DNA from: Guyparkeria hydrothermalis
Lineage (GTDB): Bacteria; Pseudomonadota; Gammaproteobacteria; Halothiobacillales; Halothiobacillaceae
Assembly: GCF_023555385.1 (NCBI RefSeq)
Contig: NZ_JAJSED010000001.1
Coordinates: 2,152,311 to 2,216,310, forward strand
Direction: 5' to 3'
Length of the DNA: 64,000 nucleotides
Shown here: positions 1 to 64,000 of the stretch, piece after piece
Position numbering within the stretch: the stretch's first letter is position 1
Layout: each line of letters begins with the position of its first letter
Notes under the pieces: model-generated
Database searches by the model: none
What the model saw: the letters and a program-made list of their open reading frames with translations, nothing else
What the model was told of the DNA's origin: nothing
Translations under genes and position numbers: made by a program

Positions 1-203
1 AGCTTGATCGCGTTGCGCACCATCGAGTTGTGGCTGCCGTCCTCCAGCCCGATCAGCAGTACCGCCAGGCCGAAGCCGACGGCGATCGAGGCCAGCGTGA
101 TCAATGTCCGCCGCCGGTGCCGCCAGATATTGCGCCAGGCCAGCCTCAGCAGCATGCGCGCCGGAAGCCGTCCGTGGTGGAGGGTGGGCACGGATTCCTC
201 CAT
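1..203 (-). CDS. FtsX-like ABC transporter permease, N-terminal part (cut by window edge)
   Basis: The gene starts at an ATG at 203, sharing a TGATG junction with the stop of the upstream permease, and runs off the left edge. The visible 67 residues hold a basic cytoplasmic start, with W-R-N-I-W-R-H-R-R-R just before a hydrophobic segment (ITLASIAVGFGLAVLLIG). This is the usual N-terminus of MacB/LolC-type permeases. Translational coupling to the next permease suggests that the two form a heterodimeric membrane part of one ABC exporter. The ATPase is not in the window and presumably lies to the left. Confidence 0.75.
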   Translation of the reverse strand, partial: MEESVPTLHHGRLPARMLLRLAWRNIWRHRRRTLITLASIAVGFGLAVLLIGLEDGSHNSMVRNAIK

Positions 204-1513
204 CACAGCACCTCCGCCGGCTTCAGTCGCGTGATACGCCAGGACGGGATCAGGGCGGCGATCAGGGTGATGAGGATCATCAGTCCGGCGGCATCGGCCA
301 CGTGGCCGGCCACCAGGTGCAGCGGAATGACCGGGTCGAACACCATGCCGGCCCAGTCGTAGCCGTCGGGCAGGGCGGCCGAGAAGTCGATGCCGTCCTC
401 GCCCAGCCACGCCACCACGCCGAGACCGCCGGCCACGCCGACTGCCATGGCCACTAGCGACAGGAAGAACGATTCGCACAGCACCATGGCCAACAGCCAG
501 CGGCGCTTCATGCCGATGGCCAGCAGGATGCCGAACTCGTGGGTCCGCTCGTGGATGGCCATCAGCATGGTGTTGAGCACGCCCATCGAGGCGAGCGAGA
601 TCACGATCAGGCCGATGATCAGCAGCATGGTCTCGCTCAGGGCGAGCATGTCGGCCACCGCCGGGTTGATCTCGCGCCAGTTGCGCACCGCGGCCGGCCC
701 GCCGAGCTCGTCGAGCGGGCGGGCGTCGACCTGCCGGTCGACCATCTGTCGGATGCGCTGCTGCGTCTCGGCCAGTTGATTGGGCTGATCGACACGCACG
801 GCCAGTTCGTGCACGCCCTCGTCCAGGTACATCAGGTCGCGGTAGGCGGTGATCGACATCAGCACGCCCATGCGGTCGAAGTCCGGCGTCAGGGGCTTCA
901 AGACCCCGGCGACCCGGTAGAGGTCGTTGCCGATGCTGCCGTCGGCCGCCTGGGTGACCAGCACCAGTTCGCTGCCCGGTTCGAGCTGCATGTTCTTGGC
1001 CAGTTGCGCGCCGACCAGCACCTGGTGGCGGGGGCGGTCGTCGTCAGTCATCCGGTCGATGCTTGCCGTGCCGGCGCGCAGGTGGTCGAGCACCGTGGTG
1101 ACGCTGCGTTCGCGGGCTGGCTCGACCGCCTCGATCATCACCCCGTAGGAGGTCTGCTGCGAACTGGCCAGGCCGGCGGCATACAGGCGCGGGGCGGTAT
1201 GGATCCCGTCGACCTGTGCCTCGAGGCTCGCGGCCCAGTCGTTCGGCAGTGTCGCGTAGAGGTCCCGGTCGTCGATGAAGGCGTCGCGCTGGATCTGGAT
1301 GTGGCCGGTGGTGCGCTCGGTGGCCGAGGCGATCATCTGGTCGACCATGCCCTCGAGCAGGGCCGAGTAGAGGATCACCATGACCAGCCCGCCGGCGAGC
1401 GCCGAGATGGTCAGGCTGCTGCGGATCGGGTTGCGCCACAGGTTGCGCCAGGCTACGAATGCCAGCAGGGGCAGGCGGGTAAGGGCAGAGCCGTGGGCCA
1501 GCGGATGGGTCAT
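203..1513 (-). CDS. FtsX/MacB-family ABC transporter permease
   Basis: This is a 436-residue inner-membrane protein. It has an N-terminal transmembrane helix (about residues 30-52), a large periplasmic MacB_PCD-type region of about 230 residues, and three C-terminal helices in the FtsX domain (about 285-425). That is the four-helix LolE/MacB topology. It starts at ATG 1513, only 3 bp after the stop of the lipoprotein-sorting-like gene, and is coupled to the next permease by TGATG. Such pairs commonly extract or export lipids, lipoproteins or peptides, but the substrate cannot be read from sequence. It could also be called LolE-like, with lower certainty. Confidence 0.85.
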   Translation of the reverse strand: MTHPLAHGSALTRLPLLAFVAWRNLWRNPIRSSLTISALAGGLVMVILYSALLEGMVDQMIASATERTTGHIQIQRDAFIDDRDLYATLPNDWAASLEAQVDGIHTAPRLYAAGLASSQQTSYGVMIEAVEPARERSVTTVLDHLRAGTASIDRMTDDDRPRHQVLVGAQLAKNMQLEPGSELVLVTQAADGSIGNDLYRVAGVLKPLTPDFDRMGVLMSITAYRDLMYLDEGVHELAVRVDQPNQLAETQQRIRQMVDRQVDARPLDELGGPAAVRNWREINPAVADMLALSETMLLIIGLIVISLASMGVLNTMLMAIHERTHEFGILLAIGMKRRWLLAMVLCESFFLSLVAMAVGVAGGLGVVAWLGEDGIDFSAALPDGYDWAGMVFDPVIPLHLVAGHVADAAGLMILITLIAALIPSWRITRLKPAEVL

Positions 1514-1516
1514 GGG

Positions 1517-2314
1517 TCAGCGCCGGCGTTCGAGGTTCTGCAGCGAGAAGAACGAGCGTTCGATCGGTACGCCGAAGGTGATGTCCTGGTAGGTGATCAC
1601 CGTCGATTCGGTCGGCTTGTCCTCCGGTTGCAGTGTCAGGCGCATGGGCACGGCGCGGTTGTCGATCTGCTCGACCTTGTCGAAGGTCATGGTGCGCACC
1701 AGCTCGCCGGCCTCGTCATAGTAGCGACTGGTGATCGGGGCGAGCGTGTCCTGGTCGATTTCCAGTACGACCCGCCCCCAGACCACCGGTGCCTCGGGGC
1801 GGGGGATGGCGGTCAGTTCGTAGATGCGCCGACCGTCGCGCTCGCCCTCGAAGCTGATGGCGCTCTCGTAGTCGTCCTCGAAGTAGCTCTCGCGTACCAG
1901 GTCGTCGTTGGTGAAGTGACTGCCCATCCAGGAGCCGGACATCATGCTCGAGGGGATCTTGGTGACCCGGTCGATCTTGGGCAGGTAGTTCCAGATGTTC
2001 TCCTCGACTTTGAGGGTGGCGATGCCGCGGTCCTTGATCGGCTTCTCGATCACCACCAGCGAGTAGTCCTTGCCCAGCGACCAGGCCTCGAGCTGCATCT
2101 CGCGCTGGTAGCGTTGCGTCTTGACCGCCATGGTCATGGTCGCCCTGGAGGTCTCGCCGTGCCAGAGCCGGTCGATGTGGTGGACCAGCTCGTCGACGGT
2201 GATGGCCTGCGCCGGGGCGGTGGCGACAAGCAGCAGGGCGCCCAGCCCCAAGGCAATCACTCGGGCAATCACCCGGGCGATCAGGCGGCTGGAAACAGGC
2301 AAGGTGGTCGGCAT
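1517..2314 (-). CDS. Outer-membrane lipoprotein-sorting-like periplasmic protein (LolA-like fold)
   Basis: This 265-residue protein begins with a Sec signal peptide (hydrophobic IALGLGALLLVATAPAQA, cleavage near residue 35). The mature part resembles the family annotated as outer membrane lipoprotein-sorting protein, a LolA-like half-barrel thought to carry lipids or acyl chains. I chose ATG 2314 because GGAGGG lies just upstream and the longer frame has no signal sequence at its start. It is the first gene of a three-gene unit with the two FtsX permeases, so the set probably moves a lipidic substrate across the envelope. The ligand is unknown. Confidence 0.8.
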   Translation of the reverse strand: MPTTLPVSSRLIARVIARVIALGLGALLLVATAPAQAITVDELVHHIDRLWHGETSRATMTMAVKTQRYQREMQLEAWSLGKDYSLVVIEKPIKDRGIATLKVEENIWNYLPKIDRVTKIPSSMMSGSWMGSHFTNDDLVRESYFEDDYESAISFEGERDGRRIYELTAIPRPEAPVVWGRVVLEIDQDTLAPITSRYYDEAGELVRTMTFDKVEQIDNRAVPMRLTLQPEDKPTESTVITYQDITFGVPIERSFFSLQNLERRR

Positions 2315-2413
2315 GGCGGGGTCCCTCCGGTCCCGTTTTTTCCACGGGATATAGCCAAGGCTAGCACCATCCGGTGCGCGCCGGCAGGGGCATCGGTGCG
2401 GGGCCGGATTCGG

Positions 2414-2419
2414 TACAAT
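2414..2419 (+). promoter_or_regulatory. Candidate -10 element of uvrD (near-leaderless)
   Basis: The hexamer TACAAT, within TCGGTACAAT, ends 6 bp before the uvrD ATG. No good -35 hexamer is visible at 16-18 bp, and there is no Shine-Dalgarno before the ATG. If the element is used, transcription would start at or near the A of the start codon. The same decamer pattern precedes aroK. Confidence 0.4.
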
Positions 2420-2425
2420 GTCCGC

Positions 2426-4630
2426 ATGTCCAATGATCCGATTCTCGACCCGCTCAATGCCGCCCAGCGCGAGGCGGTGACCAGCCCGTCGCTGGCCACC
2501 CTGGTGCTCGCCGGGGCCGGCTCGGGCAAGACCCGCGTGCTCACCCATCGCATGGCCTGGCTGGTGGCCGAGCAGGGCATCTCGCCCTATTCGCTGCTGG
2601 CCGTGACCTTCACCAACAAGGCCGCCGGCGAGATGCGCGGCCGGCTGGGCTCGCTGCTCGACGGCCAGGAGCTCGGCCCGCGTGGTGTCGACGGCATGTG
2701 GGTCGGCACCTTCCACGGCCTGTCGCACCGCCTGCTTCGCCAGCACGCCCGCGAGGCGGGTCTGCCCGAGGGCTTCCAGATCATCGACGCCGACGACCAG
2801 CTGCGACTGGTCAAGCGCCTGATCCGCGAGGCGGAGCTCGACGAGAACCGTTTCCCGCCACGGCTGGTCGCCTCCATGCTCAACGGCTTCAAGGAAGACG
2901 GGCTGCGGGCGCGGCACGTGGTGCCGGGCGACGACCCGATCCGCGACCAGGTGATCGTGATCTACAAGGCCTACGAGCGCGTCTGCGAGCGCAGCGGGCT
3001 GGTCGATTTCACCGAGCTGCTGCTGCGCGCCACCGAGCTTTTGCGCGGCAACGATGCCCTGCGCGCCCACTACCAGCGGCGTTTCCGCCAGATCCTGATC
3101 GACGAGTTCCAGGACACCAACGCCCTGCAGTACGCCTGGGCGCGCCTGCTGGTGGGCGAGGACAACGGCATCTTTGCCGTCGGCGACGACGACCAGTCGA
3201 TCTACGGCTGGCGGGGGGCGAAGGTCGAGCACATCCAGCACTTCTCGCGCGACTTCCCCAACACCCACCTGGTGCGCCTGGAGCAGAACTACCGCTCGAC
3301 GCGCACTATCCTCGAGGCGGCCAACAGCGTCATCGCGCGGAATCAGGGGCGTCTGGGCAAGAACCTCTGGACCGAGGGCGACCACGGTGCGCCGATCCGC
3401 TTCTACCGCGCCTTCAACGACCAGGACGAGGCGAACTTCGTGGTCGAGCAGATCGCCACGGCGGTGCGCGAGGGTCACGACCGGGCCGATTGCGCGGTGC
3501 TGTACCGATCGAACGCCCAGTCGCGCCTCCTGGAAGAAGCCCTGATCCGCGAGGGCATGCCGTACCGCATCTACGGCGGACTGCGCTTCTTCGAGCGCGC
3601 CGAGATCCGCGACGCGCTCGCATATCTCAAGCTCGTCGCCAACCGCCACGACGACACCTCCTTCGACCGCATCGTCAATCGCCCGGCGCGCGGCATCGGT
3701 GACAAGACGCTCAACGAGGTGCGCCAAGCGGCCCGCGAACAGGGCGCCTCGTTGTGGGACGCCGCGCTGATCCTGCTGGCGGAAAACCGCCTGTCCGCCC
3801 GCGCCGGCGGGGCGTTGCGGCAGTTCATGACCCTGATCGAGGCGATCGATCAGCAGACGATCAACGACGAGCTTGGCGAGCGGATCGAGAAGACCATCGA
3901 GAAGAGCGGACTGCGCGCGCTGTTCGAGAAGGACCGCGACCGCGAGCGCGGCGAGGCGAAGATCGAGAACCTCGACGAGCTGGTTAGCGCCGGGCGCGGC
4001 TTCGTCATGGAGCGAAACACCGACGAGGAGATGAGCGAGATCGAGGCCTTCCTCGCCCATGCGAGCCTCGAGGCCGGCGAGGCGCAGGGCGCGGCCTGGG
4101 AGGACTGCGTGCAGATGATGACCCTGCACGCGGCCAAGGGGCTCGAGTTCCCGCAGGTGTTCCTGGTCGGGGTCGAGGAGGGGCTGTTCCCGCACCAGAT
4201 GTCGATCGACGAGCCGGGACGTCTCGAGGAGGAACGCCGGCTCTGCTACGTCGGCATCACCCGTGCCGAGCAGCAGCTGACCATCACCTGCGCCGAGTCG
4301 CGGCGCCTGCACGGCAAGCAGATCTTCCCGATGCCGTCGCGCTTTCTCGGCGAGTTGCCGCCGGAGCTGGTCGAGGAGGTCCGTCCGCGGGCGACTCGTG
4401 CGGCTGATGCCTTCGGTCCGCGCCGGCGCGAGGGCGAGCCGGCCCCGCGCACCCACAAGCAGAACGAGACCGGCTTCGAGATCGGCCAGAACGTCCGTCA
4501 CGCCAAGTTCGGCGAAGGCACCATCCTCGACTGCGAGGGCGCCGGGGCGACCGCCCGGGTACAGGTCAACTTCGGCCAGCATGGCACCAAGTGGCTCATC
4601 CTGTCCTACGCCAACCTGCAGCCGGCCTGA
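2426..4630 (+). CDS. uvrD: ATP-dependent DNA helicase II
   Basis: This 734-residue SF1A 3'-5' helicase acts in nucleotide excision repair and mismatch repair. The motifs are in order: Walker A AGAGSGKT at residues 29-36, motif II DEFQDT, motif III GDDDQSIYGWRGA, motif IV QNYRST, motif V TLHAAKGLEF and motif VI GITRAEQQL. A UvrD-type C-terminal Tudor-like domain (FGEGTILDCEG, then VNFGQHGTKWL) favours UvrD over Rep. The length matches the E. coli protein of about 720 residues. The reading frame is open far upstream, but homology begins only at ATG 2426. The gene is monocistronic, with a possibly leaderless transcript. Confidence 0.95.
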   Translation: MSNDPILDPLNAAQREAVTSPSLATLVLAGAGSGKTRVLTHRMAWLVAEQGISPYSLLAVTFTNKAAGEMRGRLGSLLDGQELGPRGVDGMWVGTFHGLSHRLLRQHAREAGLPEGFQIIDADDQLRLVKRLIREAELDENRFPPRLVASMLNGFKEDGLRARHVVPGDDPIRDQVIVIYKAYERVCERSGLVDFTELLLRATELLRGNDALRAHYQRRFRQILIDEFQDTNALQYAWARLLVGEDNGIFAVGDDDQSIYGWRGAKVEHIQHFSRDFPNTHLVRLEQNYRSTRTILEAANSVIARNQGRLGKNLWTEGDHGAPIRFYRAFNDQDEANFVVEQIATAVREGHDRADCAVLYRSNAQSRLLEEALIREGMPYRIYGGLRFFERAEIRDALAYLKLVANRHDDTSFDRIVNRPARGIGDKTLNEVRQAAREQGASLWDAALILLAENRLSARAGGALRQFMTLIEAIDQQTINDELGERIEKTIEKSGLRALFEKDRDRERGEAKIENLDELVSAGRGFVMERNTDEEMSEIEAFLAHASLEAGEAQGAAWEDCVQMMTLHAAKGLEFPQVFLVGVEEGLFPHQMSIDEPGRLEEERRLCYVGITRAEQQLTITCAESRRLHGKQIFPMPSRFLGELPPELVEEVRPRATRAADAFGPRRREGEPAPRTHKQNETGFEIGQNVRHAKFGEGTILDCEGAGATARVQVNFGQHGTKWLILSYANLQPA

Positions 4631-4719
4631 TCGCCGGGTTGCGATTTGCCCGCGTTCGGCCTTGAATGACGCGTTAACGAAGAACAACGCCCCGAGAACA
4701 CAAGCAAAGGAGTCCTGCC

Positions 4720-5850
4720 ATGAAACGGCGCGAGTTTCTCACCTGGGCCGGCGCCGCCGGCATTGCCGCCACCGCCCTGACCGGCTGCAACAACGAGCAG
4801 AGCGAATCGTCGGCCGCCGGTGAGGCGAGCGGCCCGACTGCCGCCGACCCGATCAAGTGGAAGATGGTCACCACCTGGCCGAAGAACTTCCCGGGCCTGG
4901 GCACCGGCGCGAACAATATCGCCAAGTACATCAACCAGATGTCCGGCGGTCGGCTGGTGGTCGACGTCTATGGCGCCGGCGAGATCGTCCCGGCCCTCGA
5001 GGTATTCGACGCGGTTAAGGCGGGCACCGCCGAGATGGGTCACGGCGCGGCGTACTACTGGCAGGGCAAGATGCCGGCCGCCGCGTTCTTCGCCGCCTTC
5101 CCCTTCGGCCTGGTCGCCGACGAGATGAACGGCTGGCTCTACCACGGTGACGGCATCAAGTTGTGGGAGGAGCTGTACGCCCCGCACGGCATCATCCCGC
5201 GTCCGGCCGGCAACACCGGCCCGCAGATGGGCGGCTGGTTCCGCAAGCCGATCGACTCGCTCGACGACTTCAAGGGGCTGAAGATGCGCCTGCCGGGTAT
5301 CGGCGGCGAGGTGCTGCGCCGGCTGGACGTCTCCGTGGTCAACACGCCGGGCGGCGAGCTGTTCCAGGCGCTGAACGACGGCACCATCGATGCCGCCGAG
5401 TGGGTCGGGCCGTTCAACGATCTCGCGTTCGGTTTCCACCGCGCGGCCAAGTACTACTACGCGCCGGGCTGGCAGGAGCCGTCGGCGACCATGGAGGCGC
5501 TGATCAACCAGGAGGCCTTCGAGGCACTGCCCGAGGACCTGCAGCAGATCGTGGAAGGGGCGATCAAGATGGCGGCCGGCGAGATGCTGGCCGAGTTCAC
5601 CGCCCGCAACAACCAGGCATTGAAGACCCTGACCGAGGAGCACGGCGTCGAGCTGCGCTACTTCTCCGACGAGATCATGCAGGCGCTGTTCGAGACCTCC
5701 AACGAGGTGCTGGCCGAGATCACGGCCGAGGATGCCTTCGCCAAGAAGGTGTTCGATTCGCTCAAGGCTTATCGCCGCGACGTCGCCGAGTGGACCGAGG
5801 GCTCCGAGTTCACCTATCTCAAGGCGCGTAACCGCTTCCTGGGCACCTGA
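4720..5850 (+). CDS. TRAP transporter solute-binding protein (DctP family), Tat-exported lipoprotein
   Basis: This 376-residue periplasmic receptor begins with a twin-arginine motif (K-R-R-E-F-L-T) followed by a lipobox (ALTGC, Cys about residue 23). It is therefore likely exported folded by Tat and then lipidated. The mature domain is DctP-like, with WPKNFPGLG near the start and a central GLKMRLPGIGGEVLRRL. This is the TakP-like branch that binds carboxylates. A strong AAAGGAG ribosome site precedes the ATG. No DctQ or DctM membrane subunits lie beside it, so it is an orphan receptor here. The substrate is not determined. Confidence 0.85.
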   Translation: MKRREFLTWAGAAGIAATALTGCNNEQSESSAAGEASGPTAADPIKWKMVTTWPKNFPGLGTGANNIAKYINQMSGGRLVVDVYGAGEIVPALEVFDAVKAGTAEMGHGAAYYWQGKMPAAAFFAAFPFGLVADEMNGWLYHGDGIKLWEELYAPHGIIPRPAGNTGPQMGGWFRKPIDSLDDFKGLKMRLPGIGGEVLRRLDVSVVNTPGGELFQALNDGTIDAAEWVGPFNDLAFGFHRAAKYYYAPGWQEPSATMEALINQEAFEALPEDLQQIVEGAIKMAAGEMLAEFTARNNQALKTLTEEHGVELRYFSDEIMQALFETSNEVLAEITAEDAFAKKVFDSLKAYRRDVAEWTEGSEFTYLKARNRFLGT

Positions 5851-5862
5851 GGCAGGCCCTGC

Positions 5863-6534
5863 CTAGTCGCTGGCCGCGCGGATCGTCCAGACCCGCTCGG
5901 CCAGGCTGGCGGCCAGCGGGCGCTCGTGGCGGCCGATGGTGACCACCACGTCGGCCGAGCCCGGCTGGCTGGCGCGACGGCGGACGAACTGGCCGGGCAG
6001 CAGGCCGAGCTGGGTCAGCCGGCGCAGGTCGGCGGCGTTGCCTGCAGCCAGCCGGACCACGGTCGCCCCCTCATCGATGGCCAGATCGCTCAGCGCGATC
6101 ATCTGGCGGCGCTCGACCGGTGCCTCGTCGGGGGCCGGGATCGGCGCGCCGTGCGGGTCGAACTCGGGCCGGCCGAGATGGTCCCACAGACGGTCGATCA
6201 GGCGGCTGGAAAAGGCGTGCTCGAGGATCTCGGCCTCGGCATCGACCTCGGCCAGCGGCAGCTTGAGGTCCTGGGCGAGGAAGGTCTCGATCACCCGGTG
6301 GCGCCGGATCATGTCCACCGCGATGGTCCAGCCGGCGTCGGTCAGTGTCGCGCCCTGGTAACGGGCGTAGTGGATCAGGCCGTCGGCGTGCAGGCGCTTG
6401 AGCATGGCGGTGACCGAGGCGCGTGCGATGCCGAGCCGGTCGGCGATCGCCGAGGTGGTCACGGCCGGCTCGGGAGATTGTTCGGCCAGCTTGAAGATGG
6501 CCTTGAGATAGTCCTCGTACGCGGTACTTGCCAT
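5863..6534 (-). CDS. DtxR/MntR-family metal-dependent transcriptional regulator
   Basis: This 223-residue protein starts with a winged helix-turn-helix (ATTSAIA-type segment about residues 25-50, recognition helix ARASVTAMLKRL). A DtxR dimerisation/metal domain follows (RRHRVIETFLAQDL, then EAEILEHAFSSRLIDRL). The C-terminal SH3-like FeoA-type domain carries an LGLLPGQFV motif. Members repress metal uptake genes when loaded with Mn2+ or Fe2+. The gene is divergent from a ZnuA-like protein, and a perfect 17-bp palindrome lies 30 bp upstream of its ATG, suggesting auto- and cross-regulation. Fe versus Mn specificity cannot be decided. Confidence 0.85.
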   Translation of the reverse strand: MASTAYEDYLKAIFKLAEQSPEPAVTTSAIADRLGIARASVTAMLKRLHADGLIHYARYQGATLTDAGWTIAVDMIRRHRVIETFLAQDLKLPLAEVDAEAEILEHAFSSRLIDRLWDHLGRPEFDPHGAPIPAPDEAPVERRQMIALSDLAIDEGATVVRLAAGNAADLRRLTQLGLLPGQFVRRRASQPGSADVVVTIGRHERPLAASLAERVWTIRAASD

Positions 6535-6564
6535 GCGTGGGTCCGATAGCGGGTGTCGGTCTTA

Positions 6565-6581
6565 CGGTAGCATGGCTACCG
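6565..6581. promoter_or_regulatory. Palindromic operator candidate between the DtxR-type regulator and the ZnuA-like gene
   Basis: CGGTAGC-ATG-GCTACCG is a perfect 7-bp inverted repeat around a 3-bp spacer. It sits between two divergent genes, one of which encodes a dimeric DtxR/MntR-type regulator. The TAGC...GCTA core recalls the known E. coli MntR site (ATAGC-n4-GCTAT), though the spacing differs. Binding by this regulator is inferred. Confidence 0.55.
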
Positions 6582-6670
6582 GCGCGGTCGGCATGGTCTC
6601 CGTGCTTGCACCGGTCCGCCGCGCTTTCTACCATCCGCCATTCCTTCTCGAGCCATTGAAGAGGCCCGCT

Positions 6671-7672
6671 GTGCAGACTGATCCCGGTAGCTGTCACCGT
6701 CATCCGACTCGCCAGAGCCTCTGGCGGGGCATCGTGTTCACCCTGCTGACCATCGTTTCCGTCGGAACGGTGCAGGCCCAGGACGAAGTGCTGCAGTATG
6801 CCGGCGGCGAGCGCGATGTCGAGCCGCTCGTCGTGGTCGCTGACACCACCATCAGCGCGCAACTCGTCCGTGACCTGGCGGAAAACTTCGTCCAGGTCGA
6901 GTCGATCGCCGAGATCGGCGAATCGCCCCTCGGCCTCGAGCTGAGCGATTCCGATCGTGAGGCGATCCGTCAGGCGGACCTGGTGGTCTACCAGGGATTG
7001 GGCCTGATGCCGGAATTCATCCAGGCGGCCGAGCAGCGCGATGAGGGCGATCGGGTGGTGCTGACCGATCGCATCCCGGACTTTCGCCTGATCGAGGACG
7101 ATGCGGGCAACGTCAATCCGCACACCTATCTCTCGCCGGCGTTGCTGCAGTTCGCAGTCGATCACCTGACCACCCGTCTCAAGAAGCGTCTCGAGTCGGT
7201 GGCCGGCGAGATCGAGGGCAATCGCCTGCGCGTCAATATCGAGTTGCAGTCGCTCGAGCGCGAGACCGAGGGGCTGATGGAGGATGTCCCACGTGGCGAG
7301 CGGCTGCTGGTCACGGACAACGACGTGTTCGCCTATTTCGCCAAGGGCTACTACTTCCAGTTGCTGGACGTGACGAAGGAGGCCGACAGCAAGAAGGCGA
7401 TCGAGCAGATCAATCGCAATCAGACGCCCAACGTCTTCCGTGTGGCCGGTGTCGGCGACGGTGCGATCAAATCGTGGCTGGAGTCACATCGCGGCGAGGA
7501 TATTCCCGAGTCCGTCGGGATGGCCGAGGAGCTCAACGGCCTGTGGCTGGGGGATGCGAACCTGCCCACCGGGACCTACATCGGCCTGTTCCGGCAGAAC
7601 GTCAGTTCGATTCTCCTGGGCCTGAAGCCGTTGCCGGCTGCCGGCCAGGAGTCGCCGGAACTGGCCGAGTAG
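6671..7672 (+). CDS. ZnuA-like metal ABC transporter solute-binding protein with degenerate metal site
   Basis: This 333-residue protein has a Sec signal peptide (GIVFTLLTIVSVGTVQA) and a cluster A-I substrate-binding fold. A GTG at 6671 is chosen because it places the signal peptide at the N-terminus and has GAGG 6 bp upstream; the frame is open further upstream. Only one expected ligand is clear, His151 in NPHTYLSP. The first His loop reads GESPLGLELS, without His. The SH(D)xFxYF loop reads TDNDVFAYF (D216, N217, D218), also without His. No permease or ATPase gene is adjacent. It may bind a different ligand or act as a sensor. Family assignment is firm, function is not. Confidence 0.75.
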   Translation: MQTDPGSCHRHPTRQSLWRGIVFTLLTIVSVGTVQAQDEVLQYAGGERDVEPLVVVADTTISAQLVRDLAENFVQVESIAEIGESPLGLELSDSDREAIRQADLVVYQGLGLMPEFIQAAEQRDEGDRVVLTDRIPDFRLIEDDAGNVNPHTYLSPALLQFAVDHLTTRLKKRLESVAGEIEGNRLRVNIELQSLERETEGLMEDVPRGERLLVTDNDVFAYFAKGYYFQLLDVTKEADSKKAIEQINRNQTPNVFRVAGVGDGAIKSWLESHRGEDIPESVGMAEELNGLWLGDANLPTGTYIGLFRQNVSSILLGLKPLPAAGQESPELAE

Positions 7673-7685
7673 AAACGCGGCGGGA

Positions 7686-8216
7686 TCAGTCGCTGCCGCG
7701 GTGATCCTGTGCCAGTTCACGGTAGAAGCGTGCCGATTCGGCCAGGTGCTCGCGCTCCTCGTCGCTCAGGGGGCGGATCTTGCGGGCCGGTGCGCCGACG
7801 TACAGGTGCCCGCTCTCGAGCGTCTTGCCCGGCGACACCACGCTGCCGGCAGCGATGATCACCTCGTCCTCGACCACCACGTCGTCCATCACGATCGCGC
7901 CCATGCCCACCAGAACGCGATTGCCGATGGTGCAGGCGTGCAGGATGGCGCGGTGGCCGACGGTGACCTCCTCGCCGATGCGACACGGCATACCTTGGGG
8001 GTGACTGGCCGAGGGCTGGTTGACGTGCACGATGACGCCGTCCTGCAGGTTGGTCAGTCGGCCAGCGCGAATCTGCTGGACGTCGCCGCGCAGCACCGCG
8101 TTCGGCCACACCGAGACGCCTTCCTCGAGCACCACGTCACCGATCACCACGGCGGTCGGATCGACCCAGCAGTCTTCCGCCAGTGTCGGGAGCTTTGCCT
8201 GGAAATTGCGTATCAT
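7686..8216 (-). CDS. Gamma-carbonic-anhydrase-family protein (YrdA/CaiE-like)
   Basis: This 176-residue left-handed beta-helix protein has hexapeptide repeats through the middle (IGDVVLEEGVSVWPNAVLRG, then VTVGHRAILHACTIGNRVLVG). The metal-ligand histidines are in VIVHVNQP, VGHRAI and LHACTIG. It resembles YrdA, a trimeric gamma-CA-like protein that often lacks proven carbonic anhydrase activity. ATG 8216 is preferred because GAGGAT lies at proper distance; an in-frame extension upstream of it is unlikely. It converges with the ZnuA-like gene, with only 13 bp between stop codons and no terminator visible. Confidence 0.88.
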   Translation of the reverse strand: MIRNFQAKLPTLAEDCWVDPTAVVIGDVVLEEGVSVWPNAVLRGDVQQIRAGRLTNLQDGVIVHVNQPSASHPQGMPCRIGEEVTVGHRAILHACTIGNRVLVGMGAIVMDDVVVEDEVIIAAGSVVSPGKTLESGHLYVGAPARKIRPLSDEEREHLAESARFYRELAQDHRGSD

Positions 8217-8256
8217 GCGGGGATCCTCGAATTCGGTCTTGCGGTCGATGCCGCGC

Positions 8257-8262
8257 ATTCTA
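8257..8262 (-). promoter_or_regulatory. Candidate -10 element of the gamma-CA-like gene
   Basis: TAGAAT on the minus strand, preceded by CGG, lies 40 bp before the ATG at 8216. No convincing -35 is seen. The predicted leader of about 35 nt contains the ribosome site. Confidence 0.35.
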
Positions 8263-8323
8263 CCGTAGCGGAATGCCCGGGGCCGACCGGCTGACCCAAC
8301 CGTCTTGCAACAGGCCTTAGTCC

Positions 8324-9184
8324 GTGTCGCTGATCGCCGAGAAAACCCGCGCCTATCTCGCCCTGACCCGGCTCGACCGGCCCGTGGGCATCTTCCTCTT
8401 GCTGTGGCCCACCTACTGGGCGCTGTGGGTAGCCGGTGCCGGTCGACCGGACCTGTTCATCTTCCTGATCTTCACCCTGGGCGTGATCGCGATGCGCTCG
8501 GCCGGCTGCGCGATCAATGACTTCGCCGACCGGCATGTCGACGGTCATGTCACACGCACCAAGGGACGTCCGCTGGCCACCGGGCGGATCACGGCGCGCG
8601 AGGCGCTGGGCGTGTTCGCGGTGTTGGTGGGTGTCTCCTTCCTGCTTGTGTTGCAGCTCAATGCCACCACCATCGCCCTGTCGGTGGTGGCGGTGATCCT
8701 GGCGGCCACCTACCCGTTCGGCAAGCGCTTCCATCACCTGCCGCAGGTGCATCTGGGACTGGCCTTCGGCTGGGCCATTCCGATGGCATTCGCCGCGCAC
8801 CTCGGTCACGTCCCGGCCGTGGCCTGGGTGCTGCTGCTGGCGAATATCGGCTGGACGCTCGCCTACGACACCCTCTACGCCATGGCCGACCGCCCGGACG
8901 ATCTCAAGATCGGGGTGAAGTCCTCGGCGATCCTGTTCGGTCGCTTCGACCTGGTGGCCGTGTCCCTTTCCTACCTCTGGACCCTGGCCTGGCTGATCGT
9001 CGTCGGCATGATGGCCGATCTTGCAGTGGCTTATTTCATCGGACTGGCAATCGCGGCCGTCAGCGCGGTCTGGATCGTGCGTACAGCCCGCAGCCGCGAG
9101 CTTGCCGATTGCGTGCTCGCCTTCCGCCGCAACAATGTCTTCGGCGCGATGGTGATGCTCGCTCTGGTCGCCGGCTTTCTCTGA
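8324..9184 (+). CDS. ubiA: 4-hydroxybenzoate polyprenyltransferase
   Basis: This 286-residue integral membrane prenyltransferase attaches the polyprenyl tail to 4-hydroxybenzoate in ubiquinone biosynthesis. The first Asp-rich motif is NDFADRHVD (N65, D66, D69, D73), and the second lies in [13 protein letters not shown]. About nine hydrophobic helices are visible, and the length equals that of E. coli UbiA (290). The start is GTG 8324, with only a poor ribosome site. The usual partner ubiC is not adjacent. It stands alone, divergent from the gamma-CA-like gene. Confidence 0.95.
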
Positions 9185-9185
9185 A

Positions 9186-9229
9186 TCGAAAAGCGACCGT
9201 CGCCCGACTACACTCCGTTAGCTGGCTAA
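9186..9229 (+). promoter_or_regulatory. Candidate promoter and palindrome upstream of the DsrE-like gene
   Basis: TCGAAA (9186-9191) and TACACT (9209-9214) are 17 bp apart and each match sigma-70 hexamers at 4 of 6 positions. The inverted repeat TTAGC-TG-GCTAA (9218-9229) would lie at the predicted transcription start, a position typical of a repressor site. The sequence support is modest. Confidence 0.35.
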
Positions 9230-9292
9230 TGAAATCGCCGTTTTCGGCGCCCGCCGGCTTTGCCTCCTTCGAGCGAAACGGAGTGTTTCCCC

Positions 9293-9790
9293 ATGATCAC
9301 GCGCAGCCTCCTGTCCCTCATGATCGCGGCCATGCTGGCGCTCGTCATGCCTCTCGTGGTCCATGCCACCCCCGTTGACGACGCCGCTGCCCTCGACGGG
9401 GTGGAGAAAGCCAAGGGCGTCTTCCAGATCGACTTCACCGAGGCGGAGAAGACTGCCTTCTATCTCGAGATCATCCGGGGCACCCACGCGAATTTCGTGC
9501 GCCAGGGGCTCGATCCGGATCTGGTGATCGTGTTCATCGGCCCGACGGTCAAGTTCCTGACCACCGAGGCCGGCGAGGAGGTTGCTGATCCGGCGACGTT
9601 GATGCGGATCGAGTCCGAGGTCGCGCGTCTGGCGGATCTCGGGGTGCGCCTCCAGGTTTGCGCGGTGGCCACCGATGTTTTCGGTGTCGACAACGACACG
9701 TTGTTCGACGGCCTGGAGCTGACGGGCGATGGCTTTGTGGCGATGATCGGTTGGCAGGCACAGGGCTATCATCCGATCACGATGTTCTGA
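9293..9790 (+). CDS. Secreted DsrE/DsrF-like protein
   Basis: This 165-residue protein has a Sec signal peptide (SLLSLMIAAMLALVMPLVVHA) and a DsrE/DsrF-type mature domain. Features include FQIDFTEAEKTAFYLEII near the start, IVFIGPTVKFLTTE in the middle, and one Cys in RLQVCAVATDVFGV. Cytoplasmic DsrE and TusD relay sulfur on a conserved Cys. Exported relatives are common in sulfur-metabolising proteobacteria, but their roles are unproven. ATG 9293 is chosen for GGAG upstream and the correctly placed signal peptide. It appears to be a single-gene unit. Confidence 0.65.
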   Translation: MITRSLLSLMIAAMLALVMPLVVHATPVDDAAALDGVEKAKGVFQIDFTEAEKTAFYLEIIRGTHANFVRQGLDPDLVIVFIGPTVKFLTTEAGEEVADPATLMRIESEVARLADLGVRLQVCAVATDVFGVDNDTLFDGLELTGDGFVAMIGWQAQGYHPITMF

Positions 9791-9846
9791 ACATGGGGGA
9801 TTCCGGAGCCTGTTTTCTGAACAGGACACTGCGCGCGGTCTAGACT
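9782..9846 (+). promoter_or_regulatory. Two palindromes and candidate promoter of the cytochrome c' gene
   Basis: ATGTTC-T-GAACAT (9782-9794) is a perfect inverted repeat that spans the stop codon of the DsrE-like gene. A second related palindrome, CTGTT-TTCTG-AACAG, lies at 9810-9824. TGAACA (9818-9823) and TAGACT (9841-9846), 17 bp apart, could be -35 and -10. The second palindrome covers the -35, as a repressor operator would. Confidence 0.45.
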
Positions 9847-9912
9847 CGGCTACCGAGGACCGGTGTGTTGCGTCGGTCGATTCCCGGTTCGACGTGAAAG
9901 GGAGGATTCCTC

Positions 9913-10386
9913 ATGAAAAACAGTATCCTGGGTGGCCGGTTCCTGCCGGTTGTCATTGCTTGTGCCATTGGTGCCTCCGGCGCGGCGCTTGCCGCCGACC
10001 CGGATGAGATCATCGACTATCGGCAGGGTGCGATGCAGGTGACCAAGTACCACTTCAGCACCATCGCCGACATGCTGAAGGGCAAGATCGAGTACGACGA
10101 GGCGGCGGTGAAGAAGCACGCCGATGTGGTGCAGCTGATGAGCACGCTGGTGAAGGACGAGTTCCCCGAGGGGACGGATGCCCTGGCCGGTGAGACCAAC
10201 GCCCTGATCGACGTCTGGGACAAGCCGGACGAGTTCGCCGACAAGGTGGCCGAGTTCGAAGAAACGGCGATCGAGCTGGAGAAAGCCGCGGAATCGGGCG
10301 ACAAGGCGCGACTCGCCGCGGCGGTCAAGGACGTCGGCTCGAGTTGCAAGGCCTGTCACGACGACTTCCGCCAGGATGACGAGTGA
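9913..10386 (+). CDS. Cytochrome c' (class II c-type cytochrome)
   Basis: This 157-residue periplasmic haem protein has a signal peptide ending near ALAA. The mature part is a four-helix bundle with the haem-binding CKACH at residues 145-149, close to the C-terminus, as in cytochrome c' and c-556. The sequence starts RQGAMQVTKYHFSTIADML, the usual first helix with its M-x-x-(K/H) segment. These proteins bind NO or CO, or act in electron transfer. AAAGGGAGG precedes the ATG. It is followed by a strong terminator, so it is monocistronic, and its promoter overlaps paired palindromes. Confidence 0.9.
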   Translation: MKNSILGGRFLPVVIACAIGASGAALAADPDEIIDYRQGAMQVTKYHFSTIADMLKGKIEYDEAAVKKHADVVQLMSTLVKDEFPEGTDALAGETNALIDVWDKPDEFADKVAEFEETAIELEKAAESGDKARLAAAVKDVGSSCKACHDDFRQDDE

Positions 10387-10413
10387 TCCCGCGATGCATG
10401 GGTAGCCATTCGA

Positions 10414-10440
10414 CAACCCGCCGACGGCGGGTTGTTTTTG
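10414..10440 (+). terminator. Intrinsic terminator of the cytochrome c' gene
   Basis: A perfect 9-bp stem, CAACCCGCC / GGCGGGTTG with a GAC loop, is followed by TTTTTG. It begins 28 bp after the cytochrome stop codon. Confidence 0.9.
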
Positions 10441-10515
10441 TTTCGGAGGTTCGGGCCAGCCGATCGATGGACTAAGGTCGTGGCCGGTTAGGCAGTCCCT
10501 GATTGTGGAGGCGGC

Positions 10516-10854
10516 ATGCTGAGATTTCCCCGTACGGCACAGGCCAGTCCCGCCGAGATCGAATCCGTCTTCAAGGACGAGCTCGCCGCGACCCCCCCGG
10601 ACGCGCTGCCCCTGCAACAGGGCATGGCGCAAGGCAGTGTCGCCGACGGTGATGGCCTCTCGGCCATGGTGATCGGTACTCAGGTCGATGACGACCACCT
10701 GCGCATCCATGCCGGTCTGTTCTTTGCGAGCGTGGTTGCCGGTTGCGCCTGTCACAACGATCCCACCCCGATGGCCGAACAGGCCGAATACTGCGAGGCC
10801 ATGTTCGTGATCGAACGCCCCGGCGGGGCGACCCGCGTCGAGCTGCTCGACTGA
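10516..10854 (+). CDS. Small conserved-looking unknown protein with a CxCH motif
   Basis: This 112-residue, acidic, soluble protein has no signal peptide or membrane segment. A GGAGG ribosome site supports ATG 10516. The central region (LHIHAGLFFASVVAGCACHNDP-like; CxCH about residues 78-81) and a later Cys in AEYCEAMFVIE could bind a metal. The motif is not CxxCH, so covalent haem is not expected. I do not recognise the family with confidence. It lies alone between the cytochrome c' terminator and the RND operon. Confidence 0.65.
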   Translation: MLRFPRTAQASPAEIESVFKDELAATPPDALPLQQGMAQGSVADGDGLSAMVIGTQVDDDHLRIHAGLFFASVVAGCACHNDPTPMAEQAEYCEAMFVIERPGGATRVELLD

Positions 10855-10880
10855 CACGTTCGCCTTGCTGAGCGGCCGCG

Positions 10881-10896
10881 TTCAGCTTCAATTCAG
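10881..10896 (+). promoter_or_regulatory. Direct-repeat site upstream of the RND efflux operon
   Basis: TTCAG occurs twice with an 11-bp period (10881-10885 and 10892-10896). OmpR-family response regulators such as PmrA and QseB bind direct half-sites one helical turn apart next to or over the -35. The operon downstream encodes such a regulator, so autoregulation is plausible but inferred. Confidence 0.45.
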
Positions 10897-10940
10897 ATCG
10901 ATTCGCTTGAATGCATCCATCGCCTTTACGGAGATGGATC

Positions 10941-12209
10941 ATGAAACGCCGTTTTCTCCTTCCCTCGGCCCTGGTCGTGACCCTCGTCGCGACCGGGATG
11001 CTGGTGGCCAGGCCGGTCGTCGCCCAGCCCGATGTTCCGGTCGATGCTCGTTCGGCAACCTCGTTGCCTGATTCTGCCGACCTGACGCTCGCCTCGGTGG
11101 TCGAGGCTGCCCTCGCGCACAGCCCTGACGCCGAGCGTCTGGTGGCCCGATCTCAGCATGCCGATGCGATGGCCGACCGGGCGCAGAGCGTGCTCGATGA
11201 CGCGCCCACCGTCGGTTTTTCCCACCAGACCGATGCGCTCGGCGGCGACACCGGCATGCGCGAATGGGAGAGCTCGATCGAGCTGCCGCTGCGTCGCTCC
11301 GGGCTACGAGAGGCGGCCCGGCGACAGGCCGAGGGGCAGCGCTCGGTGGTCGAAGGCCAGTCGGCCATGTGGCGACTCGAGGTGGCCGGTCGGGTGCGCG
11401 ATCTGCTCGCGCGCCTCGACGCCGCCCAGGCAGAAGTGACCCTCGCCGGGCAGGCGCTCGCCACGGCCCGCGATCTTCAGGCCCAGGTGGGCAAGCGGGT
11501 CGAATACGGCGACGTGCCACGTACCGACCGCCTGCTCGCCCGCGAGGACACGCTTCAGCGCGAGGCGGATCTGCGTCGGGCGCGCCTGCAACGGGACCAG
11601 GTCGTGGCCGAGTACCGTCGCTTTACCGGCCTCGAGAGACGTCCCGCGACCTGGCGAGAAGCCCCGTCCGACGACACCGCGCTCGATCAGCATCCGGCAT
11701 TGCAGTCAGCTCGTGCCGCGATGAGCACCGCCCAGGCAGGGCGCGCCGTGGTCCGCGAACGCGGCCGCCTGCAGCCGACGGTGGGTTTCAATCTCCGCCG
11801 CGAGGAAGACGGCCGCGATGCGATCGACAGCGTCGGCGTTTCCCTGTCGCTGCCCATCCCGCTCTCCCGCCTGCGCGCCCCTGAAGAGGCGCGGGCCGGC
11901 ATCGACCTGGCGGATGCGCAGGCGAGTTTCCGCCAGGCGCGCCGTGACACCGCGCTCGCCGTCGAGCAGGCCCGCCAGGCGCTGACGACGGCTCGCGGCC
12001 AGCTCGAGCGCGCCCGCGATCAGGAGTCGCTCGCTACCGAGAATCTGCGTATCCAGAAGAAGGCCTACTCGCTGGGCGAGATCGGTCTGGTCGACCTGCT
12101 ACGGGTGCAGAGCCGCCACCTGGTCGCTCATCGCCAGGCGGTCATGAGCGAGATCGATCTCAAGCGCGCCATCGCCGATTACAACCAGGCCAAGGGGGTC
12201 ATGCCGTGA
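10941..12209 (+). CDS. CzcC-like outer-membrane efflux protein (TolC superfamily)
   Basis: This 422-residue protein has a signal peptide (LVVTLVATGMLVARPVVA, cleaved near AQP). Two OEP repeats rich in Ala-Gln-Arg coiled-coil segments follow, as in CzcC/CusC. It would form the outer-membrane channel of the tripartite pump encoded next. ATG 10941 has a GGAG-type site; an in-frame ATG 30 bp earlier lacks one. Its stop overlaps the adaptor start (GTGA), which shows translational coupling. It heads a seven-gene operon that ends with a two-component system. Confidence 0.9.
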   Translation: MKRRFLLPSALVVTLVATGMLVARPVVAQPDVPVDARSATSLPDSADLTLASVVEAALAHSPDAERLVARSQHADAMADRAQSVLDDAPTVGFSHQTDALGGDTGMREWESSIELPLRRSGLREAARRQAEGQRSVVEGQSAMWRLEVAGRVRDLLARLDAAQAEVTLAGQALATARDLQAQVGKRVEYGDVPRTDRLLAREDTLQREADLRRARLQRDQVVAEYRRFTGLERRPATWREAPSDDTALDQHPALQSARAAMSTAQAGRAVVRERGRLQPTVGFNLRREEDGRDAIDSVGVSLSLPIPLSRLRAPEEARAGIDLADAQASFRQARRDTALAVEQARQALTTARGQLERARDQESLATENLRIQKKAYSLGEIGLVDLLRVQSRHLVAHRQAVMSEIDLKRAIADYNQAKGVMP

Positions 12210-13303
12210 AACGCTTCGTCCGAGGGGCCGTCTGGTCCGTCCTGATGATCGTCCCGCCGCTGCAGGCGGCCGAGATTTCGCTTTCCGAATCGCAGCTCGA
12301 GGCGCTCGCGATCGAGACTGCCATGGTCGAGCCGGCCGAGGAGGCAGGCGGGCACGCGTACCCGGCCGAGGTACGGGTGCCACCCGCCAACCAGACCGTG
12401 CTCGCCGCGCCGGTCGACGGCCTGATCGAACGCGTCTACGTCGCCGAGGGGCAGGCGGTCGCGGCAGGCGACTCCGCCGTCAGCCTGCGCAGTCCCGGCT
12501 TGGTCGACCTGCAACGCGACTACCTCAAGACGCTCTCCGAGCATCGGCTCGCCGCCCAGGCCCTCGAGCGCGACCGGGCACTGGCGAAGGAGGGCATCAT
12601 CGCCGAGCGCCGCCTCAACGAGACCCGTGGGGCCTATGAGCAGTCGCGCGCCCAACTGTCCGCCCTGCGTCAGAGCCTGGTACTTGCCGGCATGGGCGAG
12701 GAGGCGATCGACACCCTGGCATCGAGCCAGCGGATCGATGCCGCACTCGATCTCGTTGCACCGCAGGCGGGCACGGTGATGGACCTGATGGCGGCGGCCG
12801 GCGAGCGCGTGCAGGCGGCCTCCGGGTTGGCCCGCATCAGCGCGCTGGACAGCCTGTGGCTGGAGGTGCGCCTGCCGGTCGAGCGGTTGGCGGACGTGTC
12901 GGTCGGCTCGGCGGTGCGTGTGGTCGATACCGATCGCTCGGCCGAGGTGATCCTGATCGGCAGCCAGGTCGCCACCGACGATCAGACGGTGATGGTGCGT
13001 GCGCAAATTGATGGCGTCGCCGGCCAGTTGCGCCCGGGCCAGTTCCTGCGGGTGCGCCTGGCCGAGAGCGACGCGGCGAACCTGTTTCGTGTCCCGTCGG
13101 CGGCGGTGGTGCGCGAGGGCGACGGCTTCTTCGTCTTCCGTGTCGCCGACGGCGGCTTCGACCCGGTGCCGGTCGAACGGCTCGGCCAGTCGGGCGACGT
13201 GCTGACCGTGCGCAGTCCCGAGCTGTCGGCGGACGACCGGGTCGCGGTCGCCGGCGTGGTGGCCATCAAGGGTGCCTGGCAGGGCATGGGAGGCGGTGAG
13301 TGA
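12206..13303 (+). CDS. RND efflux periplasmic adaptor (CzcB/CusB-like)
   Basis: This 365-residue membrane-fusion protein starts at GTG 12206. Its short signal peptide is SVLMIVPPLQA. It has the lipoyl-like half-motif APVDGLIERVYVAEGQAV, a central helical hairpin (about residues 105-165), and a beta-barrel and membrane-proximal region rich in Val. It links the inner-membrane pump to the outer-membrane channel. It lacks the long His-rich N-terminal region seen in some CzcB and CusB proteins, so the metal cannot be inferred from it. It overlaps the genes on both sides. Confidence 0.88.
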   Translation: MKRFVRGAVWSVLMIVPPLQAAEISLSESQLEALAIETAMVEPAEEAGGHAYPAEVRVPPANQTVLAAPVDGLIERVYVAEGQAVAAGDSAVSLRSPGLVDLQRDYLKTLSEHRLAAQALERDRALAKEGIIAERRLNETRGAYEQSRAQLSALRQSLVLAGMGEEAIDTLASSQRIDAALDLVAPQAGTVMDLMAAAGERVQAASGLARISALDSLWLEVRLPVERLADVSVGSAVRVVDTDRSAEVILIGSQVATDDQTVMVRAQIDGVAGQLRPGQFLRVRLAESDAANLFRVPSAAVVREGDGFFVFRVADGGFDPVPVERLGQSGDVLTVRSPELSADDRVAVAGVVAIKGAWQGMGGGE

Positions 13304-16300
13304 TGCTGTCCGCCCTGGTCCGCTTTTCGCTGACGCAGCGCCTGTTCGTCCTGCTGCTGGTGGTGCTTGCCGCCGGACTGGGAACGCGCGCCTTCCTCAA
13401 CCTGCCGATCGATGCCTTTCCCGACGTCTCGACCACCCAGGTCAAGCTGATCATCAAGGCGCCGGGGATGACGCCCGAGGAGGTCGAACAGCGCATCACC
13501 GCGCCGGTGGAGGTCGAGATGCTCGGCATCCCCGACCAGAAGATGCTGCGCTCGGTGGCCAAGTACGGGCTGACGGCGATCACGATCGACTTTGCCGAGG
13601 GCACCGACATCTACTGGGCGCGCCAGCAGGTATCCGAGCGACTGACGGCCGTCTGGGGTGACCTGCCGCCCGATGCCTCCGGCGGCATGGCGCCGATCAC
13701 CACGCCGCTGGGCGAGATGTTCATGTTCACGATCGACGGCGGCGATCTGACCCTCGCCGAACGTCGCTCGCTGCTCGACTGGGTGATCCGCCCGGCGCTG
13801 CGCACCGTGCCCGGCGTCGCCGAGGTCAACTCGCTGGGCGGTCACGTGCGCACCTTCGAGGTCACGCCCAACACCGAGCGGATGAGTGCCCGCGGCGTCA
13901 CCTATGAGCAACTGCGCGAGGCGCTGGCGCGCAACAACCGTAATGATGGCGCCGGCCGGGTCGAGGATGGCGAGGAGGCGCTGCTGGTACGCGTCGAGGG
14001 CAGCGTCATGACCCTCGACGACCTGCGCGAGACCGTGGTCGCCACCACCCCCGGCGGGGCGCCGATCCACGTCACCGACGTGGCGGACGTGCGCATCGGC
14101 AGCCTGACCCGCTACGGCGCGGTGACCCAGGACGGTGAGTCCGAGGCGGTCGAGGGGCTGGTGCTGGGTCTGCGCGGGGCGAACGCGCGCAAGGTGGTCG
14201 CCGGCGTCGAGGCCAAGCTCGACGAGCTGGCGCCGACCCTGCCCGAGGGCGTCTCGGTCAATGTCTTCTACAACCGGGCCCACCTGGTCGACCGCGCGGT
14301 GCACACCGTCACCAAGGCGCTCGAGGAGGCGATCGTCCTGGTGCTGATCCTCTTGGTGGTGTTCCTCGGCAACCTGCGCGCGGCGGTGACCGTGGCGCTG
14401 ATCCTGCCGCTGGCCGCACTGGTGACCTTCATCCTCATGAGTCGGGTCGGCATGTCGGCCAACCTGATGAGCCTCGGCGGGCTGGCGATCGCGATCGGCA
14501 TGCTGGTCGACGCGGCGGTGGTGGTGGTCGAGAACGTCGTCGCCCATCTGGCGCGCGAAAGGGAAGCCCGACGCCTGCCGCGCCTGCACGTGATCTACCG
14601 CGCGGTGCGCGAGGTGGCCGCTCCGGTGACCTCCGGCATCCTGATCATCGTGATCGTGTTCCTGCCGCTGCTCACCCTGGAGGGGCTGGAAGGTAAACTG
14701 TTCAAGCCGGTGGCCTTGACCATCGTGTTCGCCCTGGGCAGCTCCCTGCTGCTTTCGCTGACCGCCATCCCGGTGATCAGCTCGTACCTGCTGCGCAACG
14801 TGCCGCACGACGAGCCCTGGTTGGTTCGCCAGCTTCAACGCATCTACACCCCGGCACTGGCCTGGTCGCTGCGCCATCCGCTGGTGATCGGTGCCGCGGC
14901 ACTGATCGCCCTCGGCGGGACGGGCGCGGCCTACACCCAGATCGGCAAGATCTTCATGCCGACGATGAACGAGGGCGACGTGATCGTGCAGCTGGAGAAG
15001 CTGCCGTCGATCTCGCTCGACCGCTCGATCGCCATCGACAAGCGCTTCCAGCAGGCGCTGATCGAGCGCGTGCCCGAGGTCACCGGCGTGGTCGCGCGCA
15101 CCGGTTCCGACGAGCTCGGCATGGACCCGATGGGCCTGAACGAGACCGACAGCTTCCTGGTGTTGAAGCCGCGCGACGAGTGGCGCTTCGAGACCAAGGA
15201 AGAGCTGATCGACGCGATCCGCGCCGTGCTCGACGACTTCCCCGGCATTGCCCACGCCTTCACCCAGCCGATCGAGATGCGCGTCTCCGAGATGCTCACC
15301 GGCGTGCGCGGCGATCTGGCGATCAAGCTGTTCGGTCCGGATCTCGACGTGCTCAACACCAAGGCCAAGGCGATCGCCGAGGCGGTCCGCGGCATCGACG
15401 GCGCCTCGGACGTCTTCTACACCCGCAACGAGGGCGTGCAGTACCTCAAGATCGAGGTCGACCGGCAGGCCGCCGGTCGCCAGGGGATGTCGATCGAGTC
15501 GCTCGAGTCCCTGCTGCGCGCGCAGCTCGAGGGCCAGCGCGTCGGCACGGTCTACGAGGGCATGCGTCGCACGCCCTTGATGATTCGCGGCAGCCGCGAG
15601 ACGGCCCGCTCGCCCGAGGCGATGCGCGAGCTGCTGATCAGCCTGCCCAACGGTCGCGAGTTGCCGCTGTCGGCGCTGGCGAGCATCGAGCGGGTCGAGG
15701 GGCCGGTCAAGGTCGAGCGCGAACTGGGCGAGCGCTTCGTGGTGATCGCCGCGAACGTCGCCGGGCGCGATCTCGTGGGCTTCGTCGAGGACGCCCGTCG
15801 GGTCGTGGGCGAGACGGTGGACCTGGATGCGGGCTACCGGCTCGCCTGGGGCGGGCAGTTCGAGAACCAGCAGCGCGCGGCCAAGCGTCTCGGGCTGGTG
15901 GTGCCGGTCTCGATCGGTCTGATCTTCCTGTTGCTGTTCACCACCTTCGGCTCGATCCGCCAGGCCACGCTGGTGCTGCTGAATATCCCGTTCGCGCTGA
16001 TCGGCGGGGTCTTCGGCCTGTGGTTCTCGGGCGAGTACCTTTCGGTGCCAGCCTCGGTCGGGTTTATCGCACTCTTGGGTATCGCGGTACTCAACGGGGT
16101 GGTGCTGGTGAGCTACTTCAACCAGCTGCGCGCGCTGGGTCTATCCATGCACGAAACGGTGGTCGAGGGCGCCAGGCGCCGTCTGCGGCCGGTGCTGATG
16201 ACCGCCTCGATCGCCGCCTTCGGCCTGATCCCCCTGCTGTTCGCCACCGGGCCGGGCTCGGAGATCCAGCGGCCGCTCGCGGCGGTGGTGATCGGCGGGC

Positions 16301-16404
16301 TGGTAACCTCCACCCTGCTGACCCTGATCCTGCTGCCCATCCTCTACCGGCGCTTCGGCGAGCCGCGCTCGTCCGCCGCCACTGACCCGGAGGCCTCGTC
16401 ATGA
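13300..16404 (+). CDS. Heavy-metal-type RND efflux pump (CzcA/CusA family)
   Basis: This 1034-residue proton-driven inner-membrane transporter of the HME-RND family has 12 helices and two large periplasmic loops. The helix-4 proton relay reads GLAIAIGMLVDAAVVVVEN (D404, E411), closer to CusA. The porter domain segments DPMGLNETDSFLVLKP and TQPIEMRVSEMLTGVR are closer to CzcA. Substrate (Cu+/Ag+ versus Zn2+/Co2+/Cd2+) is therefore open. Start is GTG 13300 or ATG 13303, both behind GGGAGG and overlapping the adaptor stop. A DUF3240 gene overlaps its end, as is common in metal efflux operons. Confidence 0.92.
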   Translation: MMLSALVRFSLTQRLFVLLLVVLAAGLGTRAFLNLPIDAFPDVSTTQVKLIIKAPGMTPEEVEQRITAPVEVEMLGIPDQKMLRSVAKYGLTAITIDFAEGTDIYWARQQVSERLTAVWGDLPPDASGGMAPITTPLGEMFMFTIDGGDLTLAERRSLLDWVIRPALRTVPGVAEVNSLGGHVRTFEVTPNTERMSARGVTYEQLREALARNNRNDGAGRVEDGEEALLVRVEGSVMTLDDLRETVVATTPGGAPIHVTDVADVRIGSLTRYGAVTQDGESEAVEGLVLGLRGANARKVVAGVEAKLDELAPTLPEGVSVNVFYNRAHLVDRAVHTVTKALEEAIVLVLILLVVFLGNLRAAVTVALILPLAALVTFILMSRVGMSANLMSLGGLAIAIGMLVDAAVVVVENVVAHLAREREARRLPRLHVIYRAVREVAAPVTSGILIIVIVFLPLLTLEGLEGKLFKPVALTIVFALGSSLLLSLTAIPVISSYLLRNVPHDEPWLVRQLQRIYTPALAWSLRHPLVIGAAALIALGGTGAAYTQIGKIFMPTMNEGDVIVQLEKLPSISLDRSIAIDKRFQQALIERVPEVTGVVARTGSDELGMDPMGLNETDSFLVLKPRDEWRFETKEELIDAIRAVLDDFPGIAHAFTQPIEMRVSEMLTGVRGDLAIKLFGPDLDVLNTKAKAIAEAVRGIDGASDVFYTRNEGVQYLKIEVDRQAAGRQGMSIESLESLLRAQLEGQRVGTVYEGMRRTPLMIRGSRETARSPEAMRELLISLPNGRELPLSALASIERVEGPVKVERELGERFVVIAANVAGRDLVGFVEDARRVVGETVDLDAGYRLAWGGQFENQQRAAKRLGLVVPVSIGLIFLLLFTTFGSIRQATLVLLNIPFALIGGVFGLWFSGEYLSVPASVGFIALLGIAVLNGVVLVSYFNQLRALGLSMHETVVEGARRRLRPVLMTASIAAFGLIPLLFATGPGSEIQRPLAAVVIGGLVTSTLLTLILLPILYRRFGEPRSSAATDPEASS

Positions 16405-16703
16405 AACCGATGCTGCTGACGCTGATCGCCCGCCCCGACGTCGAGGAGGTGGTGATCGACTGGCTTTTGGGACGCGAGGAGCTCACCGGGTTCACGGGTC
16501 AGGCCGCCTACGGCCACAGCCGCGAGCACGGTAGCTTCAGCCTGGTCGAACAGGTCACCGGCCGGCAGCGCCGAGCGATGTTCCATGTGCAGATCGACGA
16601 GGCGGAGGCCGAGTCGCTGCTGGCCGCCATGCGCGAGGAGTTGGCCGGGCTTGGGCTGCGCTACTGGCTGACGCCCATGATCGAAACGGGAGTGATCGTG
16701 TGA
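16401..16703 (+). CDS. DUF3240 family protein
   Basis: This 100-residue cytoplasmic protein has a ferredoxin-like or PII-like alpha/beta pattern. It starts with LLTLIARPDVEEVVIDWLL and contains GFTGQAAYGHSREHGSFSLVEQV. DUF3240 proteins are regularly found just after CzcA/CusA-type pumps. Their role is unknown, and a metal-sensing or pump-modulating function is only a guess. The ATG overlaps the pump stop codon (ATGA), and its own stop overlaps the next start (GTGTGA). Confidence 0.8.
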   Translation: MKPMLLTLIARPDVEEVVIDWLLGREELTGFTGQAAYGHSREHGSFSLVEQVTGRQRRAMFHVQIDEAEAESLLAAMREELAGLGLRYWLTPMIETGVIV

Positions 16704-17032
16704 GGCGGCTGGCGATCATGGCGTTGCTGGGCCTGGTTGCGGGAGCCGCCCCGTCGGTATGGGCCGATCACAACCAGGTCTACGAGCTGCATCAGCGCGG
16801 CGAGATCGTCTCGCTGGTCGAGCTGATCGGCCAAGCGCAGTCGCTCCAGCCGGGGCAGATGGTGGAGGCCGAGCTCGATGAGCAGTCGCTGGTCTACGAG
16901 ATCACCATCTACGGCGAGGATGATCGCTATCATGAACTGTACTTCGACGCCCGCGACGGGCGACTGATTACCACGCACGCGGATGACGAGCCCGATGCCG
17001 ACGACCGCCCCCTCGACGAGCTGTCCGACTGA
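16700..17032 (+). CDS. PepSY-domain periplasmic protein
   Basis: This 110-residue protein starts at GTG 16700, overlapping the DUF3240 stop. It has a Sec signal peptide (LAIMALLGLVAGAAPSVWA) and a single PepSY-like domain (HQRGEIVSLVELIGQAQSL, then YEITIYGEDDRYHELYFDARDGRL). The tail is strongly acidic and ends in DELSD. Small PepSY proteins often sit beside two-component systems and may adjust the sensor or bind cations. A GC-rich inverted repeat without a T-run separates it from the response regulator. Confidence 0.8.
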   Translation: MRRLAIMALLGLVAGAAPSVWADHNQVYELHQRGEIVSLVELIGQAQSLQPGQMVEAELDEQSLVYEITIYGEDDRYHELYFDARDGRLITTHADDEPDADDRPLDELSD

Positions 17033-17059
17033 GTTGCCGCCTGCCGGGGGGCGGCTGAC

Positions 17060-17728
17060 GTGAGGCTGCTGCTCGCCGAGGATGATGCCGCTCTGGGTCG
17101 GGACCTGCAGGCCAAGCTGCGCGAGCAGGGCTACGCGGTCGACTGGGCCAGCGACGGCGTCGAGGCGGCATTTCTCGGTAGCGAGGGGATCTACGACGTG
17201 GTGGTGCTCGACATCGGTCTGCCCGGCCGTGACGGCCTGGCCGTGTTGCGCGACTGGCGCCGCGATGGACTGACCATGCCGGTGCTGCTTTTAACGGCCC
17301 GCGATGCCTGGTTCGAGAAGGTCGAGGGGTTCGAGGCCGGGGCCGACGACTACCTGGCCAAGCCGTTCCACGTCGAGGAGCTGTTCGCGCGGCTGCGTGC
17401 GCTGGCCCGTCGGGCCGCCGAACAGCCGGCCGATCTGCTGGGCGGCAACGAGTCGCTGGTCCTCGACGAGGCGCGTCAGCAGGTCACGGTCGACGGCGAA
17501 CCGGTCGAGCTGACCGGTACCGAGTTTCGGCTGTTGCGTTACTTCATGCACCACCCGGGACACGTGCTGTCGAAGTCGCGCCTGGCCGAGCACCTCTACG
17601 AGTTCGACGACGAGCGCGACAGCAACGTGATCGAGGCCTACGTCACACGCCTGCGGCGCAAGATCGGCCGCGAGCACATCGAGACCCGCCGCGGTCAGGG
17701 TTACGTCTTCCACCGGGGCGGGGCATGA
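17060..17728 (+). CDS. OmpR/PhoP-family response regulator
   Basis: This 222-residue protein has a receiver domain with acidic pair D8-D9, phospho-acceptor D51 in VVLDIGLPG, and the KPF lysine near residue 101. The C-terminal winged helix of OmpR type contains [11 protein letters not shown] and the recognition region [17 protein letters not shown]. It most resembles the QseB/PmrA group. The start is GTG 17060 after a GGGGGGCGG stretch. Its stop overlaps the kinase ATG. Placement at the end of the efflux operon suggests that it controls that operon, perhaps through the 11-bp-spaced repeat at 10881. Confidence 0.92.
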
Positions 17729-19056
17729 AACGGCTGCGTCCCCGGCACATCCAGACCCGGCTGACGCTGTGGCTGCTCGCCAGCGTGGTCGCGTTGTTCG
17801 GGCTCTACTGGGTTGTCACCGCCAAGGCGCCGGTGATGCTGACCGAGGGTTACGTGGTCGACCGTCTGGCGCATGACGCCGAGAACCTCGTGTTGGGGCT
17901 CGATACCACCGAACCCCACGCGACCCTCTCCGGGCATTTTGCCGCGCCGATCTACGACCGGCCCTACTCGGGCCACTATTTCCTCATGCGGGTGGACGGG
18001 CAGAACATCCGGTCCCGCTCGCTGTGGGATTTCGAATTCACGCCCCGGGCGGTCGATACCTTTCCGACCACCTACCATGCCAAGGGGCCGCTGGAGCAGG
18101 ATCTGCTGGTCTACGTCGACCGGATCACCAAGGACGGACACGCCATCGAGGTGCACGTGGCCGAGGATCTGAGCGCGTTGCACCAGCGCATCTCGACCTA
18201 CCGCTGGCAGTTCGGTGTGGTGTCGGTCCTGCTGCTGGTCGCGCTGGTGGTCCTGCAGCGCTGGATTGTGCGCTCGAGTCTGCGGCCGCTGGACCGTGTG
18301 CGGGCCGACTGTCGCCGGCTGGAACGCGGCGAGATCGATCAGCTGGACCGGGATGTGCCGCCGGAGCTGTTGCCGATGGTCGACGAGATCAATCACCTGC
18401 AGGCGGTGACGCAGCGGCGACTGGCCCGCTCGCGCCGGGCGCTGGGCAATCTCGCCCACGCGCTCAAGACGCCGCTGACCCTGATCGACCAGGTTGGCCA
18501 GCGGATCCGCGATCGCCTCGATCCCCGCGACGCCGAATCGCTCGACGAGGCGGTCACGCGCATGCGCCGGATCACGGACCGGGAGCTGCGCCAGGCCCGT
18601 CTGGCCGGCCAGGCGCGTGCCGGCGAGCGGTTCGATCTCGGTCACGAACTGCCGCGCCTGTTCCACATGTTCGAGCGCCTGCACGCGGACAAGGCCCTGA
18701 GCTGTCGGCTCGAGGCGCCCGCGAACGTGGCATTGCGCGCCGAGCGCGAGGACATGTACGAGTTGTTCGGCAATCTGCTCGATAACGCCGCCAAGTGGGC
18801 GCAGGCCGAGGTGGTGGTGTCGATCGAGCCGGTCGAGGATGGCTGGCACATCCGCGTGGCCGATGACGGGCCGGGGGTGGCATCGCAGTCGCTGGACGCG
18901 CTGGCCGAGCGTGGCACCCGTCTGGACGAGTCCCGTGACGGCCACGGGCTTGGGCTGGCGATCGTCCGGGAGATCGTGGAACTGTATGGCGGCCGGCTGG
19001 CGTTCTCTCGTTCGGTGCGGCTTGGCGGTTTGCAGGTCGACGTGTGGCTGCCGTGA
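17725..19056 (+). CDS. Sensor histidine kinase
   Basis: This 443-residue membrane kinase has a helix at about residues 14-32, a periplasmic sensor domain of about 125 residues, and a second helix at about 165-182. A HAMP-like linker and the H-box follow ([14 protein letters not shown]). The N-box is [11 protein letters not shown], and the G boxes are DDGPGV and GHGLGLAIV. All catalytic elements look intact, and the ALKTPL H-box is PhoQ-like. It is coupled to the response regulator by ATGA. The periplasmic domain shows no His or Met-rich metal motif, so the signal is unknown. Confidence 0.92.
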
Positions 19057-19155
19057 AGCCGGGTTGTCGAATTCAGCCGCTGGTGTCCGTTTCGGTGGTG
19101 ATACGGTTTCGTCCGTCGTGCTTGTCGCGATAGGGCGCCTGGTCGAGGCAGTCGA

Positions 19156-22100
19156 TCAGGTCGAGGTTTGGTCCGCCAGGTACCGGCGGGCGAACTCGTC
19201 GGCCGGCAGCGGGTGGCTTGCCAGATAGCCCTGGTAGGTGTCGCAGTGATGCTGGGCGAGGAAGGCGCGTTGGGCTTCGTTCTCGACACCTTCGGCCAGC
19301 ACCTTGAGGCCGAGGGTGTGGCCCAGGTCGATGATCACACGGGCGATCTGGCCGCGGTCCTCGGGCTCCTCGATCAGGTCGACGAAGCGCTTGTCGATCT
19401 TGAGCACGTCGATGGCGAACTGGCGCAGCTGGCCGAGCGACGAGTAGCCGGTGCCGAAGTCGTCGAGTGCGACGTGCACACCCATTGCCCGCAGTCGGGA
19501 GAGGAGTTGGCGTGCCTCGGCCTCGCGACGGACGATCGCGCTTTCCGTCAGTTCAAGTTCGAGCCGGTCGGCCGGCATGCCGGTGTCGGCGAGGATGTCC
19601 TGCACCAGCGTGCCGACCTCGCCCTGACGGAGTTGGTGGGCGGAAAGGTTGACCGCGAGCCGGCCGAAGTCGCGTCCCTCGTCAAGCCAGCGACGGCCCA
19701 TGCGGCAGGTCTGTTCGAGCACCCACCGACCCAGCGGCCAGATCAGTCCCGTGGTCTCGGCCACCGGGATGAACCGGTCCGGCGAGATCAGTCCCTCGGT
19801 GGGGTGCTGCCAGCGGACCAGTACTTCGGCCCCCTGCATCGAGTCGTCCGCGAGGTTGATCTGCGGCTGGAAGACCAGGCGCAACTGATCGTTGTCGATC
19901 GCACGGCGTAGCTCAAGCTCCAGTGATATCCGGTCGCGTGCCGCGTTGGTCATTTCGTCGGAGAAATAGCGGAAGGTTGCCCGCCCTTCCTCCTTGGCGC
20001 GGTAAAGGGCAGTGTCGGCCTGCTGCAGCAGGCCGTGGGCGGTATCGGCGAAGCGTGGGTAGAGGCTGATGCCGATGGAGGCCATCACCCGGACCTGCTG
20101 GCCGTTGGGCAGCTCCCACGGGTCGCCGAGCGCGTGAATCAGCTGTTCGGCGATCCGGCCGGCTTCGGCGTCGTCGTCCAGTCCGGTCAGGACCACGGCG
20201 AATTCGTCACCGCCGAGGCGGGCGACGGCGTCGATCTGCGGGAAACGGCCGGTCAGTCGCTCGCCGACCTTGATCAGGAGCTGATCGCCCGAGGCATGCC
20301 CGAGGCTGTCATTGATGTCCTTGAACCGGTCCAGGTCGATCATCAGCACGCCGAGTCCCTGGCCCTGCTGTTCGGCGCTGTTCAGCAACTGCTGCATGCG
20401 CGAGACCAGCTGCTCGCGGTTGGGCAGGCCGGTGAGGGGGTCGTGATTGGCCAGGTATTCCAGCTTCGACTCGTTCTCCTTCTGCCGCGAGATGTCGAGG
20501 AACAGGCCCACGTAGTGGGTGATGCTGCCATCGCGATCGGCGACGGTGCTGATGCTCAGGATCTCGGGGAAGGTCTCGCCGTTCTTGCGCCGGTTCCAGA
20601 TTTCCCCTTGCCAGTAGCCCTCGCGTTGCAGCGTCGACCACATGCGACGGAAGAAGTGCCGGTCGTGCTGGCCGGACTGCAGGAAAGCCGGCGTGCGGCC
20701 GATTGCCTCCTTCGCGGTATAGCCGGTCAGGTTGGTGAAGGCCGGATTTACCTCGACGATCACCTCGTTCTGATCGGTGATGATTACGCCCTCGCGGGTG
20801 TTCTCGATCACCTGGGCCATCAGGCGCTCGTGTTCCTCGATCTCGTGGCGGGCGTGGACGTCGGTCAGCACACCGGCATAGCCGCTGACCTCGCCGGCGT
20901 CGTCGAACTCGATGCGGGTGACTTCCTCGAACCAGCGGTAGGTGCCGTCGGCCATGCGCAGCCGGTATTCCTGCAGGAAATTGCTCTCGCGGCTTTCGGT
21001 GAACCCGGCGATCTCCTCGTCGACGCGTGGGAAGTCTTCCGGGTGGATGAAGTCGGCGAACAGGGTCTCGCCGTTCTGCCATTCGGTCGCATCGTAGCCC
21101 CAGCGGTGGATGTTCTCGGAGACGTATTCCACCGGCCAGCCCGGCTCGGCGCGCCAGCGGAACAGTACCGAGGGGCTGGCCTGTACGGCCTCGCGCGCCC
21201 TCGATAGGGCGTCGAGGCGGTCGAAGTGGTCCATGGCGAACGACAGGTCGGCGGCAAGGTCGTTGACCGTCTCCCGGATGATCAGGTCGAAGAAGTCGCT
21301 CTCGTGGGCATACAGCGCCATGCTGCCGATGATTCTGCCCTCGCGGGCAATGGGAAAGGCCGCGACCGAGTTGATCTGCGCCTGCCGCGCCGGGCGATGC
21401 CAGGGGCTGGAGTCGGCAGCGGTCTGGAACTGGTTCATCACCTCCAGTCGGTCGTTGCGGATGCAGCGCCCCACCGGTCCCTGGCCGGCCGGTTCCCAGG
21501 CATGGATGCTGACCTCGATCTGTTCGAGGTAACCGGTCTCGTCGCCGTAGTGGGCGACCGGTTGAACCGCACCGCTCGACTCGTCGATCAGCCCCACCCA
21601 TGCCAATGACAGGTGGCCATGCACCACGGCGATCTCGCAGACCTGGTGGAAAAGCTCGTCGGCGCTTTCGCAGCGAGTGACGGCCTGGTTGGTCTGCGAA
21701 AGGAAGTCGTAGAGGTCTTTCTGGTGGCGCAGGGCCCGGTGCGCTTCGCGCTGGGCGGTGATGTCCTCGGCTGTGGCGATCAGGTACTCCGCCTCGCCGC
21801 TGGGTGCCCGGGTGGCCCGGACCTCGAAGCGAACGAACAGCTCCTTTCCGTCGGGGCGGGTCAACTGGTGTTCGGTGCGGTAGTGGTCGATGCGCCCGGC
21901 GATCAGGTCCTCGGCGGCCGGGTTCTCGGGCTGCCGGTGACCGTCGGCATCCTGGGTCAGGGCGCGCCAGTTCTCTCCGACGAGAGCTTCCGGTGAGTGG
22001 CCGAGGATCTCGGCCATGCGAGTGTTCACCCGCTCGATGCGACGGCTCGAGGCGGCGGTGATCGACATGCCGATGAAGGGGAGATCGTAGAAGCTGCGCA

Positions 22101-23355
22101 GTAGCCGGTCCTGACGGGCGGAACGGCTGGCCAGCGACAGACGGTAGTTCTGCTGGCTCTTGCGCCACAGAAGCAGCAACATCCCGGCGATCACCACCAG
22201 CGCGAAGAAGCCGATCACGGTGATCCACGCCAGCAGGGTGTGAAGGGGGCGGAGGACGTTGGCGCGCGAGTCCTTGACGATCAGCGACCAGTCGGAGCCT
22301 GTGATCGGGTGGATGGCGGCAATCACCGGCTTTCCGTGGAAGTCCGTGCCCTCCACCACGGCGGGGTCCGCCTCGGCCGCCAAGGCGTCGACCGGGAACG
22401 GGCCTGTCTCGACGGGGTGGCGGAATGCGCGCGGGTCATCGTCGTGGGCGGGAATCGTCAGGTGGCGGACCTCGCTTCCGTCCACACGGACCAGCATCGC
22501 GTTCATGGTGCCGTGGCTTTGCCGTATCAGTGGAAACCACTGCGTGCTGGGGGCGGCACGGAGCAGGAATATCGCATCCGGGGTTGGGTCGGCATCCAGG
22601 TGGATGGGAACCAGCCAGTCGAGGTGCACGTGCCCGTCCGCGCCCTGGCGCATCGGCAGCCTTTTCGCCTCTTGGCCGAGCCCCTCCAGTCGTTGTCGGA
22701 CCGATTCGTCGAGTTCGCTCCAGTTGCCGACCGTGATGATCGGCTGGCCGTCGGGAGTGAGCAGCGCCAGCGATTCGTAGTGATAGGCGGTGAGCAGCGT
22801 CTGGAAGTGCGCTTCGAGGCGCTGGCGTTCGTGCGCGGTTTCCCGCTCGTCGAGCAGGGCACGAAGACGGGTGTTGTCCCGGTACTGGTTCTGCAACACA
22901 AGGGTGTCGCCCCGGCGTTCCTGCAGCCACTGGGCGATACGGCCGGCCTTGAGCTCGGCCTCGGTGGCGAACGTGTTCCTGGCCTCCTGGATCAGGTGCG
23001 GTGCCTGCAGGCGGAAGATGCCCACCGCCACGAGGGCGACCAGCACCACCAGGCCCAATACCCCCAGCAGGATGCGGCGGCCACGCGGCGGCGCACGATA
23101 CTCCACGTCGAGGGAGTCGGCGGGGGCGGTATTGTCCTCACGCTGGCGGTACAGGATCGAGAGCAGCAGGAACAGCAGCAGGCTGGTGACGCCGACGAAC
23201 AGCAGCCCCTTGATGGTGTCGCTGGCCGGGTGGGATGCGGGTAGCTGTCGGAGCAGCCAGTCGGAGCTCAGGATCCACAGCGAGGCGAACACGCCATAGA
23301 GAAGGCTGACGGCAAGAGGCGAACCGGCGAGACTGGATTTCTTTGTCGTGCCCAT
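19156..23355 (-). CDS. Multi-sensor diguanylate cyclase/phosphodiesterase (PAS-GAF-PAS-PAS-GGDEF-EAL)
   Basis: This 1399-residue membrane protein has two helices near the N-terminus and one near residue 100. An extracytoplasmic sensor region follows (about 112-370), then a fourth helix near 375-395. Next come PAS (about 420-540), GAF (550-710), two further PAS domains (720-960), GGDEF (965-1135) and EAL (1147-1395). RLGGDEF is intact, but the inhibitory RxxD site reads P-Q-I-D. The EAL motif is EVL; other catalytic elements (LSAHQL, LELTES, DDFGTGYSS, KIDKRF, AEGVEN) are present. Both activities are possible. ATG 23355 is the first start consistent with the helices. Confidence 0.9.
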   Translation of the reverse strand: MGTTKKSSLAGSPLAVSLLYGVFASLWILSSDWLLRQLPASHPASDTIKGLLFVGVTSLLLFLLLSILYRQREDNTAPADSLDVEYRAPPRGRRILLGVLGLVVLVALVAVGIFRLQAPHLIQEARNTFATEAELKAGRIAQWLQERRGDTLVLQNQYRDNTRLRALLDERETAHERQRLEAHFQTLLTAYHYESLALLTPDGQPIITVGNWSELDESVRQRLEGLGQEAKRLPMRQGADGHVHLDWLVPIHLDADPTPDAIFLLRAAPSTQWFPLIRQSHGTMNAMLVRVDGSEVRHLTIPAHDDDPRAFRHPVETGPFPVDALAAEADPAVVEGTDFHGKPVIAAIHPITGSDWSLIVKDSRANVLRPLHTLLAWITVIGFFALVVIAGMLLLLWRKSQQNYRLSLASRSARQDRLLRSFYDLPFIGMSITAASSRRIERVNTRMAEILGHSPEALVGENWRALTQDADGHRQPENPAAEDLIAGRIDHYRTEHQLTRPDGKELFVRFEVRATRAPSGEAEYLIATAEDITAQREAHRALRHQKDLYDFLSQTNQAVTRCESADELFHQVCEIAVVHGHLSLAWVGLIDESSGAVQPVAHYGDETGYLEQIEVSIHAWEPAGQGPVGRCIRNDRLEVMNQFQTAADSSPWHRPARQAQINSVAAFPIAREGRIIGSMALYAHESDFFDLIIRETVNDLAADLSFAMDHFDRLDALSRAREAVQASPSVLFRWRAEPGWPVEYVSENIHRWGYDATEWQNGETLFADFIHPEDFPRVDEEIAGFTESRESNFLQEYRLRMADGTYRWFEEVTRIEFDDAGEVSGYAGVLTDVHARHEIEEHERLMAQVIENTREGVIITDQNEVIVEVNPAFTNLTGYTAKEAIGRTPAFLQSGQHDRHFFRRMWSTLQREGYWQGEIWNRRKNGETFPEILSISTVADRDGSITHYVGLFLDISRQKENESKLEYLANHDPLTGLPNREQLVSRMQQLLNSAEQQGQGLGVLMIDLDRFKDINDSLGHASGDQLLIKVGERLTGRFPQIDAVARLGGDEFAVVLTGLDDDAEAGRIAEQLIHALGDPWELPNGQQVRVMASIGISLYPRFADTAHGLLQQADTALYRAKEEGRATFRYFSDEMTNAARDRISLELELRRAIDNDQLRLVFQPQINLADDSMQGAEVLVRWQHPTEGLISPDRFIPVAETTGLIWPLGRWVLEQTCRMGRRWLDEGRDFGRLAVNLSAHQLRQGEVGTLVQDILADTGMPADRLELELTESAIVRREAEARQLLSRLRAMGVHVALDDFGTGYSSLGQLRQFAIDVLKIDKRFVDLIEEPEDRGQIARVIIDLGHTLGLKVLAEGVENEAQRAFLAQHHCDTYQGYLASHPLPADEFARRYLADQTST

Positions 23356-23444
23356 CAGTTCAGTCGTTTGCCTTCCGTTGTGCGCGCTGACAGCGATCCG
23401 TCGGATAGCATGCCGCCGCCCGGGGCGGGGTGTCCAGCGTCGGC

Positions 23445-24320
23445 CTAGCGGGCGGTTCCCGGAGGATAGTCCAAGGCCAGCGGGTCGAGTAGCAGTTCGC
23501 GGGCGTTTTCGCGGCCGATCCGGCGGGCGACCGAGACCGGCAGCTGGTCCAGCCAGCGGCGGATGGTCGAGGCAACCTCGCCGTAAGCCTGCCAGCGCTT
23601 GGTGCTGTAGGTGTCTACCCCGACGACAAAGCGATAGGGGTGATCGAGGAACAGGGCGCGCCATTCCGGGCGCAGATCGCCACGCTCGTCGAGAAACCGT
23701 GCATCGCGCACCGAGGTATCGATGTACAGGTGCTGCGGGTGACGGGCGAGTGCTGCGCGCAGGATGGTCGGATCCGGGTTGGCGCCGAGGTGGGCCCAGA
23801 GCACCTGCACCGTCGGGGCGATGGCGAAGATGCGGTCGATGATGGCGAGATCGCCGTGGATCATCAGCACCAGGTCGCGCTCGGCGGCGATACGCACCAG
23901 TCGTTCCAGCACCGGGCTGTTGCGGTCACGCCCGAAGATGTGCAGCTCGCCGATGCCGCGGTAGTCGCCCGCCTCCAGCCAGTCGATCACCCGCTCGGGC
24001 AGATCCGGCTGGTGCATCCAGCGTTCCTTGTCGGCGCGGGTCCGGTAGACGCCGAGAAACGGCACGATCCGCTCGGGGGCAAGCTGCGCCAGCGCCTGGA
24101 CCGTCTCCGGCGGCATGCTGGTGACCACGGCGTGCTCGATGCCGTTGGCCTCCAGGGTGGCGAGGATCTCGTCCGGCGCGATGGCCGCCCGCTGCTCGGC
24201 GTTGTAGTGGAGATGGGCGTCGAACAGCGGCGTCTGGGCCGCCACCGGCGTGGCAAACAGCAGGGCTGCCAGCCACAAGGCGAGGGCGACCGAGCGCTCA
24301 GTCGTCGTCCGAATCGGCAT
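23445..24320 (-). CDS. Exported amidohydrolase-family protein
   Basis: This 291-residue TIM-barrel metal-dependent hydrolase of the Amidohydro_2 type has a signal peptide (ALALWLAALLFATPVAAQ). Metal-site elements include DAHLHYN near residue 35, LMIHGDL, LWAHLGANPDP and a late Asp in VVGVDTYS. Its ATG lies 23 bp inside the end of the FbpC-like ATPase gene, so it appears to be the last gene of the iron operon. The substrate is unknown. Periplasmic members of this family are uncommon beside iron transporters. Confidence 0.8.
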   Translation of the reverse strand: MPIRTTTERSVALALWLAALLFATPVAAQTPLFDAHLHYNAEQRAAIAPDEILATLEANGIEHAVVTSMPPETVQALAQLAPERIVPFLGVYRTRADKERWMHQPDLPERVIDWLEAGDYRGIGELHIFGRDRNSPVLERLVRIAAERDLVLMIHGDLAIIDRIFAIAPTVQVLWAHLGANPDPTILRAALARHPQHLYIDTSVRDARFLDERGDLRPEWRALFLDHPYRFVVGVDTYSTKRWQAYGEVASTIRRWLDQLPVSVARRIGRENARELLLDPLALDYPPGTAR

Positions 24321-25377
24321 GAGTCGAGACGTCCCCGCGCGGGAACAGCACCAGGTGGGTGAATGCCGGACGCAGGCTCACGCGCACGCCGGGGGCGTAG
24401 TGGTCGTGACTGGGGGCGAGACTGAGTAGCCGGGTGCCGCCGGGCAGCGACAGCGTGTAGAGGAAGTTCGCACCGCGGAAGACGCGTTCCTCGATCTCGG
24501 CCACGCCCGGGCCGTCGGCATCGATGATCACGTCGTCGGGTCGGACCAGCACGTCGACGTCGGTGCCCGGCGGATACTCGTGCGAGACTTGACCCTCGAG
24601 CAGGCCCAGCTCGGTCTTCACCCGGCCGGGGCCGACGATCGTGCCGGCGATCCGGGTGCCCTGGCCGATGAAGTCGGCCACGAACGGGGTCTCCGGGCGG
24701 TGGTAGAGGTTGTAGGCGGTGTCCCACTGGTGGAGGCGGCCGGCCTGCATCACCCCGACGATATCCGCCATGGCGAATGCTTCCGTTTGGTCGTGGGTGA
24801 CCAACAGGGCGGTGGTTTCCGCCTCGCGCAGGATGTCGCGCAGCTCGCGCGGCAGGGTCTCACGCAGCTCGACGTCGAGGCTGGAGAACGGCTCGTCGAG
24901 CAGCAGGATGTCGGGCCGAGGGGCGAGCGCACGGGCGATGGCCACGCGTTGCTGCTGGCCGCCGGACATATGGTGTGGGTAGCGCTTGCCCATGCCCGGC
25001 AGGCCCACGAGATCCAACAGTTCCTCAATACGCCGGCGGCGGGCCTCGGCCGGTTTTTTCGGCAGGCCGAAGCCGATGTTGTCGGCCACCGTCAGATGCG
25101 GGAATAGCGCCAGATCCTGGAAGATCATGCCGACGCGACGCTGCTCAGGCGGGTGCCCCCAGCCGGCGCCCGCCACCGTGTCGCCGTGCAGGCGCACCAC
25201 GCCGGCACTGGGCGACTCGAAGCCGGCGACGGTGCGCAGGATCGAGGTCTTGCCGCAGCCCGACGGGCCGAGCAGGCAACCGATCACGCCGGTCGGCAGG
25301 CGCAGGTTGACGTTGTCGACGGCGGTCGCCTCGCCGAAACGGACCGTCAGGTCGACCAGGCTCAGGCTCTCGCTCAC
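24298..25377 (-). CDS. fbpC: Ferric iron ABC transporter ATP-binding protein
   Basis: This 359-residue ATPase has Walker A GPSGCGKTS near residue 38, signature LSGGQ-type HMSGGQQQRVAIARAL, and Walker B ILLLDEPFSSLD. The switch histidine lies in LLVTHDQTEAF. A C-terminal TOBE region spans about 240-345. It energises the permease encoded upstream. The start is GTG 25377, with GGAGG about 11 bp upstream. It lies 42 bp after fbpB and overlaps the amidohydrolase gene. The operon carries a Fur-type promoter. Confidence 0.9.
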   Translation of the reverse strand: MSESLSLVDLTVRFGEATAVDNVNLRLPTGVIGCLLGPSGCGKTSILRTVAGFESPSAGVVRLHGDTVAGAGWGHPPEQRRVGMIFQDLALFPHLTVADNIGFGLPKKPAEARRRRIEELLDLVGLPGMGKRYPHHMSGGQQQRVAIARALAPRPDILLLDEPFSSLDVELRETLPRELRDILREAETTALLVTHDQTEAFAMADIVGVMQAGRLHQWDTAYNLYHRPETPFVADFIGQGTRIAGTIVGPGRVKTELGLLEGQVSHEYPPGTDVDVLVRPDDVIIDADGPGVAEIEERVFRGANFLYTLSLPGGTRLLSLAPSHDHYAPGVRVSLRPAFTHLVLFPRGDVSTHADSDDD

Positions 25378-25419
25378 GGCGTGTCGGCCTCCACGATGGA
25401 TGTCGCGGGATATGGGCGT

Positions 25420-27144
25420 CTACTCATCGACAAGTTCGTGGCTGGGGGCTGTGCCTTCATGTCCTCTCGCGCGGGTGATCGAGCGACTGACCAGGATCAC
25501 CGGGATCAGGCCGGCGGCGACGATGGCCAGCGCGGGCAGCGCGGCATCCCGCAGTCGCTCGTCGGAGGCCAGCTCGAATGCCCTGACCGCCAGCGTGTTG
25601 AAATCGAACGGCCGCAGGACCAGGGTCGCCGGCAGCTCCTTGAGCACGTCGACGAACACCAGCAATGCGGCGGTGAGAAGACTGCCACGAATCAGCGGGA
25701 TATGCACCCGCCACAACGTTCGCCAGGCGCTTGCTCCCATCGAACGCGATGCTTCGTCCATGCTGGGGCGAATGCGTCCCAGACCCGCCTCGACCGTGTT
25801 CAGGCTGACGGCGAGAAAGCGCACCAAGTAGGCAAACACCAAGGCGGCGAGCGTGCCGGAGAGCAGCAGGCCGGTCGACAGGCCGAAGCGTTCGCGCACA
25901 AAGCCGTCCAGGGCATTGTCGAACGCCGCGAAGGGAATGATCACGCCTACCGCGATTACGGTGCCGGGCAGGGCGTAGCCCATCCCGGCGACCCGGTTGA
26001 TCGAGGCGGTCAGGCGTCCCGGCATCAGCCGGTGCCCGTAGGCGAGGAACAGCGCCAGCAGCAGGGCCAGTATGGCGGTCACCCCGGCCAGCCCCAGCGA
26101 CCGGCCCACCAGCACGGCGAACTCGCCCAGATCGCGGGTCGGGGTCACCTCGAAGCTCCATGCGAGCAGTTGCAGTGACGGGACGAGAAAGCCCAGGGCC
26201 AACGGCAGGGCACAGGCGACGAAGGCCAGCAGCGCGGCACTGCCCCGCAGCTGGAACGACGGCCGGGCCTGCCAGTTGCCGTGGTGGTGATAGCGCGCCT
26301 GTCGCCGCGAGAGCCGCTCGATGATGATCACCGTGAAGACGAAGGTCAGCAGCAGGGCGGAGAGCTGCGCGGCGGCGATGGTGTCGTCCAGGCCGAACCA
26401 GGTGCGGAAGATGCCGGTCGTGAGCGTCGGGATGCCGAAGTACTGCACCGTGCCGTAGTCGGCCAGCGTTTCCATCACGGCGAGCGACAGCCCGGCCACG
26501 ATCGACGGCCGGGCCAGCGGCAGGGCGACGCGACGGAACATCTGCCAGGGGTTGAGTCCCAGCGAGCGGGCCACGTTCAGCGCGCTGGCCGACTGCTCGA
26601 GAAAGGCCGCCCGCGAGAGCATGTAGACATAGGGGTAGAGCACCAGCGTCAGCATGACGATGGCGCCGCCCAGCGAGCGGACCTCGGGGAAGGGGTAGTC
26701 GCCCACCGACCAGCCGGTCAGTGCCCTCAGCCCGGACTGGACCGGGCCGGCCACGTCGAGAAGACCGGTGTAGGTGTAGGCGATGATGTAGGCCGGCATG
26801 GCCAGCGGCAGCAGCAGGGCCCATTCGAACACCCGGCGTCCGGGGAATTCGCAGACCGAAAGCAACCAGGCCGTGCCGGTGCCGAGCACGAAGGTACCCA
26901 GCCCCACGCCGATGGCGAGCAGGGCCGAGTTGATGACGTAATCGGCCAGGACTGTGTCGGCCAGGTGAGACCAGGTCGACTTGTCGGGCCAGAACACGGA
27001 CGCGACGATCACCGCGAGCGGCACGGCCAGCAGCGCGGTGATCAGGATCATGCCCGTTTTCCACGCAGAAAAGCCACCTGCCCGATGGCGGGCAAGTGGC
27101 TTGTCGATCATGGATTCGGCTGTCTGGCCGGTGCTTACTGCCAT
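25420..27144 (-). CDS. fbpB: Ferric iron ABC transporter permease (fused two-domain)
   Basis: This protein has up to 574 residues and about 12 helices in two homologous halves. Each half has a cytoplasmic EAA loop (SLGLNPWQMFRRVALPLARP and SMGASAWRTLWRVHIPLIRG). This is the SfuB/FbpB arrangement, a single chain forming the whole channel. The start is uncertain: ATG 27144 overlaps the fbpA stop by 10 bp, and ATG 27111 and ATG 27051 are in frame. None has a strong ribosome site. A terminator-like hairpin lies between 27111 and 27051, so use of 27051 would place it in the intergenic space. Confidence 0.9.
   Translation of the reverse strand: MAVSTGQTAESMIDKPLARHRAGGFSAWKTGMILITALLAVPLAVIVASVFWPDKSTWSHLADTVLADYVINSALLAIGVGLGTFVLGTGTAWLLSVCEFPGRRVFEWALLLPLAMPAYIIAYTYTGLLDVAGPVQSGLRALTGWSVGDYPFPEVRSLGGAIVMLTLVLYPYVYMLSRAAFLEQSASALNVARSLGLNPWQMFRRVALPLARPSIVAGLSLAVMETLADYGTVQYFGIPTLTTGIFRTWFGLDDTIAAAQLSALLLTFVFTVIIIERLSRRQARYHHHGNWQARPSFQLRGSAALLAFVACALPLALGFLVPSLQLLAWSFEVTPTRDLGEFAVLVGRSLGLAGVTAILALLLALFLAYGHRLMPGRLTASINRVAGMGYALPGTVIAVGVIIPFAAFDNALDGFVRERFGLSTGLLLSGTLAALVFAYLVRFLAVSLNTVEAGLGRIRPSMDEASRSMGASAWRTLWRVHIPLIRGSLLTAALLVFVDVLKELPATLVLRPFDFNTLAVRAFELASDERLRDAALPALAIVAAGLIPVILVSRSITRARGHEGTAPSHELVDE
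27067..27102 (-). terminator. Attenuator-like hairpin between fbpA and fbpB
   Basis: On the minus strand a 7-bp stem, one mismatch and a further 6-bp stem close a CCAT loop (plus-strand arms 27071-27084 and 27089-27102). TTTTC follows. It lies 33 bp after the fbpA stop. It could give partial termination and more receptor than permease, or protect the fbpA mRNA end. Confidence 0.55.
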
Positions 27145-28196
27145 CCGGCCCGGTCCATCAGGCGGACCGCGTCAGGGTTGAGTTCGCCGAGCTTGCTCAG
27201 GTTGAGATCGTCGGCCTTGAAGTCGCCCCACTGGGCCAGCGTGTCGGACGCCGGGACACCGGGACGGACCGGGAACTCGTTGTTCACCTGGGCGTACCAC
27301 TCCTGCGATTCCTCGGTGGTGAGGAACTCGAGCAGTTGCGCGACCGCGTCGGTCTTGTCGCTGGCGGCCACCATGCCGGCACCGGAGACGTTGACGTGCG
27401 CACCACGGCCGTCCTGGTTCGGCCAGATCAGGCGCACGGACTCGGCAGCCGACTTGTCGGTCTCGTTGCCGTTTTGCATGGCGCCGTAGTAGTAGGTGTT
27501 CCCCACGGCGATGTCGCACTCGCCGGCAGCCACGGCGCGGATCTGGTCACGATCGCCGCCCTGCGGCTTGCGCGCCATGTTGGCGACCAGGCCTTCGGCC
27601 CATTCCTGGGTCCAGTCCTCGCCGTGCTCGGCGATCAGGGAGGCAACCAGCGACTGGTTGTAGATGTTGTTCGACGAGCGGATGCAGATGCGGCCCTTGA
27701 ACTTGGGATCGGCCAGGTCGGCGTAGCTGGTGATGGCGCCTTCCTCGACGCGCTCCTTGTGGGCAAAGATGACCCGGGCACGCTGCGACAGGCCGAACCA
27801 CTGGTTGTCGACGTCACGCAGATTGGCCGGGATGCGCTCGGCCAGTGTGTCGGATTCGATTGCCTGCAGCACGCCGGCATCCTTGGCGCGGTGCAGGTTG
27901 CCGGCATCGACGGTGATCAGCAGGTCGGCCGGGGTGTTGTCGCCTTCACTTTCCAGACGGGACCGCAATGCACCCGCCTTGGCGGTCAGCAGCTTGACCT
28001 CGATGCCGGTCTCGTCGGTGAAGCGGTCGAGCAGCGGGGCGATCAGGTCTTCCTTGCGGGCCGAGTAGACGTTCAGCGTGGTCGTGGCCTGCTCGGCGCC
28101 GGTGTTGTCGGCCTGGTCGCCATTGTCACTGCAGCCGGCCAGCGTGAGGCCCGAAGCGGCGAGCGCCATGGCGGCGAATCGAATGAACCGGGACAT
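27135..28196 (-). CDS. fbpA: Ferric iron-binding periplasmic lipoprotein
   Basis: This 353-residue receptor has a lipobox (GLTLAGC, Cys about residue 22) and the FbpA/FutA fold. It shows LNVYSARKEDLIAPLLDRF near the start and the iron-binding tyrosine cluster Y235-Y237 in NTYYYGAM. The mature protein delivers Fe3+ to the FbpBC channel. It heads the operon fbpA-fbpB-fbpC-amidohydrolase. A near-consensus sigma-70 promoter overlapped by a Fur box lies upstream, so iron repression is very likely. Lipidation is less common for this family in Gram-negative bacteria but plausible. Confidence 0.93.
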   Translation of the reverse strand: MSRFIRFAAMALAASGLTLAGCSDNGDQADNTGAEQATTTLNVYSARKEDLIAPLLDRFTDETGIEVKLLTAKAGALRSRLESEGDNTPADLLITVDAGNLHRAKDAGVLQAIESDTLAERIPANLRDVDNQWFGLSQRARVIFAHKERVEEGAITSYADLADPKFKGRICIRSSNNIYNQSLVASLIAEHGEDWTQEWAEGLVANMARKPQGGDRDQIRAVAAGECDIAVGNTYYYGAMQNGNETDKSAAESVRLIWPNQDGRGAHVNVSGAGMVAASDKTDAVAQLLEFLTTEESQEWYAQVNNEFPVRPGVPASDTLAQWGDFKADDLNLSKLGELNPDAVRLMDRAGWQ

Positions 28197-28268
28197 GTAA
28201 TGAAACCTCGTGGTGGGTCGTTGGTTGTAATTCTGATGAAAACGGCTTGATCACGTGAAAGCGGGGCC

Positions 28269-28310
28269 ACGATAGCCGAGGCGGGATGAGCTGTCAAATG
28301 AGAATCATTC
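28269..28310 (-). promoter_or_regulatory. fbpA promoter with overlapping Fur box
   Basis: On the minus strand TTGACA (28297-28292) and TATCGT (28274-28269) are separated by exactly 17 bp, giving a leader of about 65 nt. GAATGATTCTCATTT (28310-28296) matches the Fur consensus core (ATGAnAATCATT in the other orientation) and touches the -35. This is a classic iron-repressed promoter layout. Confidence 0.8.
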
Positions 28311-29255
28311 CTAGTCCAACTTCGATTGGTATCCTTGTCCCGTCGGTGTGAGCTGGTCCCAGTAAGGCTCGCCCGCAAACCGCTGGCCGAGGAAGTCGAT
28401 GAAGGCGCGTACCCGTGCCGAGAGATGCCGTGTCTGCGGGTAGACCGCGTAGGCGCCGATCTCGGGCCAGGCGGTATCCGTCAGGATCGGCACCAGCCGC
28501 CCCTCGGCGAGCGCCTGATGCAGCAGGAAGGTGGGCTCGATGACGATGCCGGCACCTCGGATCGCCGCTTCGCGCAGGAAGTCGCCATTGTTGACCCGCA
28601 ACCGGGTGTGCCCCGTGACCGGCTGCCAGCGTCCCTGCGTGTCGCGATACCGCCATACCTGGTTTGCCGGCACGTTGCTGTAGATCAGGCAGTCGTGGCT
28701 CACCAGTTCGGAGGGATGTCGCGGCGTGCCGTGGCGTGCCAGGTAATCGGGGCTGGCCGCGGCGATGCTGCGTATAGGCGCCAGCTTGCGGGCGATCAGA
28801 GTGGAGTCGGGCAGGCTCGCCAGTCGTACGCCCAGGTCGAAGCCATCGGCGATCAGATCGACCTCGTGGTCATCGAGATTGAGGTCGAAGGTCACGCGCG
28901 GATGGGCAGCCATGAACGCGTTGATTGCTGGTTGCAACTGCAGGAGACCGAAAGACAACGGGGCGGCCAAGCGGATGACGCCGGACAGCTCGCGGTGTTC
29001 ACGGGTAACCGATTCCTCGGCCTCGTCCAGATCCGCGAGCAGGCGAGTCGCCCGGTGGTAGAAGTGCTCGCCGGAGGGCGTGAGGGCGAGGTGCCGCGTG
29101 GTGCGATGAATCAACTCGACCCCGAGGTGATTCTCCAGATCGCGCAGGCGTCGGCTGACGGCCGACTTGGCAATGCCGAGCCGTTCCGCGGCGCCGCTGA
29201 TCGATCCAACATCCGCCACGCAGGCGAAGGTGGCCATGGCATTGAAGCGGTCCAT
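28311..29255 (-). CDS. LysR-family transcriptional regulator
   Basis: This 314-residue protein has an N-terminal winged helix-turn-helix (FACVADVGSISGAAERLGIAKS..., about residues 7-60) and a C-terminal LysR substrate domain with two periplasmic-binding-like lobes. It resembles the AaeR/YafC group (ends FIDFLGQRFAGEPYWD). ATG 29255 is preferred over a TTG 18 bp upstream. It is divergent from the cytochrome b561-YceI pair, about 100 bp apart, so that pair is its most likely target. The effector is unknown. Its stop codon abuts the Fur box of fbpA. Confidence 0.9.
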   Translation of the reverse strand: MDRFNAMATFACVADVGSISGAAERLGIAKSAVSRRLRDLENHLGVELIHRTTRHLALTPSGEHFYHRATRLLADLDEAEESVTREHRELSGVIRLAAPLSFGLLQLQPAINAFMAAHPRVTFDLNLDDHEVDLIADGFDLGVRLASLPDSTLIARKLAPIRSIAAASPDYLARHGTPRHPSELVSHDCLIYSNVPANQVWRYRDTQGRWQPVTGHTRLRVNNGDFLREAAIRGAGIVIEPTFLLHQALAEGRLVPILTDTAWPEIGAYAVYPQTRHLSARVRAFIDFLGQRFAGEPYWDQLTPTGQGYQSKLD

Positions 29256-29357
29256 TCGTTCTCGTTTGGGCAACAGTGTTTTGAGAGGTTAGTGGTTTAA
29301 AACCCCGTCGGCAACGACCAGACTTGCTTCACATTTATACGGATGGAGGGGAGGTGG

Positions 29358-29936
29358 ATGCAGTGGCGGAATACCAGCGGCGGATACGGCTCGGTCGCGA
29401 TCATGGCCCACTGGCTGGTTGCCGTGCTGGTGATCGGGCTGTTCGTCCTGGGATGGTGGATGGTCGAGCTGACCTACTACGACCCGTGGTACCGGCAGGC
29501 GCCCGCGATCCACAAGGCGGTGGGCATCCTGCTGTTCTTCCTGCTCGTCGGGCGTCTGGCCTGGCGCTGGGCGAATCCCCGGCCCCGGTTGCTCGGCCGG
29601 CGGCTGGAGCAGCGGATTGCCCTGGTGGTTCACGGCCTGTTCTACCTGTTGCTGTTCGCGGTGATGGTTGCCGGGTACCTGATATCGACGGCAGATGGCA
29701 GCCCGATCGAAGTGTTCGGCCTGTTCTCCGTGCCGGCCACGGTGAGCGGCCTGCCGAACCAGGAGGACGTCGCCGGTGACATCCATCGCTGGCTGGCCTG
29801 GGCTGTTATGGGGCTGACCGTGCTCCACGCCTCCGCCGCGCTGAAGCACCACATCATCGACCGTGACCTGACGCTCGTGCGCATGCTGCGCCCGATACCG
29901 AACGATTCCGCAAACAACGAGGGAGATCGATCATGA
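29358..29936 (+). CDS. Cytochrome b561
   Basis: This 192-residue inner-membrane di-haem cytochrome b of the CybB type has four helices. Candidate haem histidines are in AIMAHWLVAV, AIHKAVGI, VVHGLFYLL, DIHRWLAW and VLHASAALKHH. It transfers electrons between quinones and periplasmic partners, possibly acting on superoxide as in E. coli CybB. The start at ATG 29358 is set by GGGAGG 5 bp upstream; an ATG at 29343 has no site. It is coupled to the YceI gene by an ATGA overlap. Confidence 0.9.
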   Translation: MQWRNTSGGYGSVAIMAHWLVAVLVIGLFVLGWWMVELTYYDPWYRQAPAIHKAVGILLFFLLVGRLAWRWANPRPRLLGRRLEQRIALVVHGLFYLLLFAVMVAGYLISTADGSPIEVFGLFSVPATVSGLPNQEDVAGDIHRWLAWAVMGLTVLHASAALKHHIIDRDLTLVRMLRPIPNDSANNEGDRS

Positions 29937-30520
29937 AGAAACTGACTGCTGCCGTGCTTGCCGCTGCGATCGTCGCGCCGGCCACTATGCTGCCGACGCA
30001 GGCGCAGGCCGCCGAGTACGTCATCGATACCGAGGGGCAGCACGCTTTTATCGAGTGGCGCATCCAGCACTTGGGCTTTTCCTGGCTGTACGGCCGATTC
30101 AATGATTTCGAGGGCCACTTCGAGTATGAGGATGGCCAGATCGAGGACGCCAGCGTCGAGGTCAGCATCGACATGGCCAGCCTGGATTCGAACCACGCCG
30201 AACGTGACAAGCACCTGCGCGAGAAGGACTTCTTCTACGTGAAGGAATTTCCGCAAGCCACGTTCAAGAGCACCGAGATTCGGTCCACCGGCGAGGACAG
30301 CTTTGTCATCATCGGCGATCTGACGATGCGCGGCGTGACCAAGGAGATCGAGATCGAGGCCGAGAAGATCGGCGAGGGCGAGGATCCCTGGGGCGGCTAC
30401 CGCGCCGGCTTCCACGGCACCACCACGCTGACGCTCAAGGACTTCGGCATCGACTACGACCTCGGGCCGGCCGCCACCGAGGCCGAACTGAGCCTGTCGG
30501 TCGAGGGTGTTCGACAGTAG
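29933..30520 (+). CDS. YceI-family periplasmic isoprenoid-binding protein
   Basis: This 195-residue protein has a signal peptide (AAAIVAPATMLPTQAQA) and the YceI lipocalin-like barrel. Characteristic segments are HAFIEWRIQHLGFSWLYGRF, SVEVSIDMASLDS, ERDKHLREKDFFYVKEFP and GDLTMRGVTKEI. Relatives bind polyprenyl chains or amphiphiles. Pairing with cytochrome b561, overlapping by 4 bp, is widespread and suggests a shared quinone-related role. A GC-rich terminator follows. Confidence 0.93.
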   Translation: MKKLTAAVLAAAIVAPATMLPTQAQAAEYVIDTEGQHAFIEWRIQHLGFSWLYGRFNDFEGHFEYEDGQIEDASVEVSIDMASLDSNHAERDKHLREKDFFYVKEFPQATFKSTEIRSTGEDSFVIIGDLTMRGVTKEIEIEAEKIGEGEDPWGGYRAGFHGTTTLTLKDFGIDYDLGPAATEAELSLSVEGVRQ

Positions 30521-30558
30521 CGCCTTCGCCCTAGGGGCGCGACTGCGTGTCGCTGACG

Positions 30559-30594
30559 GCCCGGCCTGGGTGATCCCGGCCGGGCTGTCTTGTT
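30559..30594 (+). terminator. Terminator-like hairpin after the YceI gene
   Basis: GCCCGGCC (30559-30566) pairs perfectly with GGCCGGGC (30578-30585), with an extra GGG/CCC pairing in the loop. TGTCTTGTT follows, a weak T tract. Confidence 0.6.
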
Positions 30595-30601
30595 CATGGC
30601 C

Positions 30602-30763
30602 TCACTTGGTCAGGATCAGCTTGTTGCTGGCGGTTGTCTTGAGCAGATAGCGCTGGCCCTGGTGGTCGATCCACAACTGACCGTGATCCCCCAGCAATGC
30701 CTGGCTGGAAACCCGGGGGATCTCTGTCAGTCGAGGAATGGGGGCGGCGGTCTTGTCGGACAT
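30602..30763 (-). CDS. hemP: Hemin uptake protein HemP family
   Basis: This 53-residue protein was assigned by its C-terminal half, which matches the HemP signature: VSSQALLG, then [24 protein letters not shown]-type ending (ILTK is the conserved terminus). HemP proteins are iron-regulated. In some beta-proteobacteria HemP activates haem receptor transcription. No haem receptor or TonB genes are near, so it is a solitary copy. Start ATG 30763 leaves a short polar N-terminus. A Fur-like site lies about 55 bp upstream. Confidence 0.85.
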
Positions 30764-30799
30764 TTCTCTGGGGCTCGCGGATCGATGAGTGTGGCGGCC

Positions 30800-30838
30800 A
30801 GTATGATTAATCGCGGATGCAAACGCAAACGAGTCGCA
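30800..30838 (-). promoter_or_regulatory. Candidate hemP promoter with degenerate Fur box
   Basis: On the minus strand TTGCGT (30828-30823) and CATACT (30805-30800) are 17 bp apart. The surrounding TGCGACTCGTTTGCGTTTGC (from 30838) resembles GC-rich Fur boxes of the type TGCGAATnnTTnnCATTTGC. It covers the -35, consistent with iron repression of hemP. Confidence 0.5.
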
Positions 30839-30994
30839 TCCGCATAAATGAGGGCGGCGTCGCCGGATGGCACAGGCGGCTGCCCGTGATCGTGTTCGCC
30901 CGGTCGGCAAATGCAGTAAAGTGCCGCACTTGATCGGCGGGCCCATTCGGACTCCGGGCACGCCGCCAACCGTCTTGGTGAGGGAGAAAGCGCA

Positions 30995-31966
30995 ATGTTG
31001 ATGGCGTCCATCGCGGTATTGATCGGTCTCGCGCTGCTGGTCTGGAGCGCCGACCGGTTTGTCGAGGGGGCGGCCGCCACGGCGAAGCATCTGGGCATGT
31101 CGCCGCTGCTGATCGGCATGGTGATCATGGGGTTCGGCACCTCGGCGCCCGAGTTGGTGGTGTCGGTCATGTCGTCGCTGGACGGCAGTCCGGGCATTGC
31201 CTTGGGGAACGCCTACGGTTCGAACATCGCCAACATCGCGCTGATACTCGGCCTGACCGCCGTGATCGCGCCGATTGCCGTGCACTCCCAGGTAATCCGC
31301 CGCGAGCTGCCCATTCTGCTCGGAGTGACCGCCATCGCTGCGCTGCAGGTGTACGACGGCGAGATCACGCGCATCGAGGCGATCATTCTGCTGGTGCTTC
31401 TGGTGGTCCTGCTGGGCTGGAACATCTACCAGGGGCGGCGCGGCCAGGTCGATGCCCTCGGTGGCGAGGTCGAGCAGGAGTTGGTCGCCCACCCGATGCC
31501 GCTGAAAAAGGCCCTGATCTGGGTGGCGATCGGGCTTGCCCTGCTGGTGGTCAGTTCGCGCCTGCTGGTCTGGGGAGCGGTCGATATCGCCCAGTTCTTC
31601 GGTGTCAGCGATCTCGTCATCGGCCTGACGGTGGTGGCCATCGGCACCTCGCTTCCCGAACTCGCCTCGTCGATCGCGGCGATCCGCAAGAACGAGCACG
31701 ACATGGCGCTGGGCAACGTGATCGGCTCGAACCTGTTCAACACGCTGGCGGTGGTCGGCCTCGCCGGGGTCATCCACCCGATGGCCGCCGAGCCGGAGGT
31801 GTTCACCCGCGACATGCTGGTGATGGGGGTGCTGACGCTGGCGCTGTTCTTCTTCGCCTACGGTTTTCGCGGGCCCGGCCGGCTCAACCGCATCGAAGGG
31901 GCGCTCTTGCTGGCGGCATTCGTCGGCTACACCGCCTACCTGTTGAGCACCACGTTCGCCGGTTGA
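30995..31966 (+). CDS. Calcium/sodium antiporter, CaCA family (YrbG-like)
   Basis: This 323-residue protein has ten helices in two inverted halves. The alpha repeats are [13 protein letters not shown] with [11 protein letters not shown], and [13 protein letters not shown] with [10 protein letters not shown]. These hold the acidic ion-binding residues of K+-dependent or simple Na+/Ca2+ exchangers. A GAGGGAGAAAG site precedes ATG 30995. The methyltransferase gene starts 1 bp after its stop, so the two are probably co-transcribed, although no functional link is evident. Confidence 0.92.
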
Positions 31967-31967
31967 C

Positions 31968-32636
31968 GTGAGTACCTGCCCCCTGTGCGGCACGGGCCTG
32001 ACGCCCTTCGCGAGGGTTGCCGACGGGCCGAAGCGGGAGGGTCGTCAGCTCGATTTCCTCGACTGCCCGACATGTCGACTGGTGGTGCGGGACCCGACTG
32101 TCTGGCCATCACCCGAGGCGGAGGCCGAGTACTACCGCCTGCACGAGAATCGCGCCGACGACCCCGGCTACCGCCGCTTTCTCGCCCCGGCCTTCAGGCA
32201 CCTCGCCGAGATGCTGGCACCGGGCGTGCGCGCGTTGGACTTCGGTTGCGGCCCCGACTCGGCCTTGATCGCCATGGCCTGCGAGCAGGACGTGGAGATG
32301 GTCGGCTGGGATCCGCAATTCCATCCCGATACGCGGGTACTTGATCACGGACCGTTCGACGTGATCGCCTGCACCGAGACGGTCGAGCACCTGCACCAGC
32401 CGGCCGCGGTGTTCGACCGGCTCGAATGGCTGCTGCGTCCGGGCGGGCGGCTGATCGTCCAGACCGGCTTCGTCCCCGAGCGGGCCGCCTTCGATGACTG
32501 GCACTACCGCCGCGATCCCACCCACGTGATCCTGTTCCGCGCCGAGACCTTTCGCTGGCTGGCCGCCGATCGCGGCTGGCGACTGGTGGCGCTTGATGCG
32601 CCCGTGGCGGTGTTCGAGATGCCGGGCGCGACTTGA
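31968..32636 (+). CDS. Class I SAM-dependent methyltransferase with N-terminal zinc ribbon
   Basis: This 222-residue protein starts at GTG 31968. The N-terminus has a four-Cys zinc ribbon (CPLCG at residue 4, CPTC at about 37). The methyltransferase core follows: motif [11 protein letters not shown], then [11 protein letters not shown] and [11 protein letters not shown]. This resembles the Methyltransf_23 group annotated only as class I methyltransferase. The substrate is unknown. The gene begins 1 bp after the antiporter stop. Confidence 0.85.
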
Positions 32637-32693
32637 TCGAGGCGGCCGGGCTGCCTAACGTCGGGTTTCGTCCTGCCACTGCCGAGGAACGCC

Positions 32694-33737
32694 ATGAAAG
32701 CCATCGGATTCGAACGTCACCTGCCTGTCGACCATCCCGAGGCCTTTCGTGCCTTCGATCTGCCGGTGCCCGAGCCGGGGACCTTCGACCTGCGGGTGGC
32801 GGTGGAGGCGGTTTCCGTCAATCCGGTCGATACCAAGGTGCGCGCCCCCCGTCACGCCGATCCGGATCACCCCGACAACCGGGCCCACCCGGCGCCGCGG
32901 GTGCTCGGGTTCGATGCCCTCGGCGTGGTCGACGCAGTCGGCGCTTCGGTGACCCGCTTCCAGCCGGGTGACGTGGTGTATTACGCCGGCGATATCGGTC
33001 GCCCGGGCAGCAACGCGGAATTCCAGCTGGTCGACGAGGCGATCGTCGGCCATGCGCCGCGCGGTGTCGATTCCGCCGACGCCGCGGCCCTGCCGCTGAC
33101 CGCCCTGACGGCCTGGGAGACCCTGTTCGACCGCCTCGGCCTGTCGCCCGACGGCGAGGATGCCGGCACGCCGGTGCTCCTTATCAACGGTGCCGGCGGG
33201 GTCGGTTCGATGGCGATCCAGCTCGCGCGCGATGCCGGCCTGAAGGTGATCGCCACCGCCTCACGACCGGAATCACGACAGTGGTGTCTCGATCTGGGGG
33301 CTGTCGAGGTGGTCGACCATTTCGGTGACCTGCCGGCCCAGCTGGCCGAGCGCGGCATCAGGGAGATCCCGGCGATCGCCTGCTTCAACGATCTCGACCG
33401 TCACTACACGGCGATGGCCGAGCTGGTCGCGCCGCAGGGGCGGCTGGCCAGCATCGTCGGCAACAAGTCGCCGCTGCCGTTCCAGGAGCTGCGCGACAAG
33501 AGCGTCGGGTTCTTCTGGGAGTACATGTTCACCCGGCCGCGCTTCGATACCCCCGACAAGGGACGGCAGGGCGAGATCCTCGATACCGTCGCGGCCATGG
33601 TCGAGGAGGGGCGCGTGCTGACTACCCGCCATGAGGTGCTGGGTACGATCAATGCGGAAAACCTGCGTGCCGCCCATCGCGCCCTGGAAGGTGGGCACGT
33701 GATCGGCAAGATCGTCCTGGCGGGCTTCGACGACTAG
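32694..33737 (+). CDS. Zinc-type alcohol dehydrogenase / quinone oxidoreductase family protein
   Basis: This 347-residue MDR-superfamily enzyme has an N-terminal GroES-like domain (SVNPVDTKVRAP, GFDALGVVDAVG) and a Rossmann domain with the nucleotide loop NGAGGVGSMAIQLA. It matches the subfamily often called zinc-binding alcohol dehydrogenase family protein (adh_fam_1). The typical Cys/His zinc ligands of true alcohol dehydrogenases are not evident, so NADPH-dependent quinone or enone reduction is likely. It stands alone, ending about 20 bp before the glycerate-kinase terminator. Confidence 0.88.
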   Translation: MKAIGFERHLPVDHPEAFRAFDLPVPEPGTFDLRVAVEAVSVNPVDTKVRAPRHADPDHPDNRAHPAPRVLGFDALGVVDAVGASVTRFQPGDVVYYAGDIGRPGSNAEFQLVDEAIVGHAPRGVDSADAAALPLTALTAWETLFDRLGLSPDGEDAGTPVLLINGAGGVGSMAIQLARDAGLKVIATASRPESRQWCLDLGAVEVVDHFGDLPAQLAERGIREIPAIACFNDLDRHYTAMAELVAPQGRLASIVGNKSPLPFQELRDKSVGFFWEYMFTRPRFDTPDKGRQGEILDTVAAMVEEGRVLTTRHEVLGTINAENLRAAHRALEGGHVIGKIVLAGFDD

Positions 33738-33756
33738 CAGTCAAAGCCGGTGCACG

Positions 33757-33787
33757 AAAAAAAGCGCCCTCGGACTTCCGGGGGCGC
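33757..33787 (-). terminator. Intrinsic terminator of the glycerate kinase operon
   Basis: On the minus strand GCGCCC / GGGCGC arms (33787-33782 with 33769-33764), extended by CGG/CCG, are followed by TTTTTTT. It lies 29 bp after the kinase stop. It may also slow the convergent dehydrogenase transcript, although its plus-strand T tract is poor. Confidence 0.9.
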
Positions 33788-33815
33788 CTTGCGTTCGGTC
33801 GTCGCAAGATGAAGG

Positions 33816-34967
33816 TCAGTCGTGCTGCGCGAGGTGGTCCTCGACCAGCGCCTGCGTACGGGCAGTGATCCAGCGTGCCGGTTCGGCCAGGGCCTGCTCC
33901 AGCGTGATCGAGCCGTCGCACAGGGCGCGGGCATCGGCAAGACCGAAGTCGGTCAGCTCCGCCTCGCTGCAGGCTATGTTGCCGGCGACAGCCACCACCG
34001 GCACGTCCAGCCGCCGTGCTCGGCCGACCACCTCGGCCACCACCTTGCCGCGCGAGGTCTGGCCGTCGATCTGCCCCTCGCCGGTAATCACCAGCTGCGA
34101 GGAGGCGATCGCCGCGTCCAGCTCGATCAGATCGGCAAGGTAGGCCGCACCCATGCGGGCCTTGCCGCCAAGGACGCAGCCCAGCGCGAATCCCAGGCCC
34201 CCGGCGGCACCTGCCCCCGGCGTATGGGCCGGGCAGTGCAGCCCGCCCGCGCTGTCGATTGCCTCCGCCAGTCGGCCAAGATGCGCATCCATGGCGGCGA
34301 TGTCGGTCTCGGCCAGCCCTTTCTGCGGACCGAACACGGCGCTGGCGCCGTGCGGGCCGGTCAGTGGGTTGTCGACATCGCTGAGCACCACGATCTCGAT
34401 GTTCTCCAGTCGCGGGTCGAGTCCGCTGGCGTCTACCCGAGCCAGCGAGGTGAGCCCCGCCGGTGTCGGCGGCAGATCGCGGCCGTCGGCATCGAGAAAG
34501 CGTGCGCCCAGCGCGGCGAGCATGCCCGCGCCGCCGTCGACGGTGCCACTGCCACCCAGACCGATCAGCAGTTGCTCCGCGCCTGCCTCGATGGCGATAC
34601 CCATCAACTCGCCCACGCCGCGACTGTCCAGCTGCCAGGGATCGCGCCGGTCCGCCGGCAGCAGGTCAAGCCCGCAGGCCGAGGCGACGTCGATTACCGC
34701 TCGCCGGTTGCGGGCATCGAAGCCCCAGCCGGCGGTGACGTGATCACCGCTCGGGCCGTGGACGCTCGACAGGTGCCACTCCCAGCCGAGCGTGTGCGTG
34801 ATCAGATCCGCGGTGCCCTCCCCGCCGTCGGCCATCGGCAGGGCACGGACCTGCGCCTTTGGGCAGGCGGCATGAACGCCGCGCGCCATGGCGTTGGCCA
34901 CGGCGGCGGCATCCAGGCTGCCCTTGAAGCTGTCCGGGCAGAGGACGACCGGCAACTCGTCAGACAA
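33816..34967 (-). CDS. Glycerate kinase (GlxK/GarK family)
   Basis: This 383-residue kinase phosphorylates D-glycerate, producing 2-phosphoglycerate in characterised GarK-type enzymes. Family marks are LCPDSFKGSLDA at the N-terminus, MADGGEGTADLI, the glycine-rich LIGLGGSGTVDGGAGML, and ITGEGQIDGQT. It overlaps the permease gene by 8 bp, so uptake and phosphorylation of glycerate are co-expressed. No glyoxylate carboligase or tartronate semialdehyde reductase gene is adjacent. Confidence 0.93.
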   Translation of the reverse strand: MSDELPVVLCPDSFKGSLDAAAVANAMARGVHAACPKAQVRALPMADGGEGTADLITHTLGWEWHLSSVHGPSGDHVTAGWGFDARNRRAVIDVASACGLDLLPADRRDPWQLDSRGVGELMGIAIEAGAEQLLIGLGGSGTVDGGAGMLAALGARFLDADGRDLPPTPAGLTSLARVDASGLDPRLENIEIVVLSDVDNPLTGPHGASAVFGPQKGLAETDIAAMDAHLGRLAEAIDSAGGLHCPAHTPGAGAAGGLGFALGCVLGGKARMGAAYLADLIELDAAIASSQLVITGEGQIDGQTSRGKVVAEVVGRARRLDVPVVAVAGNIACSEAELTDFGLADARALCDGSITLEQALAEPARWITARTQALVEDHLAQHD

Positions 34968-36321
34968 GAATCAGCCCCAGCAGGTAGATGGTGATGATCG
35001 CGCTGATGCCCTGCAGTAGGGTGGCGGTGGTAAATGCCTTGTAGGCCGTGGACACCTTCATGCGGCTGAACTGCGAGACCACCCAGAAGAAGCTGTCGTT
35101 GGCGTGCGAGACGGTCATCGCCCCGGCGCCGACGGCCATCACCGCGAGCACGCGGCCCATGTCCGAATCCAGGCCCAGGTCGGGCAGCAGCGGGGCGACC
35201 AGCGTCGAGGCGGTCACCAGGGCGACGGTCGAGGAGCCCTGCGCGGACTTCAACGCGGCGGCGATGATGAACGGCACCAGCAGCCCGAGGCCGAGCCCCG
35301 CGAGCGCGGTGCCCAGCTGGTCGCCCAGCGGGGTGGCGCGCAGCACGTTGCCGAACGCACCGCCGGCGCCGGTGATCAGGATGATCGGTGCGGCCAGCAG
35401 GATGCCGTCGACCGTGATCTGGTGGAAGCGGTCCTTGCGGTCATTGCCCTTGATCAGGCCGAAGGCGAACACCACGCCGATGGCGAGTGCGACGACCGGC
35501 TGGCCGAGGAAGATCAGGGTGGAGGCAAGCATGCCCGGTACGGCATCACGCGTGGCGAGGCTGGCGATCGAGCCCAGGCAGATCAGCGCGATCGGCGCGA
35601 TGATCGGCATGAACGAGGCCAGCGTCGACGGGCGGTGCGTCATGTCCGGTTCCGGCTCCTCGATCTCCTCGCCGACCGCCTCGCTGATCGGGTCCTGTTC
35701 GAGCAGTTCCTCGTCGTTGGCCTTCGAATAGCGGCCGGCCCACAGGGCGCCGACGATGGCAGTGACCGCGGCGACGATCAGGCCCACCAGGATCACCAGG
35801 CCGAGCGAGTCGGCAATGTCGAGGTTGGCTGCGGCCGCGATCGGTCCCGGGGTGGGCGGGACGAAGTTATGGGTGGCGAACAGGCCGGTTGCCAGCGCCA
35901 CGCTCATCGCGACCACCGAGATGCCGGTCTTCTTCGCCATGGCGTTCTTGAGCGAGTTGAGAATGACGTAGCCCGAGTCGCAGAACACCGGGATCGAGAC
36001 GATGTAGCCGATCAGCGAGACGGTGAAATTCGGGAAGCGGTCCGACAGCAGCCGGATGATCGACTCGGCCATGACGATGGCCGCGCCGCTGCGCTCGAGG
36101 ATCACGCCGATGATGGTGCCCAGCGCGATGACGATACCGATGTAGCCCAGCGTGCTGCCGAAGCCGTCGTTGATGAGGCTCACGGCTTCCTTGGGCGCAA
36201 TCCCGCCGGCCAGGGCCATCGCGAAGGCGGCCAGCAGCAGGGCCAGGAACGGGTGCATGCGCAGTTTCGCGGTCGCGAACACCAGCGCGATCACCACGAT
36301 GATCAGACTTGCGATAAGCAT
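34960..36321 (-). CDS. GntP-family permease (probable glycerate/gluconate importer)
   Basis: This 453-residue transporter has about 12-14 helices. GntP family features include an N-terminal LRMHPFLALLLAAFAMALAGG and a conserved HDSFFW-like segment near the end (SHANDSFFWVVSQFSRM). An acidic loop lies mid-protein (EELLEQDPISEAVGEEIEEPEPD). Overlap with glycerate kinase suggests D-glycerate as substrate, though gluconate cannot be excluded. AAGGAG stands upstream of ATG 36321. It is first in the two-gene operon. Confidence 0.88.
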   Translation of the reverse strand: MLIASLIIVVIALVFATAKLRMHPFLALLLAAFAMALAGGIAPKEAVSLINDGFGSTLGYIGIVIALGTIIGVILERSGAAIVMAESIIRLLSDRFPNFTVSLIGYIVSIPVFCDSGYVILNSLKNAMAKKTGISVVAMSVALATGLFATHNFVPPTPGPIAAAANLDIADSLGLVILVGLIVAAVTAIVGALWAGRYSKANDEELLEQDPISEAVGEEIEEPEPDMTHRPSTLASFMPIIAPIALICLGSIASLATRDAVPGMLASTLIFLGQPVVALAIGVVFAFGLIKGNDRKDRFHQITVDGILLAAPIILITGAGGAFGNVLRATPLGDQLGTALAGLGLGLLVPFIIAAALKSAQGSSTVALVTASTLVAPLLPDLGLDSDMGRVLAVMAVGAGAMTVSHANDSFFWVVSQFSRMKVSTAYKAFTTATLLQGISAIITIYLLGLILV

Positions 36322-36655
36322 GGCGCTCAGTCTCCTTGGTCGTTGTTCGGTTCTTGTTCCTTTCCGTTTGCCCTGCCGGCGAGGCGGGGCACGCGGCGAG
36401 TGTAGTCGGGCTTTTCCGGCACCGCGACACCGGGTTTGTCTGCTCGGCGTGCGATGGATTCCATGGCTAATGCTTTCAGGTGAGGCGGGAACTAATCGGG
36501 CTGGACCGCGTCAGGCTGTGGTGGGCGTGCCGGAAGCTCCAGAGGGTCCGGGCCGACCGTTCCCCGGCCGCCATGTCCGACCACCGTCCCGCCGGAACCG
36601 GTGGTTTCCCGATGTCGCAATCGCCCGCTGAGGCGGGAAAGGACGATAGTCAGCG
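36322..36655. other. Divergent intergenic region between the glycerate and glucan operons
   Basis: This 334-bp stretch has no supported gene. It must hold the promoters of both divergent operons. A TACACT on the minus strand (36404-36399) is a weak -10 candidate for the permease. A small hairpin, CCCGC-TGAG-GCGGG (36624-36637), lies in the leader just before the opgG ribosome site and could affect its translation. I see no clear operator or repeat. Confidence 0.6.
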
Positions 36656-38254
36656 ATGACGAAATTCAGTGTGACCCCGGGCGCATGCCCTCGAGCGGGC
36701 GCTTTTTCCCCGTCCCGTCACGTGTGTGCCGCGCTCTGTATGGTGCTGGGCCTGCTCCCGGCGCCGTCGGTGTTCGCCTTCGGTCTGGATCAGGTCGATG
36801 CCGTCGCCCGGACGCTTGCCAAGCGCGACTACGCGCCGCCTGCCACCACCCCGGAGGCACTGAGCCAGGTCGATGCGGATACCTTCGGCCAGATCCGCTA
36901 TAAGCACGGTTCGCGGCTGGACTGGGGCGGCTCCCCGTTTTCGGTTCAGCCGGTCTCGGCCGGCCATGTCTACCGTCACCCGGTGGAACTGTTCGAGGTC
37001 ATCGACGATCAGGTGCACCGGGTGCCGTTTACCAAGTCGGACTTCCACTGGCCCAACGAGTCGTTTGCCCGCAAGGTGCCGGCCGACCTGGGTTTCGCCG
37101 GCTTCGGGATCCGTTATCCCCTGCAGCGTCCGGATGCGCCTGAGACGGTCGTTCGCTTCCTGGGCGGCGCCTTGTTCCGTGCGGTGGCCCATGAGCAGGT
37201 GATGGGCGCTCACGCCCGGGGTCTGGCCATCGACACCGGCCTGCCTGCCGGCGAGGAATTCCCGGCATTCCGCCGATTCTGGCTGGTTCGCCCTGATCCG
37301 GGGGCGCGCCGCATGACCGTGTACGCCCTGATGGACAGCGAGTCGCTGACCGGGGCCTACCGCTTCGTCATCGAGCCGGGAGCCGATCAGACGATCATCC
37401 GGGTAAAGGCCCGGCTGCATGCCCGCCGCCCCGTCGACCGGCTGGGCCTGGCCCCGATCTCGTCGATGTACTTCTACGGCCAGAACGAACGGCCGGATGC
37501 GTCGCACTGGCGGCCGGCCGTGTTCAGTTCCAGCGGCCTGCTCATCCACGAGGGAGAGGGCGGCTGGTTGTACCGGCCGCTGCGAAACCCGCGCGAGTTG
37601 CGCCTGGACCAGTTCCCTGCCGACGGCGTGCGAGGTTTCGGGCTGATGCAACGCGATACCCGCTTCGGCTCGTTCGAGGATCCCGTGGGCCGCTTCGAGA
37701 AACGGCCGTCCGTGTGGGTGACGCCTCAGGCGGGTTTCGGTGGCGGCACCCTCGACCTGGTACAGCTGCCGGTGGACAGCGACCGCCACGAGAACCAGGT
37801 GGTCTTCTTCGAGCCGCATGAAAAGCTCAAGCCGGGCGCGCCGATCGCCTTCGCCTACGACGTCAGCTTCGGGCACCGTGATGCGGTGACCGAGCAGATC
37901 GCCCAGGTGCGAGGCGTTCTCATTGGTGTCGAGGGGCCCGACAAGCAGGGTGGCGGGCCGTCGGATCCCGCGTATCGCGTCAACGTGGATTACACCGGCG
38001 GTGCGCTGTCGTCCCTGCCCAACAACGCACCGGTGGTCGCCTCGATTTCCGGTCAAGAGTCGGTTCGCGTGCTCGAGCAGTCCGTGGCCCCGTTGCCGGA
38101 GGGTGGTTGGCGGCTGTCGATGCTGCTGCAGCCGACGGGTCAGCAGCCACTGAAGGTGCGTGCTTCCCTTGCGCTCGACGGCAAGACCATTTCCGAAAGC
38201 TGGCAGGACACGCTGCCCGGCCAGGTGGCCAGCTATCTGGAGGAAGGAAAATGA
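36656..38254 (+). CDS. opgG: Periplasmic glucan biosynthesis protein OpgG (MdoG)
   Basis: This 532-residue protein has a signal peptide (ALCMVLGLLPAPSVFA, cleaved near residue 41). It has the OpgG two-domain beta-sandwich. Conserved segments include LAKRDYAPP, QIRYKHGSRLDW, AHARGLAIDTGLPAGEEFPAFRRFW, RGFGLMQRDTRFGSFED and RPSVWV. OpgG acts with OpgH in making branched osmoregulated periplasmic glucans; in E. coli it is recently described as a glucan hydrolase. It is first in a four-gene operon, and its stop overlaps the next small ORF (ATGA) behind GGAGGAAGG. Confidence 0.95.
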   Translation: MTKFSVTPGACPRAGAFSPSRHVCAALCMVLGLLPAPSVFAFGLDQVDAVARTLAKRDYAPPATTPEALSQVDADTFGQIRYKHGSRLDWGGSPFSVQPVSAGHVYRHPVELFEVIDDQVHRVPFTKSDFHWPNESFARKVPADLGFAGFGIRYPLQRPDAPETVVRFLGGALFRAVAHEQVMGAHARGLAIDTGLPAGEEFPAFRRFWLVRPDPGARRMTVYALMDSESLTGAYRFVIEPGADQTIIRVKARLHARRPVDRLGLAPISSMYFYGQNERPDASHWRPAVFSSSGLLIHEGEGGWLYRPLRNPRELRLDQFPADGVRGFGLMQRDTRFGSFEDPVGRFEKRPSVWVTPQAGFGGGTLDLVQLPVDSDRHENQVVFFEPHEKLKPGAPIAFAYDVSFGHRDAVTEQIAQVRGVLIGVEGPDKQGGGPSDPAYRVNVDYTGGALSSLPNNAPVVASISGQESVRVLEQSVAPLPEGGWRLSMLLQPTGQQPLKVRASLALDGKTISESWQDTLPGQVASYLEEGK

Positions 38255-38535
38255 CCGAGGCTCGACGTCCGCATGGCGATACCCCCGTTGTGGGGCATGA
38301 CGTGTGCGCGGCACTGCGTCGCTATGGACGTGCGGTGGCGCACGAGGTCTCGCTGACGGGCCGGCCGGTGGAGGCCGGGGCGCTGGTGCCGACCCGGGCG
38401 GCGGCCGATGCGCGCCTGGACGAATCACTCCGCCGGCTGGTGGAGGCGCCGCGCCGCAGCGGTCGGCCGATCCATCGGGCCTCGCTCGGCTACGCCAACT
38501 CGGTTGCTTCCGACGCGGGCAGGGGCGAGTCGTGA
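38251..38535 (+). CDS. 94-residue unknown protein between opgG and opgH
   Basis: This is a small basic soluble protein with an excellent ribosome site (GGAGGAAGG, 4 bp before ATG 38251) and 4-bp overlaps with both neighbours, which strongly supports translation. It has no signal peptide or membrane helix. It is rich in Arg and Ala, with VCAALRRYGRAVAHEVS and RLDESLRRLVEAPRR segments likely helical. I recognise no family. It occupies the place where longer OpgH proteins carry an N-terminal cytoplasmic region, so it may be a detached version of that region or an unrelated accessory. Confidence 0.75.
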   Translation: MTEARRPHGDTPVVGHDVCAALRRYGRAVAHEVSLTGRPVEAGALVPTRAAADARLDESLRRLVEAPRRSGRPIHRASLGYANSVASDAGRGES

Positions 38536-40658
38536 TCGACGCCTGGCGCCGGACGCTCTTTCTGCTGTTGGTGCTCGCCCAGACGGCGGCGGGCACCTGG
38601 GGCATGATCTGGGTGCTGCCTTACCACGGCACGCGTCCCGTGGAGATCGCCATTCTCGCGACCTTCATTCCCCTCTATACCTTCATCACGGCCGGTAGCT
38701 GGATGGCGATCTTCGGCTTCCTCATGCGTCGGGTGTCGGGACGGGGAGACCGGCATGGCCTGATGCGGCGCTACGCAGACCAATGGCCGCAGGCCCCGCT
38801 CGCCTCGACCGCGGTGATCATGCCGATCTACCACGAGGACGTCGATCGGGTATACCAGGGGCTGCGGGCCACCTTGATCTCGCTACTCGAGACCGGCGAG
38901 AGCGACCCGTTCGAATTCTTCCTGCTCTCCGACAGTCGCGACCCGGAGATCTGGCTTGCCGAACAGGCGGCATGGCGGTCGCTGGTGGACGAGTTCGGGC
39001 TGGAGGGGCAGCTTCACTACCGTCGTCGACGCGTCAATCTCAAGGCGAAGACCGGCAACGTCTCCGACTTTCTGCGCCGCTGGGGGAGCGATTTCCGTTA
39101 CTTCGTGGTCCTCGATGCCGACAGCGTCATGTCGGGGGAGGCCCTGACGACACTGGTGCGGCTGATGGAGTGCGACAGCCGGGTCGGCATGATCCAGACG
39201 GTGCCGCGGCTGTTCAATGCCCGTTCGGCCTTCGCCCGGATGCAGCAGTTCGTCACCCACCTGTACGGGCCGCTGTTCACCGACGGGCTGGCGGCGCTGC
39301 AGCGTTCGGAGGCGGTCTTCTGGGGACACAACGCCATCATCCGCACCGAGCCGTTCATGCGCCACTGCGGCCTGCCCCGCATGCGTGGGGTGGGGCTGTG
39401 GCGCGGCGCGGTGCTCAGCCACGATTTCCTCGAGGCATCCCTGATGTCACGCGCCGGCTACCAGGTCTGGCTGGAGACCGGCATACCGGGCAGCTTCGAG
39501 GAGTCGCCGCCGTCGCTGGACGACGAGCTGATCCGGGATCGCCGCTGGTCCAAGGGCAACCTGCAGCATCTGCGCCACCTGCTGGCCGAGCCGGGACTGC
39601 GAGTAGCCCATCGTTTCGCCCTGCTCAACGGCATCTTTGCCTATGTCGCCTCGCCGGTCTGGTTCCTGTTTCTGGTATTCACCACGATCGAGGTGGCCCG
39701 CTTCAAGCTGGGCGACATCGACTATTTCCCCGACCCGGACGCGCTGTATCCCGCCTGGCCGCAATGGCATCCCGAGTGGGCGCTGCTGCTGGTCACGAGC
39801 ACGTTGGTGACGCTGTTTCTGCCCAAGGTCCTGGCCGTGCTGGAAGTGCTTATCTTCGACCGGGAACGCCTGCGGGGATTTGGTAGCGCGCCGCGATTGG
39901 TGCAGGGATTCTTCCTGGAAAACCTCTTTTCGGTCCTGCTCGCGCCGGTGCGGATGCTGGCCCACAGCATCTTCGTCGTCACCGCGTTGTTGAACGTGAC
40001 GGTGCGCTGGGCTGGGCAGAACCGCGGCAACGAACTTTCCTGGCGCACGGCGATGGCCCGCCACGTGCCGGGGGCGGTGCTGTCGCTCGCCTGGACGGGG
40101 GGCGCGTATCTCATCGATCCCTACTTCTTCTTCTGGACCCTGCCGATCACCGTGCCGTTGGTGCTGGCGGTGCCGGTCACGGTCGGGCTATCTCGCTTCA
40201 CGCTTGGTCAACGCTGGCGTCGCAAGGGGATCTGGTTGACGCCACCCGAGGCCGGCCGTGACGACCCGGTGCTGGAGCGTTTCCAGCCGGATGCCGTTGC
40301 GCCCCGGCCGGGTGGGGAGTCCGGCTGGCTGCTGTGGACGCTGCTCGACCCGACGCAATGGCGCCAGGCCGCGGCTCATGCGCCGCGACGCGGTGGGCTG
40401 GCCCGACGGGCTGCCCAGCGAGTGGCCGAAGATTGGATCACCGCTGGCCCGGACGGCATGCCGGGCCAGCGAGCCGCACGCGTGCTGGACGACATCGAGG
40501 CGATGCGGCGCGTGCACGAATACGCCTGGCGCGGCGAGGTCGCGGACCCATGGGGACGGCTGGCCGAGCGCTATGCCCGGCATGTCTGTACCGGGGCGGA
40601 GGCAGCGGTCGGAAGACCGGGGATATCAACTGACGAATCAGGAGGGTATGCATCATGA
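38532..40658 (+). CDS. opgH: Glucan biosynthesis glucosyltransferase OpgH (MdoH), short form
   Basis: This 708-residue membrane GT2 enzyme polymerises glucose from UDP-glucose and passes the glucan across the inner membrane. The catalytic core has IMPIYHEDVDRV, LLSDSRDP, the DxD of VVLDADSVMSG (about residues 194-196) and the acceptor motif RDRRW (about 335). Several helices follow. The start is GTG 38532 (GTGA overlap), and the first helix begins within ten residues. E. coli OpgH (847 residues) has about 140 cytoplasmic residues before its first helix; those are missing here. The frame is open upstream, but that stretch does not resemble OpgH. Confidence 0.93.
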   Translation: MIDAWRRTLFLLLVLAQTAAGTWGMIWVLPYHGTRPVEIAILATFIPLYTFITAGSWMAIFGFLMRRVSGRGDRHGLMRRYADQWPQAPLASTAVIMPIYHEDVDRVYQGLRATLISLLETGESDPFEFFLLSDSRDPEIWLAEQAAWRSLVDEFGLEGQLHYRRRRVNLKAKTGNVSDFLRRWGSDFRYFVVLDADSVMSGEALTTLVRLMECDSRVGMIQTVPRLFNARSAFARMQQFVTHLYGPLFTDGLAALQRSEAVFWGHNAIIRTEPFMRHCGLPRMRGVGLWRGAVLSHDFLEASLMSRAGYQVWLETGIPGSFEESPPSLDDELIRDRRWSKGNLQHLRHLLAEPGLRVAHRFALLNGIFAYVASPVWFLFLVFTTIEVARFKLGDIDYFPDPDALYPAWPQWHPEWALLLVTSTLVTLFLPKVLAVLEVLIFDRERLRGFGSAPRLVQGFFLENLFSVLLAPVRMLAHSIFVVTALLNVTVRWAGQNRGNELSWRTAMARHVPGAVLSLAWTGGAYLIDPYFFFWTLPITVPLVLAVPVTVGLSRFTLGQRWRRKGIWLTPPEAGRDDPVLERFQPDAVAPRPGGESGWLLWTLLDPTQWRQAAAHAPRRGGLARRAAQRVAEDWITAGPDGMPGQRAARVLDDIEAMRRVHEYAWRGEVADPWGRLAERYARHVCTGAEAAVGRPGISTDESGGYAS

Positions 40659-42286
40659 GTGACCACTCGATCCATCGGCCGGGGCGACGGGCCTGGCTAC
40701 GCGGCCTGCTTGCGATGGGCGTAGCAGCCGGCAGTGCCCGGTCGCTTAGCGCCATGGCCTCTGAGGCCGTCGATGCGAACACCGGCCTGGAACTGGGGCC
40801 GGCCGAGCCGTTCAGCTTCGAGTCGCTCATCCAGCGGGCGGAAAAGCTTGCCGCCGCCCCGTACGACCCGCCGCCGCGGCCGGCTCCGGAGGCAATCCAG
40901 TCGATCAACTACGATGCCGCCGGCAAGATCCATTACCGCCGCGACGTGGCGCTGTGGAAAGACGGCCCGTCGGTCTACCCGATCACCTTCCGCCCCCTGG
41001 GCGAGTACTTCCCCAAGCCGGTGGCCATGCATGTGGTGGCCGGCGGCGAGGCGCGAGCGGTTCGGTATCGTCCCGAGTATTTCGACATGCCGTCCGACAG
41101 CCCGCTGCGGGCCGTGCCCGAGGGGTCCTCGGGCATCGCGGGATTCTGGGTACACCGTTCCCGGCGGACACACGACTGGTTCGAGGAGGAGCCTTGGGCG
41201 ACTTTCCAGGGGGCGAGCTATTTCCGTGCCGTCTCCGAGACGGGGCAGGTGGGGATGTCCGCTCGCGGTATCGCGATAAACACGGCCGGTGAGCAGGAGG
41301 AGGAATTCCCCGATTTCCGCGCCTTCTGGTTCCAGCCGGCCACGAGCGAGGGGGACGCGGTGGTGGTCCACGCGCTCCTCGACGGGCCGTCGATCACCGG
41401 TGCCTACCGCATTGCCCTGCGCTCGCGCGGCGATACCGAGATGGAAATCGAAAAGCACCTGTTCGTGCGCAAGACCATTGACCAGCTGGGGATCGCGCCG
41501 CTGACATCGATGTACTGGTACACCGAGACCCCCAATGTGCATCTGCGAGGCTGGCGGCCCGAGGTGCACGATTCGGACACCCTGGCGATCTGGAACGGCA
41601 GCGGCGAGCATCTGGTCCGTCCGCTGGTCAACCCGGTTGCGCGCGGTTACTCCGCGTTCGCCGATCAGAACCCGCGCGGATTCGGCCTGTTGCAGCGCGA
41701 TCGGGCGTTCGTTCACTACCTCGACGGCGTCGGCTACGAGAAACGACCCTCCGTGTGGGTCGAGCCGCTCGAGGATTGGGGGGCAGGGCAGGTGACACTG
41801 GTCGAGTTGCCCACGAACGACGAGACCTTCGACAACATCATCGCCTTCTGGCAGCCACAGGGAGCGCAGCTGGCCGGGACGGCCCTGACGTATCGCTACC
41901 GGCTTTACTGGAGCGAAGAGCAGCCGTTCGACCCGGATCTTGCCAAGGCCGTCAGCCTGCGTGCCGGCCCGGGTGGCGATTTCGGGGTCGCCCGCGTCCC
42001 TGACACGGTGCGGCTGGTGATCGGCTGGGAAGGAGATCGGCTCGCATCACTCGACCCGGAGAACGCCACCTTCGAGGTCGAGGCGAGCCCGGTGGGCGAG
42101 ATCTCGAACGTCCGTGTCCGGCGCCTGCCGGGGCACGCCGACCGCTGGCAGGCCGAGTTCGACCTGCATGTCGCCCAGGATGACCCGGTGGAACTGAGCG
42201 GCAACCTGCTCGTCGACGGCGAACCGGTCGCCGAGAAGTGGCTGTACCAGTACCACCGGGAGGCGTTCCTCGAGGTGATGCCATAG
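40655..42286 (+). CDS. opgD: Glucan biosynthesis protein OpgD (MdoD), Tat-exported
   Basis: This 543-residue paralogue of OpgG has an N-terminal twin-arginine signal (P-G-R-R-A-W-L-R-G then a hydrophobic stretch), as in E. coli OpgD. Conserved segments are ARGIAINT, EEEFPDFRAFWF, LGIAPLTSMYW, NPRGFGLLQRDRAFVHY, KRPSVWVEPLEDWG and ETWLYQY-like EKWLYQY near the end. OpgD trims or controls the size of periplasmic glucans in E. coli. It is last in the operon, with ATGA overlap to opgH and AGGAGG upstream. OpgG, OpgH and OpgD in one operon differs from the separate opgD locus of E. coli. Confidence 0.94.
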   Translation: MSDHSIHRPGRRAWLRGLLAMGVAAGSARSLSAMASEAVDANTGLELGPAEPFSFESLIQRAEKLAAAPYDPPPRPAPEAIQSINYDAAGKIHYRRDVALWKDGPSVYPITFRPLGEYFPKPVAMHVVAGGEARAVRYRPEYFDMPSDSPLRAVPEGSSGIAGFWVHRSRRTHDWFEEEPWATFQGASYFRAVSETGQVGMSARGIAINTAGEQEEEFPDFRAFWFQPATSEGDAVVVHALLDGPSITGAYRIALRSRGDTEMEIEKHLFVRKTIDQLGIAPLTSMYWYTETPNVHLRGWRPEVHDSDTLAIWNGSGEHLVRPLVNPVARGYSAFADQNPRGFGLLQRDRAFVHYLDGVGYEKRPSVWVEPLEDWGAGQVTLVELPTNDETFDNIIAFWQPQGAQLAGTALTYRYRLYWSEEQPFDPDLAKAVSLRAGPGGDFGVARVPDTVRLVIGWEGDRLASLDPENATFEVEASPVGEISNVRVRRLPGHADRWQAEFDLHVAQDDPVELSGNLLVDGEPVAEKWLYQYHREAFLEVMP

Positions 42287-42383
42287 CGGCTCACCCACGA
42301 GGGGCAGCGCTCCCGAGGGGAACGACCGCAATGCCTGTTTTGGGGCGGGGCAGTCCGCTGAGGGCCAGCGCGACCGAAGGGTG

Positions 42384-42460
42384 TGGTGGGCCCAACAGGA
42401 CTCGAACCTGTGACCAAGCGATTATGAGTCGCCTGCTCTAACCAACTGAGCTATGGGCCC
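42384..42460 (-). tRNA. tRNA-Ile (anticodon CAU, lysidine-modified)
   Basis: This 77-nt cloverleaf with encoded CCA has the acceptor GGGCCCA / TGGGCCC and the D-arm AGCTCAGTTGGTTAGAGC. The anticodon stem-loop is GGCGA-CTCATAA-TCGCT with anticodon CAT, and the T-arm is ACAGG-TTCGAGT-CCTGT. A CAU anticodon with the tRNA-Ile2 body, as in E. coli ileX, indicates a C34 converted to lysidine by TilS to read AUA. In E. coli ileX also lies close to rpoD. Confidence 0.95.
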
Positions 42461-42481
42461 CGGGCAGCGGTGCAACCGCGA

Positions 42482-42502
42482 GGGCCGGCGAGGAGCCGGC
42501 CC
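42482..42502 (-). terminator. Hairpin between rpoD and tRNA-Ile
   Basis: A perfect 8-bp stem GGGCCGGC / GCCGGCCC closes a 5-nt loop 7 bp after the rpoD stop. No T tract follows, so termination is doubtful. Read-through into the tRNA or protection of the rpoD mRNA 3' end are alternatives. Confidence 0.5.
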
Positions 42503-42509
42503 GGGGATT

Positions 42510-44321
<1,812 letters not shown>

Positions 44322-44503
44322 CGGCGTGGAACCTGCTCCGGCAATTCGATGAAAAACGTCTGGGGTCGCGCCGCGGGCTGGCGGGCGCCATGTCGTTGGA
44401 TTCTGGCGGCGCGAGGAGACGTCCGGGTCTCGCGCGGGATATCCCGAATGGCCGGTCGATCGGACGGGCTGACGGTTCGGGCGTTCCCGTTGGGGAACAA
44501 GAA

Positions 44504-44532
44504 ATTATAACGTGCGGGCGGCCTTTCGTCCA
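44504..44532 (-). promoter_or_regulatory. Candidate rpoD promoter
   Basis: On the minus strand a perfect TATAAT (44509-44504) lies 17 bp from TGGACG (44532-44527), which matches the -35 at 4 of 6 positions. It is in the 246-bp gap between dnaG and rpoD and gives a leader of about 180 nt. I see no other stretch of note in that gap. Confidence 0.6.
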
Positions 44533-44567
44533 TGTGTGGCGCCAGCCGCGCGGCACCACCGGGGTGT

Positions 44568-46184
44568 TCAGCGTGTCGACGAATCGCCGGTCAGGCCGGA
44601 TCGAAGCTGCCGCTTCTTCGCCTCGAGTGCCTCGCGCCGGCGTCGTTTTTCCAGAATGTCGCTGAGCATCGTGGCGGCGATTTCCTCGTTTTCAATACCC
44701 GCGAGCTCCTGCGCCTCGGCCGCCTGTCGATCATCTGGGTGCAACGCGTCGGCCAGCAGCCGGGCGATCACCGCGGGAGGGCGTCCCTCGTGCCAGACCG
44801 ACTCTGGGCGGACGCGCTCGATTAGGCGCGGGTGAGCCAGTAGCAGCCGCAGGATGATGTGTTCCTCGGAGCGCGACGGCGGCGGTCGCTTGGCCGCGGT
44901 CGGACCGCTCGATTCGGCGGCCTCGCGCATCGGCTTGCCGAACAGGCCGTGGTGCCGATCCACCTGGCGTTCGGTCAGGCGGCGCAGGCTGCCGGGCGGC
45001 ATCCGCTCGATCAGCTGGTGGGCCTGCTTGTTCTTGCGTGCCCGCGCGGCGGTGTCGTCGCCGGCAATACTCTCGTCGAGATGCAGGGTGAGGAAACGGT
45101 CGAACCCGAGCGCCTCCTGTTCGACGAACCGATCGAAGCCGGTCTTGCCGTGGGCGCGGATGTAGCTGTCGGGGTCCTCGCCCTCGGGCAGGAAGGCGAA
45201 TCGCAGGTCGCGGCCGTCCTGCATCAGCGGCAGGGCGACCGAGAGCGCCTTGACCGCCGCGCGCCGGCCGGCATCGTCGCCGTCGAAGCAGAACACCAGT
45301 CGGTCGGTCTGGCGGAACAGCAGGGTGAGCTGTTCGGCTGTGGTCGCCGTGCCCAGCGTGGCCACCGCGTGGGCGACACCGTTCTGCGCCAGCAGGATCA
45401 CGTCCATGTAGCCCTCGACCACGATCAGCTGGTCGGGTCGCTGGTCGACCTGGCGCGATTCGTACAGGCCGTAGACGCCATAGCCCTTGTGGAACAGTTC
45501 GGTCTCCGGCGAGTTGAGATACTTGGGCTCGCCGGCGCCGATGACCCGCCCGCCGAAACCGATCACGTGGCCGCGCGGGTCGCGGATGGGGAAGATCACC
45601 CGGCCGCGGAAGCGGTCGTAGCGATCGCCGTTGTCGCGCTGGATCAGCAGGCCCGTGGCGACCAGTTCCTCGGGAGTCGCTCGGCCGCCTAGTGCCGCTT
45701 CGACGTGGTTGCCGGCGGGGGCGAAGCCCAGCGCGAAGCGGGCGGCGGTCTCGCCGGTCAGTCCGCGCTGCTTGAGGAAGTCGATCGCCTCGGGCGAGCG
45801 CTTGAGGTTGCCGCGGAACCAGTCGGTCGCCACGGCGGTGACCTGGCGCAGCCGACCGATGCGGTCGAGCTTTTCCTGATCGCCCTTCTCGCGCGGGATC
45901 TCGAGACCCAGCCGGCCGGCGAGATGCTCGATCGCCGTGGGGAAGTCCAGATGATCGTATTCCATCAGGAATCCCACCACGTTGCCGTGCACCCCGCAGC
46001 CGAAGCAGTGGTAGAACTGCTTCTCGGGGGTGACGTAGAACGACGGGGTTTTCTCCTGGTGGAACGGGCAGCAGGCCGCGAATTCCTTGCCCTTCTTCTT
46101 CAGCGGCACGCGCGCGCCGATCACCTCGACGATATCCGAGCGCGAAACGACTTCCTCGACGAAGGCTTCCGGGATGCGGCTCAT
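44568..46184 (-). CDS. dnaG: DNA primase
   Basis: This 538-residue primase makes replication primers. The N-terminal CHC2 zinc ribbon is CPFH (39-42) and CFGC (60-63). The Toprim catalytic core contains VVEGYMDVILL and FDGDDAGRRA. A C-terminal DnaB-interacting helical region ends near residue 530. ATG 46184 has GAGGAG upstream; an in-frame extension of 13 residues is not supported. Gene order dnaG-rpoD matches the macromolecular synthesis operon, but rpsU is absent and gltB with a terminator lies upstream instead. Confidence 0.97.
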   Translation of the reverse strand: MSRIPEAFVEEVVSRSDIVEVIGARVPLKKKGKEFAACCPFHQEKTPSFYVTPEKQFYHCFGCGVHGNVVGFLMEYDHLDFPTAIEHLAGRLGLEIPREKGDQEKLDRIGRLRQVTAVATDWFRGNLKRSPEAIDFLKQRGLTGETAARFALGFAPAGNHVEAALGGRATPEELVATGLLIQRDNGDRYDRFRGRVIFPIRDPRGHVIGFGGRVIGAGEPKYLNSPETELFHKGYGVYGLYESRQVDQRPDQLIVVEGYMDVILLAQNGVAHAVATLGTATTAEQLTLLFRQTDRLVFCFDGDDAGRRAAVKALSVALPLMQDGRDLRFAFLPEGEDPDSYIRAHGKTGFDRFVEQEALGFDRFLTLHLDESIAGDDTAARARKNKQAHQLIERMPPGSLRRLTERQVDRHHGLFGKPMREAAESSGPTAAKRPPPSRSEEHIILRLLLAHPRLIERVRPESVWHEGRPPAVIARLLADALHPDDRQAAEAQELAGIENEEIAATMLSDILEKRRRREALEAKKRQLRSGLTGDSSTR

Positions 46185-46205
46185 GGGCTCCTCAGCGCTA
46201 GAACG

Positions 46206-46236
46206 AGAAAAACCGGCCCCCACGGGGGAGCCGGTT
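46206..46236 (-). terminator. Intrinsic terminator of gltB
   Basis: On the minus strand AACCGGC / GCCGGTT arms with an inner CCC/GGG pairing are followed by a T-rich end, TTTTTCTC. It lies about 45 bp after the gltB stop and separates gltB from dnaG transcription. Confidence 0.85.
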
Positions 46237-46279
46237 CGTCATAGTCACGGTACGAGCGCGGCTCGACCCGAGCAAGGCG

Positions 46280-50743
<4,464 letters not shown>

Positions 50744-50908
50744 GAGTTGCGCATCCTCTTGGATTCTTCGGGCTAGCCGGGCGAGCGACGCTCATCCCGC
50801 CCTCGGCTTGGCGGTCCGGCCATGGCGCCGGCGCGCCGCGAGGCGGGCGGGCTGGCCAGGGATTGCCGACCGTTATTCGATGTGCGCCCGCATCGGGGGA
50901 ATTGGGCA

Positions 50909-50933
50909 AAATGGGCCGGAATTTTACCGGCCC
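50909..50933 (-). terminator. Hairpin with short T tract between the damX-like gene and gltB
   Basis: GGGCCGG (50927-50933 complement) and CCGGCCC arms close a 7-nt AT loop and are followed by ATTTTG on the minus strand. This suggests partial or full termination before gltB. The rest of the 242-bp gap must contain the gltB promoter, which I cannot define. Confidence 0.55.
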
Positions 50934-50985
50934 GGCAGGGATCAGGCAAATCGGGCCACGGCGGGTCTGGCGCCCGGCGCGCCGA

Positions 50986-52422
50986 TCAGGGGCTCGCGTC
51001 GGTCAGGCGGTCCTGGATGGCGCCCACCGAGCGCGGGTAGGGCTTGAGCTTCTGCAACTCGTCGGAAAGGTCGTCGATCGCGTGGCGGGCCCGCTCGGTG
51101 GACGCGTAGTTGCCGAAGGTGACCGTGTAGAGAATCTTGCCGTCGATCTTTTGTGCGTAGATCCGCCAGTCGCTTCGCGGATGCGCATCGTTGGCGAACC
51201 GTTCGATGAGGCCCGTGGCGTCATCCAGCCGACCGAATGCCGCCATCTGGATGGCCGCGCGGGCACGCGGCTGGTCGCGGTACCAGGCGTTATCGACACT
51301 GGCCGGCGGCGTGGCCGCAGCCTCACCACGGGCCTCTTCGGTTACCGGCTCGGCAGCCACAGGGTCAGCCTTCTCGGCCGGCGCCTCGCCGTCGGTAGTC
51401 TCGTCGGTTGCTTGCTTGGTGCTGGCCGGCTCGTCCATCGATTCGTCCTGTGCCGCTTGCTCGTCCGGGAAGGGGACATGGGGCGGCAGGCCATGATCGA
51501 TGCCGCTGAGCTCCGGGGTGGCGGCCGGTTCGGTTTGCCCGTCGTCATCGGACGACTCGTTCGTGGCAGCTTCTGCCGGTGCCTCGCTCGACTCACTGGT
51601 CGCCGGTTCGGCGGCGTCGTTCGCCGGCTGTTCGGCCTGTTTGTTTTCGCTCGGGTCGACGGCCAGGTCGGTCGACTTGGTCGCCGGGGCCCCGGAGCGA
51701 TCCAGCAGGGCGAAGGCGCCCACGCTGATAACGGCAATGCTAACGATGACGGCAATCAGCAGGGTGGGGCTGGCCCAGGGCGATCGGCGTGCGGGGTGTG
51801 TCGTGGCATGATTCGGGGCGGCGTGCGTCTCGGGGGTCGACGGTGTCGATTCGGCCTGGGCCGCTGCAGCTGCCGGCGCGGTCGTTGCCGTGCCTGTCTC
51901 GTGGCGCCTGGCGGTGCCGAGCAGTTGCGCGCAATGCAGGTCGGCCACCAGACCGGCAAGCGGCTGGGCCGTCTCTATCTGCTCGCACAGACCGGTGGCG
52001 CCGATCAAAAGGAACAGGAGGCGCTCACGAGCCAGGTCATGGGCCTGGTTGATTAGCTCGAACAGGGCATCCGCGCCGTCCGATTCCAGCCAGTGATCGG
52101 CATTCTCCACCACGATCAGCAGGCGGTCCTGCCCGTCCAGGGCAGCGGTGGCCGCGGTGATCAGCTGCTCGATGGTCTCGATGCCTGCGGAGAGCTGGAG
52201 CAGGGTGCTCAGCTGCTCGATCAGGGCGCCAGCCCCGTTGCCCGCATCGGCGCGAAGTACCACCGGGCGGACTTGGCGCGGCAGTTTCTGGCCGATCAGC
52301 TTGACGAAAGCCCGGCGCTCGGCGGCGGAATCGCCTTCAACGACCATGAAGCGGTCGGAATACTTGGCGTACTGAACGATTCGTTCGGCCTGTTCGAGGG
52401 CGTGATCCGTCGCATCGGTCAT
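50986..52422 (-). CDS. DamX-like SPOR-domain protein with degenerate AAA domain
   Basis: This 478-residue protein has an N-terminal AAA-like region (about residues 1-190), one transmembrane helix near 217-240, and a long Ala/Glu/Pro-rich acidic linker. A C-terminal SPOR domain (about 380-470; AFGRLDDATGLIERF, YTVTFGNYASTERARHAI) follows. SPOR domains bind denuded septal peptidoglycan. The nucleotide loop reads VEGDSAAERRAF in place of GxxGxGKS, and the Walker B site reads LLIVVENADHWL, so ATPase activity is doubtful. ATG 52422 follows AAGGAC. The aroK-aroB-damX order is conserved in gammaproteobacteria. Confidence 0.88.
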   Translation of the reverse strand: MTDATDHALEQAERIVQYAKYSDRFMVVEGDSAAERRAFVKLIGQKLPRQVRPVVLRADAGNGAGALIEQLSTLLQLSAGIETIEQLITAATAALDGQDRLLIVVENADHWLESDGADALFELINQAHDLARERLLFLLIGATGLCEQIETAQPLAGLVADLHCAQLLGTARRHETGTATTAPAAAAAQAESTPSTPETHAAPNHATTHPARRSPWASPTLLIAVIVSIAVISVGAFALLDRSGAPATKSTDLAVDPSENKQAEQPANDAAEPATSESSEAPAEAATNESSDDDGQTEPAATPELSGIDHGLPPHVPFPDEQAAQDESMDEPASTKQATDETTDGEAPAEKADPVAAEPVTEEARGEAAATPPASVDNAWYRDQPRARAAIQMAAFGRLDDATGLIERFANDAHPRSDWRIYAQKIDGKILYTVTFGNYASTERARHAIDDLSDELQKLKPYPRSVGAIQDRLTDASP

Positions 52423-52459
52423 GTCAGAGTCCTTCTGGCTAGTGATTATGGGTCTTGTT

Positions 52460-53581
52460 TCAGTGACTGGAGCGGGTCGCGTCAATCGTGTCGAGAATCA
52501 TTTCCTCGGGCACGTTGTCCACCAGACGGGCCTGGCCCAGGCGGCCAAGAAGCACGAGTCGAAGCCGTCCGTTCTCGACTTTCTTGTCGCTATCCATCAG
52601 TTCACGCATGCGCTCGGTCGTCAGCTCTGAGGGCGCGCGCGTGGGCAGGCCGGCGGCGTCGATGAGCGTCTCGATCCGGCGTGTGGCGGCCGCATCGATC
52701 AGTCCCAGCCGGTGGGAGAGTTCGGCGGCCATGCACATGCCAGCACCGACGGCCTCGCCGTGCAGCCAGACCCCGTAGCCCATCCCGGCCTCGATCGCGT
52801 GACCGAAGGTGTGGCCGAGGTTCAGCAGCGCTCGGATGCCGCCCTCGCGCTCGTCCTGGCGGACGATTTCCGCCTTGATCAGGCAGGATTGGCGGATGGC
52901 CTCGGTCAGCGCGTCTTTGTCGCGGCGACGCAGGTCGGTGATGTGGGACTCGATCCACTCGAGAAAATCCTCGTCCCAGAGCAGCCCGTACTTGATGATC
53001 TCGGCGAGCCCTGCCGACAGTTCGCGATCGGGCAGGGTGTCGAGGCTGCCGGTGTCGGCGAGCACGCAGCGCGGCTGATAGAACGCGCCGATCATGTTCT
53101 TGCCGCGCGGGTGGTTCACCCCGGTCTTGCCGCCGACCGAACTGTCGACCTGGGCCAAGAGCGTGGTCGGCACCTGGATGAAAGGCACGCCGCGCTGGAA
53201 GCTCGCCGCGGCAAAGCCCGTGATGTCGCCGATCACTCCACCGCCGAGCGCGACCAGCGTGGTCTTGCGGTCGACCTGCTTTTCCATCAGAAAATCGTAG
53301 ATCCGCTCCAGGGTCTCGAGATTCTTGTACCGCTCGCCGTCTGGCAGGGCGAGCAGTTCGACGGTCTTGCCGGCGGCTTCCAGAGCCTGGGTCAGTCGCT
53401 CGGCATACAGCGGCGCCACGGTGGTGTTGCTGATGATTACCGCTCGCGGGGAGGGGATGAAGGGCGCGATCAGGTCGGTGTCGATCAGGCCGTTGTCGAT
53501 GAAGATCGGGTAGCTGCGGTCACCGAGGTCCACGTTGACCGTGGTCGGCTGTGGCGCGTTGATGGCGGCTGGATCATTCAT
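52460..53581 (-). CDS. aroB: 3-dehydroquinate synthase
   Basis: This 373-residue NAD- and metal-dependent enzyme performs the second step of the shikimate pathway. Conserved segments include [56 protein letters not shown]-type region, and metal ligands in [18 protein letters not shown] and [13 protein letters not shown] 53581 is chosen, and it is followed by an 11-residue extension relative to E. coli. An open frame continues upstream without homology. It lies between aroK and the damX-like gene. Confidence 0.97.
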
Positions 53582-53658
53582 GGATCGGTTCGGCCTGTCG
53601 AGTGAAAGTCGGTCGCGCGGCCCCGGTTCCGGGCGCCCCGTCATTCGAGGAGTTTACA

Positions 53659-54198
53659 TCAACGAGCGGTGGGCGCGTCCGACCCGGTGCCGGTCTCGCG
53701 GCTCGCCGCGAGAATCCGGTCGGCCATGGTCCGCGGGGTCTGGCCACCGGTCTCGAGGATCAGGTGAGCCGTCTCCCGATAGAGCGGGTCGCGCTCCGCC
53801 ATGAGCCGTTCCAGTGTCGCCCGGCGGTCGCCCGTTTGCAGCAGCGGTCGTTGGGTGTCGTGCTGAGTCCGTTCGAACTGCCGTTCCACGCTCGTAAAGA
53901 GATAGACCACCAGGCCGTTTTCGTGCAGCAGTTCTCGGTTGTCCGGACGCAGCACCGCTCCGCCCCCCGTCGCCAACACGATGCCGCTGCCCGCGGTCAG
54001 ATCGGCAAGCATGTCGTGCTCGCGCTGACGGAAGCCCGACTCGCCTTCGATATCGAATATCAGCGGGATGCTTGCGCCAGTGCGCTTCTCGATCTCCCGG
54101 TCGGAGTCATGGAATTGCCAGCCGAGCTTATTGGCGAGCAGGCGGCCGATAGTGGTCTTTCCGGCCCCCATCGGGCCGATCAGGATGATGTTGCGCAT
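53659..54198 (-). CDS. aroK: Shikimate kinase
   Basis: This 179-residue P-loop kinase converts shikimate to shikimate 3-phosphate. Walker A is GPMGAGKTT (residues 8-16). Substrate residues are in [19 protein letters not shown] and ATGGGAVLR, and the lid is in [11 protein letters not shown]. It follows pilQ after a strong terminator, with a TATAAT element ending only 8 bp before the ATG, so the transcript may have almost no leader. aroB follows 77 bp downstream. Confidence 0.97.
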
Positions 54199-54206
54199 GG
54201 CAGCCG

Positions 54207-54212
54207 ATTATA
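54207..54212 (-). promoter_or_regulatory. Candidate -10 element of aroK (near-leaderless)
   Basis: A perfect TATAAT on the minus strand, within TCGGTATAAT, ends 8 bp before the aroK ATG. No good -35 is visible because the pilQ terminator occupies that position. The predicted start is within about 2 nt of the ATG, and no ribosome site is seen. Confidence 0.5.
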
Positions 54213-54221
54213 CCGACTCGA

Positions 54222-54249
54222 AAAACGAAAAAACCCCGCCGAAGCGGGG
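54222..54249 (-). terminator. Intrinsic terminator of the pilMNOPQ operon
   Basis: On the minus strand CCCCGC / GCGGGG arms close a TTCG tetraloop and are followed by TTTTTTCGTTTTT. It lies 25 bp after the pilQ stop. Confidence 0.93.
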
Positions 54250-54273
54250 CTGGTATCTCGCGAATCACAGTGA

Positions 54274-56493
54274 TCAGTTGTTGATCAGGGCGCCGCGATT
54301 GAAGTTGGCGAGGTTGTCCCGATCGACGATCTTCGGCGTGACGAAGATCAGCAGTTCGAAGCGGGAGTCGTCCCGGATGCGGCTCTTGAATAGGTTGCCC
54401 ACGCCCGGCAGGTCGCCGAAGAACGGCACCTTGTCCAGTTGGGTCACGTTCTCGAACTCGTAGATCCCGCCAAGAACCACGGTCTGGCCGTTCTTGACCT
54501 GAACCTTGGTCTGCACCTCGCGGGTGTTGATCGGCGGTTCGCCATTGATCGCGCGGGTGTAGTCCGGCTCTTCCTTCATGACCAGAATGTCCATGATCAC
54601 GTTGTCGTTGGGCGTGATCTGCGGAGTGACCTCGGTCTTGAGCAGCGCCTCCTTGAACTCGATGTTCGCGATCGCGCCGCCGCCGGAAGCGGTCTGCGAC
54701 TGGTACGGGATTTCCACGCCCTGGGAAATCACCGCCTTGTGCCCATTGGTGGTGATCACCTTCGGGTTCGAGACGATCTTGCCGGTGCCCTCGCTCTGCA
54801 TGGCCTGGAGTTCCAGATTCAGCAGAACGTTCGAACCAAGGATCGCCAGACCCAGCGAGCCGGTCGGGTCACTCGCGATGGGCGTGTTGACCATGAAGTC
54901 ATTGGTGTTTGAGGCGAAGTACGTACCGTTGAGTGAACCCGGATTTCTCTGGTCGATCGGGTAGGCCGGTGCGTCACCCATATCTTTGGCATTGCCACCA
55001 AAGCCAACTCGCTGACCACCGCGATCGAAGCCACCCTGGAGTCCCCAGCGGACCCCCAGTTCGCGCGAGAAGTTGTCCGTGGCAATCACGATGCGCGTCT
55101 CGACCAGTACCTGCTTGACCGGCTTGTCGATCTGGGTGATCAGGCCGCGGACACGGTCGAGCGCCTCGGCGGTATCCGTAACGATTAGGGTGTTGGTGCG
55201 GGCATCGACCGTGATCGAGCCGCGCCGGCTCAGGAAGTTGCCGTCACTCTTGGCATCGCCACCTTCGCCGCTGACACCGGAGCTTTGCCGAACCAGGCTG
55301 GCGATGTCGGCTGCCTTGGCGTAGTTGACCTGAACGATGTCTGTGATCAGCGGAGCGAGCTGCTGAGCCTGCTCGCGGGCGGCCAGTTCGGCCTTGTCGC
55401 GGGCGGCGATTTCGGCGGTCGGCGCCACGTAGATGACGTTGCCGTTCTGTCGCGCGGACAGGCCCTTGGTGGTCATGATCAGGTCCAGAGCCTGATCCCA
55501 GGGGACGTTCTCCAGGCGAAGGCTGATCGAGCCCTGCACGGAGTCGCTGACGACGATGTTGTTACCGGTAAAGTCCGCAATCAACTGCAGCAGGGGTCGG
55601 ACCTGAATGTCCTGGAACTTCAGCGTCAGACGCTCGCCGGTGTATTCCTTCTTGCCGAGCGAGGTGCGCTTGTCCTCTTCAGGGATCGGCTGGACCTCGA
55701 CTACCAAGCGGTTATCGGTCTGGTAGGCAAGGTGCTCGCCTGCATCATTGGTCTTGAGCGTCACGCGACTACCGTTGCCTTCACGGCGAACGGTGATGTT
55801 CTCGACCGGCGTGGCGAAGTCGTTGACGTTGTACTGACCCTGCTCGAGGCGGGTGCCCGGCAGCTGGACAACGATCCGGCTGCCCTCGCGTCGGATGTTC
55901 ATCGGTGCCTGGCTGCTGCCGATGTCGAGCAGCAGGCGTCCGGCGCCGTCCGCGCTGCGGCGGAAGTCGATCGGCTGGCCGGCATCCATGGCAGTTGCTG
56001 CTGAGCTGCCTGCGGACGTGACGGCAAGCCCGCTTTCGGTGGTGCTTGCCTGACGGACCGGGTCGAAGGTGACCGTGACCATGTCGCCGTTCTGGCTGAT
56101 TGCGTAGGGCACGGACTGGTCCAGATTGAATACGGCCCGGGTCTTGCCGTTCGCTTCGGCAAGCATGACGGAATCGACGGCGCCGAGACCGATCGATGTC
56201 TGCCGGCTGCCCGTCTTGTTCGTGACTTCGGGCAGGTCGATGGCAACCCGCGCCGGGTTGTCGATCTTGAAGCTGCCGGGATCGCCCGACAATGGTTCTG
56301 ACAGGTCGAAGTTCACCAGCACCTTGCCGTCGCTGGTGCGGTCATAGGTGATCCCGGTAAGGTCGCCGGCCAGCACCAGGCTGGGAGCGAGAACCGCGGC
56401 CATGCTGATGGCGGAGAGACCAAGCCCTCGACGCAGTCCCGTGCTAAGGCGTGAAGGTTTCTTGAGGTTGTCCATATCGCTGCTTCCCATCAT
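54274..56493 (-). CDS. pilQ: Type IV pilus secretin
   Basis: This 739-residue outer-membrane ring protein lets the pilus exit. It has a signal sequence (GLSAISMAAVLAPSLVLAG), two AMIN domains (about residues 45-125 and 150-230) that bind peptidoglycan, and an STN domain (LKFQDIQVRPLLQLIADFTG). An N1/KH domain with TLIVTDTAEALDRVRGLI and the secretin core (VILGGIYEFENVTQLDKVPFFGDLPGVGNLF) follow. The ATG at 56493 directly follows the pilP stop; ATG 56475 is an alternative. It is last in pilMNOPQ, followed by a terminator. Confidence 0.97.
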   Translation of the reverse strand: MMGSSDMDNLKKPSRLSTGLRRGLGLSAISMAAVLAPSLVLAGDLTGITYDRTSDGKVLVNFDLSEPLSGDPGSFKIDNPARVAIDLPEVTNKTGSRQTSIGLGAVDSVMLAEANGKTRAVFNLDQSVPYAISQNGDMVTVTFDPVRQASTTESGLAVTSAGSSAATAMDAGQPIDFRRSADGAGRLLLDIGSSQAPMNIRREGSRIVVQLPGTRLEQGQYNVNDFATPVENITVRREGNGSRVTLKTNDAGEHLAYQTDNRLVVEVQPIPEEDKRTSLGKKEYTGERLTLKFQDIQVRPLLQLIADFTGNNIVVSDSVQGSISLRLENVPWDQALDLIMTTKGLSARQNGNVIYVAPTAEIAARDKAELAAREQAQQLAPLITDIVQVNYAKAADIASLVRQSSGVSGEGGDAKSDGNFLSRRGSITVDARTNTLIVTDTAEALDRVRGLITQIDKPVKQVLVETRIVIATDNFSRELGVRWGLQGGFDRGGQRVGFGGNAKDMGDAPAYPIDQRNPGSLNGTYFASNTNDFMVNTPIASDPTGSLGLAILGSNVLLNLELQAMQSEGTGKIVSNPKVITTNGHKAVISQGVEIPYQSQTASGGGAIANIEFKEALLKTEVTPQITPNDNVIMDILVMKEEPDYTRAINGEPPINTREVQTKVQVKNGQTVVLGGIYEFENVTQLDKVPFFGDLPGVGNLFKSRIRDDSRFELLIFVTPKIVDRDNLANFNRGALINN

Positions 56494-57042
56494 TTAGCTC
56501 CGGCCGCTCTGAGTCTTGACGACCGTTGTCTGTTTTTTCCAGCCACCCCGTCCATCGGGCACGATTTCTTCCAGCGTCACGCTGGCCTCGCCAATTTCCA
56601 CGACTTCGCCGTAGTTGCGACCCATGTGATCGCCGAGCATGACCTCGTGGATCACGCCGTTGCCGTCACGGATGAGGGCGTAGGTCGCGTTCTGACGGTT
56701 GATGATCCCGCGCATGGCCAAGGCATCGAGCGGGAAATGTTCCAGCGGCTCTTTCGGCCGATCGATGTCCGGCTTGAGGCCGTCACCGTCATCCACCTGA
56801 TCATCTTCCGGCGGCATGAACGGCGTGCGGACGTCCTCGGGCACGCTGTAGGCGTATTTCGGTTGCGGCTTCATTTCCGGGATCGGCTCGATCTTTCCGC
56901 CCGGCCGGGCTTCCAGCTCGGCAACCTTCTGTTCCAGGTCGTGCATGTCCTGCGCGCAGCCGGCGAGTGTCCCGGCAAGGATCACGCCGACGCCCATCAG
57001 GCCGAGCCGGATCGCCGCGTTGCGCTTGGGTGCTGTCTTCAT
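56494..57042 (-). CDS. pilP: Type IV pilus assembly lipoprotein
   Basis: This 182-residue inner-membrane lipoprotein has the lipobox GTLAGC (Cys about residue 29). A flexible Pro-rich linker follows, then the beta-sandwich HR domain (FPLDALAMRGIINRQNATYALIRDGNGVIHEV) that docks on PilQ. It connects PilNO to the secretin. It overlaps pilO by 4 bp. Confidence 0.95.
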   Translation of the reverse strand: MKTAPKRNAAIRLGLMGVGVILAGTLAGCAQDMHDLEQKVAELEARPGGKIEPIPEMKPQPKYAYSVPEDVRTPFMPPEDDQVDDGDGLKPDIDRPKEPLEHFPLDALAMRGIINRQNATYALIRDGNGVIHEVMLGDHMGRNYGEVVEIGEASVTLEEIVPDGRGGWKKQTTVVKTQSGRS

Positions 57043-57659
57043 TGGCCGCCTCCTTGCTCGCCGCTTTCCAGGTACCGGTAGGTCTTGGCCTGAATGCCCA
57101 TGGTGAGTTCGCGGGGGATGTCGTCGTCCTCGACCTTGGGATCCCGCGGCTTCATGGCCGGATCGTGCAACGTGACGATCCGCGGCAGGTTGGCCGTATC
57201 ACTGATGAACTGCGTCAGTTCACGGTAGGTCCCGCGAAGTGACAGGTGGTAGGTCATCTCGGCGTAGAAGTCGTGCTTGACCTCCTTGCCGGGGCGAATC
57301 TGCTCGTTCTTGAGTCCGTTGGACAGCGACGTCTGGGCGACGTTGTCGATCAGGTTCTCCGCTTCCCGCTTGTTCGGCAGCTGGCGAAGCAGTTCGCCGA
57401 AGCGGGTTTCCATTTCCTTGATCTGGGCCTTGTATGCCTCGAGGTTGGCTGCCAGGCGTTGCTTCTTGTCCACCGTCTGAAGCAGGGACTGCTCCTCGCG
57501 TTCGGCGCGTTCGAGCTGCTCCTTCTGCGGCAGGGTGTCGAAGTAGATCACCGCCCCGACGATCAACACGAAGACGAAGGCGAAGATCACAAGGCGCGTG
57601 CCCAGCGAGGTCAGTCCTACCGTCTGGAAGTCGAGGTTTCTCAGTTCATTGAGGTCCAT
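57039..57659 (-). CDS. pilO: Type IV pilus alignment protein PilO
   Basis: This 206-residue bitopic protein has one helix near residues 22-42 and a coiled-coil (QLERAEREEQSLLQTVDKKQRLAANLEAYKAQI region). A ferredoxin-like periplasmic domain follows (TYHLSLRGTYRELTQFISDTANLPRIVTL). It pairs with PilN in the alignment complex. It is 3 bp from pilN and overlaps pilP. Confidence 0.96.
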   Translation of the reverse strand: MDLNELRNLDFQTVGLTSLGTRLVIFAFVFVLIVGAVIYFDTLPQKEQLERAEREEQSLLQTVDKKQRLAANLEAYKAQIKEMETRFGELLRQLPNKREAENLIDNVAQTSLSNGLKNEQIRPGKEVKHDFYAEMTYHLSLRGTYRELTQFISDTANLPRIVTLHDPAMKPRDPKVEDDDIPRELTMGIQAKTYRYLESGEQGGGQ

Positions 57660-57662
57660 CGC

Positions 57663-58250
57663 TTAGTTCTCCTTGTCCGCTTCGCCTTCCTTGGGCGGCG
57701 TGATCTTGGCCTCGATCGAGAACACGTACTGACCGGCGCTCGCCTCGCCACTAGCACCCTGCGCGAGAATGCCGGACCCCACCAGGCTGGCGCTGCCAAT
57801 GTAATCGGCGCTGTTCAGTCGCCGCAGGTAGGCAGCGACCCGTGCCTGGGCGTCAGCCTTGCCCTGGATGCTGATCTTCTCGTCGTTGGTGACCGTCGCC
57901 GACGTCAGCTGCACGCCATCGGGCAGGGTGGTGACGAAGTTTTCCATCAGATGGACGATGATCGGCCGGCTCGATTGCAATTTCTCGATCACCTGCATGC
58001 GAGCGGTCAGCTGCGCCTTGCGCTTCTTGAGCTCGTTGATCGCCTGGATCTGCTGGTCGAGCTTCTTGATGACTCCTTCGAGATAGGCGTTGCGCTCCTG
58101 TTGATACTCGATCTGTGCCTGCATGTAGCTGTGGATGCCGAAGGCGGTAGCCACGGCGATCAGGGCGGCCAGAACAAGGTGGACGACGAAATCGCGTTGC
58201 CGCTTCTGGCGCCGCTCCTCGCGCCAGGGGAGAAGGTTGATTCGTCTCAT
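57663..58250 (-). CDS. pilN: Type IV pilus alignment protein PilN
   Basis: This 195-residue bitopic protein begins with the conserved cytoplasmic INLLPWREER motif that binds PilM. A helix (VLAALIAVATAFGIHSY), a coiled-coil and a ferredoxin-like periplasmic domain follow. Its start overlaps the pilM stop by one base. Confidence 0.97.
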   Translation of the reverse strand: MRRINLLPWREERRQKRQRDFVVHLVLAALIAVATAFGIHSYMQAQIEYQQERNAYLEGVIKKLDQQIQAINELKKRKAQLTARMQVIEKLQSSRPIIVHLMENFVTTLPDGVQLTSATVTNDEKISIQGKADAQARVAAYLRRLNSADYIGSASLVGSGILAQGASGEASAGQYVFSIEAKITPPKEGEADKEN

Positions 58251-59344
58251 CAGTCGAAGCTCCTTAACGCAAGCCCGCAGGCAATCAGCATTGCGGTGCC
58301 GTGCCGAGACATCTGCTCGGTAGACACGCCAGGTCCCTTGGCGAGTGCAGCGAACGGATTCGCCAGCCGGGTGGCGACCCCGGTCTCGTTGTTGATTCGC
58401 TCGACGGCGCCGGCGGTGTTGGCCGCCCCGCCGCCGAGAAGGATGAGATTGACGGTGCTGCCGCTCGACTCGGAGTAGTAATACTGGATGAAGCGTTCGA
58501 CGTTCATCGCCAGCGAGTCGAGGTAGGGTTGCAGCACCTTGCGCTGGTAGTCCTCGGGCAGGCTGTCGTCGCGTTTTCGCTCTTCGGCCTCTTCGAGCGA
58601 CAGGCCGTATTGGGCAGCGATCTCGCTGGTCAGCTGCTGGCCGCCGCCCTCGTGCTCGCGCGTATAGACGATGTCGTCGTCGACGAAGATGCTCAGCGTG
58701 GTCGTGGTGTCGCCGAGATCGAAGACGGCCACCGGCTGGGAACGTTCCTCCGGAGCAAGTGTCGGAGCCAGTATCTCGGTGAAAGCGTTCTGGAGGGCGA
58801 ACGACTCGATGTCGACCACGTCAACCGCCATCCCGGCGGCTTCCGCGACGGCAATCCGGCTGTCGACGTTGTCCGTCCGGGTCGCCGCCATCAGGACGTC
58901 GAGGCCTTCGGTGTCTCCGGCGCGACGTTTCTTCTGCTTGCCGAGAATGTCGGTCTGGATCGGCTCGAAGTCGAAGTTGACCTCGTCGATCGGGAAGGGG
59001 ATGTACTGGTCCGCTTCGAGCCGGACCTGTTCCTCAAGCTCGAATTCGTCGCCGGGGTTGTCGATATGCAACACCCGGCTGACGGCCGAGGATGTCGGCA
59101 CCGCCATGCAGAGGTGACGCCCCTTGATGCGGGCCCGCTGCACGGCACGCCCCAGCGCGGCGGCAACGGCATCCGTGTCGGTGATGGACTTGCCCTGGAC
59201 AGCCCCTTGGGGAAGAGGCTCGATGGCGAACGCGGTGGTTCGATAGCCGCCTCGGCGTTTCTCCAGCTGGATCAGCTTGACGGCGGTCGAACTGATGTCG
59301 ACCCCGAGGCGAGCGGGTTTAGCGCTGAATAGTGGCACGGTCAT
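58250..59344 (-). CDS. pilM: Type IV pilus assembly ATPase-like protein PilM
   Basis: This 364-residue FtsA/actin-like cytoplasmic protein binds the PilN N-terminus. It shows LGVDISSTAVKLIQLEK, VAVFDLGDTTTTLSIF and LLGGGAANTAGAVERI as nucleotide-binding signatures. It is first gene of pilMNOPQ, divergent from ponA with a 151-bp gap, which is the classic arrangement in gammaproteobacteria. Confidence 0.97.
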   Translation of the reverse strand: MTVPLFSAKPARLGVDISSTAVKLIQLEKRRGGYRTTAFAIEPLPQGAVQGKSITDTDAVAAALGRAVQRARIKGRHLCMAVPTSSAVSRVLHIDNPGDEFELEEQVRLEADQYIPFPIDEVNFDFEPIQTDILGKQKKRRAGDTEGLDVLMAATRTDNVDSRIAVAEAAGMAVDVVDIESFALQNAFTEILAPTLAPEERSQPVAVFDLGDTTTTLSIFVDDDIVYTREHEGGGQQLTSEIAAQYGLSLEEAEERKRDDSLPEDYQRKVLQPYLDSLAMNVERFIQYYYSESSGSTVNLILLGGGAANTAGAVERINNETGVATRLANPFAALAKGPGVSTEQMSRHGTAMLIACGLALRSFD

Positions 59345-59460
59345 TCCCTTCCTTTTGAGCGTGCGTTAAGGTTTCGCACACACGCACCTTGTCTCCCAGA
59401 TATGCATCCTATGGCATAACCGCCGCGGTTGTCGATAACGGCGCCCGAGCAAACACGCCT

Positions 59461-59490
59461 TTGACGGTCATTGGGACTCACATTTCTTAT
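59461..59490 (+). promoter_or_regulatory. Candidate ponA promoter (near-leaderless)
   Basis: TTGACG (59461-59466) and TCTTAT (59485-59490) are 18 bp apart. The -10 ends 5 bp before the ponA ATG, and the preceding bases contain no Shine-Dalgarno, so the mRNA could begin at the start codon. Confidence 0.45.
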
Positions 59491-59495
59491 TTCGA

Positions 59496-61871
59496 ATGAA
59501 GCTTATCAAGATTATTTTTTATCTGGTTGGTTTGGGGTTGATTCTGGGCCTCGCCGGCCTAGGGGTCCTGTATCATATTTACAACACTCAGTTGCCGAGC
59601 GTCGACGAGCTGGGTGAGGTGCGTTACCAGATGCCGATGCGCATCCACGACCGGGAAGGGGGGCTGATTGCGGAGTACGGCAACCAGCGGCGCTTCCCCG
59701 TTTCCTTTGACGAGATCCCGCCGGTGGTGGTCGATGCCTTCGTCGCGGCGGAAGACGATCGCTTCTTCGAGCACGTCGGCGTCGACTTCATCGGTCTGGC
59801 GCGAGCGGCCATTGAGCTGGTGCGTACCGGTGAAAAGTCGCAGGGTGGCTCGACGATCACCATGCAGGTGGCACGCAACTTCTATCTGGGTCGCGAGAAG
59901 ACCTACACGCGCAAGCTTTACGAGATCCTTCTGGCGATCAAGATCGATCGTGCGTTCAGCAAGGAAGAGATCCTCTCGCTGTATCTGAACAAGATCTTCA
60001 TGGGGCACCGTGCCTACGGGGTGAAGGCTGCGGCTCAGGTCTACTTCGACAAGACGCTGCCCGAACTCACGGTTGCCGAGGCTGCCATGCTGGCGGCCTT
60101 GCCGAAGGCGCCGTCGACCACCAATCCAGTCACCAACCCCGAACGCGCCCTCGCCCGGCGGGCCTACGTGCTTGGTCGGATGCTCAAACTGGGCATGATC
60201 GACCAGTCAACGTTCGACCGGGCCATGGAGGAACCGCTGCCGGGTGAGCTGTTCACGTCCGCCGAGATCACCACCAAGGCCCCGTTCGCGGCCGAGATGG
60301 CGCGTCATGATCAGGTCGCCCGCTTCGGTGACGACGCCTACCAGATGGGTCTCAACGTGCACACCAGCATTGACCCGACGGCACAGGCCTCGGCTCGTCG
60401 CGCGTTGCGCGCGGCATTGATCGCCTACGACCGGCGGCATGGCTACCGGGGCCCGGAGGCCGACTGGAGTGACGTGCTGGGTGATCGTGAGGCACTGGAG
60501 GAGCGTGTGGCGGAGGCCAAGCCGGTCGGCGGACTGTTGCCGGCAGTCGTGCTCGAGGCCGCTGCGGACAAGGCCAACTTGCGGGTGGGCGATCGCGGTG
60601 AAGTGGCGATCGACCTCGAAGCGGTCAAATGGGCCTGCGAGTACCGGTCTGTGGACCGTTGCGGCCCGAAACCCGGGGCAGTGAACGAGGTCCTGTCGGC
60701 CGGCGACATGGTGCGAGTGGAATCCATCGAGGAGGAAGAGGGCGTTCGATACCGTCTGGCCCAGATCCCGGAAGTGACTGGCGCCTTCGTGGCTCTGGAT
60801 CCGGACAGTGGCGCGATTCGCGCGATGGTGGGCGGCTTCGATTTCTTCCAGGACAGCCAGTTCAACAACGTCACCCAGGCGGAGCGGCAGCCGGGTTCCG
60901 GCTTCAAGCCCTATCTCTATTCGGCCGCGCTTCACCACGGTTTCACCTGGGCCAGCCTGATCAACGACTCTCCGGTCGTGATCGAGGATGGTGTTCGCCA
61001 GGGGATCGACTGGCGCCCGAGCAACTATGGCCGTAGTTTTGGCGGCATGCGCCGCATGCGGGATGCCCTGACGCACTCTGTCAATCTGGTGTCGATCCGA
61101 CTGGCGCGCTCGGTGGGCCCGCAGAACGTGCTGGAGTATGCCGGGCGCTTCGGTCTGCCGGTGGAATCCTGGAAGCCGACGCTGTCGATGGCGCTTGGCA
61201 GTTACACCCTGACACCGCTTGACCAGGCCGCCGGCTTCTCGGTGTTTGCCAATGGCGGCTATCGCGTGTCCCCCTACCTGGTGACGCAGGTGGGCAACCC
61301 GGATGAGGGTGCCGTCTACTCGCACCCTGACGTCAGCCCCTGTGATGATTGCTCGGCGGAGACGTCCGATCCCAGTCTCGCTCCACGGGCGATTAGTCCG
61401 CAGAACGCCTTCCTGATGCGCACGGGGTTGAAGGGCGTGATTCGGGAAGGTACCGGCGTGCGCGCCTGGCGGGCGCTCGAGCGTCGTGACATCGGCGGCA
61501 AGACCGGCACCACCAATGATCAGCGTGACGCCTGGTTCTCCGGGTTCGGTCCCGGTTGGGTCGGGGTTGCCTGGGTCGGGTTCAGTGACAACAGCGAGCT
61601 GGGACGCCGCGAGACCGGCGGGCGCGCCGCCTTGCCGATGTGGATCGATTTCATGCGGGATGTCCTGCCCGAACCGGTCGACGGCGAGGAGCCGCCCGAA
61701 GGCATCGTGACCGCCTGGATCGATCCGGACACCGGCAGGCGCGTGCCGGAAGGACACCCGGGCGCTATCCGCGAGTATTTCGACTCCACCAACCCTGAGG
61801 CCGAGCTGCCCAAGGAAGATCCGGCGGCCGCATCGGGCACCTCGAAAGAGGTGATCGAGAGTCTGTTCTGA
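59496..61871 (+). CDS. mrcA: Penicillin-binding protein 1A (bifunctional)
   Basis: This 791-residue peptidoglycan synthase, often called ponA, has an N-terminal membrane anchor (residues 4-26). The glycosyltransferase domain has catalytic Glu86 in AAEDDRFFEH, then QGGSTITMQVARNFYL and NKIFMGHRAYGV. An inserted OB-like region spans about 310-420. The transpeptidase motifs are SGFK (Ser about 468), SVN and KTGTTND (about 669). It is divergent from pilMNOPQ. The start lacks a ribosome site but fits the anchor well. Confidence 0.96.
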   Translation: MKLIKIIFYLVGLGLILGLAGLGVLYHIYNTQLPSVDELGEVRYQMPMRIHDREGGLIAEYGNQRRFPVSFDEIPPVVVDAFVAAEDDRFFEHVGVDFIGLARAAIELVRTGEKSQGGSTITMQVARNFYLGREKTYTRKLYEILLAIKIDRAFSKEEILSLYLNKIFMGHRAYGVKAAAQVYFDKTLPELTVAEAAMLAALPKAPSTTNPVTNPERALARRAYVLGRMLKLGMIDQSTFDRAMEEPLPGELFTSAEITTKAPFAAEMARHDQVARFGDDAYQMGLNVHTSIDPTAQASARRALRAALIAYDRRHGYRGPEADWSDVLGDREALEERVAEAKPVGGLLPAVVLEAAADKANLRVGDRGEVAIDLEAVKWACEYRSVDRCGPKPGAVNEVLSAGDMVRVESIEEEEGVRYRLAQIPEVTGAFVALDPDSGAIRAMVGGFDFFQDSQFNNVTQAERQPGSGFKPYLYSAALHHGFTWASLINDSPVVIEDGVRQGIDWRPSNYGRSFGGMRRMRDALTHSVNLVSIRLARSVGPQNVLEYAGRFGLPVESWKPTLSMALGSYTLTPLDQAAGFSVFANGGYRVSPYLVTQVGNPDEGAVYSHPDVSPCDDCSAETSDPSLAPRAISPQNAFLMRTGLKGVIREGTGVRAWRALERRDIGGKTGTTNDQRDAWFSGFGPGWVGVAWVGFSDNSELGRRETGGRAALPMWIDFMRDVLPEPVDGEEPPEGIVTAWIDPDTGRRVPEGHPGAIREYFDSTNPEAELPKEDPAAASGTSKEVIESLF

Positions 61872-61917
61872 TCACGACAGGGCCGGCGGTGCCTGCCGGC
61901 CATTCGACGAGGAGGAG

Positions 61918-62517
61918 ATGATGGGGCCCGCTTCGCTGGAAGTGCTGCGCGTGGCCGCGCGTGAGGCGGCCGAATCGCCCGGGCAATCATTGCACGCGTC
62001 GCTGGAGGATGCGGCGCGTTCGCTGGGCGAGTCGCTGGACGGTCGTTTCCTGGCGGCGGATCTCGAGCGTCTCGAGCTCGAGTTGACGCGTTACCGGACT
62101 ACGTTCCATCCGGAGCAGGGTGAGCGGGTGCTCGAACTGCGCCGCGCCGCGCTCGAGGCGATGGACTTCTTTGCCGAGTTCCGACCCCGGCTGGTGGGGG
62201 AGGTGCTGTCAGGTACCGCAGACGAGTACTCGCCCATCGTGCTGCAGTTGTTTGCGCCCACTCCCGAGGGCGTGATGGAGCGCTTGCTGACCCGGGACAT
62301 CCCTTTCGAGGAATCGGAGACGACCTACCAGTACGGTGATGGTCGAAGCGAGCGGGTCTCGGTGTTTGCCTTCGGAGCGGGAGGCGACCAAGTGGTGCTC
62401 GAGGTATTCCCCGAGGAACGCATCCGCGAGGCGCCGCTCGGTCCCGGTGGAGCCAAGCTGCGCCGTGCCTCCCGGGGCCAGTTGCAGGCCCTGATCGACG
62501 GTGAGACGCACGCCTGA
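61918..62517 (+). CDS. Uncharacterised protein downstream of mrcA
   Basis: This 199-residue soluble acidic protein has a strong AGGAGGAG site before ATG 61918 (or 61921). The N-terminal third is helical and charged. The middle (FFAEFRPRLVGEVLSGTADEYSP, then LQLFAPTPEGVMERLLTRDIPFEE) looks like a minimal nucleotidyltransferase-type alpha/beta fold, but I cannot confirm catalytic residues. The end has GPGGAKLRRASRGQLQALI. It lies 46 bp after mrcA on the same strand, probably co-transcribed, and before a strong bidirectional terminator. Confidence 0.75.
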   Translation: MMGPASLEVLRVAAREAAESPGQSLHASLEDAARSLGESLDGRFLAADLERLELELTRYRTTFHPEQGERVLELRRAALEAMDFFAEFRPRLVGEVLSGTADEYSPIVLQLFAPTPEGVMERLLTRDIPFEESETTYQYGDGRSERVSVFAFGAGGDQVVLEVFPEERIREAPLGPGGAKLRRASRGQLQALIDGETHA

Positions 62518-62536
62518 GCGCGCATCGCTCGGAAAC

Positions 62537-62566
62537 AAGAACGCCCCCGGATCCGGGGGCGTTCTT
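62537..62566. terminator. Bidirectional terminator between the unknown gene and hemE
   Basis: A perfect 30-bp palindrome is centred on GGATCC, with arms of 15 bp each. It lies between convergent genes, 20 bp from either stop codon. The ends give CTT-rich tracts in both directions instead of long T runs. Confidence 0.8.
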
Positions 62567-62587
62567 CGTTGAGGCGTTGCCGTGGTG

Positions 62588-63652
62588 TCAGTCGCGGGCG
62601 CTGAGGCGGTGAACCGCATCGACGAGCACCTTCACCTTGTCCGGATTCACGTGCTGATGGATGCCGTGGCCCAGGTTGAAGACGTGACCGGGGTTGGGGC
62701 CGAACTCCTCGAGAATGCGCGCCACCTCCCGCTCGATCACCTCGTCCGGGGCGTAGAGCACGCTCGGGTCGAGGTTGCCCTGCAGGGCAACCCGGTCACC
62801 GACTTTCTCGCGAATCGTGTCGAGGTTCACGGTCCAGTCCAGGCCGATACCGTCGGCGCCGGTGTCCGCGATCCAGGAGGCCCATTGGCCACCGCCCTTG
62901 GTGAACAGCGTGACCGGCACGTAGCTGCCGTCCGGGCGCTCCCGGTTCAGCCCGTCGACGATGCGTTGCATGTACTGCAGCGAGAAGTCGCGGTAGTCGT
63001 GCGGCGCGAGGACGCCACCCCAGGTGTCGAACACCATCAGCGCCTGGGCGCCGGCCTCGATCTGGGCATTGAGGTAGTCGGTGACCGCGTCGGCCAGTCG
63101 GCCCAGCAGGTCGTGGGCCGCCTTCGGGTCGCTGTAGACCAATCCCTTTACCTTGGCGAAGTCTTTGGTGCCGCCGCCCTCGACCATGTAGGTCGCCAGC
63201 GTCCACGGGCTGCCGGTGAAGCCGATCAGCGGCACGCGGCCGTCAAGCGCCTTGCGGATGGTGGACACGGCGTTCATGACGTAGCCCAGGTCCGATCCCA
63301 TGTCCGGCTTCGGCAGGCGGGCCACGTCGGCGGCCGAGCGCACGGGGCGCTCGAAGACCGGGCCCTCGCCGGCGACGAACTTGAGCCCAAGGCCCATGGC
63401 ATCCGGGATGGTGAGGATGTCGGAGAACAGGATCGCCGCATCCAGATCGTACCGTTCCAGCGGCTGCAGGGTGACCTCGCAGGCCAGATCCGCCGAGCGG
63501 CACAGGTCCATGAAGCTGCCGGCACGCTCACGAGTGGCGCGGTATTCCGGCAGGTAGCGCCCGGCCTGGCGCATGATCCAGATCGGGGTGCGGTCGACGG
63601 GCTGGCGCGCAAGCGCGCGCAGCAGACGATCGTTCTGCAGCGGGGCAGTCAT
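62588..63652 (-). CDS. hemE: Uroporphyrinogen decarboxylase
   Basis: This 354-residue enzyme decarboxylates uroporphyrinogen III to coproporphyrinogen III in haem synthesis. Signatures are [16 protein letters not shown] at the N-terminus, [17 protein letters not shown], and [16 protein letters not shown]. The C-terminal [13 protein letters not shown] closes the active site. ATG 63652 lies just after the gltD stop (4 bp gap), so hemE is probably translated from the gltD-hemE message. Confidence 0.97.
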
Positions 63653-63656
63653 CAAA

Positions 63657-64000
<344 letters not shown>

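Follow-up and report, generated by a model that had tools for sequence, protein, structure and literature searches.

In Guyparkeria, the front cytoplasmic part of the glucan synthase OpgH is most likely made as a small protein of its own, encoded by a neighbouring gene. In E. coli, the OpgH N-terminal domain is known to moonlight as a regulator of cell size. According to PMC10514313, OpgH makes periplasmic glucans, which are needed by many Gram-negative bacteria, including pathogens. In the window, by which we mean the whole 64,000-nucleotide stretch of Guyparkeria hydrothermalis DNA that was analysed, a gene for a 94-residue protein stands before opgH. This gene is under selection and keeps its place in relatives, and the wider family is homologous to the domain that is fused to OpgH elsewhere. 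We consider it fairly probable that the 94-residue protein is a separate member of the OpgH N-domain family, equivalent by position to OpgI, and that it serves the glucan synthase as a cytoplasmic subunit. A role of the protein on FtsZ appears less likely.

Organization of the opg Locus

The locus contains the following features.

36656..38254, + strand: opgG, periplasmic glucan biosynthesis protein of the MdoG family (Pfam PF04349, 1.5e-147)
38240..38248, + strand: putative Shine-Dalgarno-like element GAGGAAGGA 5' of the small ORF, read from the sequence
38251..38535, + strand: separate 94-residue protein, OpgH-N-domain-like and OpgI-like by position (layout, relatives, selection, profiles)
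38467..38493, + strand: PIHRASLGY, the conserved PPxxRxS[MIL] box, residues 73-81 of the 94-residue ORF (alignment)
38532..40658, + strand: opgH, short form, glucan beta-1,2-glucosyltransferase, starting just 5' of the first transmembrane helix (NF003958, 794 bits; tree)
40655..42286, + strand: second MdoG-family gene, opgD-like, overlapping opgH (PF04349, 3.5e-166)

An earlier reading of this DNA, made from the sequence only, had described a small ORF that overlaps its neighbours on both sides between opgG and opgH, and we recovered it at 38251-38535. Its start codon is the ATG at 38251, which shares the letters ATGA with the opgG stop (38252-38254); at its 3' end it overlaps the opgH start (GTG 38532) in GTGA, and each overlap measures 4 nt. 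The place of this small gene, on its own between opgG and opgH, is that of opgI in the R. sphaeroides type. The opgD-like protein carries the motif RRAWLRG, which we take to be a twin-arginine-like signal.

The 94-Residue ORF Is a Gene

The place and the overlaps of the ORF are kept in the Guyparkeria loci L009 and L010, and a similar ORF occurs at the same place in Halothiobacillus (L011-L017 and L031). Between the window and L009, 8, 6, and 21 changes fall on codon positions 1, 2, and 3, respectively, and are thus mostly at position 3. The dN/dS of the small ORF is 0.22 against a congener and 0.16-0.52 across the 11 pairs computed; for comparison, a single opgG pair gives 0.23, and ten opgH pairs give 0.04-0.15. 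The ORF is under purifying selection, and its product is fast-evolving. Homologues at the same position and purifying selection, the two tests that the sequence-only reading had proposed for the ORF, were therefore both found, and the relatives' ORFs and the dN/dS values rule out their absence. The ORF had no match in NCBIfam, and its Pfam hits all lay below the cutoff (PhyR_sigma2, 0.028; DUF2379, 0.053; TcpQ, 0.27). For six of the small partner proteins, no Pfam family scored above the cutoff.

OpgH Is a Short Form Starting at 38532

Translated from 38532, OpgH comprises 708 residues and matches the NCBIfam model NF003958 (MdoH) with 794 bits, compared with the equivalog cutoff of 419. The match begins at model position 18, i.e., without the N-terminal domain, and the equivalent point in E. 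coli OpgH is preceded by about 136 residues. These results bear out the earlier description of an OpgH that lacks the N-terminal cytoplasmic domain and starts just before its first helix. This is a model of short MdoH (PRK05454.2-1), and the short form of OpgH is recognised there as a subfamily already; the model spans OpgH only, not the small partner.

A longer OpgH starting at GTG 38304 looks like an off-frame artefact. In the congener L010, a stop codon interrupts this frame 34 codons ahead of opgH, and in Halothiobacillus L013, L015, and L016 the frame ends no more than about ten codons from the opgH start; it is open further in L009 and in L011, L012, L014, and L017. Because of the stops in these relatives, an upstream OpgH start in the 38304 frame is unlikely. 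The DAD and RxxRW columns, presumably the aspartates and the motif of family-2 glycosyltransferases, do not vary across the 19 rows of the OpgH alignment A2, the window protein among them. A search of PDB sequences gave no match for the window OpgH at 0.001 and none for E. coli OpgH at 1.

Separate and Fused N-Domains Form One Family

A profile of 48 separate ORFs detected the fused N-termini of L054 (9.8e-11), L135 (5.1e-7), and E. coli OpgH (L108, 1.7e-3), and no decoy reached E<0.01 among 560 antisense and 549 shuffled ORFs. Conversely, a profile built from fused N-termini detected the separate ORFs L082 (3.4e-10), L043 (2.2e-5), and L049 (5.3e-5), with no decoys under 0.01. Furthermore, BLASTP linked separate and fused proteins directly (L058-L088, 4.5e-20; L087-L098, 4e-11; L083-L054, 3e-8). 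Judged by these similarities, the separate proteins, as a family, are homologous to the OpgH N-terminal domain. The profiles were built after L018 (masked stretch), L071, L100, and L159 had been taken out of the fused set. Duplicate copies of loci and five loci lacking OpgH were also left out, L077 and L085 had no core match, and the profile A3 was built from 37 of the 48 separate ORFs.

The family profile matched in 35 of 370 genomes, and in 31 of these the match is immediately before opgH or within it. In 24 of the 35, the matched sequence is the source or a duplicate of a profile row. In the other 11, the match lay directly before or inside opgH in seven, 1.1 kb before it in one, on another contig in one, and elsewhere in two. 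In L081, the small gene is separated from opgH by a PIN-domain gene and another ORF, so the small protein and OpgH do not have to form a single polypeptide. Some OpgH proteins, e.g., those of L091 and L092, have no such domain or box; the N-domain is therefore not universally required.

The PPxxRxS[MIL] box is common to separate and fused proteins, and R76 and S78 of the window ORF are invariant in the 13-row alignment A1. Like the 94-residue protein, the E. coli N-domain (residues 1-138) is placed directly before the first OpgH helix, and it shares the box and the family-level homology. In contrast to it, the Guyparkeria form is a separate protein that begins at about alignment column 49, without the first part of the domain, a YL..L stretch, and also lacks the PW-TNP stretch after the box. 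The YL..L stretch precedes the helical part in many members and is missing from box-only forms.

The Guyparkeria Protein as a Probable Divergent Member

Applied at the locus, a profile free of Guyparkeria sequences matched L010 at 5.6e-6. The window ORF scored 0.002, barely ahead of the best decoy at 0.0032, and the addition of fused rows moved it to 0.007 (best decoy 0.013). When all Halothiobacillaceae were left out, the window ORF scored 0.42 and its best relative 0.0035 (best decoy 0.008), and with fused rows added to this profile the window ORF scored 2.1. In a genome-wide search with the Guyparkeria-free profile, the window ORF was absent at E<=10 and two other places matched at 0.02 and 0.18; its orthologues in G001 and G010 gave no match at 0.1. 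With a profile of the three Guyparkeria ORFs, an antisense decoy (0.0009) beat any match outside the profile itself.

A joint Halothiobacillus and Guyparkeria profile detected the separate ORF L039 at 2e-4 (best decoy 0.10). In profile-profile comparison by hhalign, the joint profile matched the short-ORF group with a probability of 85 and a score of 35 (column-shuffle maximum 16.2). The direct comparison of Guyparkeria with Halothiobacillus gave a probability of 1.9 and a score of 17.9 (shuffle maximum 17.0), and for pairwise scores between the two genera, 1 to 63 out of 1000 shuffles did as well. The hhalign null also contained scores near 130, which formally exceed the observed ones in 1-2 of 80 shuffles in three of six comparisons (short-ORF-group set) and in 1-4 of 100 in five of nine (direct set). 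The one inspected was a 3-column alignment at the sequence end, and we treated these scores as a numerical artefact.

We conclude that membership of the Guyparkeria protein, as a divergent branch of the OpgH N-terminal domain family, is partly shown by these comparisons. The sequence-only reading had seen no clear similarity to the E. coli N-terminus; a weak but detectable similarity is present, in the PPxxRxS box. Alternatively, the protein could be an unrelated small accessory of glucan synthesis that sits by chance where other lineages keep the OpgH N-domain. The weak direct similarity to the family outside the genus and the failed genome-wide search favour this explanation. We nevertheless consider it unlikely, because the window OpgH belongs to a clade with the separate domain in 24 of 25 rows, the Halothiobacillus ORFs at the same place are alignable and keep R76 and S78, and the joint profile reaches L039 well ahead of its best decoy.

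Distribution and Direction of Evolution

Among 63 opgH loci in the 370 sampled gammaproteobacterial genomes, the domain is a separate gene in 34 and fused in 11; of the 45 loci with either form, 34 thus have it free. The separate layout is common and not peculiar to the Guyparkeria genome. These proportions come from the class sample only. A phylum sample had matches in 141 of 396 genomes, from which we took the loci returned, plus 40 selected regions, for study.

Parsimony on the OpgH tree gave three separate-to-fused changes, no reverse change, and one origin of the E. coli-type fusion. The tree excluded 15 near-identical rows as well as L012, L042, and L072. A first coding required 11 changes for three labels (fused, 4); after recoding L081 as separate and L057 and L075 as unknown, 8 changes were required. 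On this tree, Gammaproteobacteria seem to have started from the separate form, with the E. coli type as a fusion, which suggests that the E. coli one-piece enzyme arose from two genes. If the separate state is older, the domain was probably not lost from Guyparkeria OpgH. Of the two options raised earlier, a detached regulatory domain or a new glucan-synthase accessory, the former fares better, as separate and fused forms are one family; the implied loss from this OpgH probably did not occur.

Proposed Role of the Small Protein

We propose that the 94-residue protein would be co-translated with OpgH through the 4-nt GTGA overlap and would act as a cytoplasmic subunit of the glucan synthase. 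Its putative helical hairpin and conserved PPxxRxS tail may dock on the cytoplasmic face of OpgH, and the docked protein may be needed for, or tune, glucan chain synthesis from UDP-glucose. Two helices are predicted with low confidence (13-36 and 49-65). The AlphaFold model of the small ORF has a mean pLDDT of 66 and a pTM of 0.30, and that of a natural fused OpgH (L021) has N-domain block means of 27-57; neither is strong enough in the N-domain to show docking or the fold.

OpgI of Rhodobacter sphaeroides has the same layout. A reference title in PMC10514313 gives the operon order opgGIHC, with the small OpgI encoded between opgG and opgH, and that paper states that opgI and opgH complement an E. 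coli opgH deletion. The likeness to the 94-residue protein is by position. The locus of Sulfitobacter sp. W027 (Rhodobacterales) has this layout too (opgG, 60 residues, mdoH, opgC); read by eye, the box in its 60-residue protein takes a PLAMPxQ form, and a hairpin domain is not clearly present. Our finding puts OpgI in the same frame as the OpgH N-domain, a link for which we found no statement in the open-access literature on OpgI and OpgH-N, available mostly as titles and starts of abstracts. The split layout may let the glucan-synthesis role be told apart from the division role: in these natural two-part enzymes, OpgH can be left intact while the domain is deleted, exchanged, or titrated.

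As an alternative to a synthase subunit, the 94-residue protein could be a dissociable division regulator, one that has the FtsZ-inhibiting activity known from E. coli OpgH-N and links cell size to UDP-glucose without a tether to OpgH. For E. coli, PMC3723540 reports FtsZ binding and division inhibition by OpgH-N, and describes an 18-residue peptide, 83-101, as sufficient for division inhibition and midcell localisation. The family is homologous, and in the alignment its box falls on E. coli residues 81-89, which overlap this peptide. However, the window ORF lacks the PW-TNP part of the peptide, and the Sulfitobacter protein keeps a form of the box and little else. According to the same paper, deletion or alanine scanning of the 18 residues did not abolish the E. 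coli activity, and OpgH-N conservation is stated for the order Enterobacteriales (PMC3723540). We therefore regard this alternative as quite unlikely. About as unlikely is the combined idea that E. coli OpgH acquired its FtsZ-regulating head by capture of an OpgI-like ancestral subunit, fused once in the E. coli-type lineage, and that in Guyparkeria-like lineages the free protein can leave OpgH as a diffusible reporter of UDP-glucose, acting on FtsZ and other targets. A non-functional or merely translation-coupling leader ORF is very improbable: the ORF is short, overlaps on both sides, and evolves fast, but its dN/dS of 0.16-0.52 is accompanied by a conserved box, and the family persists where other genes stand between it and opgH (L081) and inside fused OpgH.

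Gene Organization and Constraint

The 94-aa ORF lies in the following gene order:

36656-38254, opgG
38251-38535, forward strand, 94-aa ORF
38532-40658, opgH
40655-42286, second MdoG-family gene

Each junction is a 4-nt overlap. The window OpgH lacks the ~136 cytoplasmic residues present in E. coli OpgH and matches NCBIfam NF003958, the short MdoH model of 704 positions. The coordinates and this fit bear out the sequence-only reading of an OpgH without its N-terminal cytoplasmic domain, preceded by an overlapping ORF. The closest named locus is Guyparkeria sp. SCN-R1 (L009; OpgH identity 96%).

The small ORF overlaps opgG and opgH identically in Guyparkeria L009 and L010, and a comparable ORF occupies the gap in Halothiobacillus L011-L017 and L031; in Halothiobacillus L018, a masked stretch interrupts it. 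Nei-Gojobori dN/dS values for the small ORF were 0.22 (window-L009), 0.44 and 0.52 (two pairs involving L010), and 0.16-0.35 in Halothiobacillus (eight pairs computed), compared with 0.23 in one opgG pair and 0.04-0.15 across ten opgH pairs. Between the window and L010, the small protein shares 49% identity and OpgH 79%. The small ORF is thus a protein under constraint yet evolving fast; both purifying selection (dN/dS 0.16-0.52) and homologues at the same place in relatives (L009-L017, L031) were found.

At the operon site (window 36322-42509; L184-L187), the complete opgG-small gene-opgH-opgD operon occurs in 3 of 11 Guyparkeria genomes, or 3 of 7 among those at least 90% complete. The upstream permease gene adjoins rpoD, ~0.44-0.54 kb apart, in four other Guyparkeria genomes, G002, G003, G005, and G009. 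A tRNA-Met gene (42384-42460) lies beside the operon site.

Homology of Separate and Fused Domains

BLASTP against a database of 44 sequences paired N-domain-like genes apart from opgH (separate) with N-domains in frame with OpgH (fused): L058-L088 (4.5e-20), L087-L098 (4e-11), and L083-L054 (3e-8). A profile of 48 separate ORFs, the window included, matched the fused N-termini of L054 (9.8e-11) and E. coli L108 (1.7e-3), and fused rows inferred to be Pseudomonas-like from 5e-7; none of 560 antisense or 549 shuffled decoy ORFs matched at 0.01 (6 and 0 at 0.1). Conversely, a profile of fused N-termini matched separate L082 (3.4e-10), L043 (2.2e-5), and L049 (5.3e-5), with no decoy below 0.01 and two and three below 0.1.

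A Guyparkeria-free profile (37 separate ORFs) matched 35 of 370 genomes at E<=0.001, directly before or inside opgH in 31. The match lies 1.1 kb before opgH in G221 and on another contig in G306; G082 and G216, genomes without an opgH match, gave weak matches of about 1e-3. Of the 35 genomes, 24 supplied or duplicate a profile row; in 7 of the remaining 11, the match sits directly before or inside opgH.

In local searches with Guyparkeria left out of the profile, L010 scored 5.6e-6, the window ORF 0.002, and L009 0.0056; the best antisense decoy reached 0.0032 and the best shuffled one 0.014. Adding fused rows put the window ORF at 0.007 (best decoy 0.013). A Halothiobacillaceae-free profile gave a best value of 0.0035 and 0.42 for the window ORF (best decoy 0.008), and 0.0056 and 2.1, respectively, with fused rows. 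Profile-profile comparison of the Halothiobacillaceae ORFs yielded probability 85 and score 35 against the short-ORF group (maximum of 80 column shuffles, 16.2), and 26 and 25.8 against fused domains (top non-artefact shuffle, 16.4); Guyparkeria versus Halothiobacillus alone gave probability 1.9. The genome-wide profile search did not find the window ORF. Given these local, profile-profile, and genome-wide results, the window protein likely belongs to the OpgH N-domain family, as judged by position, tree, and a shared box as much as by scores.

Shared Box and Predicted Structures

The sequence-only reading saw no clear similarity to the E. coli N-terminus. Weak similarity is nevertheless detectable in the PPxxRxS[MIL] box: in the joint-profile alignment, PIHRASLGY of the window, MPALLRGSVRH of Halothiobacillus L016, LPLKRGSIGY of L022, and MPEAKRSSMFPDPW of E. 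coli occupy the same columns. R76 and S78 do not vary across the 13-row small-ORF alignment. The E. coli box overlaps residues 83-101, EAKRSSMFPDPWRTNPVGR, a peptide that is enough to inhibit division and to localise to midcell, although activity was not abolished when it was removed (PMC3723540). The window ORF shares the box with the E. coli N-domain and lacks the later PW-TNP half of this peptide.

An AlphaFold model of the window ORF, built on the 13-row alignment, contains two helices, at residues 13-36 and 49-65, and places the box in a tail of low confidence (mean pLDDT 66, pTM 0.30). For the natural fused L021, the core was modeled well, but the N-domain had block means of 27-57. By eye, and for L089 also in the joint-profile alignment, the OpgH of L089, L138-L140, and L037 seem to retain a PPxxR[GS]S box alone, with a short or unstructured-looking N-terminus. 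Such retention without the helical part suggests that the box is the essential element.

Distribution and Evolution of the Split Layout

Among 370 gammaproteobacterial genomes, 63 carry opgH at E<=1e-30. Separate ORFs were recognized by rule (60 aa or longer, with the start close to the opgG stop and the end close to the opgH core) or by profile match, the rule-based ones mostly without an individual check against a profile independent of them. The survey of opgG-opgH gaps in relatives, foreseen in the earlier reading, placed a separate ORF at 34 of the 63 loci; at 11, OpgH itself carries a long in-frame N-terminus, and the other 18 fit neither pattern. These 18 include L081, with a separate gene further upstream; L077 and L085, whose genomes show a family-profile match just before opgH; L057 and L075, which look similar by eye only; L037, with the box alone in frame; and some with a short OpgH N-terminus carrying an MPxQ box. 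No such domain or box was seen at opgH in L091, L092, and some others. Overall, the window ORF is a genuine gene under constraint, and the split layout of a known enzyme to which it belongs is widespread.

Two genes stand between the separate N-domain gene and opgH in L081 (103-3701): one encodes a PIN domain (884-1366; Pfam PF01850, 8.9e-6) and the other is a 100-aa ORF. Together they look like an inserted toxin-antitoxin pair. The gammaproteobacterial genome G519 has two opgH copies, L136 (C11) and L112 (C24), and both have a separate N-domain-like ORF close by; the stretch covered for L136 showed no opgG upstream of opgH.

An OpgH-core tree (135 rows; quick IQ-TREE, LG+G4) placed the window OpgH in a 25-row clade, 24 of which have a separate gene, and united the 22 E. 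coli-type fused rows (SH-aLRT 95). It was rooted on a 42-row clade that we labeled alpha-type, which includes other classes and some gamma-sample rows. Under Fitch parsimony, separate became fused three times (in the E. coli-type clade, in L088, and in L023) and short became fused once (L093, L095, L098), with no change from fused to separate. The state preceding the E. coli-type clade was reconstructed as separate; the two nodes just above this clade, which set its sister group, have support of 18-19. As far as searches of open-access literature show, this separate-to-fused direction is new, as is the link that joins the separate gene to proteins of the OpgI type and to the FtsZ-binding domain of E. 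coli.

OpgI Precedent and Possible Role

The original Rhodobacter sphaeroides opgGIH paper reportedly found opgI, encoding a small protein, to be needed for backbone synthesis. The small protein of the split layout is probably a cytoplasmic subunit of the glucan synthase. An E. coli opgH deletion is complemented by R. sphaeroides opgI with opgH (PMC10514313). Acyl carrier protein is described as a cofactor of OpgH (PMC3818809), and one could speculate that the N-domain receives it.

The window ORF is linked to OpgI proper by position and by the box read by eye, rather than by the R. sphaeroides sequence. Sulfitobacter sp. W027 (Rhodobacterales) has the order opgG, 60-aa 'hypothetical protein', mdoH, opgC; the 60-aa protein contains ...APLAMPRQTLE..., a box form also found in frame in other short OpgH and in separate L096. 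For the protein at the OpgI position, the annotation in the Sulfitobacter plasmid record (L176:2292-2474) goes no further than 'hypothetical protein'. The APLAMPxQ box also occurs in a Qingshengfaniella record (L177:2151-2339), in an ORF of 62 aa that overlaps the glucan biosynthesis gene and has no entry in the record's partial gene table.
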